Part shown: one piece after another, positions 1-39,321 of the stretch
Layout of the letters: every line of letters begins with the position of its first letter
Numbering within the stretch: position 1 is the first letter of the stretch
Assembly: GCA_020722215.1 (NCBI GenBank)
Contig: DYLG01000006.1
Coordinates: 1-39,321 of the forward strand
Direction of reading: 5' to 3'
Source: Desulfomonile tiedjei
Lineage (GTDB): Bacteria > Desulfobacterota > Desulfomonilia > Desulfomonilales > Desulfomonilaceae
DNA: 39,321 bases
Made by a program: the position numbers and the translations under genes
Notes under the pieces: generated by a model
What the model saw: only the letters and a program-made list of their open reading frames with translations
What the model was told of the DNA's origin: nothing
Database searches by the model: none

Positions 1-10
1 TGTCTCGCTG

Positions 11-37
11 TAGGGGCGGGTTTGAACCCCGCCCTTA
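11..37 (-). terminator. GC-rich hairpin downstream of the HEAT-repeat gene
   Basis: Ten-base arms at 11-20 and 28-37 (core GGGCGGG/CCCGCCC, one G:T pair) enclose a 7-base loop. It lies 10 bases past the stop codon of the minus-strand HEAT-repeat gene. There is no clear T-run, so intrinsic termination is uncertain. The core resembles the hairpin at 10959-10991, so it may be a dispersed palindromic element that also serves as a 3' end. Confidence 0.45.
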
Positions 38-46
38 TCTCGGCTG

Positions 47-1336
47 CTAGGAATTTTTCTTAGTGGGCTCAGGCCGCTTTCCGAGGATCTCCAAGGTCGC
101 GATGATCGACTCTCGGATTGATGCGTCCTTTTCCTTTTTCAATGCGCTCTCGAGAATAGGGATAACCATGTCGGGGCATTCCATGCCAAGCTGCTTGAGA
201 GCAGCGATTGTCACCCTTCTCACGCGCTCGTTGACGTCCGCTATGGTGCGACTCAGCGTCCGGATGGCGTCCTCTTTGGGAGGATTAAAGCGGCCGAGGG
301 TGTTGATGGCCAGGGTCCTGACGGTGAGATCGGGGTCATCCGCAAGACGGACAATCTGGGGCAGCGCGGCGGAAGCGTTGGATCCCATTCCTCTGAGATG
401 GCTTAGCGCAATCCTTCTGTTCTCGGCATCCCCATCCGCCAGCTCTCTTGACAACGGTTCAACGAAGAGATGCCCTCTGTTGCGATACCGATGCACGCTC
501 ATGAGCGCCTCGCGTCGGACAGCCCTGTCTCCGTCGGCAAGTGCCTGGATTATTACAGGTATGGCATGGTCACCCTTCAGGTCAATGGCCGAAACAGCGC
601 GAAGAACTTCGATTCGGCCCTTCGGGTCTGCTTTCGGGTATACCAAGGCAATCTTGGGCAGCGCGGGCTCAGCAGATTCGCGCATCCTTCGGAGGACCTT
701 CAGGACGTTCAGTGTTCCGGATCCCCGGCTGTTCTCCAAGATCGCTTCCAATTTCGGCAGGACCTTCTGCGGGTTCTTGAGGGACTCCGACCTCATCAAG
801 TCGGCTGCGAAGGCCGAAGTGTCCTCGTCGTTGCAAGCTATTGCCTCGAGAAGCAAGGAAGTCCCCGCCTCGTCCATCCTATCCGAGGAGCCGAGTACGA
901 GCTTGATGTTCAGCCGGACAATGGGGTCGTCATCACCGGCATGCTTCTCCAGCGCGGTGGAAGCTTCCGGTGATTTCCTGCCTAGTCTTCCCAGGGCGAG
1001 AACTGTGCTCCTGCGCACTTCGGCACGCCCGTCGGCGAGGGTGTGTATCAAGACCGGGATGATCTGCTGCTTATGTTTGTTGAAGCGCCCGAGAGACTTC
1101 ACAACTGCGTTGCGCACTTTCCAATCAGGGTCTTTGAGAGCTTTGATGAGAGGCTGCACGGCCTTCGCAGGTCGAGTTCAACCGCAACTGAGCTCATAGG
1201 CTGCGTTGGCTCTAACTGCCGGATCCTGGTCCTCCAGTTGCTTGATATAGGTTTCGCTGGATCCGGCCCGCACTCCTGCTGCACACAACAGGAGGCCAAT
1301 AACACATAAGCAAGCGGTTACAGCCAGTCTTCTCAT
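47..1336 (-). pseudogene. Exported HEAT-repeat protein interrupted by in-frame TGA (1178-1180)
   Basis: Reading from ATG 1336, the frame gives a signal peptide (MRRLAVTACL..., hydrophobic core, cleavage near AGS) and the first half of a HEAT repeat. It then meets TGA at 1178-1180, codon 53, and continues in the same frame through GTG 1157-1159 for 370 more residues of tandem HEAT repeats ending KKNS. HEAT-repeat proteins are alpha-solenoid scaffolds; the signal peptide puts this one in the periplasm or envelope. Start chosen because AGGAG lies just upstream and the ATG is 2 bases after the stop of the preceding gene. The pattern around the stop (AAYELSCG, TGA, TRPAKAVQPLI) keeps the usual repeat spacing, and TGA falls where these repeats usually have Gly. 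A GGA-to-TGA nonsense change or sequence error is the simplest reading; recoding as selenocysteine or restart at GTG 1159 are alternatives. Confidence 0.7.
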
Positions 1337-1338
1337 TG

Positions 1339-2127
1339 TTAACTCCTCTTCTTTTGCAGCACTTCCTTCTTTTTTCGCTCCAGGAATTCCTTGTCGAATT
1401 TCAGGAACGCCCTCTTGCCGAAAAGCGCAAATCGCAGCCATTCGGCGGCGAAATAAAGAAGGGCCACATCATCTTCCCGGATTTTCTCAAGGATGTCCTC
1501 ATCTATGTCGAATTTCTGAAGGAACGTGCTCTCGAAAACGAACTCCCTGAACCGATCCGGGTCATACAGGGCCATATAGATCATGTCCTGCATCCTGGGG
1601 TCTCTGATCGGCGCTTCCCAGACCTCTTCGGACTTCATGACGTCCTTGAGCTGGTGATCCATGTCGTCGTAAAAGACCAGTCCCTGGTCTAGTCTCCACG
1701 TTTCCACGGTCCATTCTCTGGAGTCCTTCAGGCCCAAACAGGTCTCGGAGTCCGTTATGAAGGTATATTCGATGCCGTTCTCCGTGTCGAGAGGATAAAG
1801 CCGGCAAGAATAAGGCCGTGCTTCGTAGATCTTACAGCCTTTCTCGGTCACGAAGGGGCATGTCTTGCCGTCTCCCTGCATATTCAATACGACCGCGGGC
1901 ACGCCCGTTGATTCCGCTGCAAGACGAGTGGTGTATCTTCCGAGAAACACTGTGGAAGATAGTCCTAGGGCCCTGCTCATTCTTCCCACATCCAAGGGGT
2001 TGAGAAAGATGGTCACGTCTCTGCAGCAAGAGTTGAAACACTCGATTCCAGGACCGCACCGGAAACGGAAGGTGTCATCCCATGTCATCAAGCCGTCTTC
2101 CGCGGCGGGTCGATCGTTCGCTCTCAT
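1339..2127 (-). CDS. YkgJ-family cysteine-cluster protein
   Basis: 262 residues. Two cysteine groups mark the YkgJ/UPF0153 family of putative zinc- or iron-chelating proteins: C24, C30, C34, C35 (pattern RCG...C...CCRD) and C90, C98, C108 (CPF...GCKIY...YSCRLYP). Biochemical function of the family is not settled. The C-terminal third is charged and helical, ending in a Lys-rich tail, with no membrane segment, so it is probably cytoplasmic. AAAGGAAA precedes ATG 2127. It is the middle gene of a minus-strand operon: 13 bases after the SEC-C/TPR gene, and its TAA is 2 bases before the ATG of the HEAT gene, so coupled translation is likely. Confidence 0.8.
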   Translation of the reverse strand: MRANDRPAAEDGLMTWDDTFRFRCGPGIECFNSCCRDVTIFLNPLDVGRMSRALGLSSTVFLGRYTTRLAAESTGVPAVVLNMQGDGKTCPFVTEKGCKIYEARPYSCRLYPLDTENGIEYTFITDSETCLGLKDSREWTVETWRLDQGLVFYDDMDHQLKDVMKSEEVWEAPIRDPRMQDMIYMALYDPDRFREFVFESTFLQKFDIDEDILEKIREDDVALLYFAAEWLRFALFGKRAFLKFDKEFLERKKKEVLQKKRS

Positions 2128-2140
2128 TCACCATTTCCTT

Positions 2141-3121
2141 TCATTCTGTTGGGGGCTGCTGTGGATAGGGCAACTGAGCGGAAACCCTGTCAAAATTCTC
2201 CCTGGCGAGCTTGTTATTAGGGTCAAGTTCCAAGGTCCTTTGCCAGCACTCCACGGCCTTCGCGCGATCGCCGAGCAGTTCCCAAGCAATGCCTCGCTGG
2301 TGATGCGCCCCGACGTAATCCGGTCTTGCGGCAACAGCCCGGTCGAAGCAGTGGAGCGCTCGTGAGAAGTCTCTCATCCTGATGAGATTGAGTTGCCCCA
2401 AGTTGTACCAGGCGGCAGCGAAATCCGGTTCCAGTTCGACCGTCTTCTCGTACTGGATGGCCGCCTCGTCCTCCCTATGCAATAATGTATAGACAACGCC
2501 CAAGTTGTAAAAGATCGCGGCATTTTTCGGATCAATGCCGGCGAGTTTTTCGAGTTTGCGGGCTGCCTCTGCGTAACGCTTCTCTTCAATGTCGGACAAA
2601 GCCCTGTGCATTTTTACTTGAAGGAGCAGCGGGTTGATGCTGCTCTTCCCGTCCCGCACCTCTTCCAAAGCGGCGATTACCGGGTCCAGGTGCGATTTCT
2701 GCTCCTGCGGAGCGTCCAATTCGCGACAGACCATGAACGCTGCTAGCGCCTGGTCGATTGTCCCGGCGCATGCCCTTGCCAGGCCGAGCTGGTGCATAAT
2801 GGAAAATTGCTGCGAGTCAGGACAGCCCGGCAAAGCTTTCTCGAAGTATTCCGCAGCGCTTGGGTAATCCTCGAGGGCATCATAGCACGCGGCCATTGCC
2901 CATAACACATTGAAGGGGTCGACGTCTGAATGCTCAATGGATTTGAAAAAACCGAGAGCTTCTTCCCACTTCCTTTCGGACATCTTCTTGAGACCGAGGA
3001 CCCACTGCTCCTGTTCCTTGGAGGGTTGGGATCGGGCGGCGACGGATTTTGCAAGACAGCATTTCTTGTATTTCTTGCCGCTTCCGCAGGGGCAGGGGTC
3101 GTTTCTGTCAGGTTCGAGCAT
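2141..3121 (-). CDS. SEC-C motif / TPR protein
   Basis: 326 residues. The N-terminus carries a textbook SEC-C zinc-binding motif: C10, C12 and C21-C22 in the context NDPCPCGSGKKYKKCC, as in the SecA C-terminus. The rest is tetratricopeptide repeats, clearest near the C-terminus (NLGVVYTLLHREDEAAIQYEK, AWYNLGQLNLI, HHQRGIAWELLGDRAKAVECW), ending in a Pro-rich tail. TPR arrays bind peptides and the SEC-C motif often accompanies protein-interaction modules; the partner is unknown. I moved the start to ATG 3121 because it has AGGAG at good spacing and places SEC-C at the N-terminus as usual; a longer open frame to 3172 lacks such support. First gene of the operon with YkgJ and HEAT genes. Confidence 0.8.
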   Translation of the reverse strand: MLEPDRNDPCPCGSGKKYKKCCLAKSVAARSQPSKEQEQWVLGLKKMSERKWEEALGFFKSIEHSDVDPFNVLWAMAACYDALEDYPSAAEYFEKALPGCPDSQQFSIMHQLGLARACAGTIDQALAAFMVCRELDAPQEQKSHLDPVIAALEEVRDGKSSINPLLLQVKMHRALSDIEEKRYAEAARKLEKLAGIDPKNAAIFYNLGVVYTLLHREDEAAIQYEKTVELEPDFAAAWYNLGQLNLIRMRDFSRALHCFDRAVAARPDYVGAHHQRGIAWELLGDRAKAVECWQRTLELDPNNKLARENFDRVSAQLPYPQQPPTE

Positions 3122-3159
3122 AAGGGGGCTCCTGTTGATTGCGTTGATCTGAGGTCCGC

Positions 3160-3188
3160 AGTGTACTCTCAAGGCTGGTGATGCGCAA
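3160..3188 (-). promoter_or_regulatory. Possible sigma70 promoter for the SEC-C/TPR operon
   Basis: On the minus strand, TTGCGC (3183-3188) and TACACT (3160-3165) are separated by 17 bases, about 40 bases upstream of ATG 3121. Matches are only 3/6 and 4/6, so this is tentative. Confidence 0.3.
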
Positions 3189-3275
3189 TCATTTTCATCA
3201 GGAATCCGTGGCCGGCGGTGTTTGGGTAGGGGGCGCGGTCGGGCCGAAATTCCGGGAAATAGGGGAAAAAAGGTC

Positions 3276-3304
3276 TTGACAGAGCGCCGCGCTTTTGATT
3301 TAAT
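3276..3304 (+). promoter_or_regulatory. Near-consensus sigma70 promoter for apr/qmo
   Basis: TTGACA at 3276-3281 (6/6) and TTTAAT at 3299-3304 (5/6) with an exact 17-base spacer. It is the best promoter in the window and faces aprB. Start of transcription would be near 3311, giving a leader of roughly 355 nt before the aprB ATG. A strong constitutive promoter fits the abundance of APS reductase in sulfate reducers. Confidence 0.75.
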
Positions 3305-3310
3305 AAGGCC

Positions 3311-3667
3311 TTCTTACATACGGAAATCGGGTCCAATTGGGACAGGGCTCGGGAATTCCGGTTGCTACCTAAACTGAACAAACAGAGATGTGACGCCAGG
3401 TGGTCAGGCAGATAGTCCAGCCGAATGCCGGATGGTTCCCGTCGAAGCGGTGACGTGTGATGCTGGTGTGTGAAAGGGCCGTTCTCGACCGAGGTGGTTC
3501 CCTTTTTTCCCGGCACGACTCCTGACGAGCAAGCTTCCTGGCAGGGTATCTGCCGGTCAGAATCCATCGAAAGGAGGAGTTCTGAGCTTTATCTGACAAA
3601 GCACTCAACCGAGAAGTAGAGTTGGGCTACTCTGAATTAAGGCTCAAGCCAACTAGGAGGTTCATTC
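3311..3667 (+). promoter_or_regulatory. Long aprB 5' leader with nested hairpin
   Basis: No convincing gene lies here. The inferred leader contains a nested structure: outer CTGAC (3522-3526) with GTCAG (3556-3560), inner CTGGCAG (3538-3544) with CTGCCGG (3550-3556), the arms sharing one base. A second small hairpin, AGTAG/CTACT, lies near 3615-3632. Neither is followed by a T-run. AGGAGG at 3655-3660 is the aprB ribosome binding site. I do not recognise a known riboswitch class. Confidence 0.4.
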
Positions 3668-4111
3668 ATGCCGAGTTACGTAATCCTGGAGAAGTGCGAT
3701 GGATGCAAGGGGCAGGATAAGACTGCTTGCATGTACATCTGCCCGAACGACCTTATGGTCCTTAACACCGAGACTATGAAGGCGTACAACCGGGCGCCGG
3801 AAATGTGCTGGGAATGCTACAACTGCGTGAAGATTTGCCCCCAGCAGGCGATCGACGTCCGCGGCTATGCCGATTTCGTTCCCATGGGCGCTTCCTGCGT
3901 GCCGCTGCGCGGTTCCGAAGACATCATGTGGACAGTGAAGTTCAGAAACGGAATGCTCAAAAGGTTCAAGTTCCCCATCCGGACCACCCCGGAAGGACAG
4001 GCAAAGCCCGATGGCGGTTATGGTGAGGTCACCACGGATCTCGCAAGCCAGTGCCTGTACAATGAGCCGGCCGCACTGAAGCTCGATGCACTGCCCACGC
4101 TCAAGAAGTAA
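3668..4111 (+). CDS. aprB: Adenylylsulfate (APS) reductase, beta subunit
   Basis: 147 residues. The ferredoxin-like subunit of dissimilatory APS reductase, which carries electrons through two [4Fe-4S] clusters to the FAD of AprA. Cluster cysteines are visible as C10, C13, C21, C25 and C47, C50, C53, C57. The Trp in CWEC is residue 48, matching the Trp-B48 described as an electron-transfer residue between cluster and FAD in the Archaeoglobus enzyme. The C-terminal tail (from about residue 75) is the extension that wraps AprA in known structures. AGGAGG sits 7 bases before ATG. Heads the cluster; aprA follows after 21 bases. Cytoplasmic, acting with AprA in dissimilatory sulfate reduction. Confidence 0.97.
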   Translation: MPSYVILEKCDGCKGQDKTACMYICPNDLMVLNTETMKAYNRAPEMCWECYNCVKICPQQAIDVRGYADFVPMGASCVPLRGSEDIMWTVKFRNGMLKRFKFPIRTTPEGQAKPDGGYGEVTTDLASQCLYNEPAALKLDALPTLKK

Positions 4112-4132
4112 ACGCTAGGAGGTAAGTGAGTT

Positions 4133-6010
4133 ATGGCAGATTTCGAAACCGTAGAAGTTACCACTGACATATTGATCTGTGGCGGCGGCATGGCTGCATG
4201 CGGCGCTGCTGTGGAAGCATCCTATTGGGCCAACAAGAACGGCCTGAAGGTTACCCTCGTTGACAAGGCGGCCATGGACCGTTCCGGAGCGGCGGCCATG
4301 GGTCTTTCGGCCATCAACGAGTACGTGGACATCAACAGCGGGGACAACACCTGCGAAGACTATGTCCGCTATGTCCGCAACGACCTTATGGGCATCACCC
4401 GTGAAGACCTGGTCTATGACATCGCCCGTCACGTCGATTCCACCGTGCACCTGTTCGAGAAGTGGGGGCTCCCCATCTGGACCGACGAAAACGGCAAGTA
4501 CGTTCATGAAGGCCGCTGGCAGCTCATGATCAACGGCGAGTCCTACAAAGTGGTCGTGGCCGAGGCCGCCAAGAACGCTCTCACCCAGCAGGGCGGCCAG
4601 TACTTCGAGCGCGTTTTCATCACCCAACCACTGCTGGACGGCGATCGCATTGCCGGCGCGGTGGGATTCAGCACCCGTGAAAACAAATTCTACGTGTTCA
4701 AGGCCAAGGCAGTCTTGGTTGCCATGGGCGGCGCAGTTCATGTGTTCAAGCCCAGGAGCACCGGTGAGGGCCTCGGCCGTGCATGGTATCCGCCCTGGAA
4801 CTCCGGTTCAAGCCTGTACTTCACCCTGATGGCCGGCGCAGAGCAGACCTGTCAGGAAGTCCGGTTCATCCCCGTCCGCTTCAAAGATGGCTATGGTCCC
4901 GTGGGCGCATGGTTCCTCCTGTTTAAGTCCCGTGCGACCAACGCGTTCGGCGGCGAGTACATGGTCGAGCGGAAGGACGAGCTGGCGAAGTGGGGTTCCT
5001 ACGGCGCAGTGAAGCCCCTCCCCGCCAACCTGCGCAACTGGCTGGGCATGCTTGATGAGTTCGACGGCCTGGGCCCGATCTACATGAGAACTGAAGAGGC
5101 CATTGCGAAGATCGCCGAAACCTACAAGGACGATCCCAAGGCCTACAAGAAGAAGATGAAGGAACTCGAGGCAGAGGCATGGGAAGACTTCCTCGACATG
5201 ACCATTTCTCAGGCCATTCTCTGGGCCGGAACCAATGTTCAGCCCGAAGTGAAGCCTTCCGAAATCGCGGCGGCGGAGCCGTACTTCATCGGTTCCCACT
5301 CCGGCGCTTCCGGCGCCTGGGTCAGCGGTCCCAAGGACTTGGCTCCGCCGGACTATTTCTGGGGCTACGAGTACATGTCCACCGTCAAGGGCCTGTTCTG
5401 CGCAGGCGACGCCTCCGGTGCTTCCAGTCACAAATTCACTTCCGGCTCCCATGCCGAGGGTCGTGCGGCAGGCAAGTCCATAGTCCGCTTCGTGCTGGCC
5501 AACAACACCCAGCCCAATGTTGACGCCGGCAAGGTCGCCGAACTGAAGGCGAAGATTCTCAAGCCTATCGACATCTTTGCGGAATTCGGCGCAAAATCCA
5601 GCGATCCGGACATCAACCCCGAATTCATGAAGCCCAAAATGTTCATGTTCCGGTTGCAGAAAATCATGGACGAGTACGCGGGCGGCGTGACCTCATGCTT
5701 CAAGACCAGCAAGCCGAAGCTGGAAAGGGCTCTGGAACTCATCGGCTGGCTGAAGGAAGACTCGGAGAAGCTGGCTGCCGAGGACCTGCACGAGCTTATG
5801 CGCTGCCATGAGAACATCCAGAGGATGTATCAGGCGGAAGCTCACGTCAGGAGCATCCTCTTCCGGGAGGAGACCCGTTGGCCGGGCTATTACTTCCGCA
5901 GCGACTACCCCAATCTGGATGAAGCCAACTGGAAGTGCTTTGTGAACTGCACGTACAAAGACGGCAAGTGGGAACTGAAAAAGGTCCCCATCATCTCAAT
6001 AGTCGGTTAA
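4133..6010 (+). CDS. aprA: Adenylylsulfate (APS) reductase, alpha subunit
   Basis: 625 residues, within the normal AprA range. The FAD-containing catalytic subunit reduces APS to sulfite and AMP. The dinucleotide-binding motif CGGGMAACGAA starts at residue 16; the FAD domain belongs to the succinate dehydrogenase/fumarate reductase flavoprotein superfamily. R249 in RFKDGYGP and H389 in GSHSG occupy the contexts of the active-site Arg and His known from Archaeoglobus AprA (equivalence by motif, not alignment). The FAD-domain end motif FCAGDASG...HKFTSGSHAEGR is intact. AGGAGG precedes ATG 4133. Same operon as aprB, 21 bases downstream; qmoA follows after 126 bases containing a strong hairpin. 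No sat (ATP sulfurylase) gene lies in this window. Confidence 0.97.
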   Translation: MADFETVEVTTDILICGGGMAACGAAVEASYWANKNGLKVTLVDKAAMDRSGAAAMGLSAINEYVDINSGDNTCEDYVRYVRNDLMGITREDLVYDIARHVDSTVHLFEKWGLPIWTDENGKYVHEGRWQLMINGESYKVVVAEAAKNALTQQGGQYFERVFITQPLLDGDRIAGAVGFSTRENKFYVFKAKAVLVAMGGAVHVFKPRSTGEGLGRAWYPPWNSGSSLYFTLMAGAEQTCQEVRFIPVRFKDGYGPVGAWFLLFKSRATNAFGGEYMVERKDELAKWGSYGAVKPLPANLRNWLGMLDEFDGLGPIYMRTEEAIAKIAETYKDDPKAYKKKMKELEAEAWEDFLDMTISQAILWAGTNVQPEVKPSEIAAAEPYFIGSHSGASGAWVSGPKDLAPPDYFWGYEYMSTVKGLFCAGDASGASSHKFTSGSHAEGRAAGKSIVRFVLANNTQPNVDAGKVAELKAKILKPIDIFAEFGAKSSDPDINPEFMKPKMFMFRLQKIMDEYAGGVTSCFKTSKPKLERALELIGWLKEDSEKLAAEDLHELMRCHENIQRMYQAEAHVRSILFREETRWPGYYFRSDYPNLDEANWKCFVNCTYKDGKWELKKVPIISIVG

Positions 6011-6033
6011 ACGTCAACCGTTGATTCAATCAG

Positions 6034-6066
6034 CTCCGGGCGCTCTATAAGGGTGCCCGGAGTTTG
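6034..6066 (+). terminator. Hairpin between aprA and qmoA
   Basis: A 10-bp stem, CTCCGGGCGC (6034-6043) with GTGCCCGGAG (6053-6062), one G:T pair, 9-base loop, followed by TTTGT. The T-run is short, so partial termination or 3'-end stabilisation of an aprBA transcript is more likely than a full stop, which would leave qmoABC without an obvious promoter. Confidence 0.6.
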
Positions 6067-6136
6067 TACATTTCACAGGGACAATAGAGGACAACGGCTG
6101 CCCTGAGCGCGGCGTCCTCGTTTCGCGGGAGGAAGC

Positions 6137-7402
6137 ATGGCCGGCAACAAGACGGTACTGGTGGTAGGTGGCGGTATCAGTGGAATCACGGCCGCGGTGG
6201 AGGCCGCGGAGGCAGGATGCAATGTCGTGCTGGTGGAGAGGGAAGCCTATCTGGGAGGCCGAGTTGCCCGTCTCTACAAGTATTTTCCGAAGCTGTGTCC
6301 TCCCACGTGCGGCCTCGAGATCAATTTCAGAAGAATTCGCAGCAACCCCAACATCAAGGTTTACACCCTCGCGGAAGTGCAGAGCATTACCGGCTCTCCG
6401 GGCAACTTCAAGGCCGTTGTCAAGGTCAACCCAAGATACGTGGAAGACCGCACCGCAGTCACAAACGACGTTCAGGACTGCCCGGTCGAGATATCCAATG
6501 ACTTCAATTACGGCATGAACAAGATCAAGGCCGTACGCCTTCCGTACGAGATGGCGTACCCCATGAACCTGGTCGCGGACAGGGAAGCGCTGAAGAAGGC
6601 TGAGGGAAAGGTCGAATACAAGGCGTTCATCGAGTCCTGCGAGAAGAAGGGTATCAGCTTGGATCTAGATGCCAAGCCGGAGACGTTCGAGGTTCAGGCA
6701 GCATCAATCATTTGGGCCACCGGCTGGAAACCCTACGACGCCGCAAAGCTTGACAGGCTCGGCTTCGGAAAGTGTGCCAACGTGATAACCAATGTGATGA
6801 TGGAGCGCCTGGCTGCACCCAACGGCCCCACAGCAGGAGAGATACTGCGCCCGTCGGACGGCAAGAAGGTGAACAATTTGGCTTTTGTGCAGTGCGCAGG
6901 ATCCCGGGACCGCAACCACCTGCCGTACTGCTCATCCATTTGCTGTCTGGCTTCTCTGAAGCAGGCGACATATCTGAGAGAATACAATCCGGATGCGCAA
7001 GCTCAGATTTTCTATATAGACCTGAGAGCTTACGGACGTTTCGAGGTCTTCTTCAACAAGGTGAGAGAAGACATGAAAATCATCCTCACTAAGGGCAAGA
7101 TAGTCAATATCACTGAAGATCCAACCACCAAAGACGTGATACTGGAAGGGGAGGACATCCGCACTGGACAGAAGATTCGTCGGACCTTCGACATGGCGGT
7201 CCTGGCAACGGGCATGCAGCCCAATACGAGTCTGGAAAAAGTCCCCGCATCCGGAGTCACATACGATGAGTTCGGCTTTTTGGTGTCCGGCGAGGGGATA
7301 CATGGTACGGGCGTGGCAAGGACCCCCATGGACGTGGCAACCTGCATGCAGGATGCGACCGGGGCCGCTTTGAAAGCACTTCAGGACGTGGTTGGGAGGT
7401 AG
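6137..7402 (+). CDS. qmoA: Quinone-interacting membrane-bound oxidoreductase subunit QmoA
   Basis: 421 residues. HdrA-like flavoprotein of QmoABC, the complex that links the quinone pool to APS reductase. The FAD motif GGGISGITAAVEAAEAG is at the N-terminus, followed by the HdrA/Qmo signature FPKLCPPTCGLEINFRRI. A later cysteine group, QCAGSRDRNHLPYCSSICC, matches the conserved HdrA-type flavoprotein core. The C-terminus (GTGVARTPMDVATCMQDATGAA) closes the FAD domain. No membrane segment; cytoplasmic face. GGGAGG precedes ATG 6137. QmoB starts 4 bases after the stop, so coupled translation is likely. Confidence 0.95.
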   Translation: MAGNKTVLVVGGGISGITAAVEAAEAGCNVVLVEREAYLGGRVARLYKYFPKLCPPTCGLEINFRRIRSNPNIKVYTLAEVQSITGSPGNFKAVVKVNPRYVEDRTAVTNDVQDCPVEISNDFNYGMNKIKAVRLPYEMAYPMNLVADREALKKAEGKVEYKAFIESCEKKGISLDLDAKPETFEVQAASIIWATGWKPYDAAKLDRLGFGKCANVITNVMMERLAAPNGPTAGEILRPSDGKKVNNLAFVQCAGSRDRNHLPYCSSICCLASLKQATYLREYNPDAQAQIFYIDLRAYGRFEVFFNKVREDMKIILTKGKIVNITEDPTTKDVILEGEDIRTGQKIRRTFDMAVLATGMQPNTSLEKVPASGVTYDEFGFLVSGEGIHGTGVARTPMDVATCMQDATGAALKALQDVVGR

Positions 7403-7406
7403 GCCA

Positions 7407-9695
7407 ATGGATCACAAGATCGGCGTTTATATAGATACGGGATACGGTATTGGCGAGGCCCTCGATGTGGAGGCCCTGTGCAAGCTTGCCAAGAAGGAGT
7501 TCAAGGTGGCCGTTTGCAGGGCTGAGCCTTATTGGTGCGATCCGGAAAAGCTCGCCATCATCAGAAACGATATTTCCACCGAGTCGCTCACCGCGGTGGT
7601 TATTGCAGGCCCTTCTCGACGAGTTCTCGAGGATAAGTTCACCTTTGAGGGAGCGATAACGGAGAGGGTGAATCTCAGAGAGCACGTGGTGTGGTGTCAG
7701 CCGCCCAACCACGAGGACACTCAGATGCTCGCCGAAGATTATGTCCGGATGGGCATCATCAAGGCATCCAATTATGATGACAGGGCTCCCTTCAAGGAAG
7801 AGACCGTCAAATCAATACTTGTAATAGGCGGCGGCATGACGGGGATGTCGGCAGCCCTCGGGGCGGCAAAGGCCGGCTATCAGGTCTATCTTGTTGAAAA
7901 GGAAGCCGAACTGGGCGGCTGGGCCCGGAAGTTTCCCAAGATCTTTTCAGGCCAACCCCCGTACGATCAATTGGCCAAGCCCGAAATAGAAGGAAAAATC
8001 AAAGAGATAAAGTCACACAACAGGATCAAGCTGTTCACATCCTCCCGAATCTATCGAATAGCCGGAGCGCCCGGCATGTTTGAGGCCATCGTGAGGCCGG
8101 ACGGTCCATGGATAGATGATGTGAACAAGCGACAGAACGACTGGAAACGGGAGCAAGCTGCCAAAGCTGCCAGATTTGCAGGCGACAAGGACGCGGGCAA
8201 GGGCGAGGAAGAAGAGGTGGGCGCCTGGGGAGTAGGCGAGGCGGAACCTCTGGATTTCGAGCATGAATTGCTCAAGGTCGGCGCGGTCGTCCTCGCAGCA
8301 GGCTGGCGTCCGGACGACCCCGCCCAGTTCGAGAGTTTCGGGTACGGCAAATACCCTGACGTGATCACCAGCGTGGAGATGGAAGAGCTGGCAGCAAAAG
8401 GGAAGATCACCAGACCCTCCAATGGAGCGGCAGTGAACAGCGCGGCATTCATAGACTGCGCGGAAGAGAGCGTTAAGAATCCTTTCCTGTACAAGTCATA
8501 CGTGCCGAGCCTGGTTGCCCTCAAGCAGGCGCGCTACCTTCGGGAATCCAACCCGGACGGCAAGGCGTACCTATTCTATGAGAATATGCGGACTCCGGGC
8601 CAGTACGAGAAATACTACGAGGGCATGCAGAACGATCCCGGGGTCTTCCTTTCCATGGGGACCGTCACGGGCGTGTCCAACACCGGTTCCCAGCTCACCG
8701 TGGAAGTGAAGGATACCCTTCTGGGTGACCAACTGAAGGTCAAGGTTGATCTGGTGGTCCTCGGAACCGGCATGATCCCTGTTACCAAGGACATGGCCAT
8801 CGTGAACCTGAAGTACCGCCAGGGACCGTTCCTGCCGGAGAATCCTTACGGGTTCAATGATTCCCATTTCATCTGTTTCCCTTACGAGACTCAGCGTACG
8901 GGTATCTACACTGCCGGCTGCGTAAGGCAACCCATGGACTTCAAGAATGCCGAGATTGACGGGCTCGGCGCTGCTCTGAAAGCCATCCAGTGCGCAGAGC
9001 TGGTAAGTGAGGGCAAGGCGGTGCATCCCAGGGCAGGAGATCTGTCCTATCCGGAGTTGTTCATCACGCGGTGCACCCAGTGTAAGCGCTGCACGGACGA
9101 ATGTCCGTTCGGCATGTACGACGAGAAGCCGGACGGCACGCCTCTGCCCAACCCAACCCGCTGCAGGCGCTGCGGAATATGCATGGGGTCTTGTCCCGAG
9201 CGGATTATATCCTTCCGGGACCATTCCGTCGCCATGATAGGGAACATGATCAAGGGGATACATGTTCCCGACGAGTACGAAGAGAAGCCGCGAATGGTTG
9301 TGTTTATTTGCGAGAACGACGCGTATCCGGCGGTTGACATGGCCGGCATCAAAGGTCACCAGTACAGTCCGTTTGTGCGATTCGTGCCGCTGAGGTGTCT
9401 GGGAAACATCAACCTCGTGTGGATCGCGGATGCGCTTTCAAAAGGGATCGACGGTGTCATGCTTATCGGCTGCGTACACGGCGACGACTACCAGTGCCAC
9501 TTCGTGAAAGGAAGCGAGTTGGCACAGGTACGGATGAGCAAGATCTCCGAAACCCTTCAGCGTCTCGTTCTGGAGCCGGAACGCATCGAAGTGCATCAGT
9601 TGGGCATCCATGAGTACGACAAGCTGCCCAAGCTGATCAACGAATTCGCGGAGAAGATCTCCGGGTTCGATCCCAACCCGTACAAAGGCTTCTAA
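7407..9695 (+). CDS. qmoB: Quinone-interacting membrane-bound oxidoreductase subunit QmoB
   Basis: 762 residues. Larger HdrA-like Qmo flavoprotein. An N-terminal domain of about 130 residues is followed by an FAD motif (IGGGMTGMSAALGAAKAG), a charged Glu/Lys/Ala linker (about residues 245-280), the rest of the FAD domain, then two [4Fe-4S] ferredoxin motifs from about residue 556 (CTQCKRCTDECPF and CRRCGICMGSCPE). The last 145 residues (CENDAYPAVDMAG, PLRCLGNIN, LIGCVHGDDYQC) are an MvhD/FrhD-like electron-transfer domain. I chose ATG 7407: it has GGGAGG at 7394-7399, and the longer TTG-initiated frame would overlap qmoA. It receives electrons from QmoC and is thought to act in electron transfer to AprBA. 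Confidence 0.94.
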   Translation: MDHKIGVYIDTGYGIGEALDVEALCKLAKKEFKVAVCRAEPYWCDPEKLAIIRNDISTESLTAVVIAGPSRRVLEDKFTFEGAITERVNLREHVVWCQPPNHEDTQMLAEDYVRMGIIKASNYDDRAPFKEETVKSILVIGGGMTGMSAALGAAKAGYQVYLVEKEAELGGWARKFPKIFSGQPPYDQLAKPEIEGKIKEIKSHNRIKLFTSSRIYRIAGAPGMFEAIVRPDGPWIDDVNKRQNDWKREQAAKAARFAGDKDAGKGEEEEVGAWGVGEAEPLDFEHELLKVGAVVLAAGWRPDDPAQFESFGYGKYPDVITSVEMEELAAKGKITRPSNGAAVNSAAFIDCAEESVKNPFLYKSYVPSLVALKQARYLRESNPDGKAYLFYENMRTPGQYEKYYEGMQNDPGVFLSMGTVTGVSNTGSQLTVEVKDTLLGDQLKVKVDLVVLGTGMIPVTKDMAIVNLKYRQGPFLPENPYGFNDSHFICFPYETQRTGIYTAGCVRQPMDFKNAEIDGLGAALKAIQCAELVSEGKAVHPRAGDLSYPELFITRCTQCKRCTDECPFGMYDEKPDGTPLPNPTRCRRCGICMGSCPERIISFRDHSVAMIGNMIKGIHVPDEYEEKPRMVVFICENDAYPAVDMAGIKGHQYSPFVRFVPLRCLGNINLVWIADALSKGIDGVMLIGCVHGDDYQCHFVKGSELAQVRMSKISETLQRLVLEPERIEVHQLGIHEYDKLPKLINEFAEKISGFDPNPYKGF

Positions 9696-9707
9696 GGAGG
9701 GTAGCCG

Positions 9708-10907
9708 ATGGCAACAGAGTTCATTGCCGAACCTGATCTGCAGTTTACCAAGGACCTGATCAAGGCGGGCGGCGCCGACGTGAAGAAGTGCTTCCAGTGC
9801 GCCACCTGTTCCGTGGCCTGCGCCATAGCCCCCGACAATTCTCCGTTTCCTCGCAAGGAGATGATTTGGGCCCAATGGGGGCTTAAGGACCGCTTAATGA
9901 GCGATCCGGACGTGTGGCTCTGTCATCAGTGCAATGACTGTTCCACTCTCTGCCCCAGAGGAGCCTATCCCGGAGATCTCCTGAAGGCCGTACGCAAGAT
10001 GCACATCCAGAACAACTCGTGGCCTTCGTTTCTAGGATCTCTCGTAGGCGAGCCCGCGCTGTTCGTTCTGACTCTGGGCATACCGGTAGTGATCGTTTTG
10101 TTGCTTGTATATTTCTCCAACGGGTTCAATTTCAGCGGGCCTTCTCCCATAGATTACGGTGCTTTTATTCCGTACATTGCGATTCAAATCATCTATACCC
10201 TGACTCTGGTGTTTGCCGTGGTGTCGCTTCTGATAAGCCTCAAAAGGTACTGGAACAGCCTTGGGAGCAACAACGTCATCGAAATTCGGGGTCACGGAAG
10301 GGGCTTCATTCCTAGTTTCATCGAGGCTCTCAAAGAGATCCTGCCCCACACCACGTTCAAAGAGTGTGCAGCGAACAATATCCGGTACGCGGCCCACCTG
10401 CTGACCTTCTGGGGCATGATAGGTCTCTTGGTTACCACCGCCATAGTGGCGTTTAACATCGACATCCTGCACCTCAAGCCGCCTTCACAGAACGGGCCCG
10501 GCACGGTTCCCATCAAGATACTGGGCAACGTGTCCGCAATTGCGTTCGTAGTCGGTCTGGCAATCATGGTGATTCGGCGGCTCACCGTCCCCGACCAGGC
10601 CGGCAGAAGCTCGTACTTCGACTGGTTCTTCCTGTTCGTCATTTGCGGAACGGGCCTCACCGGAGTGCTTACCCAGTTGATCCGTTGGGCAGGCTCTGTG
10701 CCGGGAACCTACTTCCTTTACATGATTCACCTGATGTTCGTGTTGACGCTCTTGCTGTACCTGCCTTTCTCGAAATTTGCTCATCTGGGATACAGAACTG
10801 TCGCCATCGCTTGGGGCAAGTCCTACGGACGGAACATGACCGTGCCCACGGCGCCCAACTACGCGCCTGCACACCCGAGCGCGGAGGAGCCGACCGAAAA
10901 GGGCTAG
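9708..10907 (+). CDS. qmoC: Quinone-interacting membrane-bound oxidoreductase subunit QmoC
   Basis: 399 residues. Membrane subunit of QmoABC, a fusion of HdrC- and HdrE-like parts. The N-terminal half-domain has two [4Fe-4S] motifs, CFQCATCSVACA (about residues 27-38) and CHQCNDCSTLCPRG. From about residue 110 there are several hydrophobic spans (PALFVLTLGIPVVIVLLLVYF, IAIQIIYTLTLVFAVVSLLIS, AHLLTFWGMIGLLVTTAIVAF, then three more), the heme b quinol-oxidising domain. It oxidises menaquinol and passes electrons to QmoA/B. AGGAGGG precedes ATG 9708, 12 bases after qmoB. Last gene of the apr-qmo run; the tail (PSAEEPTEKG) is hydrophilic. No hdrBC-type replacement genes follow. Confidence 0.95.
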   Translation: MATEFIAEPDLQFTKDLIKAGGADVKKCFQCATCSVACAIAPDNSPFPRKEMIWAQWGLKDRLMSDPDVWLCHQCNDCSTLCPRGAYPGDLLKAVRKMHIQNNSWPSFLGSLVGEPALFVLTLGIPVVIVLLLVYFSNGFNFSGPSPIDYGAFIPYIAIQIIYTLTLVFAVVSLLISLKRYWNSLGSNNVIEIRGHGRGFIPSFIEALKEILPHTTFKECAANNIRYAAHLLTFWGMIGLLVTTAIVAFNIDILHLKPPSQNGPGTVPIKILGNVSAIAFVVGLAIMVIRRLTVPDQAGRSSYFDWFFLFVICGTGLTGVLTQLIRWAGSVPGTYFLYMIHLMFVLTLLLYLPFSKFAHLGYRTVAIAWGKSYGRNMTVPTAPNYAPAHPSAEEPTEKG

Positions 10908-10958
10908 ACTTTGAGCCGGGTTATTGTGCCCGACACTCCTTAACTCCCCGACGCTTCT

Positions 10959-10991
10959 ACATGGGGGCGGGTTTCAAACTCGCCCTCATGT
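10959..10991. terminator. Long hairpin downstream of qmoC
   Basis: Fifteen-base arms 10959-10973 and 10977-10991 (ACATGGGGGCGGGTT against AACTCGCCCTCATGT, with G:T pairs) and a 3-base loop. It begins 51 bases after the qmoC stop. No T-run follows, so it may protect the 3' end or be a copy of the GGGGCGGGTTT element also seen at 11-37. Confidence 0.5.
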
Positions 10992-11211
10992 GGTCTTGGG
11001 GAAATCCTCTTGGAATACGCTCTTCATAGGTGATCCGGCGAACCGTGAAGCAGTCCGGTATTCGGGCTAACCCCGCCTTGACATGTCTCTCCGTTCCTGG
11101 TAACAAGGCTAAGATACAGTGGATTGCAGGAACAGAGCATCATCGAGCGAACCGGACGCTTGCCTGAGATTTTGGGAGACGCTGCTCCTGATGCTTTCCT
11201 CCCTAAACCAA

Positions 11212-11324
11212 AGGGTTGGCGTTTATGGTAGGGGCGGACCTATATGTCCTCCCCCTTCGGCGATCGATTTTTCGTTTCGGGGCATACACGCAGTCCTGCC
11301 CCTGCCATCGGGTCGGCCGGTGAT
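11212..11324. repeat. Palindromic intergenic repeat, copy A
   Basis: Shares with 15763-15899 the start AGGGTTGGC, the hairpin GGGGCGGAC/GTCC(T/G)CCCC around a 6-base CTATAT/CTATGT loop, the following CCTTCGGC, and a terminal GG(T/G)-C(C)G-GGTGAT-like end. Here the hairpin arms are 11231-11239 and 11246-11254 with one mismatch. No open frame inside. It looks like a non-coding dispersed element. Confidence 0.65.
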
Positions 11325-11433
11325 TACAATGTTCATCTTGTGACAGGCCCTTGAGGCTCACCGGCCGGTCAGGGGGACATGATCCTTCGGCCTAACTTAA
11401 CGTTGGGGCCAAGAAAATAAGGAGGTACGCGCG

Positions 11434-13014
11434 GTGAAGGTGTTGGTATTGGACAACATGGCGGAAGTTGGTGTGCAGGTGCTTCGAGAGGCCCCGGGTA
11501 TCGAAGTGGACGTTGAGGCCGGACTGAGCGCCGAACAACTGAAGGAAAAGGTGGGACAATACCATGGGATGGCCATCAGGGGCGCCACTAAGGTCACTGC
11601 GGACGTGATTGCTCGTGCGGACAACCTTAGGGTTGTCGGCCGTGCAGGCGCCGGCCTGGACAACGTTGACATCCCCTCAGCCACCAAACGGGGAATCGTT
11701 GTGATGAACACCCCGGGAGGAAATTCCATCACCACCGCGGAGCACACCATTTCCATGATGATGGCCCTGGCCCGCAACATACCGCAAGCGCACGCGTCCA
11801 TGAAAGAAGGCAAATGGGAGAAGAAGAAATTCGGCGGAACCGAAATCTGCAATAAGACCCTCGGAGTCATAGGACTCGGCAAGGTAGGATCCATAGTTGC
11901 GGACAGAGCCGTTGGTCTCGGCATGCGTGTGATCGGTTACGACCCCTTCCTCTCGGAAGACCAGGCGAAACAGATGGGGTTGCGGCTCGGCTCGTTGGAT
12001 GAAGTATTCAAGGAAGCCGACTTCATCACGCTGCATGTTCCTCTCAACGACGACACCAGAGGATTGATAGGCACGCGGAATATTGAGAAAATGAAGACCG
12101 GCGTCCGAATTATCAATTGCGCCAGAGGCCCGGTCATCAACGAAGAAGATCTGGCACAGGCCGTGGAATCAGGTAAAGTGGCCGGAGTGGCCCTGGACGT
12201 TTACCCCGTCGAACCGCCCGAAAATAGAAGGCTTATCGGACTGGATAAAGTGATATGCACGCCCCACCTCGGTGCATCCACCAAGGAAGCCCAGGAAAAC
12301 GTAGCCGTTGCCGTGGCTCAGCAGATACGGGACTACTTGGTGGACGGCGCCATCCGAAACGCGGTGAACGCGCCCGCGGTGTCCGGAGAAGCGCTATTGA
12401 CATTGAAGCCCTATTTGGACCTCTCCCAAAGACTGGGCCTGTTCATGGGGCAAATGATACAGAGCGGCATCAAGACCGTCGAAGCCCAGTACTCGGGTGA
12501 CGTGGCTGAAATGGACTTCGCGCCCATGACTACATCATTCCTTATGGGGATGCTCAAGCCCGCCCTGAGGGACGACGTGAACCTGGTCAATGCACCTGCG
12601 GCGGCCAAAGAGCGCGGCATAACCGTTTCCGAAACGAAAGTCAGCAAGAGTGAGGACTTCATGTCTTTGCTCAGGTACAGGGTGGTGACCGAGCGTCGGG
12701 AGCACCTGGTGGAAGGCACTCTCTTTGGTCGCTGCGAGCCCCGGATGGTGCGGTACAACACGTTCCGCGGGGAGTTCGATCCGTCGGGGGACCTCCTGCT
12801 CATAGGAGCAGTGGACAAGCCGGGGGTAATCGGCAACGTGGGCTCGGCACTTGGCAAGAGGCAGATCAATATCTCCCACTTCCAGTTTGCCCGCGCGAGC
12901 GAAGGCGGAGAGGCTCTCCTGTTCCTGAACACAGACTCCAGAGCCGATGATGCGGCTCTACAGGCACTCGCCGCCCTGGAGAACATCTCATCGGTCCGGA
13001 GGCTCTCGATTTAG
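11434..13014 (+). CDS. serA: D-3-phosphoglycerate dehydrogenase
   Basis: 526 residues, the long bacterial form. First step of serine synthesis: 3-phosphoglycerate to 3-phosphohydroxypyruvate with NAD. Substrate-domain residues flank the Rossmann motif GLGKVG (147-152). Catalytic Arg, Glu and His are R231 (NCARG), E260 and H278 (TPHLGAST). After about residue 315 come the intervening (ASB-type) domain and a C-terminal ACT regulatory domain (LLLIGAVDKPGVIGNVGSALGKR...), which in this family mediates serine feedback. Start is GTG 11434 with AAGGAGG 8 bases upstream. A DUF3786 gene follows after 4 bases, so the two are probably co-transcribed. Serine feeds glycine and C1 units, matching folD nearby. 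Confidence 0.95.
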   Translation: MKVLVLDNMAEVGVQVLREAPGIEVDVEAGLSAEQLKEKVGQYHGMAIRGATKVTADVIARADNLRVVGRAGAGLDNVDIPSATKRGIVVMNTPGGNSITTAEHTISMMMALARNIPQAHASMKEGKWEKKKFGGTEICNKTLGVIGLGKVGSIVADRAVGLGMRVIGYDPFLSEDQAKQMGLRLGSLDEVFKEADFITLHVPLNDDTRGLIGTRNIEKMKTGVRIINCARGPVINEEDLAQAVESGKVAGVALDVYPVEPPENRRLIGLDKVICTPHLGASTKEAQENVAVAVAQQIRDYLVDGAIRNAVNAPAVSGEALLTLKPYLDLSQRLGLFMGQMIQSGIKTVEAQYSGDVAEMDFAPMTTSFLMGMLKPALRDDVNLVNAPAAAKERGITVSETKVSKSEDFMSLLRYRVVTERREHLVEGTLFGRCEPRMVRYNTFRGEFDPSGDLLLIGAVDKPGVIGNVGSALGKRQINISHFQFARASEGGEALLFLNTDSRADDAALQALAALENISSVRRLSI

Positions 13015-13018
13015 GGAC

Positions 13019-13660
13019 ATGCTCAATATCAAGGATCTGTCACAGCCTGAGCTGCCCAAGCAGGACAACTACGAACAGGCTTTGAAAATCGGACTTGAGA
13101 TCTTTGCTCGCAAGGACCCTGTGAGGCTTGCCCAACTCGCCGGAGCCTCGTACGAGGATCGTTGCGTGGTGCTGCCGCACCTGGAAAGGCATATTGTCCT
13201 CGATACCCGGACGAATTCCCTTTCCATCAGAGAGACTGGCGAGGAAGCACCAATATGGCTGGCCATCCTGGCCCTGCACTACCTGAACAACGCACCGGGC
13301 AGACCGCCCACGGGTAAGCTTAGACATTTCAGGGAGTTCAAGGAAGGGCATTTCTATGAGCCCGCTTTCAACAGGAGAACAAAGGAGATCCTTGTCAACG
13401 TGTTCGGTAATGATCCTGCCCGGATGCTGGCCGCAGCAGAACGGCTCGCGGGAAGAATTCTCGACAGCGGGGACGCGTCGGTAGAATTGGGCTATTTCCC
13501 ATGTCTTCCCATTACTTGCATTGTGTGGAAGGGAGATGACGAGTTCGCTCCCGAGGCTACGGTGCTTTTTGACGAAACCGCTGAACTCTATTTCAGTGCA
13601 GAGGACATGGCGGTTGCGGGGCAGATGGCGGTCCTGGAATTGCTCAAGGCTGCCCGATGA
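13019..13660 (+). CDS. DUF3786 family protein
   Basis: 213 residues, cytoplasmic, no signal peptide or membrane span. The sequence layout (QDNYEQALKIGLEIFARKDP near the start, ILALHYLNNAPG mid-protein, GYFPCLPITCIVWKGDDEF late, ending with an acidic FDETAELYFSAEDM helix region) matches DUF3786, an uncharacterised family found mainly in anaerobes such as acetogens, methanogens and sulfate reducers. The family often lies near corrinoid or CO dehydrogenase genes (from memory). Here a CooC-like gene follows after 173 bases. ATG 13019 lies 4 bases after the serA stop; the ribosome site is weak (GGAGG about 15 bases upstream), suggesting coupling. A redox or metal role through its two Cys (PCLPITC) is a guess. 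Confidence 0.7.
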   Translation: MLNIKDLSQPELPKQDNYEQALKIGLEIFARKDPVRLAQLAGASYEDRCVVLPHLERHIVLDTRTNSLSIRETGEEAPIWLAILALHYLNNAPGRPPTGKLRHFREFKEGHFYEPAFNRRTKEILVNVFGNDPARMLAAAERLAGRILDSGDASVELGYFPCLPITCIVWKGDDEFAPEATVLFDETAELYFSAEDMAVAGQMAVLELLKAAR

Positions 13661-13833
13661 CCTTACTTTCCGGCTTAGGAGTGCATAACGTACGGGTGCA
13701 GGAGCTTGCGCGGTTGTCGACTGGTGAATGCGGATCGGTCTGTTCGCGCTGCCGGGAATTGACTGGCGCAGGCGGCATCCGAGCAAGCACCTGACCGGCT
13801 GGAAGCCGGAAAAGAGCTTATTCGAGGAATGCC

Positions 13834-14598
13834 ATGAAGATAGCCGTTTCCGGAAAAGGTGGGGTCGGAAAAACTACCCTGAGCAGCCTCCTTGCCCGAT
13901 ACTGGGCACGGAAAGGATACAGAGTCCTGGCAGTGGACGCGGACCCGGACGCCAATCTCGGCTCCGCTCTGGGCATTGATCCCACCGGTCTAGTGCCCAT
14001 CGCCAGTATGAACGAGCTGATATTCGAGCGCACCGGAGCCCACCCGGGAACAGTGGGCGGGTTTTTCAAGCTGAATCCGAAGGTGGACGATCTTCCCGAT
14101 GCCTTGGGCCGGGAGAAGGACGGCGTGCGGCTTCTCGTCATGGGCACGGTGAAGAAAGGCGGCGGCGGTTGCATTTGCCCGGAGAGCGCTCTTCTCAAGG
14201 CATTGATGAGCCATTTGGTCCTGTACCACAAGGACCTGGTCATCATGGACATGGAAGCGGGAATCGAGCATCTGGGCCGCGGCACGGCTCAAGGGGTGGA
14301 CCGCCTCGTGATCGTAGTGGAACCGGGGCGAAGGAGCATCGAAACAGCCGCCAAGGTTCGCGAACTGACGGCAGATCTCGGCCTGGAGCGAGTGGCGGCG
14401 GTGGCAAGCAAGGTGCGAACACCCGACCAGGCCCGGTTTCTCCTCGCCAATCTGGACGGCATTGAACTCGTGGGAATCCTGCCGTTCTCCGAGGAGATAG
14501 CGGCCGCCGATCTCGAAAACCGACCGCCGTCCCTTGATGATCCGGAGATCTACCAGGCGGTGGAGAAGATAGCCGCAAGACTTGAACCCGAGGGATGA
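13834..14598 (+). CDS. cooC: CooC-like nickel-insertion ATPase (CO dehydrogenase maturation)
   Basis: 254 residues. MinD/ParA-type P-loop ATPase with deviant Walker A motif GKGGVGKTT (residues 7-15) and second motif VDADPDANLGSALGI. C113-I-C115 in GGGGCICPE is the CxC motif through which CooC dimers bind Ni(II)/Zn(II). CooC drives ATP-dependent nickel insertion into the C-cluster of carbon monoxide dehydrogenase. The Walker B-like IMDMEAGIEHLGRG is intact. Start ATG 13834 with GAGG upstream. No CODH gene is in the window; the neighbours serA, DUF3786 and folD suggest a C1/acetyl-CoA context. Related AcsF-type proteins for acetyl-CoA synthase are an alternative, so the symbol is provisional. 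Confidence 0.82.
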   Translation: MKIAVSGKGGVGKTTLSSLLARYWARKGYRVLAVDADPDANLGSALGIDPTGLVPIASMNELIFERTGAHPGTVGGFFKLNPKVDDLPDALGREKDGVRLLVMGTVKKGGGGCICPESALLKALMSHLVLYHKDLVIMDMEAGIEHLGRGTAQGVDRLVIVVEPGRRSIETAAKVRELTADLGLERVAAVASKVRTPDQARFLLANLDGIELVGILPFSEEIAAADLENRPPSLDDPEIYQAVEKIAARLEPEG

Positions 14599-14696
14599 TG
14601 TCTCTTGCCGCCGAGCTTCCTCAATAGGGCTTATGCCGCAGCCATTGCGGCTCATTGCAAGACGGACGGCTTGGCGCGGAGTGAACGACCGCGATG

Positions 14697-14715
14697 GACC
14701 TCGATATCCGAGGTT
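14697..14715 (+). other. Hairpin upstream of folD
   Basis: GACCTCG (14697-14703) pairs with CGAGGTT (14709-14715) around ATATC, followed three bases later by TTTT. A second, shorter hairpin GCCGCA/TGCGGC is at 14635-14651. Either may be a weak terminator after cooC or part of the folD leader. Confidence 0.3.
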
Positions 14716-14749
14716 ACCTTTTATCGACCGTATTAACAAGGAGGTATGA

Positions 14750-15631
14750 ATGGCTGCCAAGATTATCAGCGGCAATGAAGTTTCCCAGCAAATGAAAGAC
14801 GAGATGAAGCTGGAGGTCGCCGAACTGAAAGCCAAGGGACTCCAACCTTGCCTCGCGGTGATTCTGGTTGGCGAAGACCCGGCTTCCAAGGTGTATGTGA
14901 GCAACAAGAAGAAGGCCTGCGAGTACATCGGAATCCGATCCCTCGAGACCAGGCTTCCCGCTGAAACCACTACGGAAGAGCTTCTCAAAGTGGTTAACGG
15001 GTATAACAATGATCCTTCCGTACACGGGATACTCTGTCAGTTGCCGCTTCCCAAGCACATTCCGGAAACCAAGATCCTCAGAGCCATAGTGCCGGAGAAG
15101 GACGTGGACTGTTTCCATCCTTTCAACGTGGGACTGATCAGCATCGGCGAAGTCCGCTTCCTGCCATGTACTCCGGCCGGCTGCCTCGAACTCATCAAGC
15201 GAGGCGGATTCGAGACCTCCGGCAAGGACGTGGCCATTCTCGGCCGCAGCAACATCGTGGGCAGGCCGCTGTCAAACATGCTCGATCAGCGTACAATGAA
15301 CGCAACGGTGTTCATGTGTCACACCAAGACGAAAAACCTCAAGGAGAAATGCGCCGGCGCCGACATCGTTATTGCCGCGATGGGACAGCCTGAGTTCGTC
15401 AAGGCCGACATGGTCAAAGAGGGCGCTGTAGTCATCGATGTCGGAATCAACCGCGTGGATGCTCCCGGCACGGAAAAGGGCTGGAAACTGGTCGGCGACG
15501 TGGCCTTCGACGAGGTAAAGGAGAAGGCCGCGGCCATTACCCCTGTTCCCGGAGGGGTTGGCCCCATGACCATTGCCATGCTGATGAAGAATACGCTGAC
15601 CGCAGCAAGAGAAGCCGCAGGCCTGAAATAA
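14750..15631 (+). CDS. folD: Bifunctional methylenetetrahydrofolate dehydrogenase / methenyltetrahydrofolate cyclohydrolase
   Basis: 293 residues, normal FolD length. Interconverts 5,10-methylene-THF, 5,10-methenyl-THF and 10-formyl-THF. Catalytic K53 lies in the Y49-x3-K53 motif; Q97 (GILCQLPLP) and D120 (DVDCFHP) are the other active-site residues. The nucleotide-binding motif GRSNIVGRP is at 165-173 and the C-terminal signature TPVPGGVGPMTIAMLMKN is complete. AAGGAGG precedes ATG 14750. FolD serves purine and methionine synthesis and, in organisms with the Wood-Ljungdahl pathway, its methyl branch; the nearby CooC gene makes the latter plausible. Cytoplasmic. A hairpin follows 17 bases after the stop. 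Confidence 0.95.
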   Translation: MAAKIISGNEVSQQMKDEMKLEVAELKAKGLQPCLAVILVGEDPASKVYVSNKKKACEYIGIRSLETRLPAETTTEELLKVVNGYNNDPSVHGILCQLPLPKHIPETKILRAIVPEKDVDCFHPFNVGLISIGEVRFLPCTPAGCLELIKRGGFETSGKDVAILGRSNIVGRPLSNMLDQRTMNATVFMCHTKTKNLKEKCAGADIVIAAMGQPEFVKADMVKEGAVVIDVGINRVDAPGTEKGWKLVGDVAFDEVKEKAAAITPVPGGVGPMTIAMLMKNTLTAAREAAGLK

Positions 15632-16197
15632 CTTGTGACTGAAGGGAATTTCACCAAAGGACAGCCTCCTGTGAAATAGGGGATGGATCTCGGCGTTTGT
15701 GCGACCTGCCGATAGCAAATTGTTCCTTGGCCGCCGGTTCTCATAAGGGACTGTCACGAAATAGGGTTGGCATTCCTGGTCGGGGCGGACCTATGTGTCC
15801 GCCCCCTTCGGCCCCGCGCATGCCGGGCTTGGAGCAGACACGGTCATCTGCTCCTGCCGCCCCCGCGGCCGTCTCGCGTCCCGGGGGCCGACAGGTGATC
15901 GATTTCCACGAGGCCGCGCATTATGCTATGCTTGACCGAGGGAAACGGAACCTGGCGGGCGCCTCGATTGACTGTAAGTGTAACCGTTCAGTGAAACGCG
16001 GCCATTTTCGCGGGAGACGATGCCCATTTGTTGTCCTGGTCAGGATTTGGGTGCGTCCGCCGACAGCAGTCGCCTGATGCGCACCGGCGAATGTTGTTGT
16101 GGCCTGAAATATCAAGAGTTCTTGGTGGAAAGGCCTTCCCGGCGGACTCTTGGCGCTAGCTCTACAAAGTATCCGGCTGCCCTTGCGGGAGTGAGCC
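15632..16197 (+). other. Intergenic region between folD and the sensor kinase
   Basis: No supported gene. It holds a hairpin 15648-15677 (ATTTCAC/GTGAAAT enclosing AGGA/TCCT, no T-run), copy B of the palindromic repeat (15763-15899), and about 290 bases of unannotated sequence before the kinase ATG, with GGGAG as ribosome site just upstream of 16198. No convincing promoter recognised. Confidence 0.55.
15763..15899. repeat. Palindromic intergenic repeat, copy B
   Basis: Second copy of the element at 11212-11324. It has a perfect 9-bp hairpin GGGGCGGAC (15782-15790) / GTCCGCCCC (15797-15805) with loop CTATGT, and a second perfect 8-bp hairpin GGAGCAGA (15831-15838) / TCTGCTCC (15847-15854), and ends CCGACAGGTGAT. 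It is longer and more GC-rich in the middle than copy A. Confidence 0.65.
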
Positions 16198-19100
16198 ATG
16201 AGAACCAAACGCCATCGAGGACTCGAATCGGCCGAGCAAACCCAAACGCTGGACCTCGGTTCCCTGTTCACCAGTGAATACACCACTTCCGGCAGCTTCA
16301 CCATCAGGGGAGTCCGAGCCACCACCTTCGGGGCGCTACTAGAGGCCTTGCCTATTCCCGCACTTATGATCGACGAAGGCGGCTCAATAGTATTCTCGAA
16401 CCGAGCGTGTCGAAAGATAAGCCCCGAACCCGAAAAAATTCAGGGAGCGATGCTGGGGTCACTCTTCGCCGAGTCAACAGCGGATAAAGTCATGGAGACT
16501 GCCCAAGAGGTATTTTCCACAAGAAAGCCTCGACTGCTCGAAGACGCCGTGGGCGTCGGCCGGACAAAGATCTGGGGGAAAATGCTCTTTCGGTCGGTCA
16601 GGGTGGGGGACGAAAGGTCGGTTCTGGTCCTGATAGAAGACCTGACCGCCGAGAAAAGGGCTCTCACCCAGAGCCGGAAGCATCGGGAAGAGCTGCAAAA
16701 AGCCTACGATCAATTGGAAAGGCGTGTAGAAGCGAGAACCCTGGAGCTATCAAGGGCCAACGACCAACTGAGAAGGGAAGTGACAGAGAGACGCAGGGTC
16801 CAGGAAGAACTCCAGGCCGGCGAGCGAAGATTCAGGTCACTGGCTGAGACGGCGCCTTTCGGTATTTCGGTGGTGACCTCCGATGCGCGGTTTGAATACT
16901 TCAACCCGAAGTTCACGGAAATATTCGGGTACATGCTGCAAGATATTCCCGACACAGACACCTGGTTCAAGAAGGCCTATCCCGACGAGGAAGAAAGGCA
17001 AAGGCTCATTTCCGACTGGAAACGCCATGGAATTTACAAGGCCCGAGTTGGACCGCTCACACGGCAGATCACAACAATCCGTGCTAAAGACGGAAGCGAC
17101 AAGACCATTTTGGTGACACCTGTTGCCCTGGAGAACAGGAAGCACTTCTTTACGTACCAGGACATCACGGCGCGAAAAAGAGCCGAGGACCTTGTTCTGG
17201 CGCAACGAGACCTGAGTGTTGCTCTCAGCGCAGTTTCCGGTCTTGGAGAGGCGTTGCGGCTTTGTGCCCACGCGTCTCTGCGGATTTCGGGAATGGATAC
17301 TGTAGGGATTTTCGTAGCGGACCAGGATGGGGGGCTTCATTTGGCTGCCGGCCAAGGGCTGTCGGATGACTATGCCGGTCGAGTCGCCGATCTCTCTTCG
17401 GACTCCCCGGAGGCTCGCCTTTTCATGGAGGGCAGCCCCATCTACTCGGAACAGCTTGATCTGGTTGGCCGGATGGACCCTGGCGGGAAGGGCAAACCGT
17501 TGCGGTGCGCTGCGCTCATTCCCATCCATCACGAAGGCCGCGTCGTTGCCGGTTTTTCCCTCGGCTCGTACGAAGTTGACCAGGTGCCGGATCAGACTCG
17601 CAACGCGCTGGAGATCATAGCTGCTCATATAGGGAGCGCCATTGCGAGGCTCCAAACCGAGCAGGCTTTGAGAGAAAGCGAAAAGCGGCTTGAGCTGGCC
17701 CTTCATGGAGCGAATCTGGGTCTTTGGGACTGGAACATCGAGGCTGACAGAGCGGTCTTGTCCGACAACGCGCTTCGGTTGTTGGAGTGCTCCCGGGAGG
17801 ATTTCGAACGCTCCCCCCTCAGCAGCCGGATCGAACTTGTTCACCCGGATGACAAACAGAGACTGTTGGACGAATTGAAATCACATCTCGAAGGCCCGAC
17901 CTCTCTGTATGAAACCGAATTCCGCGTGCGCTCCAAGTCCGGTAAATGGATCTGGCTTCTGTGCCGAGGTCAAGTTGTTGAGCGCGACGCAGACGGGCTA
18001 CCGTTGCGTGCTTCGGGCACTCTTCTGGATGTTACCGACCGCAAACAGGTGGAGGAACTCCGAGTCCAGACGGGGCGTCTCAGGGCTATCGCCGAGCTGG
18101 CAAACGGCGTTGCCCACAATTTCAACAATCTCCTCCAAATCGTGCTGGGCAACGCGCAACTGGCCGCGACCCATCTCGATCTGGGGGAGCTGGCCGACGT
18201 GAAAACCAACCTCAATCAGATACTTGAAAGCTCGCTGTTTGGTTCCCAGGTGGTCAAGCGCCTCCAGAAGTTTGCCAAACTTCTTCCCGACGATAGGGCG
18301 CACGGAGAACTCTTCGACCTTTCCGACACGGTTCGTCAGGCGGCAGACCTGAGCAAAATCTGGTGGAAAACGTTCCCCGAGGAGAAAGGGATACAAATAT
18401 TCCTGGAGATGGACCTTGGCAGGAACTGCATGATCATGGGCCGGGAAGACGAGATCTTTGAACTGATTATTAACCTTGTCAAGAACTCCGCCGAAGCCTT
18501 GCCCCAAGGCGGGTACATCAACCTGAAAACTCTCGTGAGCGACGACAAGGTTTTCCTCAAGGTCGGCGATAACGGGATAGGCATCCGTCAGGATAATATG
18601 GGAAAGATCTTTGAGCCGTTCTTCACCACAAAAGGCTATGACAGGAACGGGGTGGGGCTCTCCAGCAGCCTGGGCATCGTAACCCAACATTCCGGAAAGA
18701 TCTGGGTGGAGAGCCAAGAAGGGCAGGGGACCACATTCACTGTCGAGTTTCCCTACGGAGGACCGCCCGAGGACCGCTCCGGCGAGGCGCCTATGGCTAT
18801 GCCGGCCGGTCTTCGGATCCTCGTCATCGACGACATGGAGCAGGTTACCAGGACCATCGAAGAAGGCCTGTCCGCGGCGGGGCAGACCGCGATAACGGCC
18901 TTCTCCGGACAAGAGGGGCTCAGGATCTTCGAGAACGCCCACGTGGACGCGGTGGTCTGTGATTTGGCCATGCCCGGCATGAGCGGCTGGGAAGTGGGGA
19001 AGGCCATCAAAGAGAAGTCCATGGCGCAATCCCGGCCCAAACCTCTTTTCGTCATGCTCACCGGTTGGCCGGGCAAGGTCGAGGATGCTCAACGGATCTC

Positions 19101-19203
19101 CGAATCCGGCGTAGACAGTGTGGTGGAGAAGCCAGTGAGCGTCGGCAAACTGCTCGACGCCATTTGTGCTCTCGTGAACGCCGAAAGCCCCGCAGCCAAA
19201 TAG
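16198..19203 (+). CDS. Hybrid sensor histidine kinase (PAS-PAS-GAF-PAS-HisKA-HATPase-REC)
   Basis: 1001 residues, no membrane span, so a cytoplasmic sensor. Approximate order: PAS (40-150), coiled coil (155-205), PAS (210-325), GAF (335-485), PAS with PAC (495-620), HisKA dimerisation domain with phospho-acceptor H640 in VAHNFNNLL, HATPase (N box LVKNSAEALPQGG, G1 VGDNGIGI, FEPFFTTK, GVGLSSSLGIV), then a C-terminal receiver domain with acidic pair IDDM and phospho-acceptor D922 in VCDLAMPGMSG. The HNFNN H-box is typical of kinases of the NtrB/HWE-like soluble type found in deltaproteobacteria. Ligand unknown. The ankyrin gene 43 bases downstream is probably co-transcribed; no separate response regulator with an output domain adjoins it. 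Confidence 0.9.
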   Translation: MRTKRHRGLESAEQTQTLDLGSLFTSEYTTSGSFTIRGVRATTFGALLEALPIPALMIDEGGSIVFSNRACRKISPEPEKIQGAMLGSLFAESTADKVMETAQEVFSTRKPRLLEDAVGVGRTKIWGKMLFRSVRVGDERSVLVLIEDLTAEKRALTQSRKHREELQKAYDQLERRVEARTLELSRANDQLRREVTERRRVQEELQAGERRFRSLAETAPFGISVVTSDARFEYFNPKFTEIFGYMLQDIPDTDTWFKKAYPDEEERQRLISDWKRHGIYKARVGPLTRQITTIRAKDGSDKTILVTPVALENRKHFFTYQDITARKRAEDLVLAQRDLSVALSAVSGLGEALRLCAHASLRISGMDTVGIFVADQDGGLHLAAGQGLSDDYAGRVADLSSDSPEARLFMEGSPIYSEQLDLVGRMDPGGKGKPLRCAALIPIHHEGRVVAGFSLGSYEVDQVPDQTRNALEIIAAHIGSAIARLQTEQALRESEKRLELALHGANLGLWDWNIEADRAVLSDNALRLLECSREDFERSPLSSRIELVHPDDKQRLLDELKSHLEGPTSLYETEFRVRSKSGKWIWLLCRGQVVERDADGLPLRASGTLLDVTDRKQVEELRVQTGRLRAIAELANGVAHNFNNLLQIVLGNAQLAATHLDLGELADVKTNLNQILESSLFGSQVVKRLQKFAKLLPDDRAHGELFDLSDTVRQAADLSKIWWKTFPEEKGIQIFLEMDLGRNCMIMGREDEIFELIINLVKNSAEALPQGGYINLKTLVSDDKVFLKVGDNGIGIRQDNMGKIFEPFFTTKGYDRNGVGLSSSLGIVTQHSGKIWVESQEGQGTTFTVEFPYGGPPEDRSGEAPMAMPAGLRILVIDDMEQVTRTIEEGLSAAGQTAITAFSGQEGLRIFENAHVDAVVCDLAMPGMSGWEVGKAIKEKSMAQSRPKPLFVMLTGWPGKVEDAQRISESGVDSVVEKPVSVGKLLDAICALVNAESPAAK

Positions 19204-19246
19204 CTGTCCTGTCCGTGACTCGGATACTGGAGGGAAGAGGCCTTAC

Positions 19247-19933
19247 ATGCCCAAGAAGACATTGCCCGTCAAGGAGATCGTTCATGACGTGAAATCGGGT
19301 ATGCCCGATCAGGAGTTGATGAGCAAGTACGACCTCTCCCGCGACAAGCTCAACAGACTGCTGAACAAACTTGCCGATCTCGGCCGGCTTTCCCACGCGG
19401 ACTTGGGCAGGCGTCCGGACCCCCCGAAGGCACGCCAATCATCCGCCCCTCCGGCCGTCACGCAGGGACCGCTCCGCGACCAACCACCCTCCGGGAAAAA
19501 AGAAACCAAGCTGTCGCCCTCGGAGACCGCGGCATTCAGGGAGCTTCTCAGCCGGGCCGTGTCAGGCGACAGTAAGTCCGTCACGGAAATCCTGAACAAT
19601 GTAGGTGAGTTCCTCGAACGCGGCGCCGATCCAAACACCAAGACGGATGAGGGTTGGACCGCGTTGACTCTCGCGGCCGGGTGGGGTCACCTTGACGCAA
19701 TGAACTCCCTGCTGGAATTCGGTGCGGCTATCGACTCCCAAAGCAACTTCGGAACAACGGCCCTGATGAATGCCTGTTCCTACTGCCACAGGGACGCGGT
19801 GGCACTCCTCGTGGGATGGGGCGCGGAAGCCGGCATCAGAGACAACGACGGCAGAACCGCCATGGATATAAGCCTTGGCAGTCGAGACAAGTGGGACGAA
19901 ATCGTCGAAGCCCTGCGCGGCGCAAAGGAATGA
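19247..19933 (+). CDS. Ankyrin-repeat protein with N-terminal helix-turn-helix-like segment
   Basis: 228 residues. Residues 7-45 (VKEIVHDVKSGMPDQELMSKYDLS...LNRLLNKLAD) resemble a short helix-turn-helix-like module seen in deltaproteobacterial signalling proteins. A low-complexity Pro/Ser/Lys linker (about 55-95) follows, then a helical segment and three ankyrin repeats (GWTALTLAAGWGHLDAMNSLLEFGAAID, GTTALMNACSYCHRDAVALLVGWGAEAG, GRTAMDISL). Ankyrin repeats bind protein partners. It lies 43 bases after the hybrid kinase on the same strand, so it may be a partner or output of that kinase; this is inference. ATG 19247 with GGAGG upstream. No signal peptide. Convergent with the beta-barrel gene downstream. 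Confidence 0.75.
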   Translation: MPKKTLPVKEIVHDVKSGMPDQELMSKYDLSRDKLNRLLNKLADLGRLSHADLGRRPDPPKARQSSAPPAVTQGPLRDQPPSGKKETKLSPSETAAFRELLSRAVSGDSKSVTEILNNVGEFLERGADPNTKTDEGWTALTLAAGWGHLDAMNSLLEFGAAIDSQSNFGTTALMNACSYCHRDAVALLVGWGAEAGIRDNDGRTAMDISLGSRDKWDEIVEALRGAKE

Positions 19934-20005
19934 TAACCGTAGGTGTTGCCGGGGAGACCCCTTCTTGAACGACGCAGCCTCCGGCCGCAACCAAGAAGAA
20001 GAATT

Positions 20006-20075
20006 AACCACCAAGTCACCAAGACACCAAGAATGCAAAGGTCCATTCACTTGGCGCCTTTGTGTCTTGGTGGTT
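20006..20075. repeat. Inverted repeat of CACCAAGACACCAAG type
   Basis: AACCACCAAG (20006-20015) pairs with CTTGGTGGTT (20066-20075), and AAGACAC-type motifs continue inside both arms. It sits between the convergent ankyrin and beta-barrel genes and could end both transcripts. CACCAAGACACCAAG repeats are a common dispersed intergenic motif in environmental bacterial genomes. Confidence 0.6.
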
Positions 20076-20089
20076 GGATTCTTGTACTA

Positions 20090-20968
20090 TTAATAGAAGG
20101 TTACGATTTCTCCGAAGACGCCCTGCCAGTGGACGTTGACCATCAGGTCCTGGGCATGCATCTCAATGCGGGTGTCACGATATCCCCCCCTGAGCCCGAA
20201 CGTGCCAAGAACAGTCCACGGAGCCTTGAAGCCGGCAGCAATCTCCCATTCGCGTATGCGCGTTCCGGTCCTCAAAGAGAATCGACCGCGGGCCTCAACG
20301 GAAGGCGACATGGTGGTTCCGTCAGCGGGATTGTAAACCAGGTGCACCCCCCACGTGGCTGGACGAGGACTCTCGATGCTCCCGGTCCCGAGCGGTCCGC
20401 CCGAATACGAGAACAGGGGCCGAGCGGGATAGAAATCCATGTCCAGGCCGGCCCGAAGGGGCTCGCTGTATACCAAGTCCAGATCCGCGCCAACCCGAAA
20501 CTCAGGCCAGTCCAATCTAGTCCCGGCCCCCCTGAATGTGCGAAGGTACGCGTCATAGTGCAACCTGGCGGAAAACCGGGCCAACTGCCCTCGTACCATG
20601 GTCTCCACGAGCGTCCCCTGGTTCACGTAGCCCAGTTGATCCACCAGGTCGAAAGACTGACCGGAAACAGTATCCTCGAATTGCCCAGAGAACCCGATGA
20701 AAACAGGTCTCACTCTCATCTCTCCCCTGAGGACCGGAGTGTAAAGAAACGGATTGCACGCGTCCGTCAGCCCAGGCATGTCCCATTCCAGAGGCCGGGT
20801 GAGGAAGCTGAAGCCCTTCGTCCCGGCCCACGGAGTGGGGAGGGAACCGGCCGGCAGTTGAGGCTGTTGAGCCTGTACCGGATTGGCCGCCAGGATGAGC
20901 AGGGGAAAAACAAGTGCCGGGAGAATCCGGGGGAAGAGTTGACCTGAATATATGGTGCGAAGTGACAT
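20090..20968 (-). CDS. Outer-membrane beta-barrel-like protein
   Basis: 292 residues. A signal peptide (Arg near the start, LPALVFPLLILAANPVQA, cleavage after AQA) is followed by a run of alternating polar/hydrophobic strands (MRVRPVFIGFSGQF, ARFSARLHYDAYLR, EFRVGADLDLVYS, WEIAAGFKAPWTVLGTFGLRGGY, LMVNVHWQGVFGEIVTFY). The protein ends in an aromatic pair, as outer-membrane barrels do for BAM recognition. No recognised family or function; porin-like or structural envelope roles are both possible. ATG 20968 has only a weak ribosome site. A good promoter lies upstream at 21012-21040. Monocistronic by layout, convergent with the ankyrin gene. Confidence 0.7.
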   Translation of the reverse strand: MSLRTIYSGQLFPRILPALVFPLLILAANPVQAQQPQLPAGSLPTPWAGTKGFSFLTRPLEWDMPGLTDACNPFLYTPVLRGEMRVRPVFIGFSGQFEDTVSGQSFDLVDQLGYVNQGTLVETMVRGQLARFSARLHYDAYLRTFRGAGTRLDWPEFRVGADLDLVYSEPLRAGLDMDFYPARPLFSYSGGPLGTGSIESPRPATWGVHLVYNPADGTTMSPSVEARGRFSLRTGTRIREWEIAAGFKAPWTVLGTFGLRGGYRDTRIEMHAQDLMVNVHWQGVFGEIVTFY

Positions 20969-21278
20969 TGTTCTTGCTATTCATTCATCCATTACTTTAA
21001 CTTATGAATCTAACATACCAGTATTTAACTATAAAGTCAACCAATTTGCGACCGATCGCGTAACCGTCCTGTCTCCACGGGGACACTCGGCATTGCCGTG
21101 CGGCGAGCGCTCCTGCGAAGCGAAGTGAGGCTTGCAGCGTGACGTGTGGCTGGTGGGACGGGCGGCCCGCCCGTCGTTTCCGGAGGAGCACGCGCCTGCC
21201 CGCCGCGGGTGACTGAGGAGTTGCCCGACAGACCCCCCAATTCATGTTCTTCGTTGTCTCAGTGGGTGTCCCGAACGG
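20969..21278 (-). other. Intergenic region between the barrel-protein gene and pstB
   Basis: No gene seen. An AT-rich stretch (20980-21045) holds the barrel-protein promoter. The rest is GC-rich and contains the hairpin GACGGGCG/CGCCCGTC near 21158-21176, similar in style to the other palindromes in this window. Confidence 0.5.
21012..21040 (-). promoter_or_regulatory. Sigma70-like promoter for the beta-barrel gene
   Basis: Minus strand TTGACT (21035-21040, 5/6) and TATGTT (21012-21017, 4/6) with a 17-base spacer, in an AT-rich patch. Predicted start near 21005, a leader of about 37 nt to ATG 20968. Confidence 0.6.
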
Positions 21279-22085
21279 TCATCCGAAGCGGCCAGTGACA
21301 TACTCCCTGGTTTTTTCGACTTTGGGATTTGTGAAGATGACGGAGGCCTTGCCGTATTCCACGAGTCTGCCGAGGTACATGAACGCGGTGTTGTCCGAGA
21401 CTCGGGCGGCCTGCTGCATGTTGTGGGTAACGATGACTATGGTGTACCGTCCTCGAAGTTCATCTATCAGGTCTTCGATCTTGCTTGTGGCGACAGGGTC
21501 CAGAGCTGAGCAGGGCTCATCCATGAGAAGCACGTCAGGGCCGGCTGCAATGGCCCGGGCTATGCAGAGCCGTTGCTGCTGACCGCCGGATAGGCTCAGC
21601 GCGTTTTCGTGGAGTCTATCGGAGACCTCGTCCCAGAGCGCTGCTTGTTTAAGCGCTATTTCCGCTGTTTCTTCAAGGACCTTCCTATTTCTGATACCGT
21701 CCACACGGAGCGGATACACTACGTTGTCGGCGATCGACATTGGGAAAGGATTGGGTTTCTGAAAAACCATGCCCATGGTCTTGCGCAGACCGATCACGTC
21801 CACGTTCGGGCTGTAGATGTCAACCTTGTTCAGTCGCATGTTTCCGGCGATTCTCAGGCCGAGGATGAGGTCGTTCATTCGGTTGACCGACCTGAGCAGG
21901 GTGGATTTCCCGCAGCCCGAGGGACCTATTAGAGCGGTGACTAATCCCTTTTCCACATCCATTGTCACGTTGAAAAGAGCCTGCTTGTCGCTGTACCATA
22001 GGTTGAAGTCCTCAATCGACAGTATAGTGCCGTCCGGACCTCTCTTGACATGATAGACCGTTCCGTTTCCACCGTCTGAGTTCAT
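21279..22085 (-). CDS. pstB: Phosphate ABC transporter ATP-binding protein
   Basis: 268 residues. Energises high-affinity phosphate import by PstSCAB. Walker [11 protein letters not shown]-loop VFQKPNPFP (typical PstB), signature LSGGQQQR, Walker [14 protein letters not shown] and H-loop VTHNMQQA are all present. The N-terminal stretch of about 20 residues before the ATPase core is slightly longer than usual. AAGGA precedes ATG 22085. Last gene of the pst operon in this window, 86 bases after pstA. No phoU follows, unlike many pst operons; the next gene downstream is the unrelated barrel protein. Confidence 0.96.
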
Positions 22086-22171
22086 GGCGATCCTTTTTAA
22101 ACCTCTCGGCTCACCTTCGGAAAGACAACCCGCACGCGGCCCTGCCGGAAGTCTGGCGGGTCTCCCTCCTG

Positions 22172-24025
22172 CTAGAAGTGGCCGGCAAGGAATTTCTTCT
22201 TCAATCTGTTGCGTACCATTATGGATGCGGCATTCATTGCAAATACCAGAGAAATGAGAAGGAAAGTCGTCACGTACACCATTGGTCTGGCCGCTTCCGC
22301 GTCCGGAGACTGGAATCCTACATCAAATATGTGGAATCCCAAGTGCATGAAGCTCCGTTCAAGGTGAATAAAGGGGAAGAATCCGTCCACGGGCAGCATG
22401 GGCGCCAGTTTCACGACGCCCACCAGCATGAGAGGGGCTACCTCCTCTGCGCCTCTGGCCATGGCCAGTATCAACCCGGTCATGATCCCCGGCATAGCTC
22501 TGGGTAGGACGATGTACTTGATGGTCTGCCATTTGGAGGCGCCACAAGCAAGGGAGCCCTCCCGCATGGATTGGGGCACCGCGGCCAGAGCCTCCTCCGT
22601 GGCCACGATTACCACGGGAACAGTAAGCAGGGCAAGGGTAAGCGAAGCCCACAACAACCCGCCGGTTCCAAACGTGGGATTTGGCAGCCGCTCGGGATAG
22701 AAGAGTTCGTCAATCGTGCCTCCCAGGATGTACGCGAAAAACCCCAGCCCAAAAACGCCGTACACTATGGAGGGGACTCCTGCGAGATTGTTCACGCAGA
22801 TTCTCACCAGGGAAACGATCTTACCCTGCTTCGCATATTCCCGGAGGTACAACGCGGTCACCACGCCGAACGGCGCAACAGCGAGCGCCAGGAGCACAGT
22901 CATGCAGAGTGTCCCAAATATGGCCGGAAGCACTCCGCCTTCCGTGTTCGATGCCCTGGGTTCGGTGCTGAGGAATTCCCACCATCGAGAAAAGTACACT
23001 CCAACCTTCCCGACGAAAGACAGAGTGTTGGCAGGGTAAGCTCTGACAATCTCAGAGAGCCGCACGGTTTTTTCCCGGCCGTTAATGTCGGCCATGGTAA
23101 TGGTAAACTTTCCGTCCTGGGTTTCGATACCTGCGAGATCTTTTTCATGATCCGCGTAGTCGGTCTGCAATTTCTCCATTCTTGCGTCGCATTGTTGCTT
23201 GGCCTTGAGGCACTGCGGACCGGTTCCCATGTATTTCATCTCGGCCTTCCGGAGGGCGAGGCGCTCCTTTTCCATATAGTAATTGATTGCGCCCAGCTCC
23301 TTGCGGGTCAGATGATGGATTTGGTCACGTCTCTTCCTGGCCGCGTCCAGAGCCTTGGTGATAACGGCAGGGGTCAACTGGGGTCCGGAGACGATACTTC
23401 CGTTCAGATCGAGCGACTTTATCCTGCCGATGAACGGACCCCACTCGAGCCGCTCAAAATAGTACAGATCATGAGGGGTTGAGCGCTCGGCAAGGTCATA
23501 TTCGGGAATCCATCTGAAGCTGTGGCCGTAGAGATCGTAGTTGGCCGTCCTGTACAAATCTCTCACGACAAAGCCTTTGGAAGCAGCGATCTTGCGCCGG
23601 GCCTGTTCATCGAGATTTGCCAGGACTTCGGGGCCGGGCTTGAAACTCTCGGTCCGGAAGAGCGTTCCGGCAATAATCTTGCCGTCCTTGAGCTTCACCA
23701 TGTAAATGGGCGTCGGATAGAAGGTCAGAATACCGCTGCAAACAACGAAAGCTATGAACCCCACGATCATCAGAACCGCGAGGCACATTGCGCCGCCAAG
23801 GCTCCAGACGAACGGTTCGCCCCTTGCTCTGAAATCCCAGGCGCCGGGTTTTCCGGCGGGTCTGGCATGGAGGTGGGGCTGTGTCACAGGCCTGACGGGC
23901 CCCAACTTGGGTTCCGCGAACCGACGCGCAGGTCGGGATTCGGGAACCGGCGGCGAGACCCGCTGACCCTCTGCCTCGTTTTCGGCTATGTTTCCAGCAG
24001 TTGGCTGGTCTAAACGGGGTTTCAT
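22172..24025 (-). CDS. pstA: Phosphate ABC transporter permease PstA, extended form
   Basis: About 617 residues, twice the length of Escherichia coli PstA. Residues 1-70 are a hydrophilic Pro/Arg-rich cytoplasmic tail; the first membrane span is about 76-103. A periplasmic insert of about 260 residues follows (105-365), rich in charged helices (for example [23 protein letters not shown]). The permease core starts near 370, with EAA-loop sequence [22 protein letters not shown] near 479-500. Extended PstA with this N-terminal region (DUF3333-like) is known in some proteobacteria. ATG 24025 preferred, with AAGGGG upstream; a TTG codon just before it is the alternative. It lies 15 bases after pstC. 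Confidence 0.93.
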
Positions 24026-24040
24026 CAAAGGTTTCCCCTT

Positions 24041-26635
24041 CTAGAGCTGGCTGGCGCGTTTCCTGAAGTGCATGCGCACAATTTCTGCCACAGTATTGAT
24101 GACAAAGGTCATGGCAAAGAGAACCAAACCCGTCATGAACAGCAGGCGGTAGAGCGTGTCGCCCTTGGGGGCCTCGGGGAGTTCCACCGCGATATTTGCG
24201 GACAAGGCTCGCAGACCGTCGAATATACTCATGTCTATGAGGGGCGTATTGCCGGTAGCCATCACCACTATCATTGTCTCGCCCACGGCACGGCCCATGC
24301 CGATCATCACCGCAGAAAAAACTCCGCTGATTGCAGTGGGCAAGATGATCCAGATGGCGGTTTGCCAGGGAGTGGCCCCACATCCAAGACTTGCCGCGCG
24401 CAGGTGTTCGGGGACGGCGTTCAGTGCGTCCTCTGCCAGCGTGTATATGATCGGAATCACGGCAAAGCCCATGGCAAAGCCCACAACCATGGTATTGCGT
24501 TGCATGTAGTCGCCGATTACCGAACCGCGAGCGTCAAGGCCGAGTTTCTGCAAGATCAGGGCGCCGGCGTACGATAAGCCTACGGTGAGCAGTGCAATTG
24601 CAGACCATCGGCCCAGGTCGAGAGCCGCGGCCCAAAAAGGATGGAAGCCAATCAAGTGTCTCTTAATTCTGCTGCCGATGAGCCTCTCCGACAGAATCGA
24701 GACCCCCAGCGCAGACAGGGGCGTTAAAAGCAGAAACAGAAAAGGAGTGGCTTCTCCATGTCTGCCGTTTAGCCAGCCCTTGAAGTCGCCTCCGAATGCC
24801 CAGGACTCCACTATCGGGGCAAGTAGATATGCACTGTACAGGCCCAGGCCAACCACAACAAACATCACGATGAACTTGGGCGTCCCGTCGAACCGAACTG
24901 CCATTCGAGGAGGAAGCATTTGCCAAAGGTAAGCGGCAAGCATCAGCGTAGTGGGCAGCACCCCGAAGGCCAGAATTACCGCCACGATCCACGTCTCGAC
25001 AAAAGGAGCGAGAACAAGGGCTGCTATGAACCCCAACACAACGGAAGGTACGGAAGCCATTACTTCTATAACGGGCTTGAGCTTCCCTCTCATGTTGGGA
25101 CTCAGGAACTCGGAGGTGTAAATCGCAGCCAGAATGGCAATAGGAATCGAAAACAACAGGGAGTAAAAAGTTGCCTTGAGAGTCCCGAATATGAGCGGAA
25201 TCAGTGAAAGTTTCGGCTCAAAAGCTTCTGTAGCTCCAGAGGACTGCCAGGTGTACGATGGTGCGCCATAGCCTTCGTACCAGACCTTGCCGAAAAGCGT
25301 TCCGAGCGAGATTTCAGGATAATGCAGCTCCAAATTCCAGAAATCGGTCATTCCGCCCTTTCGTGCCGCCAGCAGGGCGTCGTCGCGCGGGGCCATGGTC
25401 ATACGCGTGTCTTGATTGTCGGCACGAGGTTCCTTCAGCTTGAGCAAGGTCCTGCACGTGGTTCCCTGCCTCACCCAGACCTCACCCTGCGCATCAGCCG
25501 TAGCGAACACCTTTCCTCTCCGGCTGGGAGCAAACGCAACGATTGCCGAGCGTTGAGGCTCGAAACTCCTCGTATGGACCAAGGCGTATCCGTCGGAACT
25601 GTCTGCTTCATTTCGTCTGAGCACGAAATATATGTTCACTGAACCGTCCGAGCCACCGACCACAATCGAGGCCTCGCCCAGCAGGTAGGCCAGGATGTTC
25701 AACTGAACTCCATCCGTTAGTACTTGGGCGGTCTCAGCAAGGTGAGGGCTTGAAGGATCCCTTATGTTGAAGCGATAGACTCGTCCATTCTTGTCCCCGA
25801 ATAATACGTCGGTGGCCAGTTCGTTGATCAGGGCGTGACTTATGGCAGCGTCCCTCTTGAGAGGCGGCAAGACTATCTTTTCGGTCGAAAGGGTCATCTT
25901 CCGAGTGAGGCGGTTCAATTTCGATTCAGCAAAAACAAGAGTTCCGACGCGCGCTTGGTCCATGACAGCCAGAGTTTGCTTCGGCGTGCCGCCAAAACGG
26001 GTGAAGCGGTAGTCCATGGCCATGATAGGGCTGCCGGTTTCGGATACTTTGATTTCCGGGTCCAGCGCGAGCTTCATCGTGCACTTGCGCGTCTGGTCGC
26101 CCGGAATCCTGCTGTAAACCGCAGACCCGTCGGTGGAATCCCTTTCATCCAGCACCTTCAACGCGTCGGGCAACTCAGCCGGGCCGAAGATCTCCGTCTC
26201 GAAGATCAACCGCCCCAGGCGTACAGTCCCGTCGGAAAATCCGAAGGCCACGTTGGAAGGATTGATTCCCTGCGAAAAGGCTGTGACCTGCTTTCCCTCC
26301 AAGTCGAAAGACTCGGTTTTCAGCGGAGTGCCCGTGGCGGGGTGCCAGACAACGACCTTACCGTCGGGACCAATCTTGGCGGCAATGGCCTTGAACTCGT
26401 CCACTGCCAGGCCCAGAACGGGTTGATCCGGTTCAGGGGCCAAGAAGGCATTGTGGGACTGGGCTTTTCCGCCTTTGAAGAGCGGAAGCACTACAGCCAC
26501 GAGAAATATCATGATGCCGAAAACCGCACCGATTACCGCTATGCCGCCGATCGAGATCACCCGATCCGCGACCTTATCAGCGATCAATACCCAGCGACGC
26601 GCTTTTCTGGTCCCAGTACCATCCGAATTGGTCAT
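24041..26635 (-). CDS. pstC: Phosphate ABC transporter permease PstC, extended form
   Basis: 864 residues, nearly three times the usual PstC. First membrane span about 28-55. Then a periplasmic region of about 420 residues built of short beta repeats (KIGPDGKVVVWHPATG, FGFSDGTVRLGRLIFE, VLFGDKNGRVYRFNI, VVGGSDGSVNIYFVL, KVFATADAQGEVWVRQG), which look like WD40/beta-propeller blades. The permease core begins near 485, with EAA-loop EDALNAVPEHLRAASLGCGATPW. The fusion matches the COG4590-type permeases (from memory). Role: with PstA forms the phosphate channel. What the propeller binds is unknown. Start ATG 26635 has a weak ribosome site. Located between pstS (133 bases upstream, with terminator) and pstA. 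Confidence 0.93.
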   Translation of the reverse strand: MTNSDGTGTRKARRWVLIADKVADRVISIGGIAVIGAVFGIMIFLVAVVLPLFKGGKAQSHNAFLAPEPDQPVLGLAVDEFKAIAAKIGPDGKVVVWHPATGTPLKTESFDLEGKQVTAFSQGINPSNVAFGFSDGTVRLGRLIFETEIFGPAELPDALKVLDERDSTDGSAVYSRIPGDQTRKCTMKLALDPEIKVSETGSPIMAMDYRFTRFGGTPKQTLAVMDQARVGTLVFAESKLNRLTRKMTLSTEKIVLPPLKRDAAISHALINELATDVLFGDKNGRVYRFNIRDPSSPHLAETAQVLTDGVQLNILAYLLGEASIVVGGSDGSVNIYFVLRRNEADSSDGYALVHTRSFEPQRSAIVAFAPSRRGKVFATADAQGEVWVRQGTTCRTLLKLKEPRADNQDTRMTMAPRDDALLAARKGGMTDFWNLELHYPEISLGTLFGKVWYEGYGAPSYTWQSSGATEAFEPKLSLIPLIFGTLKATFYSLLFSIPIAILAAIYTSEFLSPNMRGKLKPVIEVMASVPSVVLGFIAALVLAPFVETWIVAVILAFGVLPTTLMLAAYLWQMLPPRMAVRFDGTPKFIVMFVVVGLGLYSAYLLAPIVESWAFGGDFKGWLNGRHGEATPFLFLLLTPLSALGVSILSERLIGSRIKRHLIGFHPFWAAALDLGRWSAIALLTVGLSYAGALILQKLGLDARGSVIGDYMQRNTMVVGFAMGFAVIPIIYTLAEDALNAVPEHLRAASLGCGATPWQTAIWIILPTAISGVFSAVMIGMGRAVGETMIVVMATGNTPLIDMSIFDGLRALSANIAVELPEAPKGDTLYRLLFMTGLVLFAMTFVINTVAEIVRMHFRKRASQL

Positions 26636-26702
26636 TGCAGGTCCAGCACCTTTTCAAGCTTTTTATCAGACAAATCGAGTATTTCTTTTGGCAAAGGCTC
26701 CG

Positions 26703-26740
26703 GAAAACGCAGGCCGAGACCGTGAGGTCCCGGCCCCTGC
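26703..26740 (-). terminator. Terminator-like hairpin between pstS and pstC
   Basis: On the minus strand GGCCGGGACC pairs with GGTCTCGGCC around TCAC (one G:T pair), extended by GCA/TGC with a 2-base bulge, followed by TTTT. Partial termination here would give more PstS than permease, as is usual for binding-protein genes. Confidence 0.7.
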
Positions 26741-26768
26741 CCGCGTCTTTTTCTTGAGGCTCCGATAT

Positions 26769-27743
26769 CTATTTCGTCATCCCGCCGGCCTTGAGGTTCT
26801 CCTCAGCCTGGGCCCATGAAATTGGATAGAAATGGGCCTTCAATACGCAAGACTGCCCTTCCTTGGAATTGACAAACTTTATGAACTCGGCCATCAAGGG
26901 TGTCAATGCCTGTTTGGGGCTCTTGTTGAAGTACTGGTACAGGTCGCGGGCCAGTGGATAATCTCCGCTGTAAGCATGTGCGGGGTTCATCGGATCAAAG
27001 TACTTTCCGGCCTGTTTTCCGATGAGAACCACCTTAACATCAGCAGTCTTGTAGCCCACACCCGAATAGCCGATTGCATACTTGTCCGAAGCCACGGCAT
27101 TGATCACCCCGGAGGAGCCGGATTGCTCCTTGACTGTGTCCTTGTAGTCCCCGTGGGCCAACGCCTCTTCCTTGAAGTAAGCGTAGGTTCCGGACGCGGA
27201 GTTGCGGCCGTACAGGACGATCGGCTTGTCCGCCCACTCTCCCGTGAGACCCAGGTCGCCCCACGTCTTGATATCCTTGGAGCCGCTTTTAAAGGTCTTC
27301 GAAAAGATCCCGTCAAGCTGGGCAAGGGTAAGCCCTTTGATAGGATTGTCCTTGTGCACGAAAACCGCAAGAGCGTCTATGGCCACGGAGATGCGCGCAG
27401 GCTTATAACCGAACTTTTTCTCGAACTTCTCTATTTCGCTCGGCTTCATCTCCCGGGACATGTCTCCGATCTGCGCTGTTCCTTCGATCAATGCGGGCGG
27501 CGCAGTACCTGATCCTTTGCCCTCAAGGGATGTCTTGACACTGGGATAAAACTTGGTAAATGCCTCGCACAGATAGCCCACCAGGTTATTCAACGTGTCC
27601 GATCCGACGAACTTCAGCTCCCCGGATACTCCACTCACCTTCTGGTAAGCCGGGAACTTCGGATCGATGTCCACTGCCATGGCCGGCGCCGCAACAATCA
27701 GCACGCTCACACAAATGGCAAGCAGAGATAGCCTCTTAAACAT
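26769..27743 (-). CDS. pstS: Periplasmic phosphate-binding protein
   Basis: 324 residues. Signal peptide MFKRLSLLAICVSVLIVAAPAMA, cleaved after AMA; no lipobox. Phosphate-binding elements of PstS are present: FVGSDTLNNLV near the start, GKGSGTAPPALIEGTAQIGDMSREM, GRNSASGTYAYFKE and the GSSGVINAVASDKYAIGYSGVGY loop. It captures phosphate and delivers it to PstCA. AAGGAGG lies 6 bases before ATG 27743. First gene of the pst operon; a terminator-like hairpin follows. The upstream 200 bases contain three TAACC repeats and a region CTAACAT-4-CTAATAA that loosely resembles a Pho box, but the match is poor. Confidence 0.95.
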   Translation of the reverse strand: MFKRLSLLAICVSVLIVAAPAMAVDIDPKFPAYQKVSGVSGELKFVGSDTLNNLVGYLCEAFTKFYPSVKTSLEGKGSGTAPPALIEGTAQIGDMSREMKPSEIEKFEKKFGYKPARISVAIDALAVFVHKDNPIKGLTLAQLDGIFSKTFKSGSKDIKTWGDLGLTGEWADKPIVLYGRNSASGTYAYFKEEALAHGDYKDTVKEQSGSSGVINAVASDKYAIGYSGVGYKTADVKVVLIGKQAGKYFDPMNPAHAYSGDYPLARDLYQYFNKSPKQALTPLMAEFIKFVNSKEGQSCVLKAHFYPISWAQAEENLKAGGMTK

Positions 27744-27858
27744 TCATGACCTCCTTAGATTTTCGAGTTAAGAACTGCGAGCAAATCTCGTGGTTGCACT
27801 TGAAAGATGGGCGGACTTTATTAGCGAAATGTTAGGACGGCAATAGAAAACCATGAGC

Positions 27859-27876
27859 TAACCGGTAACCATAACC
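27859..27876. promoter_or_regulatory. Three TAACC/GGTTA repeats upstream of pstS
   Basis: TAACC occurs at 27859-27863, 27866-27870 and 27872-27876, read as GGTTA on the pstS strand, about 120 bases upstream of the pstS ATG. Spacing is 6-7 bases, so an activator site is possible. No known binding protein is assigned. Confidence 0.3.
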
Positions 27877-27958
27877 GATTGGTATCCCGGCACAATTTCG
27901 ACTCCGGCGCCGTCTGTTTTGTTCCGCGAAAGGTCCGGGCTCGTTCATTCAAGAGACC

Positions 27959-28753
27959 TCATAACATGCCGGATAACCTGGCGAAAAACTCGATTATGAC
28001 CGGCCCGGCCATTACGTACGTTACTGCTCCCACCGCGATGAACGGTCCATAAGGTATCGGCGTTGTTGAATCCACGCCGCGCAGAACCATGCCGGATATG
28101 CCGATCGCTGCACCGGTCACGGATGAAAAGAACAACACGAACACGACGCCGACCGGTCCCGTGAACGTCCCGATCATTGCAAGCAGTTTCACATCGCCGC
28201 CGCCAAGCCCTTCCGTCCCGCGAATCATTTCGTAGAGCACCGCAGGCACATAGAGCACCGCTCCCCCCAGCACCATGCCGATCAGCGAGGACTTCCAATC
28301 CATTCCCGGAATCAGGCCCAGAATCGAAGCTCCCAACCCGATGGGCAAGCCGTTGAGGGATATCTCGTCCGGGATGATCATGTGATCCAGGTCTATCCAG
28401 AAGACCACAACCATGGCGGCGCAAAACACGGAAAACACAAGAAGGGCGGGCGAGTATCCAATCCGGACATAGAGCCCGCAAAACAAAGCCCCTGTGACGA
28501 GTTCCACCAGCAGATATCGGGGAGAAATCCGCGTTGCGCAGTCTCTGCATCGGCCCCTGAGAGCGAGGTAACTCACTATGGGAATGTTGTCGTAAAAGCG
28601 GATGGGGCTGCCGCATTGCGGGCACCTTGAAGGAGGCGAGACAATGGATTGCTCCATGGGAAGCCTCAGAATGACGACGTTCAGAAAACTTCCTATTGCA
28701 GCGCCGTATACGAACGAGACTAGCATCCAGTAAAGACTTTGATCACCAGCCAT
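27959..28753 (-). CDS. Prepilin peptidase / N-methyltransferase (A24 family)
   Basis: 264 residues, polytopic membrane protein. Cleaves the leader of type IV pilin-like proteins and methylates the new N-terminus. The N-terminal domain has the signature GSFLNVVILRLP and the zinc-binding pairs C44-C47 and C69-C72 of the methyltransferase part. Catalytic aspartates are in the WIDLDHMIIPD (D121/D123) and GGGDVKL (D187) motifs. Start moved to ATG 28753, which has AGGAG 6 bases upstream and begins right before the first membrane helix; a longer frame to 28903 adds an atypical Cys/Arg-rich tail. It is the PilD/GspO type. It links to the motility genes nearby but no pilin gene is in the window. Confidence 0.92.
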   Translation of the reverse strand: MAGDQSLYWMLVSFVYGAAIGSFLNVVILRLPMEQSIVSPPSRCPQCGSPIRFYDNIPIVSYLALRGRCRDCATRISPRYLLVELVTGALFCGLYVRIGYSPALLVFSVFCAAMVVVFWIDLDHMIIPDEISLNGLPIGLGASILGLIPGMDWKSSLIGMVLGGAVLYVPAVLYEMIRGTEGLGGGDVKLLAMIGTFTGPVGVVFVLFFSSVTGAAIGISGMVLRGVDSTTPIPYGPFIAVGAVTYVMAGPVIIEFFARLSGML

Positions 28754-28826
28754 TTCAACTCCTGCGAAAGTATTCACATGAAAAGGCCATAGAGCAGGCC
28801 AACCGTGGCCGATTTCTCGCGTTCCG

Positions 28827-30506
28827 TTATGACAGGGGGGAGCCATGGCTGTTTGCCGGGCTTCGGGTCCGCATGGTTTCCGTTCCTGCCAAGGTGACCT
28901 CATAGGGGTATTCGCGCCGGATTAGCCAGGCCTGTTCGAGAGTGGCCACAATGACCGTCACGCAATCCAAGGGAACGCTTTCCAGGGCCAGGTCTTTGGG
29001 CAGCCTCCATTCACGTTCCACCGACCAGTCCGGTCCGGAATCTTTCAGGATTTGAAACAAGTACCTCTTATCCTTGGGCAGCGTGCGGAAAAGCTGCTCG
29101 CCCCCATAAATTACCGCTTCGGCGCCGAGCTTGATCAAGGTCGCCTTGTCGATTGCGATGCCGTAAGGCTCGAAGCTCCACCGGATGAGCCCGCTGCGCC
29201 ACTTGACAAGCTGCTCGAGTTCGCCGGGAAGGCACTCGGTGAAGGAAACCACAGGGACGTTGCCCCTGATCAGCCTGGCCGAACCGCGAATCAGGCCTTC
29301 GTCAAGAATACGCGTCAGGGTGTCGAATCCGGTGTGCCCACAAGTCGCGTGTCCGTCTATGAGACATTGGCAGTACTGTCCCAAGGTCTGACCAGGCCAC
29401 GGACCGCTGAGGGATCTCGTGTAATGAACAAGCCACAGGCCGCTTCCGGGCCAGTTCCGCAGCTTGAGAACTCGCCTTGGCACACGACCTTTTTCAACAG
29501 GGTTAGCGATTTCCCTCGGAGGTGATGCCGATTCGTCAGGCAACCAGATCGGCTCGATATTCCGGCCGGCATTGCTGCCCAGGATGTTGAGATTCCCGGC
29601 GGTCATGCTGTCGGCCTTGCCCGGAACGAATACCCTGATTCTCGTGCCTGTGCGGGACGCCTGTATGACGAGGGCTTCCATGTTCCCTCCCCCCCTCACC
29701 GCGGCCACGTAAACCGTCAGAGACAAGGCGATCACCAGCTTGTCCCGTTCACGATTCCTGGCCGCGGATGACGGCATTCCGCCAGGAGGAAACGGAGAAA
29801 CGACGAGGGTTGTGCGAGGATGAAAAAGATCATGGTGTCGATCGACAAACGCTTGCATCCGTTCACCGGACTGCATGAAAGGCAAAGCCTCGTCGCATAC
29901 CATGATGAGAGGGACCGAGCTGACTCGTGCGAGACGGCTGACTACAGCATAGGCCACAGTTCCGTAGCTTGAAACAACGGCGCAATGGTCCCTGCAAGCC
30001 TCGTGGAAAAGGATCCGCGTCACTCTGACCCAGGGTTCATCAGGAGCGATACGCCTTGGCTTGCGCGAATTCAGAACCGCAGCAGCCTTGAGGCCCGTCA
30101 CATCCGCGCTGCCCCATGCAAAGAGCATTGGAGGCAGATCGGGCAGGCTCTCGCCAGGAAGCCCCTGGGTGTGCCGTCTTAGCACTCTAAGGCCGCGGGC
30201 CAGCCATTGATCCACTCTCCTCATCGCGTGTTCCACCCGGGACGAATTGGGTCTTGCTTCCGCTCCTAACTCAACGCCGAGCCTGTAGCAGGCGTCGGCC
30301 AATGCCGCGACTATACTTCCTGACGATGAAACACCGATGCGAGCCATCTCCAAGGCGACACGAATCCGTTGCAGACAACCGAGCGAAGAGCGCGATTCAA
30401 GGAGGGCGCAAGCAAGAAGGGCTGGGGCGACTTCCTCCCGACTCATCGTACGCCAAGGAGCATCTTCGGCAACCGTATCCTGGTTCATCGATGAAATTGA
30501 CACCAC
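28827..30506 (-). CDS. DprA/SLOG-like domain fused to an ART-like C-terminal domain; function unknown
   Basis: 559 residues, no signal peptide or membrane span. Residues 1-120 are helical and unrecognised. Residues about 125-325 follow the DprA (DNA-processing A) Rossmann pattern: PMLFAWG, AAVLNSRKP (for VAIVGSR), VVSSYGTVAYA, VSPFPPGG, RNRERDKLVIALS (for RNRIIAGLS), then FVPG and GNLNILGSNAG. Residues about 357-535 form a second domain with HYTRSLSGPWPGQ (H361), VVSFTE (422-424), PYGIAI, AEAVIYG and DWSVEREWR (E497/E499). That pattern recalls DUF2971/AbiGi/DarT-like families; ADP-ribosyltransferase activity is inference only. Start GTG 30506 has GAAGG at good spacing; ATG 30491 is the alternative. 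It lies 73 bases upstream of the prepilin peptidase gene. Confidence 0.65.
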   Translation of the reverse strand: MVSISSMNQDTVAEDAPWRTMSREEVAPALLACALLESRSSLGCLQRIRVALEMARIGVSSSGSIVAALADACYRLGVELGAEARPNSSRVEHAMRRVDQWLARGLRVLRRHTQGLPGESLPDLPPMLFAWGSADVTGLKAAAVLNSRKPRRIAPDEPWVRVTRILFHEACRDHCAVVSSYGTVAYAVVSRLARVSSVPLIMVCDEALPFMQSGERMQAFVDRHHDLFHPRTTLVVSPFPPGGMPSSAARNRERDKLVIALSLTVYVAAVRGGGNMEALVIQASRTGTRIRVFVPGKADSMTAGNLNILGSNAGRNIEPIWLPDESASPPREIANPVEKGRVPRRVLKLRNWPGSGLWLVHYTRSLSGPWPGQTLGQYCQCLIDGHATCGHTGFDTLTRILDEGLIRGSARLIRGNVPVVSFTECLPGELEQLVKWRSGLIRWSFEPYGIAIDKATLIKLGAEAVIYGGEQLFRTLPKDKRYLFQILKDSGPDWSVEREWRLPKDLALESVPLDCVTVIVATLEQAWLIRREYPYEVTLAGTETMRTRSPANSHGSPLS

Positions 30507-30681
30507 TGAGCCTTCGATGAGGCGTGACCGGATGGGTGGACTTTCTCAAGAAATCTCCCCGCCTGCACCCTCCTCGACGAGCGCCTGGCACGGAACGGCT
30601 CTCGGCAAATTCCTACGGTCGGTTGTCCGCCCAAAGCCTGTGTTGGGCCGCATAAGCGCAGGCTTCAGCGATGCGAACAGG

Positions 30682-32433
30682 TCATGGCAGTGAGCTTGGG
30701 CTTTCCTCTCCGGTGAGGACTGCCAGGATGTTTTTCAGCCTTTCAAGGTCCTTGACCGTAACCCGGTTTCTGTTGACTTTCACGATGTCCAGAGATTCCA
30801 GCTTGCCGAGGTATTTCTTGACTTGAAGGGAGTCGTCAAGCCTGAACATGTCCCTCAATTCCTTAACGTCCACGGATGTATCTTTTCTGACCGAGTTCCT
30901 GATATGCAGATATGCCAGGCCGGATAAGAGGCGACTGAGATCGTCTTTGTGGAGAAGACCCGCCAGGAGGGCCTCGGAATCTCTGAGTTTTTCCACCAGG
31001 CCGATAATGATTCCGCGGGAGAAGTCCTGGGGAATGAGCTTGAAGAAGGCATCCTTCTCTATCTTGACAAGAGTGCAGTCTTGGAGGGCCCTGGTATAGC
31101 CGCACCGATAGCCGTTGTCCAGCAATCCGGTCTCTCCGAAGAAGTCCCCTTCCTCCAGGACGGCAATGGTTTGCTTGATCTGTCCGGCCTGGAAGAAGTG
31201 TCCAACTTTTCCGGATTTGATGAAATATACGCAACTTGCCGGATCGTCGTGATGGAAGACAAGCTTGCCTGAGCCGATGTTCTCCGTCTGCGTGAATGCC
31301 TTGGATATTTGACTGTCGGAAGGTTCTGTTGACTCCGCTGCCTCATCTGCTCTTAAGAAGTCTTTGCTCGGCCCGACCGGCATGTCCGTCTTTTCGAACG
31401 TCTCCAGGGACTCCATTCCCGTGGGTCCTTCATTGAAAAGCTTCTTCAGCCGCCGCTTGTCCATGGCGATTTCCCGGGGAAACAGCTCTCGCACATACTC
31501 GGAAAACACCCTTCTGTCCGTGACCAAGGAGCACTTAAGACTAACGGAGCGCAAATCGTCGATCATGTTCTCCATCCAGGGATAGCGGTCTTCAGGGTGT
31601 GCCGCCATGGCCTTTATCAGGACCGGCTTGATCTCGGGATGGATGCGGTCATCGCCCTCGACTCTGGCGCGGACGTCCATTTCGAGAATCAATTTGACAG
31701 TATCACCGGCGGTTTCTTGATGATCCACCAGACGTTCCCCGGTGAGAAGCTCGTAAAGGAACAGGCCTGCGCCGTAGATGTCCACCCGATGATCCGTAGG
31801 TTTGCCGCGAATCTGTTCCGGAGAAAAGTACAGGAGCTTGCCCGCCACCGGCAAGCCGTTGGAATTGGATTGATCAAGAAATATCCTGGCGATACCGAAG
31901 TCGATGATCTTTACGTCGCTCTCATAGGAAATCATTACATTGAACGAATTGAGGTCCTGATGGACCAGTTTCATGTTTTCATCATTCGGGTCCTTCTTCC
32001 TATGGGCATATGCCAGACCGGCGGCCACCTCCATCATGACATACACCGCGAAATCCAGCCTGGGGAGACGGCCCGCTTTCCTGGCCTTGGACAGCATATG
32101 GGCCACGTTTCGGCCTTCAATGTACTCAAGAGCGATGTAGTATTCCCCATTTAGCATTCCCGCATCAATTATCTGCACGATGTTGACATGATTGAGCTGA
32201 GCCAGGGTTTTGGCTTCGTTCATGAACCTCTGGACATAGCGCGGCATTGCCGCGTATTCCGGAAAAAGTTTCTTGATGATGAGCGGTTTCTGGAAGCCCC
32301 CTGGGCCGACCATCTTGCCAAGATAGATGTCGGACATCCCGCCCCGAGAAACCCTCTCAACAAGGTAATACCTGCCGAAAAGGGAAGGCTTGAAGATGAC
32401 GGGCCGGCCTTTGTCCTTTGAATGAGTCACCAT
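30682..32433 (-). CDS. Serine/threonine protein kinase fused to cNMP-binding domain and winged helix
   Basis: 583 residues. Kinase domain about 18-300: Gly-rich loop SRGGMSDIYLG, ATP-binding K54/K55 (PLIIKKL), catalytic loop VHQDLNSFN (D160, N165), DFG 178-180, APE-like SPEQ. The usual HRDLKxxN is changed at R (Q159) and K (N162), though D and N remain. A linker of about 85 residues precedes a cyclic-nucleotide-binding fold (about 385-475: IKSGKVGHFFQ, VLEEGDFFGETGLLDNGYR) and a CRP-like C-terminal winged helix (about 500-575). This suggests nucleotide-gated phosphorylation or DNA binding, not shown. It starts 23 bases after the CheW-like gene and ends the Mgl operon. ATG 32433 has a weak ribosome site. 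Confidence 0.85.
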   Translation of the reverse strand: MVTHSKDKGRPVIFKPSLFGRYYLVERVSRGGMSDIYLGKMVGPGGFQKPLIIKKLFPEYAAMPRYVQRFMNEAKTLAQLNHVNIVQIIDAGMLNGEYYIALEYIEGRNVAHMLSKARKAGRLPRLDFAVYVMMEVAAGLAYAHRKKDPNDENMKLVHQDLNSFNVMISYESDVKIIDFGIARIFLDQSNSNGLPVAGKLLYFSPEQIRGKPTDHRVDIYGAGLFLYELLTGERLVDHQETAGDTVKLILEMDVRARVEGDDRIHPEIKPVLIKAMAAHPEDRYPWMENMIDDLRSVSLKCSLVTDRRVFSEYVRELFPREIAMDKRRLKKLFNEGPTGMESLETFEKTDMPVGPSKDFLRADEAAESTEPSDSQISKAFTQTENIGSGKLVFHHDDPASCVYFIKSGKVGHFFQAGQIKQTIAVLEEGDFFGETGLLDNGYRCGYTRALQDCTLVKIEKDAFFKLIPQDFSRGIIIGLVEKLRDSEALLAGLLHKDDLSRLLSGLAYLHIRNSVRKDTSVDVKELRDMFRLDDSLQVKKYLGKLESLDIVKVNRNRVTVKDLERLKNILAVLTGEESPSSLP

Positions 32434-32456
32434 GGATTTCTGGCTACTGAAAGACT

Positions 32457-33746
32457 CTAGTGGAAGGCCGCTTCGTTCAAGATGGTATACGCGACGTTCC
32501 CTATCTTGATTTTGTGCTCTTTGGACAGATTCACTCCTTTGGGCGATCGTCGATAGCCCAAGGTCCTTTCAGCCAGAACAAAGAACTCCTTGCCCCCGAT
32601 GAGCACGTGGATCAACCAACCGGGCAGGGCCTTGGCCTGGGATTCGGCAACCTCGGGTAGCTTGAGGGGCAGTTTGGGGACCGGTTTGTTTGCAAGCACC
32701 AGGGTAGCCTTGTCGACGAATTGCTCCGCCTGGGACTTGCCCAGGGGGTAGAGCGCCGAGACCGCAACGGAAGGGATGGCCAAAGCCACTCCGCTCAACT
32801 GAACCATAAGCAGTCCGTCCGGGCCGGACTTCCCGTCCTCCGTCGGGCCGCGGCCGATGGGTTGGGCATCGTGTTCCGGCGACAGGCGAGAAAGTTCCCT
32901 GTGAAGAGCGGAGAGCTTGCCAACCCGATCAGCCAAATGACTTTCGAGGCTCCCGAGTCTCCGGGCGATTTCTCCTTCGGGCATGTCTCCTCCCTTTCGG
33001 AGGACGGCCAGCAGCCTGGCCAGTCGCTGACTGATGTCCTCGAGCGACTGGACGGCGCCCCCCAGACTCCCCATCACAGACCCGAAATCGGTTGCAGCCG
33101 GGGTCTCATGAGGCTGAGGCCGGGCCTGCTCCGTGGGAGGCAGTATTTGATGATAGTTGGATACTATGGTTGCCAGCAAGGCTTTTTCCGGAGGTTTCCT
33201 GCCCTTGGAAGCGTGAATCTGCCTTATTGCCGACACACTGTCCTTCAGCAACTGCACCATCAACGGGTGCGGGGCGACTCCGGGTGTGCTGCAGCGCTGC
33301 AACACGCGAAGATTCATGTTGACGATGGTTCTTGGATGACCCTCCTTGGGCAGAAAACGAACCATGTCCTTGAAGTTCTCGGACAAACGATGTATCGTTT
33401 GGATTTCGGCTTCCCATTCAACGTCCAGAATCAAAGCATCGATCCTGTCCAGCAATTCCTCCAGGCCTCCGGCTCTTTTCTGTGGCACTGCCGGAGCCTG
33501 TGGCGGAGACTGGCGCGCAGCGGGCCGGGCAGGCTCGGTCCTTGGCGCAGCGGGCCGTTGCGGGGCCGCTGGGGAGCGGGCAGGCTTGGGCTCAGCGGGT
33601 TGAGTTTGCTGAGGGGCAGGTTGCTCGTCGAACAATCCGCCGAACAGCTCCTCAATCTTCTGTCCCACGGCCATTCCAAGTTCTTCCGGGCTTTTGTATT
33701 CCTTGTTGTCCGCCACAGGCCTTCTCCGGACCACGGATGAGTTCAT
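32457..33746 (-). CDS. Probable CheW-like scaffold protein with Pro-rich N-terminus
   Basis: 429 residues. Residues 40-95 are a low-complexity Pro/Ala/Gln/Arg segment. The middle is helical, with possible four-helix or coiled regions (LEELLDRIDALILDVEWEAEIQTIHRLSENF; LEDISQRLARLLAVL; ADRVGKLSALHRELSRL). The last 115 residues (GLLMVQLSGVALAIPSVAVSALYPL ... WLIHVLIGGKEFFVLAERTLGYRR) have the strand spacing of a divergent CheW/SH3-like domain. I read it as a scaffold linking MglA to the kinase, but this is tentative; it could be an unrelated Mgl effector. Its ATG 33746 overlaps the mglA stop (ATGA), so the two are translationally coupled. Confidence 0.5.
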   Translation of the reverse strand: MNSSVVRRRPVADNKEYKSPEELGMAVGQKIEELFGGLFDEQPAPQQTQPAEPKPARSPAAPQRPAAPRTEPARPAARQSPPQAPAVPQKRAGGLEELLDRIDALILDVEWEAEIQTIHRLSENFKDMVRFLPKEGHPRTIVNMNLRVLQRCSTPGVAPHPLMVQLLKDSVSAIRQIHASKGRKPPEKALLATIVSNYHQILPPTEQARPQPHETPAATDFGSVMGSLGGAVQSLEDISQRLARLLAVLRKGGDMPEGEIARRLGSLESHLADRVGKLSALHRELSRLSPEHDAQPIGRGPTEDGKSGPDGLLMVQLSGVALAIPSVAVSALYPLGKSQAEQFVDKATLVLANKPVPKLPLKLPEVAESQAKALPGWLIHVLIGGKEFFVLAERTLGYRRSPKGVNLSKEHKIKIGNVAYTILNEAAFH

Positions 33747-34378
33747 TTGCCGGTCAGACTTATCCCCTTCTCTTTCAAGAGACGGGCGCTGACATCCACG
33801 ACCGTCATCATGCAGATTTTCTTGAACGTTTCCCTCACTCCGTCCCCCTTGAGGGCGCTTCCCGGAAAGGATGGATGACGGCCTTGGGTGTTGAGGGTTC
33901 GTTCCATCTCTTCAATGGGCATTATGGCAACCTTACTACCGTCCAGGTCCCGCTTGTTGTATTGGAATACAAGCGGGACCGAATTGAGCCCCTTTCCTTG
34001 CTCAGTCAAGTTGTCGTTGAGGTTCTGCAAGCTCTCGATATTGTTGTTCCTTCTGGCCTCCAGGGAATCGGCCACAAACACTATCCCGTCCACTCCCTTG
34101 AGAACCAGTTTCCGCGTGTCGTTGTATCGGACCTGTCCAGGGACCGTGTACAGGGATATCTTGATCTTGAATTTCCCAATGGATCCAAGGTCCATGGGCA
34201 GGAAGTCGAAGAACAGCGTTCGGTCTCCCGCGGTATCTATGGAGAGCAGTTCGCCGCGGGCTTGATGCCCCAAAGCCTTATGGATAGATATCAGGTTCGT
34301 GGTCTTGCCACCCCTTCCAGGACCGTAATAAACGATCTTACAGTGAATCTCATCAGATCGAAAGCTGATTATTGCCAT
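33743..34378 (-). CDS. mglA: MglA-family Ras-like GTPase
   Basis: 211 residues. Small GTPase of the MglA/Rup family that sets cell polarity for gliding or type IV pilus motility. G1 GPGRGGKT at 19-26, R53 in TAGDRT, Q82 in TVPGQ, G4 NKRD at 141-144 and G5-like GSALKGDGV. R53 and Q82 match the catalytic residues known in Myxococcus/Thermus MglA. The N-terminal MAIISFRSDEIHCKIVYYGPG matches the family start. AGGAT precedes ATG 34378. Coupled by ATGA to the CheW-like gene and downstream of mglB by 230 bases, the usual order MglB then MglA. Confidence 0.94.
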   Translation of the reverse strand: MAIISFRSDEIHCKIVYYGPGRGGKTTNLISIHKALGHQARGELLSIDTAGDRTLFFDFLPMDLGSIGKFKIKISLYTVPGQVRYNDTRKLVLKGVDGIVFVADSLEARRNNNIESLQNLNDNLTEQGKGLNSVPLVFQYNKRDLDGSKVAIMPIEEMERTLNTQGRHPSFPGSALKGDGVRETFKKICMMTVVDVSARLLKEKGISLTGK

Positions 34379-34608
34379 CGAAACATCCTGTGATTGAGGG
34401 CATGACTCGGGCTGCTATCACCCGCTCCCGAACAAGTGAGCAATCGTTGCGGGAGGCCTTCTCAGACCGGTTCGCCTCCTTGTCGACGGGCCGATTTCTT
34501 GGCCACAAGTCTCCTCTCAGGGATCAGGCCGGGAAACCCCGTTTCTTGTGCCGTTCCTTCGGAACCCCCGCGTCCCTCGGCCCTGCCAAACCGGGGCGGT
34601 TGCATGAC

Positions 34609-35025
34609 TCAAGCATTGAACCACTCTCTAAGATTCTGCGCAAACATGGTTTCGATCTCGGCCAGCCCTTTCTGAACTTCCAGACGCACAAGCCCGAGAT
34701 GAGTGTTGTTGTTGAACACTGTGATCATCAGATATTCCTCTCCCACATTGGAGAAATGAAGATTCTCCTGTTTCCCCTTGTGAAAGAGCAGGGTGAATTC
34801 CTCTTCGCCGAACAAACGGGCTATGGCCGTTGTGGCACCGTAGTTGGCTGCAGTAAGAGCTGCCAAGGAGGAAACCTTCTCCTGGTCCATAGATCCCTCA
34901 AAGCTGATGATTTGTCCAGCCTTGTCGATCAACAGCACCGTATGGGCTCCGCTCCGCTTGAGCATGTTTGCCAGCACGGAGTCAATACGATCCAGGGCCT
35001 GTTTGGTGAGAACGAGATCTCCCAT
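34609..35025 (-). CDS. mglB: MglB-family roadblock/LC7 protein
   Basis: 138 residues. Roadblock/LC7 fold that acts as GTPase-activating protein for MglA. Features: LTKQALDRIDSVLANMLKRSGAHTVLLIDKAGQIISFEG, then LAALTAANYGATTAIARLFGEEEFTLLFHKG and a C-terminal helix (LRLEVQKGLAEIETMF). AGGAG precedes ATG 35025. It is 230 bases upstream of mglA; the gap holds no gene. DUF4388 gene lies 383 bases further upstream on the same strand. Confidence 0.92.
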   Translation of the reverse strand: MGDLVLTKQALDRIDSVLANMLKRSGAHTVLLIDKAGQIISFEGSMDQEKVSSLAALTAANYGATTAIARLFGEEEFTLLFHKGKQENLHFSNVGEEYLMITVFNNNTHLGLVRLEVQKGLAEIETMFAQNLREWFNA

Positions 35026-35408
35026 TTCCTGCTCCTCACCGGCATGACGGATCGCGATCCACTATGGATTCCTGCTTCCCGGGAGGGAAACCAATGATCC
35101 GATGTGTCGGCCGGGTTCCCCCTATGTCTGAATTTATGAGCGGCCCACTGTGATATATCGCATGCGAACCGCCTTTTCCCCTCAAGCCGCGGGAACGGTT
35201 GCCTCTCTTGGTTCATGTGCGCGACGCCTGGGCTCGGAGCCGACCAGTTCAAACATGATCCACGCGGACTCTTTCGCGGCTATGGTTCAATTGCCTCGAA
35301 TGCCGTATGAGTCCCCGCCCGAGGGCTGTGTCGTAACATTTCCGGCCTTGCATCCGAAAGGACAAGAGGAACTGGTTCTTCACCGGTACAATGGCCTGTG
35401 CCGAGTAA
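35026..35408 (-). other. Spacer between the DUF4388 gene and mglB
   Basis: No supported gene on either strand. Overlapping palindromes GATATATC (35152-35159) and TCGCATGCGA (35158-35167) stand out. I see no convincing promoter or terminator, so whether mglB shares the upstream transcript is open. Confidence 0.4.
35152..35167. promoter_or_regulatory. Overlapping perfect palindromes upstream of mglB
   Basis: GATATATC and TCGCATGCGA are both perfect palindromes that share two bases, about 125 bases upstream of the mglB ATG. It could be a dimeric-regulator site; no regulator is known and chance is possible. Confidence 0.25.
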
Positions 35409-35729
35409 TCAACCGCACTTACCGTCAATGCGCCTCAAACTCTCAACAAGCAGAAAGTCCCAGCTTCTGCAAATCGTTTCCCTGTCGTGAGACAACTCTC
35501 GGCATTGAAATACTCCGAGTCTCCAGGAAAGAATCTTGTATAAAGCCTCCTCTCCCTCCAAACGGTCATTGACCGCGTGCACGATTTCTCCGTGTTTGAA
35601 GCTGATCACTCCTCTTTGCGTTCCGCTCCGTACGTCCATGCAGCAGGTGCAACCGGAGACGCAGACAAGCTGAATGACGTCGTGGAGGCTTGTATTACTC
35701 ACTCTACCGGTGAATCCGTTTTGCTTCAA
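35409..35729 (-). CDS. DUF4388 domain protein with Cys cluster
   Basis: About 106 residues. The core follows DUF4388 (PATAN-like): GFTGRVSNTSLHDVIQLV, MDVRSG, RGVISFKHGEIVHAV, GEEALYKILSWRLGVFQC. Such domains occur with roadblock and response-regulator proteins in deltaproteobacterial signalling and motility. Unusual: C23, C27, C29, C30 in LVCVSGCTCCMD where most members have no Cys. Start uncertain: I use TTG 35729 with GGGGGAG about 10 bases upstream; ATG 35840 in the same frame would add 37 Arg/Cys/Gly-rich residues that do not look like protein. It is the first gene after the promoter at 35975-36003 and precedes mglB. Confidence 0.65.
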   Translation of the reverse strand: MKQNGFTGRVSNTSLHDVIQLVCVSGCTCCMDVRSGTQRGVISFKHGEIVHAVNDRLEGEEALYKILSWRLGVFQCRELSHDRETICRSWDFLLVESLRRIDGKCG

Positions 35730-35974
35730 TTTCCGCGCCGCTCCCCCGTTCTGCAATCGAAAACAGCCCCACCCGCCCTTTGACGGCGAACATCTCCGCC
35801 GACAAGAGTCTCGAACCCGGTTACCGTAGCCGTTTTGCATCTAAGTCTTTGCGCATCACATGAAGTTCGTGAGGAACAACATCCCTTCCTTTACTTGATT
35901 TTCGAGGTCGACAGGCCCTGACGGGGTTAGTCCCGCCGTGACTTCCGTGCCTCGTTCCGCTTTTCTCCATGCGT

Positions 35975-36003
35975 ACTATAGCAGCACTGCGAACCAAAAT
36001 CAA
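35975..36003 (-). promoter_or_regulatory. Sigma70-like promoter for the DUF4388-mgl operon
   Basis: Minus strand TTGATT (35998-36003, 4/6) and TATAGT (35975-35980, 5/6) with 17-base spacing. Predicted start near 35968, 240 bases before TTG 35729. Confidence 0.6.
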
Positions 36004-36124
36004 TGCCTTCCACCAAGAACCCCCAACGGTTGACTCGTCTCCACAGGGACTTGGGTTCCATATCTCACTTTACCATTTCTACGGAAGCTAGTTCACTCGC
36101 CGCTGATTGCCCCTCCGGGTCTTC

Positions 36125-36154
36125 TTGACAAGCTCGGCTGCCCAAGTGTAACAT
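36125..36154 (+). promoter_or_regulatory. Sigma70-like promoter for the phasin-like gene
   Basis: TTGACA (36125-36130, 6/6) and TAACAT (36149-36154, 4/6) with an 18-base spacer. Predicted start near 36161, leader about 46 nt to ATG 36207. Confidence 0.6.
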
Positions 36155-36206
36155 TCTTTCATCCGGCCTCTTCATCAATAGTATTAGCACACAGGAGGGA
36201 GCAGCG

Positions 36207-36566
36207 ATGGAGAACATGTTCGAGCAACCGGTTAAGATGATGCAACAGGCATGGGACACGTGGCGCAAAATGATCGAAGAAAGCCCCGGCTGGCCGAAAG
36301 ATGCGGGCGCGGTGTTCAGGGAGAATATCAGCCAGTGGCTCTCAAGCTTCAATTCCGCGTACAGTGCTAACATGGACGCATGGAATGCGTTCGCAAACCA
36401 GAATCAAGAGGCGTTCTTCAAGATTTACAGGGACTCCCCCTTCTTCGTGCAGGCCACGGAGACCCAGATCCGGGATGCCTGGAACAACATGGTCAAAGCC
36501 CACAAGGCCTACCAGGAAATTGTCAAGGAGAGTCTCGATAAGATCCAGGCTGCCCTGAAAGAGTGA
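36207..36566 (+). CDS. Phasin-like small helical protein
   Basis: 119 residues, all-helical by appearance, no Cys, no signal peptide. The pattern (FEQPVKMMQQAWDTWRKMIEESPGW, WLSSFNSAYSANMDAWNAFANQNQEAFFKIYRDSPFF, IRDAWNNMVKAHKAYQEIVKESLDKIQ) resembles phasin-type polyhydroxyalkanoate granule-associated proteins and related small coiled proteins, rich in Trp and amphipathic helices. Not specific enough to be sure; PHA synthase genes are not in the window. AGGAGG sits before ATG 36207. It has its own promoter and terminator and is convergent with cheB. Confidence 0.55.
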   Translation: MENMFEQPVKMMQQAWDTWRKMIEESPGWPKDAGAVFRENISQWLSSFNSAYSANMDAWNAFANQNQEAFFKIYRDSPFFVQATETQIRDAWNNMVKAHKAYQEIVKESLDKIQAALKE

Positions 36567-36618
36567 GTATCGTCGTCAAGGCCCGCCAATCCTGACTGGT
36601 TGGATGCATTGAAGAAAG

Positions 36619-36645
36619 GCCCGAGCCGAACTGCCCGGGCTTTTT
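36619..36645 (+). terminator. Rho-independent terminator of the phasin-like gene
   Basis: Stem GCCCGAGC (36619-36626) with GCCCGGGC (36633-36640), one mismatch, loop CGAACT, followed by TTTTT at 36641-36645. It lies 53 bases after the stop; a weaker T-rich stretch on the other strand may also end the cheB transcript. Confidence 0.85.
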
Positions 36646-36665
36646 CCTTACTCCGAAGGCATTAA

Positions 36666-37733
36666 TCACAGATCTGCCAGGAATTGCGCCATTAGGAAGT
36701 CAGGGAGGATTTTTTCCACGGATCCCTTTTCCAGGACGGAAAGCGGCATGGAGGGATCCATGCAGTTGGTGATGTCCTGCACTACGCCGACTCCGCCGGC
36801 TTTGCGGATCGCCACAATCCCTTCGGCTCCGTCGTATCCGGCTCCGGACATGACAACTCCCACTGCCCGGTTACCGGCGGTCCGTGCGAGGGACTTGAAG
36901 AGCCTGTCAATGGGGCCAGTGACAAGAGGCTCTTTGGACCGCTCTTCCCGGGACAGAATCAATCCGGTGTCATCAATCCTGAGAAGCGCTCCTTCCAGGC
37001 CGGAACTCACATAGCACACACCTTTTGCAGGTACTGTCACGCTGTGCGGACTTCTCACCGATACCTTGCTGTGAGTGTCCAGATAACTCACGAAAGGGGC
37101 GACAAACTTCGGGGCAGCCAGAATAACCACAATAAGCACATTGGCGAATTCCCGGGGCAAGTTGGGGATCACTTTGAGCATTGAGTAGTACCCGCCGGTT
37201 CCAACGCCGATTCCGACGAATCGAGTCGCGGAGTCGGCGGGTTTCCCCGGCTGCGGCTTCCGGGAAGCTTCAACGGGTGATATCCTGACGTATCTGGACT
37301 TGCCGGTTCTGATGTCTGCAGCTCTCTTGACCTTGGTGATGATGTCGGCCTTTTGATCATCAAGAGATGCGTCCGCTCGCTTGGACGGCTTGGCTATCAC
37401 GTCGATCGCTCCATACTTGAATGCGTCGAATGCTGTCTTTGACCCTTCCGGAGTGATCGCGCTTATCATTAAGGTGGGAGTTTCGTGCTTGACCATGATG
37501 TGCTTCAGGGCCGTCAGCCCGTTCATGCGCGGCATTTCCACATCGAGCGTGATCACGTCCGGCTTGGCGGTCTCGAGCTTCTCCAGGGCTTCAATTCCGT
37601 CTGCGGCCTGTGCGATCACTTGGATGTCGGGGTCGCTGTTGAGAAAGGCCGTGATCTGTTTGACCATGAGCGAAGAGTCATCCACGACCATCACTCGAAT
37701 GGGTCTCCTGCGCTTGCCGCTGTTCATGTCCAT
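36666..37733 (-). CDS. CheB-like response regulator with degenerate methylesterase domain
   Basis: 355 residues. N-terminal receiver with acidic VVDDSS and phospho-acceptor D64 (ITLDVEMPRMNG), K near IAKP. C-terminal domain is the CheB methylesterase fold (from about residue 170), but the catalytic Ser motif IGASTGG is IGVGTGG (Ser to Gly178), and the His motif QHMPPGF is ILAAPKF (His to Leu205). The Asp-loop GYDGAEG (D301) is kept. It should not act as a classical Ser-His-Asp esterase. Start ATG 37733 (AGGA close by); ATG 37727, 4-base overlap with the ParA stop, is equally good. Follows cheA and parA in one operon. CheB normally adjusts receptor methylation; here a regulatory role is more likely. 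Confidence 0.85.
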   Translation of the reverse strand: MDMNSGKRRRPIRVMVVDDSSLMVKQITAFLNSDPDIQVIAQAADGIEALEKLETAKPDVITLDVEMPRMNGLTALKHIMVKHETPTLMISAITPEGSKTAFDAFKYGAIDVIAKPSKRADASLDDQKADIITKVKRAADIRTGKSRYVRISPVEASRKPQPGKPADSATRFVGIGVGTGGYYSMLKVIPNLPREFANVLIVVILAAPKFVAPFVSYLDTHSKVSVRSPHSVTVPAKGVCYVSSGLEGALLRIDDTGLILSREERSKEPLVTGPIDRLFKSLARTAGNRAVGVVMSGAGYDGAEGIVAIRKAGGVGVVQDITNCMDPSMPLSVLEKGSVEKILPDFLMAQFLADL

Positions 37734-38518
37734 TGTTCCTGCCCGGGGGCCGATCTCCCAAGGATCTCCCGGGCCAGAGAAATGTACGCCTTGGAGCCTG
37801 GAGATTCCATGTCGAAAGCGACAACCGGCTGTTGCCGGTTGGGCACTTCAGCCACGCGAGGATCTCGGGGAATGATCGTGCGAAAAGCGTGCGTCTTGAG
37901 GTATTGGCGGACCTCCCGGATCACCTTGATGGTGAAGCGGGCTCTCTTGTCAGCCATCGTGAGCAGGAAACCGAAGATACCCAGTTTGGGATTGGCATTT
38001 TTCCTAACTTCAAGAGCAGCGCGCAGCACATTGCCTACTGTTGCCATGGATGAATACTCGCATTGGACCGGAACAAGATAGGAATCTGCCACGGCGAGAG
38101 CCGCCTGTGTAGGCGTGTCCAGCCTGGAAGGGCAATCAACGAGGATGAAATCGTATGCAGGCCTGATGCGCTCGGCAACCCGTCGAAGCCGGCCGGCGTT
38201 ATTGGCAAGGATCTCCACCAACCGGGCTTCTTCGGCAACCGACGCCACATTTATCGGGATCAGGTCCAGCCGGGGAAGGCGTTCATGACATCTGTAGACT
38301 ACGTCCGCAGGAGATGCCTGCTCGCTCAAGACTTCAAACAAGCCGGGGCGGTCCTTGGACGAATCCAGTCCGAAGGATCTTTCCAGTCCGCCCTGTGGAT
38401 CCATGCCAATGAGCAGGACTCTGCGCTTGATGGCCGAGAGACAGGCTCCCAGGTTTACCGCCGTTGCCGTCTTCCCCACTCCGCCTTTCTGGCTGACTAT
38501 TGCTACTAATTGGCCCAT
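37724..38518 (-). CDS. ParA/MinD-family ATPase of chemosensory operon
   Basis: 264 residues. Walker A KGGVGKTAT (residues 11-19) and second motif MDPQGGLERSFGL, with Walker B-like ILVDCPSRLDTPT. The ParA fold ends near the C-terminus with KAYISLAREIL. Placed between cheA and cheB, it fits ParC-type proteins that partition chemosensory arrays, as known in Vibrio and Rhodobacter; role here is inferred. Its TGA overlaps the ATG of the cheB gene. Ribosome site of ATG 38518 is weak. It starts 24 bases after the cheA stop. Confidence 0.85.
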   Translation of the reverse strand: MGQLVAIVSQKGGVGKTATAVNLGACLSAIKRRVLLIGMDPQGGLERSFGLDSSKDRPGLFEVLSEQASPADVVYRCHERLPRLDLIPINVASVAEEARLVEILANNAGRLRRVAERIRPAYDFILVDCPSRLDTPTQAALAVADSYLVPVQCEYSSMATVGNVLRAALEVRKNANPKLGIFGFLLTMADKRARFTIKVIREVRQYLKTHAFRTIIPRDPRVAEVPNRQQPVVAFDMESPGSKAYISLAREILGRSAPGQEQWT

Positions 38519-38542
38519 TGAGCTTCTATCCTCTCAAATTGG

Positions 38543-39321
38543 CTATAGGTTGGCACGCGCGTGTTGCCTGGTTGATTCAGCCTGTCCCACCCGTGAAGCA
38601 ACTGCTTGCCTCTGTCGGAGGATGATGTCGTCCACCAATTCTCCCACATCAAGCACGAGAGCTATGGTTCCGTCACCAAGGATGCTGGAGCCGGCCAGCC
38701 CTCTGGTCTTCCAGACGTGCTCCGCCAGGGGTTTGATGACCACGTCTTGTTCCCCCATGAGTTCCTCCACCAGGAATCCCACGGTCTTTAGTCCTGTCGT
38801 GGCCAGGACAACGAATCGGGGTTCCGAATCCGTCGTGCTCTTGTCAAGACGAAACACCTCGTTCATACGCAATATGGGGATGGTCTCCTGCCTGAACTTT
38901 ACCACCTGGAATCCTTCCATTGAGTGGATTTCCTGTGGAGCCACCTGGATGATTTCTCTCACCGAGATCAAGGGGATGGCGAATACGTGGGTTCCGAACC
39001 GGATCAGGAGCGTCTGGATTATTGCCAAAGTCAGAGGAATCTTGATGGATATGCGGGTCCCCTTGGCTTTCCAGGACTCCACTTCCACGTGGCCGTTGAT
39101 CTTTTCCACGTTCCTCTTCACCACGTCCATTCCTACGCCCCGACCGGAAGTTCGAGTCACTCTCTTGCTGGTGGAAAAACCAGGCAGGAACAGGAAACTG
39201 TACAAGTCTTCAGGTGCGGAGACGTTTTTCACATCCCTTGGATCCAGCAGTCCACTCTGAATAGCCCTCTCTAGGGCGCTCTCCGTATCGATGCCGCTCC
39301 CGTCGTCCTCCACGTCGATGA
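38543..39321 (-). CDS. cheA: CheA histidine kinase, C-terminal part (cut by window edge)
   Basis: About 259 residues visible; the frame runs through the window end, so the Hpt, dimerisation and N-terminal ATPase parts lie beyond 39321. Visible: G1-type VEDDGSGID, a long lid with FLFLPGFSTS, G2 motif TSGRGVGMDVV, catalytic-domain end GTRISIKIPLTLA, then the CheW-like domain (TLLIRFGTHVFAIPLISVREIIQV...TIPILRMNEVFRL...VLATTGLKTVGFLVEELMGEQDVVIKPL). This is the histidine kinase core of a chemosensory pathway. Lower boundary is TAA/TGA at 38543. Followed by ParA and CheB genes. Confidence 0.93.
   Translation of the reverse strand, partial: IDVEDDGSGIDTESALERAIQSGLLDPRDVKNVSAPEDLYSFLFLPGFSTSKRVTRTSGRGVGMDVVKRNVEKINGHVEVESWKAKGTRISIKIPLTLAIIQTLLIRFGTHVFAIPLISVREIIQVAPQEIHSMEGFQVVKFRQETIPILRMNEVFRLDKSTTDSEPRFVVLATTGLKTVGFLVEELMGEQDVVIKPLAEHVWKTRGLAGSSILGDGTIALVLDVGELVDDIILRQRQAVASRVGQAESTRQHARANL

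What the first reader, a model, noticed from the sequence alone, without database searches (positions are those of the whole stretch)
28827..30506. DprA/SLOG-like domain fused to ART-like domain: candidate undescribed effector
Seen: one 559-residue protein has a complete DprA-style motif series and a separate C-terminal domain with HYT (361), FTE (422-424), PYGIAI, VIYG and EREWR. DprA/SLOG domains are proposed sensors of nucleotide-derived ligands in conflict systems (established), and H-x-T with a late Glu recalls DarT, DUF2971 and AbiGi-type proteins. Inference: a sensor-effector, possibly in phage defence. Unlike classical DprA it is not in a competence context and lies beside a prepilin peptidase.
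Basis: partly seen in the sequence, partly recalled or inferred. Interest (0 to 1): 0.75.

Follow-up and report, generated by a model that had tools for sequence, protein, structure and literature searches.

The report
DprA-like domain fused to ADP-ribosyltransferase-like domain
One bacterial protein joins a DNA-uptake-type (DprA-like) domain to a domain shaped like enzymes that attach ADP-ribose, and in most close relatives its gene sits beside DNA-uptake genes; it is inherited as an ordinary core gene rather than as a mobile defence gene, so it may be an ADP-ribosylating enzyme linked to single-stranded DNA.

Summary
Window 28827-30506 (-) encodes one 559-aa protein. Residues ~15-325 form a DprA/ShosA-like unit and residues ~356-541 an ADP-ribosyltransferase (ART)-like domain. 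All 14 significant PDB fold matches of the full-length model are DprA or the antitoxin ShosA. The six best fold matches of the C-domain model are all ART-superfamily (DarT first), though none is individually significant. By profile the C-domain relates to DUF2971. H-x-T and E-x-E-W-R are unchanged in 42/42 homologues. R148, aligned with the ssDNA-binding Arg of DprA (R115/R52), is unchanged in 30/30 fused homologues. The gene is near-universal in its Desulfobacterota family (Desulfomonilaceae), tracks ComEC and PilD phylogeny, and has no recurrent defence neighbours. Contrary to the finding, competence genes do accompany it: comEC-rodZ-113aa lie upstream in 14/16 assessable genomes (not in the window's own) and the prepilin peptidase downstream in 15/16. 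Canonical DprA is encoded separately. Best reading: a vertically inherited DprA-like protein whose winged helix is replaced by a DarT/DUF2971-type ART, probably acting at ssDNA during DNA uptake or repair; abortive-type defence remains possible. Activity and target are untested.

The parts
28827..30506 (-). SLOG/DprA-ART fusion protein, 559 aa
30162..30464 (-). N-terminal helical region, residues 15-115 (four helices, in the place of DprA's N-terminal SAM-like domain)
   Evidence: model; the alignments to DprA 3maj and ShosA 8zva span about 320 columns
29532..30149 (-). DprA/SLOG Rossmann domain, residues 120-325
   Evidence: PADLOC PsyrA E 3.4e-4 over residues 97-325
30051..30071 (-). N146-S-R148-K-P-R-R152, equivalent of the DprA G(S/T)R ssDNA-binding motif
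   Evidence: R148 aligns with SpDprA R115 and the canonical GTR; R115/R52 role in PMC4066776
29739..29747 (-). R254-D255-K256, RNR of DprA changed to RD(K/R); D255 invariant
29442..29531 (-). low-confidence linker, residues 326-355
   Evidence: pLDDT about 41 at residues 331-350
28884..29441 (-). ART-like (DarT/DUF2971/AbiGi-type) domain, residues 356-541
29418..29426 (-). H361-Y-T363, H-x-T on strand beta1 (DarT H13-I14-T15 contacts the adenine ribose of NAD+)
   Evidence: 42/42 conserved; DarT residues from PMC9967889
29265..29267 (-). R414, Arg in the loop before strand beta2 (33/42 R, 3 K; invariant in fused proteins)
29004..29018 (-). E497-R-E499-W-R501, candidate ART E-x-E motif
   Evidence: 42/42 for E497, E499, W500, R501
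27959..28753 (-). prepilin peptidase (PilD), conserved downstream neighbour; likely ATG at 28753 with AGGAG, 73 nt after the fusion gene's stop
   Evidence: PF06750/PF01478; sequence; adjacency in 15 of 16 genomes

Best explanation
A single-chain, vertically inherited protein of Desulfobacterota in which a DprA-type unit (helical N-domain plus Rossmann/SLOG) has its C-terminal winged helix replaced by a DarT/DUF2971-type ADP-ribosyltransferase. The most likely mechanism: the DprA part binds ssDNA (incoming during uptake, or exposed during repair or replication) through R148 and its basic neighbours. This places or activates the ART domain, which binds NAD+ (H361/T363) and uses the E-x-E glutamates to ADP-ribosylate the bound DNA or a protein on it. 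Shown: the architecture, folds, conserved residues, vertical inheritance, and linkage to comEC and pilD in Desulfomonilaceae. Inferred: ssDNA binding, catalysis, target, and a role in DNA uptake or processing.
For: DprA homology by profile (prob 96%, E 4.7e-9; 30 control families at most 0.6%) and fold (14/14 top hits DprA or ShosA). R148 aligned with SpDprA R115 and invariant in 30/30. ART fold ranks 1-6, DUF2971 profile match (prob 94.9%, E 4.6e-8; unrelated controls at most 9.6%), H-x-T and E-x-E 42/42. Present in 16 of 17 family members searched besides the window's own genome. Synteny comEC-rodZ-113aa-fusion-pilD. Target tree shares 6/9 splits with ComEC (random mean 0.2, maximum 4 in 2000) and 8/12 with PilD. 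A separate canonical DprA is found in nearly all genomes examined, the window's included.
Against: No biochemical evidence. The ART fold hits are individually weak (E 0.026) and there is no profile match to a four-sequence DarT set. In the window's own genome and its nearest relative G010 the comEC side is replaced by a kinase-cNMP gene, and comEC lies on another contig. In the other families with the fusion the gene lies elsewhere, for example near ychF/obg or DUF374 genes. The canonical SGLARGID and RNR motifs of DprA are changed.
Confidence: 0.5

Rival explanations
1. Single-gene abortive-infection defence: the DprA/ShosA/PsyrA-like half senses phage DNA or restrains the toxic ART half in cis, and phage infection releases the ART to poison the cell.
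For: DprA-like proteins act as antitoxins or sensors in ShosTA, PsyrTA and RqlHI and in a DprA-PRTase defence system (PMC9122126; PMC4670107); PADLOC PsyrA is the best annotated N-domain match and ShosA is fold rank 2; DarT-type ARTs are antiphage toxins.
Against: Family-core distribution and tree congruence with ComEC and PilD; no recurrent defence neighbours; housekeeping context in every family examined.
Confidence: 0.22
2. NAD-signal sensor-effector: the SLOG half binds an ADP-ribose-type nucleotide, as ThsA SLOG binds cADPR isomers, and switches the ART-like domain as an NADase.
For: SLOG domains bind cADPR isomers in Thoeris (PMC9503650); ART-superfamily domains can act as NADases.
Against: The SLOG is of the DprA branch (only DprA/ShosA among significant folds), not the YpsA/ThsA branch; R148 fits ssDNA; no signal-producing TIR gene recurs among the annotated neighbours shown.
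Confidence: 0.12
3. Non-catalytic or unrelated regulator: an ART-like scaffold without transfer activity serving pilus or cell-envelope regulation next to pilD.
For: Neither the DarT nor the classical R-S-E triad is reproduced in full; the operon-like neighbour is the prepilin peptidase.
Against: Absolute conservation of the polar H, T, E, E, R residues over very divergent and stand-alone homologues is typical of an active site; pilD linkage is lost in the other families.
Confidence: 0.13

Closest known systems
DprA/Smf (PF02481, TIGR00732)
   Same: Helical N-domain plus Rossmann; collinear motif series; the ssDNA-binding Arg (R148 = SpDprA R115 / HpDprA R52).
   Different: SGLARGID is SSYGTVAY and RNR is RD(K/R); no winged-helix C-domain, replaced by an ART-like domain; a canonical DprA is encoded separately in the same genome; the window protein is below the family cut-offs (two relatives exceed that of PF02481).
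ShosA / PsyrA (RqlI), DprA-like antitoxins
   Same: The whole N-half folds like ShosA (8zva, TMt 0.67); PADLOC PsyrA profile E 1.6e-7 in the best relative.
   Different: Those pair with a separate PRTase toxin (RqlH a RecQ-PRTase); here no recurrent partner gene, and an ART-like domain in cis.
DarT (PF14487), DNA ADP-ribosyltransferase toxin
   Same: Best fold match of the C-domain (7omy); H-x-T on beta1, late Glu on a strand.
   Different: No significant profile match to four DarTs; E-x-E-W-R in place of (Q/C)-A-E; no adjacent DarG macrodomain.
DUF2971 (PF11185) and AbiGi (PF10899)
   Same: Profile match to 13 DUF2971 proteins (prob 94.9%, E 4.6e-8) through W-x-x-E-x-E-W-R; stand-alone relatives hit AbiGi weakly (E 0.004-0.03).
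   Different: Below the curated cut-offs; fused to a DprA domain; the DUF2971 alignment covers only 83 columns and misses the H-x-T region.

Membership tests
DprA/Smf | Rossmann/SLOG fold of the DprA type | tested here: met
DprA/Smf | Curated family cut-off (PF02481 29.6 bits; TIGR00732 191 bits) | tested here: not met
   Window protein: no PF02481 hit, TIGR00732 14.1 bits. Two relatives exceed PF02481 (50.7 and 30.9 bits).
DprA/Smf | ssDNA-binding Arg of the G(S/T)R motif | tested here: met
   R148, 30/30
DprA/Smf | SGxAxGID and RNR motifs | tested here: not met
   alignment: SSYGTVAY and RDK
DprA/Smf | RecA loading | not testable with these tools
   needs biochemistry
ART superfamily | ART fold | tested here: met
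   Ranks 1-6 of the PDB search are ART-superfamily, best prob 0.87; supported by rank enrichment, no single hit at E<=1e-3
ART superfamily | NAD+-binding His/Arg on beta1 and catalytic Glu on a later strand | tested here: met
   H361/T363 and E497/E499, 42/42; pocket geometry itself not measured
ART superfamily | NAD+-dependent activity | not testable with these tools
   needs an assay
DarTG | DarT sequence family | tested here: not met
   hhalign prob 0.2% against four DarTs; the window genome has no PF14487 hit
DarTG | Adjacent DarG macrodomain or NADAR antitoxin | tested here: not met
   Every one of 12 genomes has a macrodomain gene but none adjacent; no NADAR
DUF2971/AbiGi superfamily | Profile homology | tested here: met
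   prob 94.9%, unrelated controls at most 9.6%; below the Pfam cut-off
ShosTA / PsyrTA / RqlHI | PRTase partner gene | tested here: not met
   no recurrent partner or PRTase among the neighbours shown (only the 25 commonest Pfam families were listed)
Anti-phage defence system | Defence-island neighbourhood | tested here: not met
   86 neighbours of the gene across several families: each PADLOC family listed matched one protein only (the 25 shown are mostly kinase and sigma-54-activator models); 25 of 56 listed
Anti-phage defence system | Reduces phage infection | not testable with these tools
   needs an assay

The most novel reading that the evidence does not exclude
A competence-linked DNA ADP-ribosyltransferase: a second DprA that, on single-stranded DNA brought in through ComEC, reversibly ADP-ribosylates that DNA or the recombination machinery, marking or licensing incoming DNA as part of normal transformation rather than defence.
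Probability: 0.15. Interest if true: 0.88.

Novelty: new variant of a known kind. Interest (0 to 1): 0.6.

Why it matters
DprA-like domains and ARTs are each known in conflict systems, but a cis fusion of the two was not found in the family libraries or the open papers searched, and here it is a core gene of an environmental sulfate-reducer lineage, tied to comEC/pilD. If active, it would connect ADP-ribosylation with DNA uptake or ssDNA handling outside toxin-antitoxin biology, and give a fold-level lead that DUF2971/AbiGi-type proteins may be ARTs.

Tried and rejected
A1 had no stretch conserved enough for a genome-contig scan, so a closer set, A2, was used. A first DprA extraction picked wrong ORFs and gave a false negative profile result; corrected. 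No phage records match the C-domain by tblastn; plasmids give two weak Streptomyces hits. A search of solved structures by sequence for the C-domain found nothing relevant. Literature searches for DUF2971 together with ADP-ribosyltransferase found no paper. PADLOC kinase and sigma-54-activator hits among neighbours were rejected as generic domains. A sporadic 36% match on contig C201 was not pursued. dN/dS was not attempted because the nearest relatives are at about 42% identity.

Full report
Observation. The ORF at 28827-30506 (-) exists as described and encodes 559 aa with all quoted motifs at the quoted residues. It starts at GTG with a Shine-Dalgarno-like GAAGG. The window protein has no Pfam or NCBIfam family at cut-off; its best PADLOC profile match is PsyrA, residues 97-325, E 3.4e-4.

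Homologues. The genome is a MAG; named relatives are Desulfomonilaceae (Desulfomonile and unnamed Deltaproteobacteria). Besides its own genome, 16 of 17 members of the family have a match, against none in the 24 members of the other family of the class that were searched (list completed). A profile search of 395 genomes of the phylum finds the fusion again in three other families, f38, f71 (Desulfacinum/Desulfosoma) and f91. Named fused relatives also include Desulfoferrobacter, and short SLOG-ART versions occur in Candidatus Lindowbacteria and Hydrogenedentota. The C-domain alone occurs as 180-220 aa proteins in other Desulfobacterota, in IMG/VR viral contigs and on two Streptomyces plasmids.

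N-terminal half. AlphaFold2 of the full protein on 30 homologues gives pLDDT 85, pTM 0.84. All 14 PDB matches with E<=1e-3 are DprA (13) or ShosA, an antitoxin of the DprA type. The N-terminal profile matches canonical DprAs from the same genomes at prob 96%, E 4.7e-9; 30 unrelated cluster families score at most 0.6%. R148, invariant in 30/30, aligns with SpDprA R115, the totally conserved arginine whose mutation lowers ssDNA binding and whose HpDprA equivalent is R52 (PMC4066776). SGLARGID and RNR of DprA are replaced by SSYGTVAY and RDK. A canonical DprA of 402 aa is present in the same genome (contig C218), so this is a second DprA-type protein.

C-terminal half. The model of residues 351-545 on 42 homologues has pLDDT 88.5, pTM 0.85. 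PDB ranks 1-6 are DarT (E 0.026, prob 0.87), KptA (three chains), Arr and RES, and ParT, further Arr chains and AvrPphF follow among unrelated hits. No single hit is significant; the support is that every top hit belongs to one superfamily. The profile matches 13 DUF2971 proteins (prob 94.9%, E 4.6e-8; the unrelated controls reach at most 9.6%) but not four DarTs (prob 0.2%). H361, T363, E497, E499, W500 and R501 are 42/42. In DarT, H13 and T15 of an H-x-T contact the adenine ribose of NAD+ and E160 is required (PMC9967889); equivalence of H361/T363 and E499 is by motif and strand position, not by superposition, because no coordinates were available.

Context. In Desulfomonilaceae the order is comEC (divergent; PF03772) | rodZ-like gene, 113-aa gene, fusion gene, pilD, then usually the pst operon. 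The comEC-rodZ side is present in 14 of 16 assessable genomes, and pilD directly downstream in 15 of 16. The exceptions on the comEC side are the window's own genome and G010, where a kinase-cNMP gene lies upstream; comEC and rodZ of the window genome are together on contig C259. In the other families the gene lies elsewhere: in f71 near ychF and obg, in f38 beside DUF374 or BamA-like genes (the BamA label is a reading by eye). Within Desulfomonilaceae the fusion tree shares 6 of 9 splits with ComEC (random mean 0.2, maximum 4 of 2000 label shuffles) and 8 of 12 with PilD, so it is vertically inherited. Among 86 neighbour proteins, no listed PADLOC family recurs and the commonest Pfam families are housekeeping. 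Each of 12 genomes tested has a macrodomain gene, none adjacent to the fusion gene, and no NADAR.

Mechanism. DprA homologues act as antitoxins in ShosTA, PsyrTA and RqlHI, and a DprA-PRTase pair defends against phage (PMC9122126; PMC4670107). The present protein puts an ART-like domain in cis instead of a PRTase in trans. Given ssDNA-arginine retention, a likely NAD+ site, vertical inheritance and linkage to comEC/pilD, I favour an ssDNA-directed ADP-ribosyltransferase of DNA uptake or repair, confidence 0.5. Abortive defence (0.22), NAD-signal sensing (0.12) and a non-catalytic regulator (0.13) remain. Steps inferred and not shown: ssDNA binding, NAD+ use, the target, and any effect on transformation or phage.

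Limits. Most genomes are MAGs. PilD also serves type II secretion and type IV pili, so its linkage is not proof of competence. PADLOC and Pfam neighbour lists were truncated to 25 families. Absence from the literature was tested only in open-licence papers.

Noticed in passing
L089, L091, L092 (IMG/VR viral contigs): Stand-alone 207-229 aa versions of the ART-like domain lie a few genes upstream of the terminase large subunit in three phage contigs with two terminase types; a possible phage accessory effector.
   Followed up: partly
window 30682-32433 (-): Ser/Thr protein kinase fused to a cyclic-nucleotide-binding domain, next to a Ras/Arf-like GTPase (33743-34378), a Roadblock/LC7 protein, a DUF4388 protein and CheB: a possible GTPase-Roadblock signalling module.
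   Followed up: no
L037:2998-3339, L034:7834-8175 and equivalents: A conserved 113-aa protein without a Pfam family lies between rodZ and the fusion gene in most Desulfomonilaceae; a possible partner.
   Followed up: partly
window 24041-26635 (-): 864-aa protein conserved at 53-59% in the pst operon of relatives; apparently a Pst-type permease with a long N-terminal extension (reading by eye).
   Followed up: no
alignment A3 against DUF2971 set: The profile link to DUF2971 together with the ART fold suggests that DUF2971/AbiGi-type proteins, of unknown function, may be ADP-ribosyltransferases.
   Followed up: partly

Follow-up and report, generated by a model that had tools for sequence, protein, structure and literature searches.

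A CheB-like protein of Desulfomonile tiedjei with the catalytic serine and histidine replaced and the receiver kept

The CheB-like gene and its operon

The window, that is, the whole stretch of DNA analysed here, comprises 39,321 nucleotides of a Desulfomonile tiedjei contig (DYLG01000006.1, assembly GCA_020722215.1) and carries on its minus strand a gene for a CheB-like protein, here called pseudo-CheB1, beside genes for a ParA/MinD-type ATPase and part of a CheA kinase. CheB proteins are usually annotated, by similarity, as active adaptation enzymes. The four codons listed below were placed by alignment, and their positions were computed from the open reading frame.

36666 to 37733, minus strand: CheB-like protein (pseudo-CheB1), 355 aa, ATG start (open reading frame and Pfam)
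37542 to 37544, minus strand: codon of receiver Asp64 (E. coli CheB Asp56), kept
37200 to 37202, minus strand: codon of Gly178, at the site of catalytic Ser164
37119 to 37121, minus strand: codon of Leu205, at the site of catalytic His190
36831 to 36833, minus strand: codon of Asp301, at the site of catalytic Asp286, kept
37724 to 38518, minus strand: ParA/MinD-type ATPase, 264 aa, sharing 10 bases with the start of the CheB-like gene (open reading frame and Pfam)
38543 to 39319, minus strand: CheA fragment from the C-terminus, with HATPase and CheW domains, truncated where the contig stops (aligns with residues 873-1115 of the operon CheA)

Pseudo-CheB1 has the domain order of a CheB methylesterase, with a receiver (Response_reg, residues 14-120, 8.4e-23) preceding a nearly full-length CheB_methylest domain (residues 173-350, 2.4e-33; both are whole-protein E-values). 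The catalytic triad of CheB is Ser164-His190-Asp286, as given in the available part of PMC3180692. When aligned with E. coli CheB from NC_000913 (locus L050), the reference for residue numbering, the corresponding residues of pseudo-CheB1 are Gly, Leu and Asp, leaving the triad incomplete, and the HMMER alignments to the best PDB matches, 6ymz and 1a2o, likewise set Gly178 opposite Ser and Leu205 opposite His. The initial annotation had read both replacements from this protein, together with an intact catalytic Asp and an intact receiver; the replacements are confirmed by all three alignments, and Asp301 and Asp64 by that with E. coli CheB. An additional loss lies at the position of Met283, which aligns with Ala298. 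Met283, part of the TGMG loop, has a catalytic role in CheB. Scored for this protein, the NCBIfam CheB models return 258 bits against a cut-off of 293 (NF001965) and 228.9 against 342 (NF009206).

The receiver residues D18, D19, D64, S91 and K115 are invariant among nine aligned family members. A displaced triad, with intact Ser and His elsewhere in the fold, was looked for and rejected; each Ser and His of the esterase domain varies among the same nine members, and hence there is no sign that the triad has been relocated. Pfam finds in pseudo-CheB1 neither a DUF4388 domain, which we take to be the PATAN domain, nor a CheW domain, and the protein has the make-up neither of a PATAN response regulator nor of CheV, in which CheW is fused to a receiver. 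An AlphaFold2 model, made with pseudo-CheB1 and one Planctomycetota CheB as input, reached a pLDDT of 53.6 and a pTM of 0.43, too poor for use.

CheB1 is the last gene of a conserved operon. In relatives whose contigs are long, the genes run DUF4388 protein (in most), second CheB-like protein (600-680 aa), CheW, MCP with dCache, HAMP and MCPsignal domains, CheY, HAMP protein (~240 aa), CheA (~1140 aa), ParA and CheB1; in the mechanical gene list for some loci, a long opposite-strand open reading frame displaced a small operon gene. ParA adjoins CheB1 in the operons of L035 and L037-L040. The ~240-aa HAMP protein between CheY and CheA (L040:8167-8880 and its equivalents) is conserved and has no recognised signalling domain. 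A match to CheA residues 1-877 lies at the edge of another contig of the same genome, C199 (L046), with the rest of the operon, and we infer that the window contig and C199 are neighbours, with CheA split between them; their ends share no overlap of at least 20 bases.

Orthologues in the family and their adaptation enzymes

Among 60 related genomes that were searched, close relatives turned up in the window's own family (f1), of which 18 genomes, the window's own included, were examined. CheB1 occurs in eight of these, namely the window's own genome and, with 49-59% identity, G002, G004, G005, G007, G008, G010 and G012; no match in the other ten exceeds 35%. Exactly the same eight genomes have the operon CheA, which reaches at least 54% identity in its kinase part; the remaining genomes give no more than 38%. 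In each of the eight, which belong to seven genera, CheB1 is an open frame beside the operon CheA with a full-length CheB_methylest domain; the Ser site is Gly in all eight, the His site is Leu in seven and Gln in one, and the Asp site is always Asp. The comparison with homologues proposed in the initial annotation thus finds the same Ser and His losses in relatives. Sequencing error was rejected as an explanation, because both residues are missing from the orthologue in all eight of the 18 family genomes with the operon, the same substitutions appearing in independent genomes.

Additional dispersed copies of the broken CheB1 are found in G007 and G008 (L041, L044, L045). The catalytic Asp is lost in the copies on G007 C4 and G008 C111, and receiver residues Asp10/Asp11 are changed in those on G007 C48 and G008 C111. 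The copies at L044 and L045 combine changed receiver residues with a C-terminal DUF4388 match, below the Pfam cut-off in L044. A single scan of genome contigs for relatives returned one distant locus, and a scan of viral contigs returned none.

The second CheB-like protein of the operon, of ~600 aa (L046:7380-9203), consists of a DUF4388 domain, a receiver and a CheB domain; the L040 copy (606 aa) has the same three. Among the eight family genomes it keeps the Ser in seven, has Asp (seven) or Asn (one) at the His site, and never has Asp at the Asp286 site. Both CheB-like proteins of the operon are therefore broken, each in its own way, since their triad losses differ. The two are alike in their intact receiver Asp, incomplete triad and shared operon; in contrast to pseudo-CheB1, the second protein carries DUF4388, mostly keeps the Ser and loses the Asp. 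It is probably a sister effector of pseudo-CheB1.

CheR in the same operon is the usual partner of CheB, without being strictly required. None of the CheR matches in the eight genomes lies in the operon. The only CheR match of the window's own genome (an assembly 82% complete) is on contig C171, where it accompanies the only one of the genome's three CheB matches to have a complete triad. G005 has only its two broken CheBs plus one CheR match, and the only CheB domain of G002 besides its broken CheBs has Glu at the Asp site and lies in a 1108-aa frame that also has a CheR match; because no full-triad CheB was found in them, these two genomes, both with the operon, seem to be without an ordinary intact CheB. 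The operon MCPs, examined by eye, retain a segment rich in Glu and Gln where the methylation helix usually lies, so that the receptor may still be methylated; the window's own genome also has CheR and an intact CheB elsewhere. The strict methylation-site consensus does not discriminate, as only three receptors match it (the operon MCPs of L112 and L114 and another MCP, L129) among 14 operon MCPs and nine others, a count taken outside the other-receptor loci L123, L130 and L135.

Broken CheBs across the phylum and the genes around them

Further broken CheBs came to light when 395 genomes of the phylum were searched with a profile and regions were fetched. In all, 113 aligned CheB rows were collected. 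Of these, 29 have the triad and Met283 (the Met being part of the definition of intact), four have the triad without Met283 (all CheB1 of family f43) and 80 are broken. Second copies of the L035, L043 and L112 rows were excluded from the 113, as were two rows that aligned over no more than 280 columns, L043 825-2204, which is not a CheB, and L169 10381-11382, which is a broken one. The broken rows come from 11 family codes (f1, f15, f37, f43, f49, f56, f66, f79, f84, f91 and f101), with f61 in addition. Their receivers keep Asp56 in all 80 rows, Lys107 in 79, Ser83 in 78, Asp11 in 77 and Asp10 in 71. As for the triad, Ser164 is present in 19 of 80 and Asp286 in 32 (the site is not Asp in 48), and His190 and Met283 occur in no broken row (counted in a set of 84, the 80 plus four repeats); the triad counts are partly circular, because broken was defined by the triad, and the receiver counts and the absence of Met283 are not. 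Around the triad, the true-CheB consensus positions 192, 195, 196, 281 and 283 are largely replaced in broken CheBs.

In f15 (G054, G091 and G154), two broken CheBs accompany CheR in all three genomes, and the operon also contains an intact CheB in G054 and G091, the two with enough contig. The f15 operons at L043 and L116, with two broken CheBs, CheR and an intact CheB, may represent an intermediate state; TauE-type membrane proteins are encoded at L043 as well. The five f43 genomes have three CheB-like proteins per operon, CheB1 and two broken ones. This CheB1 keeps Ser, His and Asp in four of five and has lost Met283 in all five, with Glu after the Ser and Gln or Arg at the Met283 site (copies in L111-L115); it could still be active, have been altered or be heading for loss. 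Eighteen distant regions were chosen from the profile hits, hence not at random, and in 12 of them three CheB-like proteins stand in a row near CheA. None of these 36 proteins has a complete triad, and all 36 have the receiver Asp. L180-L182 add seven more broken rows, L183 and L184 have one intact CheB each, and the genome of L168, a region outside the 12, has three broken CheBs (locus L095).

A quick tree built from 69 rows gathers the 11 CheB1 rows from the family of the window into one starred group, which joins the f15 600-aa protein and f43 CheB1 (87, unstarred), and all intact CheBs fall in a separate group (97, starred) that also leaves out the other two broken groups, with the caveat that long branches meet in the 600-aa group. 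Because f43 CheB1 keeps the triad in four of five, the loss of Ser and His probably took place inside the CheB1 lineage.

Further along the minus strand of the window, beyond the CheB-like gene, lie the following genes:

35409 to 35840, minus strand: small DUF4388 protein, between the CheB-like and mglB-like genes (Pfam)
34609 to 35025, minus strand: MglB-like Roadblock protein (best solved relative MglB, 1.7e-23)
33743 to 34378, minus strand: MglA-like small GTPase (best solved relative MglA, 4.9e-56)

We infer a functional link of the MglA/MglB-like genes to the operon. In 12 of the 18 distant regions, the same 12 for MglA and for MglB, homologues stand no more than ~3 kb from the broken CheBs, and both of the distant loci examined with Pfam also hold an HDOD protein and a PilB/GspE-type ATPase (MshEN domain, TPR matches). 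Within the family, an orthologue of the MglA-like GTPase is found in all eight genomes with pseudo-CheB1; in the seven others (79-86% identity) it is on another contig or far away, so that the MglA-like gene is beside pseudo-CheB1 only in the window. G003 and G006, the two family genomes without pseudo-CheB1 that were tested, gave no MglA-like homologue below 1e-20. Related GTPases also lie within a few kilobases of intact-CheB clusters in four genomes (G004, G008, G010 and G012), and the GTPase link is therefore not specific to broken CheBs.

FliM was found in none of the 18 family genomes and none of the three f15 genomes, and in two of the five f43 genomes; several of these genomes are incomplete. 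The family genomes seem to be without flagella, and since FliM is missing from most, the flagellar motor is not the usual target. PilB/GspE-type ATPases are present in all eight pseudo-CheB1 genomes, and the window itself contains a type IV prepilin peptidase (27959-28903). The MglA/MglB-like genes beside the CheB-like gene in the window, and those in 12 of the 18 distant regions, make type IV pili a plausible output. Response regulators of the DUF4388 (PATAN) type are linked to the type IV pilus in cyanobacteria, according to the available part of PMC7690835.

The window shows several other features near these genes. A 429-aa protein right after the MglA-like gene (32457-33746) has no Pfam match and a C-terminal part that by eye resembles a CheW fold; proteins of 538-569 aa occupy the same place in L169 and L171, with no significant similarity to it. 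Downstream of the MglA/MglB-like genes a Ser/Thr protein kinase is fused to a cyclic-nucleotide-binding domain (30682-32433), and between the CheB-like and DUF4388 genes a 119-aa plus-strand open reading frame (36207-36566), without a Pfam match, looks phasin-like by eye. Farther off, an 864-aa ABC permease (24041-26635), whose N-terminal half weakly matches WD40 beta-propellers (below cut-offs), is flanked by a PBP-like binding protein (26769-27743) on one side and another permease (22172-24028) on the other.

A probable CheB pseudoenzyme and its possible outputs

The loss of catalytic residues, the retention of the switch and the occurrence of the same losses in close relatives suggest that an adaptation enzyme has been turned into a non-enzymatic signalling part. 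This agrees with the proposal of the initial annotation that esterase activity is lost and a signalling role kept, a proposal further supported, at the level of sequence, by the receiver Asp in 80 of 80 broken rows and by the operon context. That annotation covered neither the CheR-less operon with its second broken CheB nor the occurrence of broken CheBs throughout the phylum. Once CheA phosphorylates an ordinary CheB, its receiver and esterase domain come apart. By analogy, the operon CheA would phosphorylate the receiver of pseudo-CheB1 and phosphorylation would open the interface between receiver and esterase domain, exposing a domain that, unable to hydrolyse methyl esters, would serve as a binding surface. 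The likeliest partner would be on the output side, rather than in the setting of receptor methylation. A polarity switch of the MglA/MglB type and type IV pili are the strongest candidates, suggested by which genes lie nearby, by the lack of FliM and by the analogy with cyanobacterial DUF4388/PATAN proteins, as described in the available part of PMC7690835. We therefore lean towards the view that pseudo-CheB1 is an esterase-dead, receiver-controlled CheB pseudoenzyme that acts by binding, most likely on the output side. Against this view, the output partner is named from gene neighbourhood, among the eight family genomes the MglA-like gene is adjacent in the window alone, such GTPases also occur near intact CheBs, the operon receptor may still be methylated, and the close sister group f43 CheB1 may be active. 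A wider reading is offered tentatively, with rather less than even confidence, in which this mostly non-flagellate class of operons uses its two or three broken CheBs as phosphorylation-gated effectors that carry the CheA signal to an MglA/MglB switch and the type IV pilus motor, so that former adaptation enzymes would form an output layer.

Other explanations can be weighed against the constraint on the two domains. Among f1 CheB1 proteins, identity is 73.9% in the receiver versus 48.6% in the esterase domain (28 pairs, none reversed), and the intact CheBs (21 rows, 207 pairs) show no such gap (61.1 versus 60.4%). The corresponding values are 70.6 versus 68.0% for f43 CheB1, with its triad in four of five, 80.3 versus 49.0% for the second CheB of f1, and 80.2 versus 48.1% and 85.4 versus 64.4% for the two broken f43 groups, pairs with receivers at least 95% alike having been left out throughout. 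In three pairs the esterase domain has a pN of ~0.35-0.42 of pS (for the window's own protein against that of G010, pN is 0.284 and pS 0.669 in the esterase domain, and 0.183 and 0.715 in the receiver), figures that are rough because synonymous sites are near or at saturation. By these measures the esterase domain is less constrained than the receiver yet under purifying selection.

The far stronger conservation of the receiver, with its phosphorylation residues invariant in nine aligned members, favours a phosphate sink, in which the receiver alone matters, as a drain for the phosphoryl groups of CheA, with the esterase domain left over as a passive remnant. A sink needs no esterase domain, however, and the idea is weakened by the full length of that domain in eight operon members and by the purifying selection on it; the operon, moreover, already holds a single-domain CheY, and we regard a sink as unlikely. 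It also seems improbable that pseudo-CheB1 is a decoy that docks on the methylation helices of the operon receptor, shielding them from the intact CheB or competing with it, and so tunes adaptation without catalysis. The operon does have its own MCP, the genome encodes, on C171, a single CheR and a single intact CheB, and in another family G054 and G091 combine broken CheBs with CheR and an intact CheB in the operon; against this, the five positions flanking the triad are largely replaced in broken CheBs, and G002 and G005 hold the operon yet seem to have no ordinary intact CheB.

A site rebuilt for some other reaction, for example around Asp301, kept in the eight operon members, or Cys240, invariant in the nine aligned members, is very unlikely: the other Ser and His residues offer no invariant alternative, the G007 C4 copy and the 48 broken rows counted above do without the Asp, and nothing places Cys240 near the cleft. 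A decaying duplicate without function can hardly be credited, for the lower conservation of the esterase domain and the further decay of the dispersed G007 and G008 copies, two of them at receiver residues, are set against an open frame beside the operon CheA in eight of eight genomes of seven genera and invariant phosphorylation residues in the receiver.

A search of the open literature, with most subscription journals outside its reach, found no description of catalytically broken CheBs, and the available part of a Geobacter comparison counts CheB homologues and makes no mention there of lost residues (PMC2577667). A CheB homologue that fails the defining catalytic test would thus be a new variation on known CheB. 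Judged by their residues, whole groups of CheB-like proteins, with complete receivers and in sets of two or three per operon, could not be methylesterases of the known kind, and adaptation-enzyme counts and adaptation models for these bacteria would then be mistaken. Should the broken domains bind a partner on the output side, they would illustrate how a chemosensory pathway can trade its adaptation branch for additional outputs, and would connect CheA with MglA and type IV pili in a way that can be tested.

Compared with known systems, pseudo-CheB1 is like the CheB methylesterases (6ymz, 1a2o) in domain order, length, near full-length alignment, receiver residues and the position of the catalytic Asp; it differs from them in that Ser, His and Met283 are replaced, flanking positions are changed and the operon contains no CheR. 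The Frz system of Myxococcus xanthus, in which a CheA-type kinase steers the MglA/MglB polarity switch, is alike in pairing a chemosensory kinase with MglA/MglB, whose homologues are linked to the kinase here solely by being nearby. To our knowledge, no broken CheB has been reported in Frz, and we know of no CheB domain in the cyanobacterial PATAN-CheY proteins. Those regulators, PixE, PixG and LsiR of cyanobacterial type IV pilus phototaxis, are receivers with a PATAN domain and are thought to act on the pilus, in the available part of the account in PMC7690835, whereas here pseudo-CheB1 itself is without DUF4388 and it is the operon partner and the small neighbour that carry this domain.
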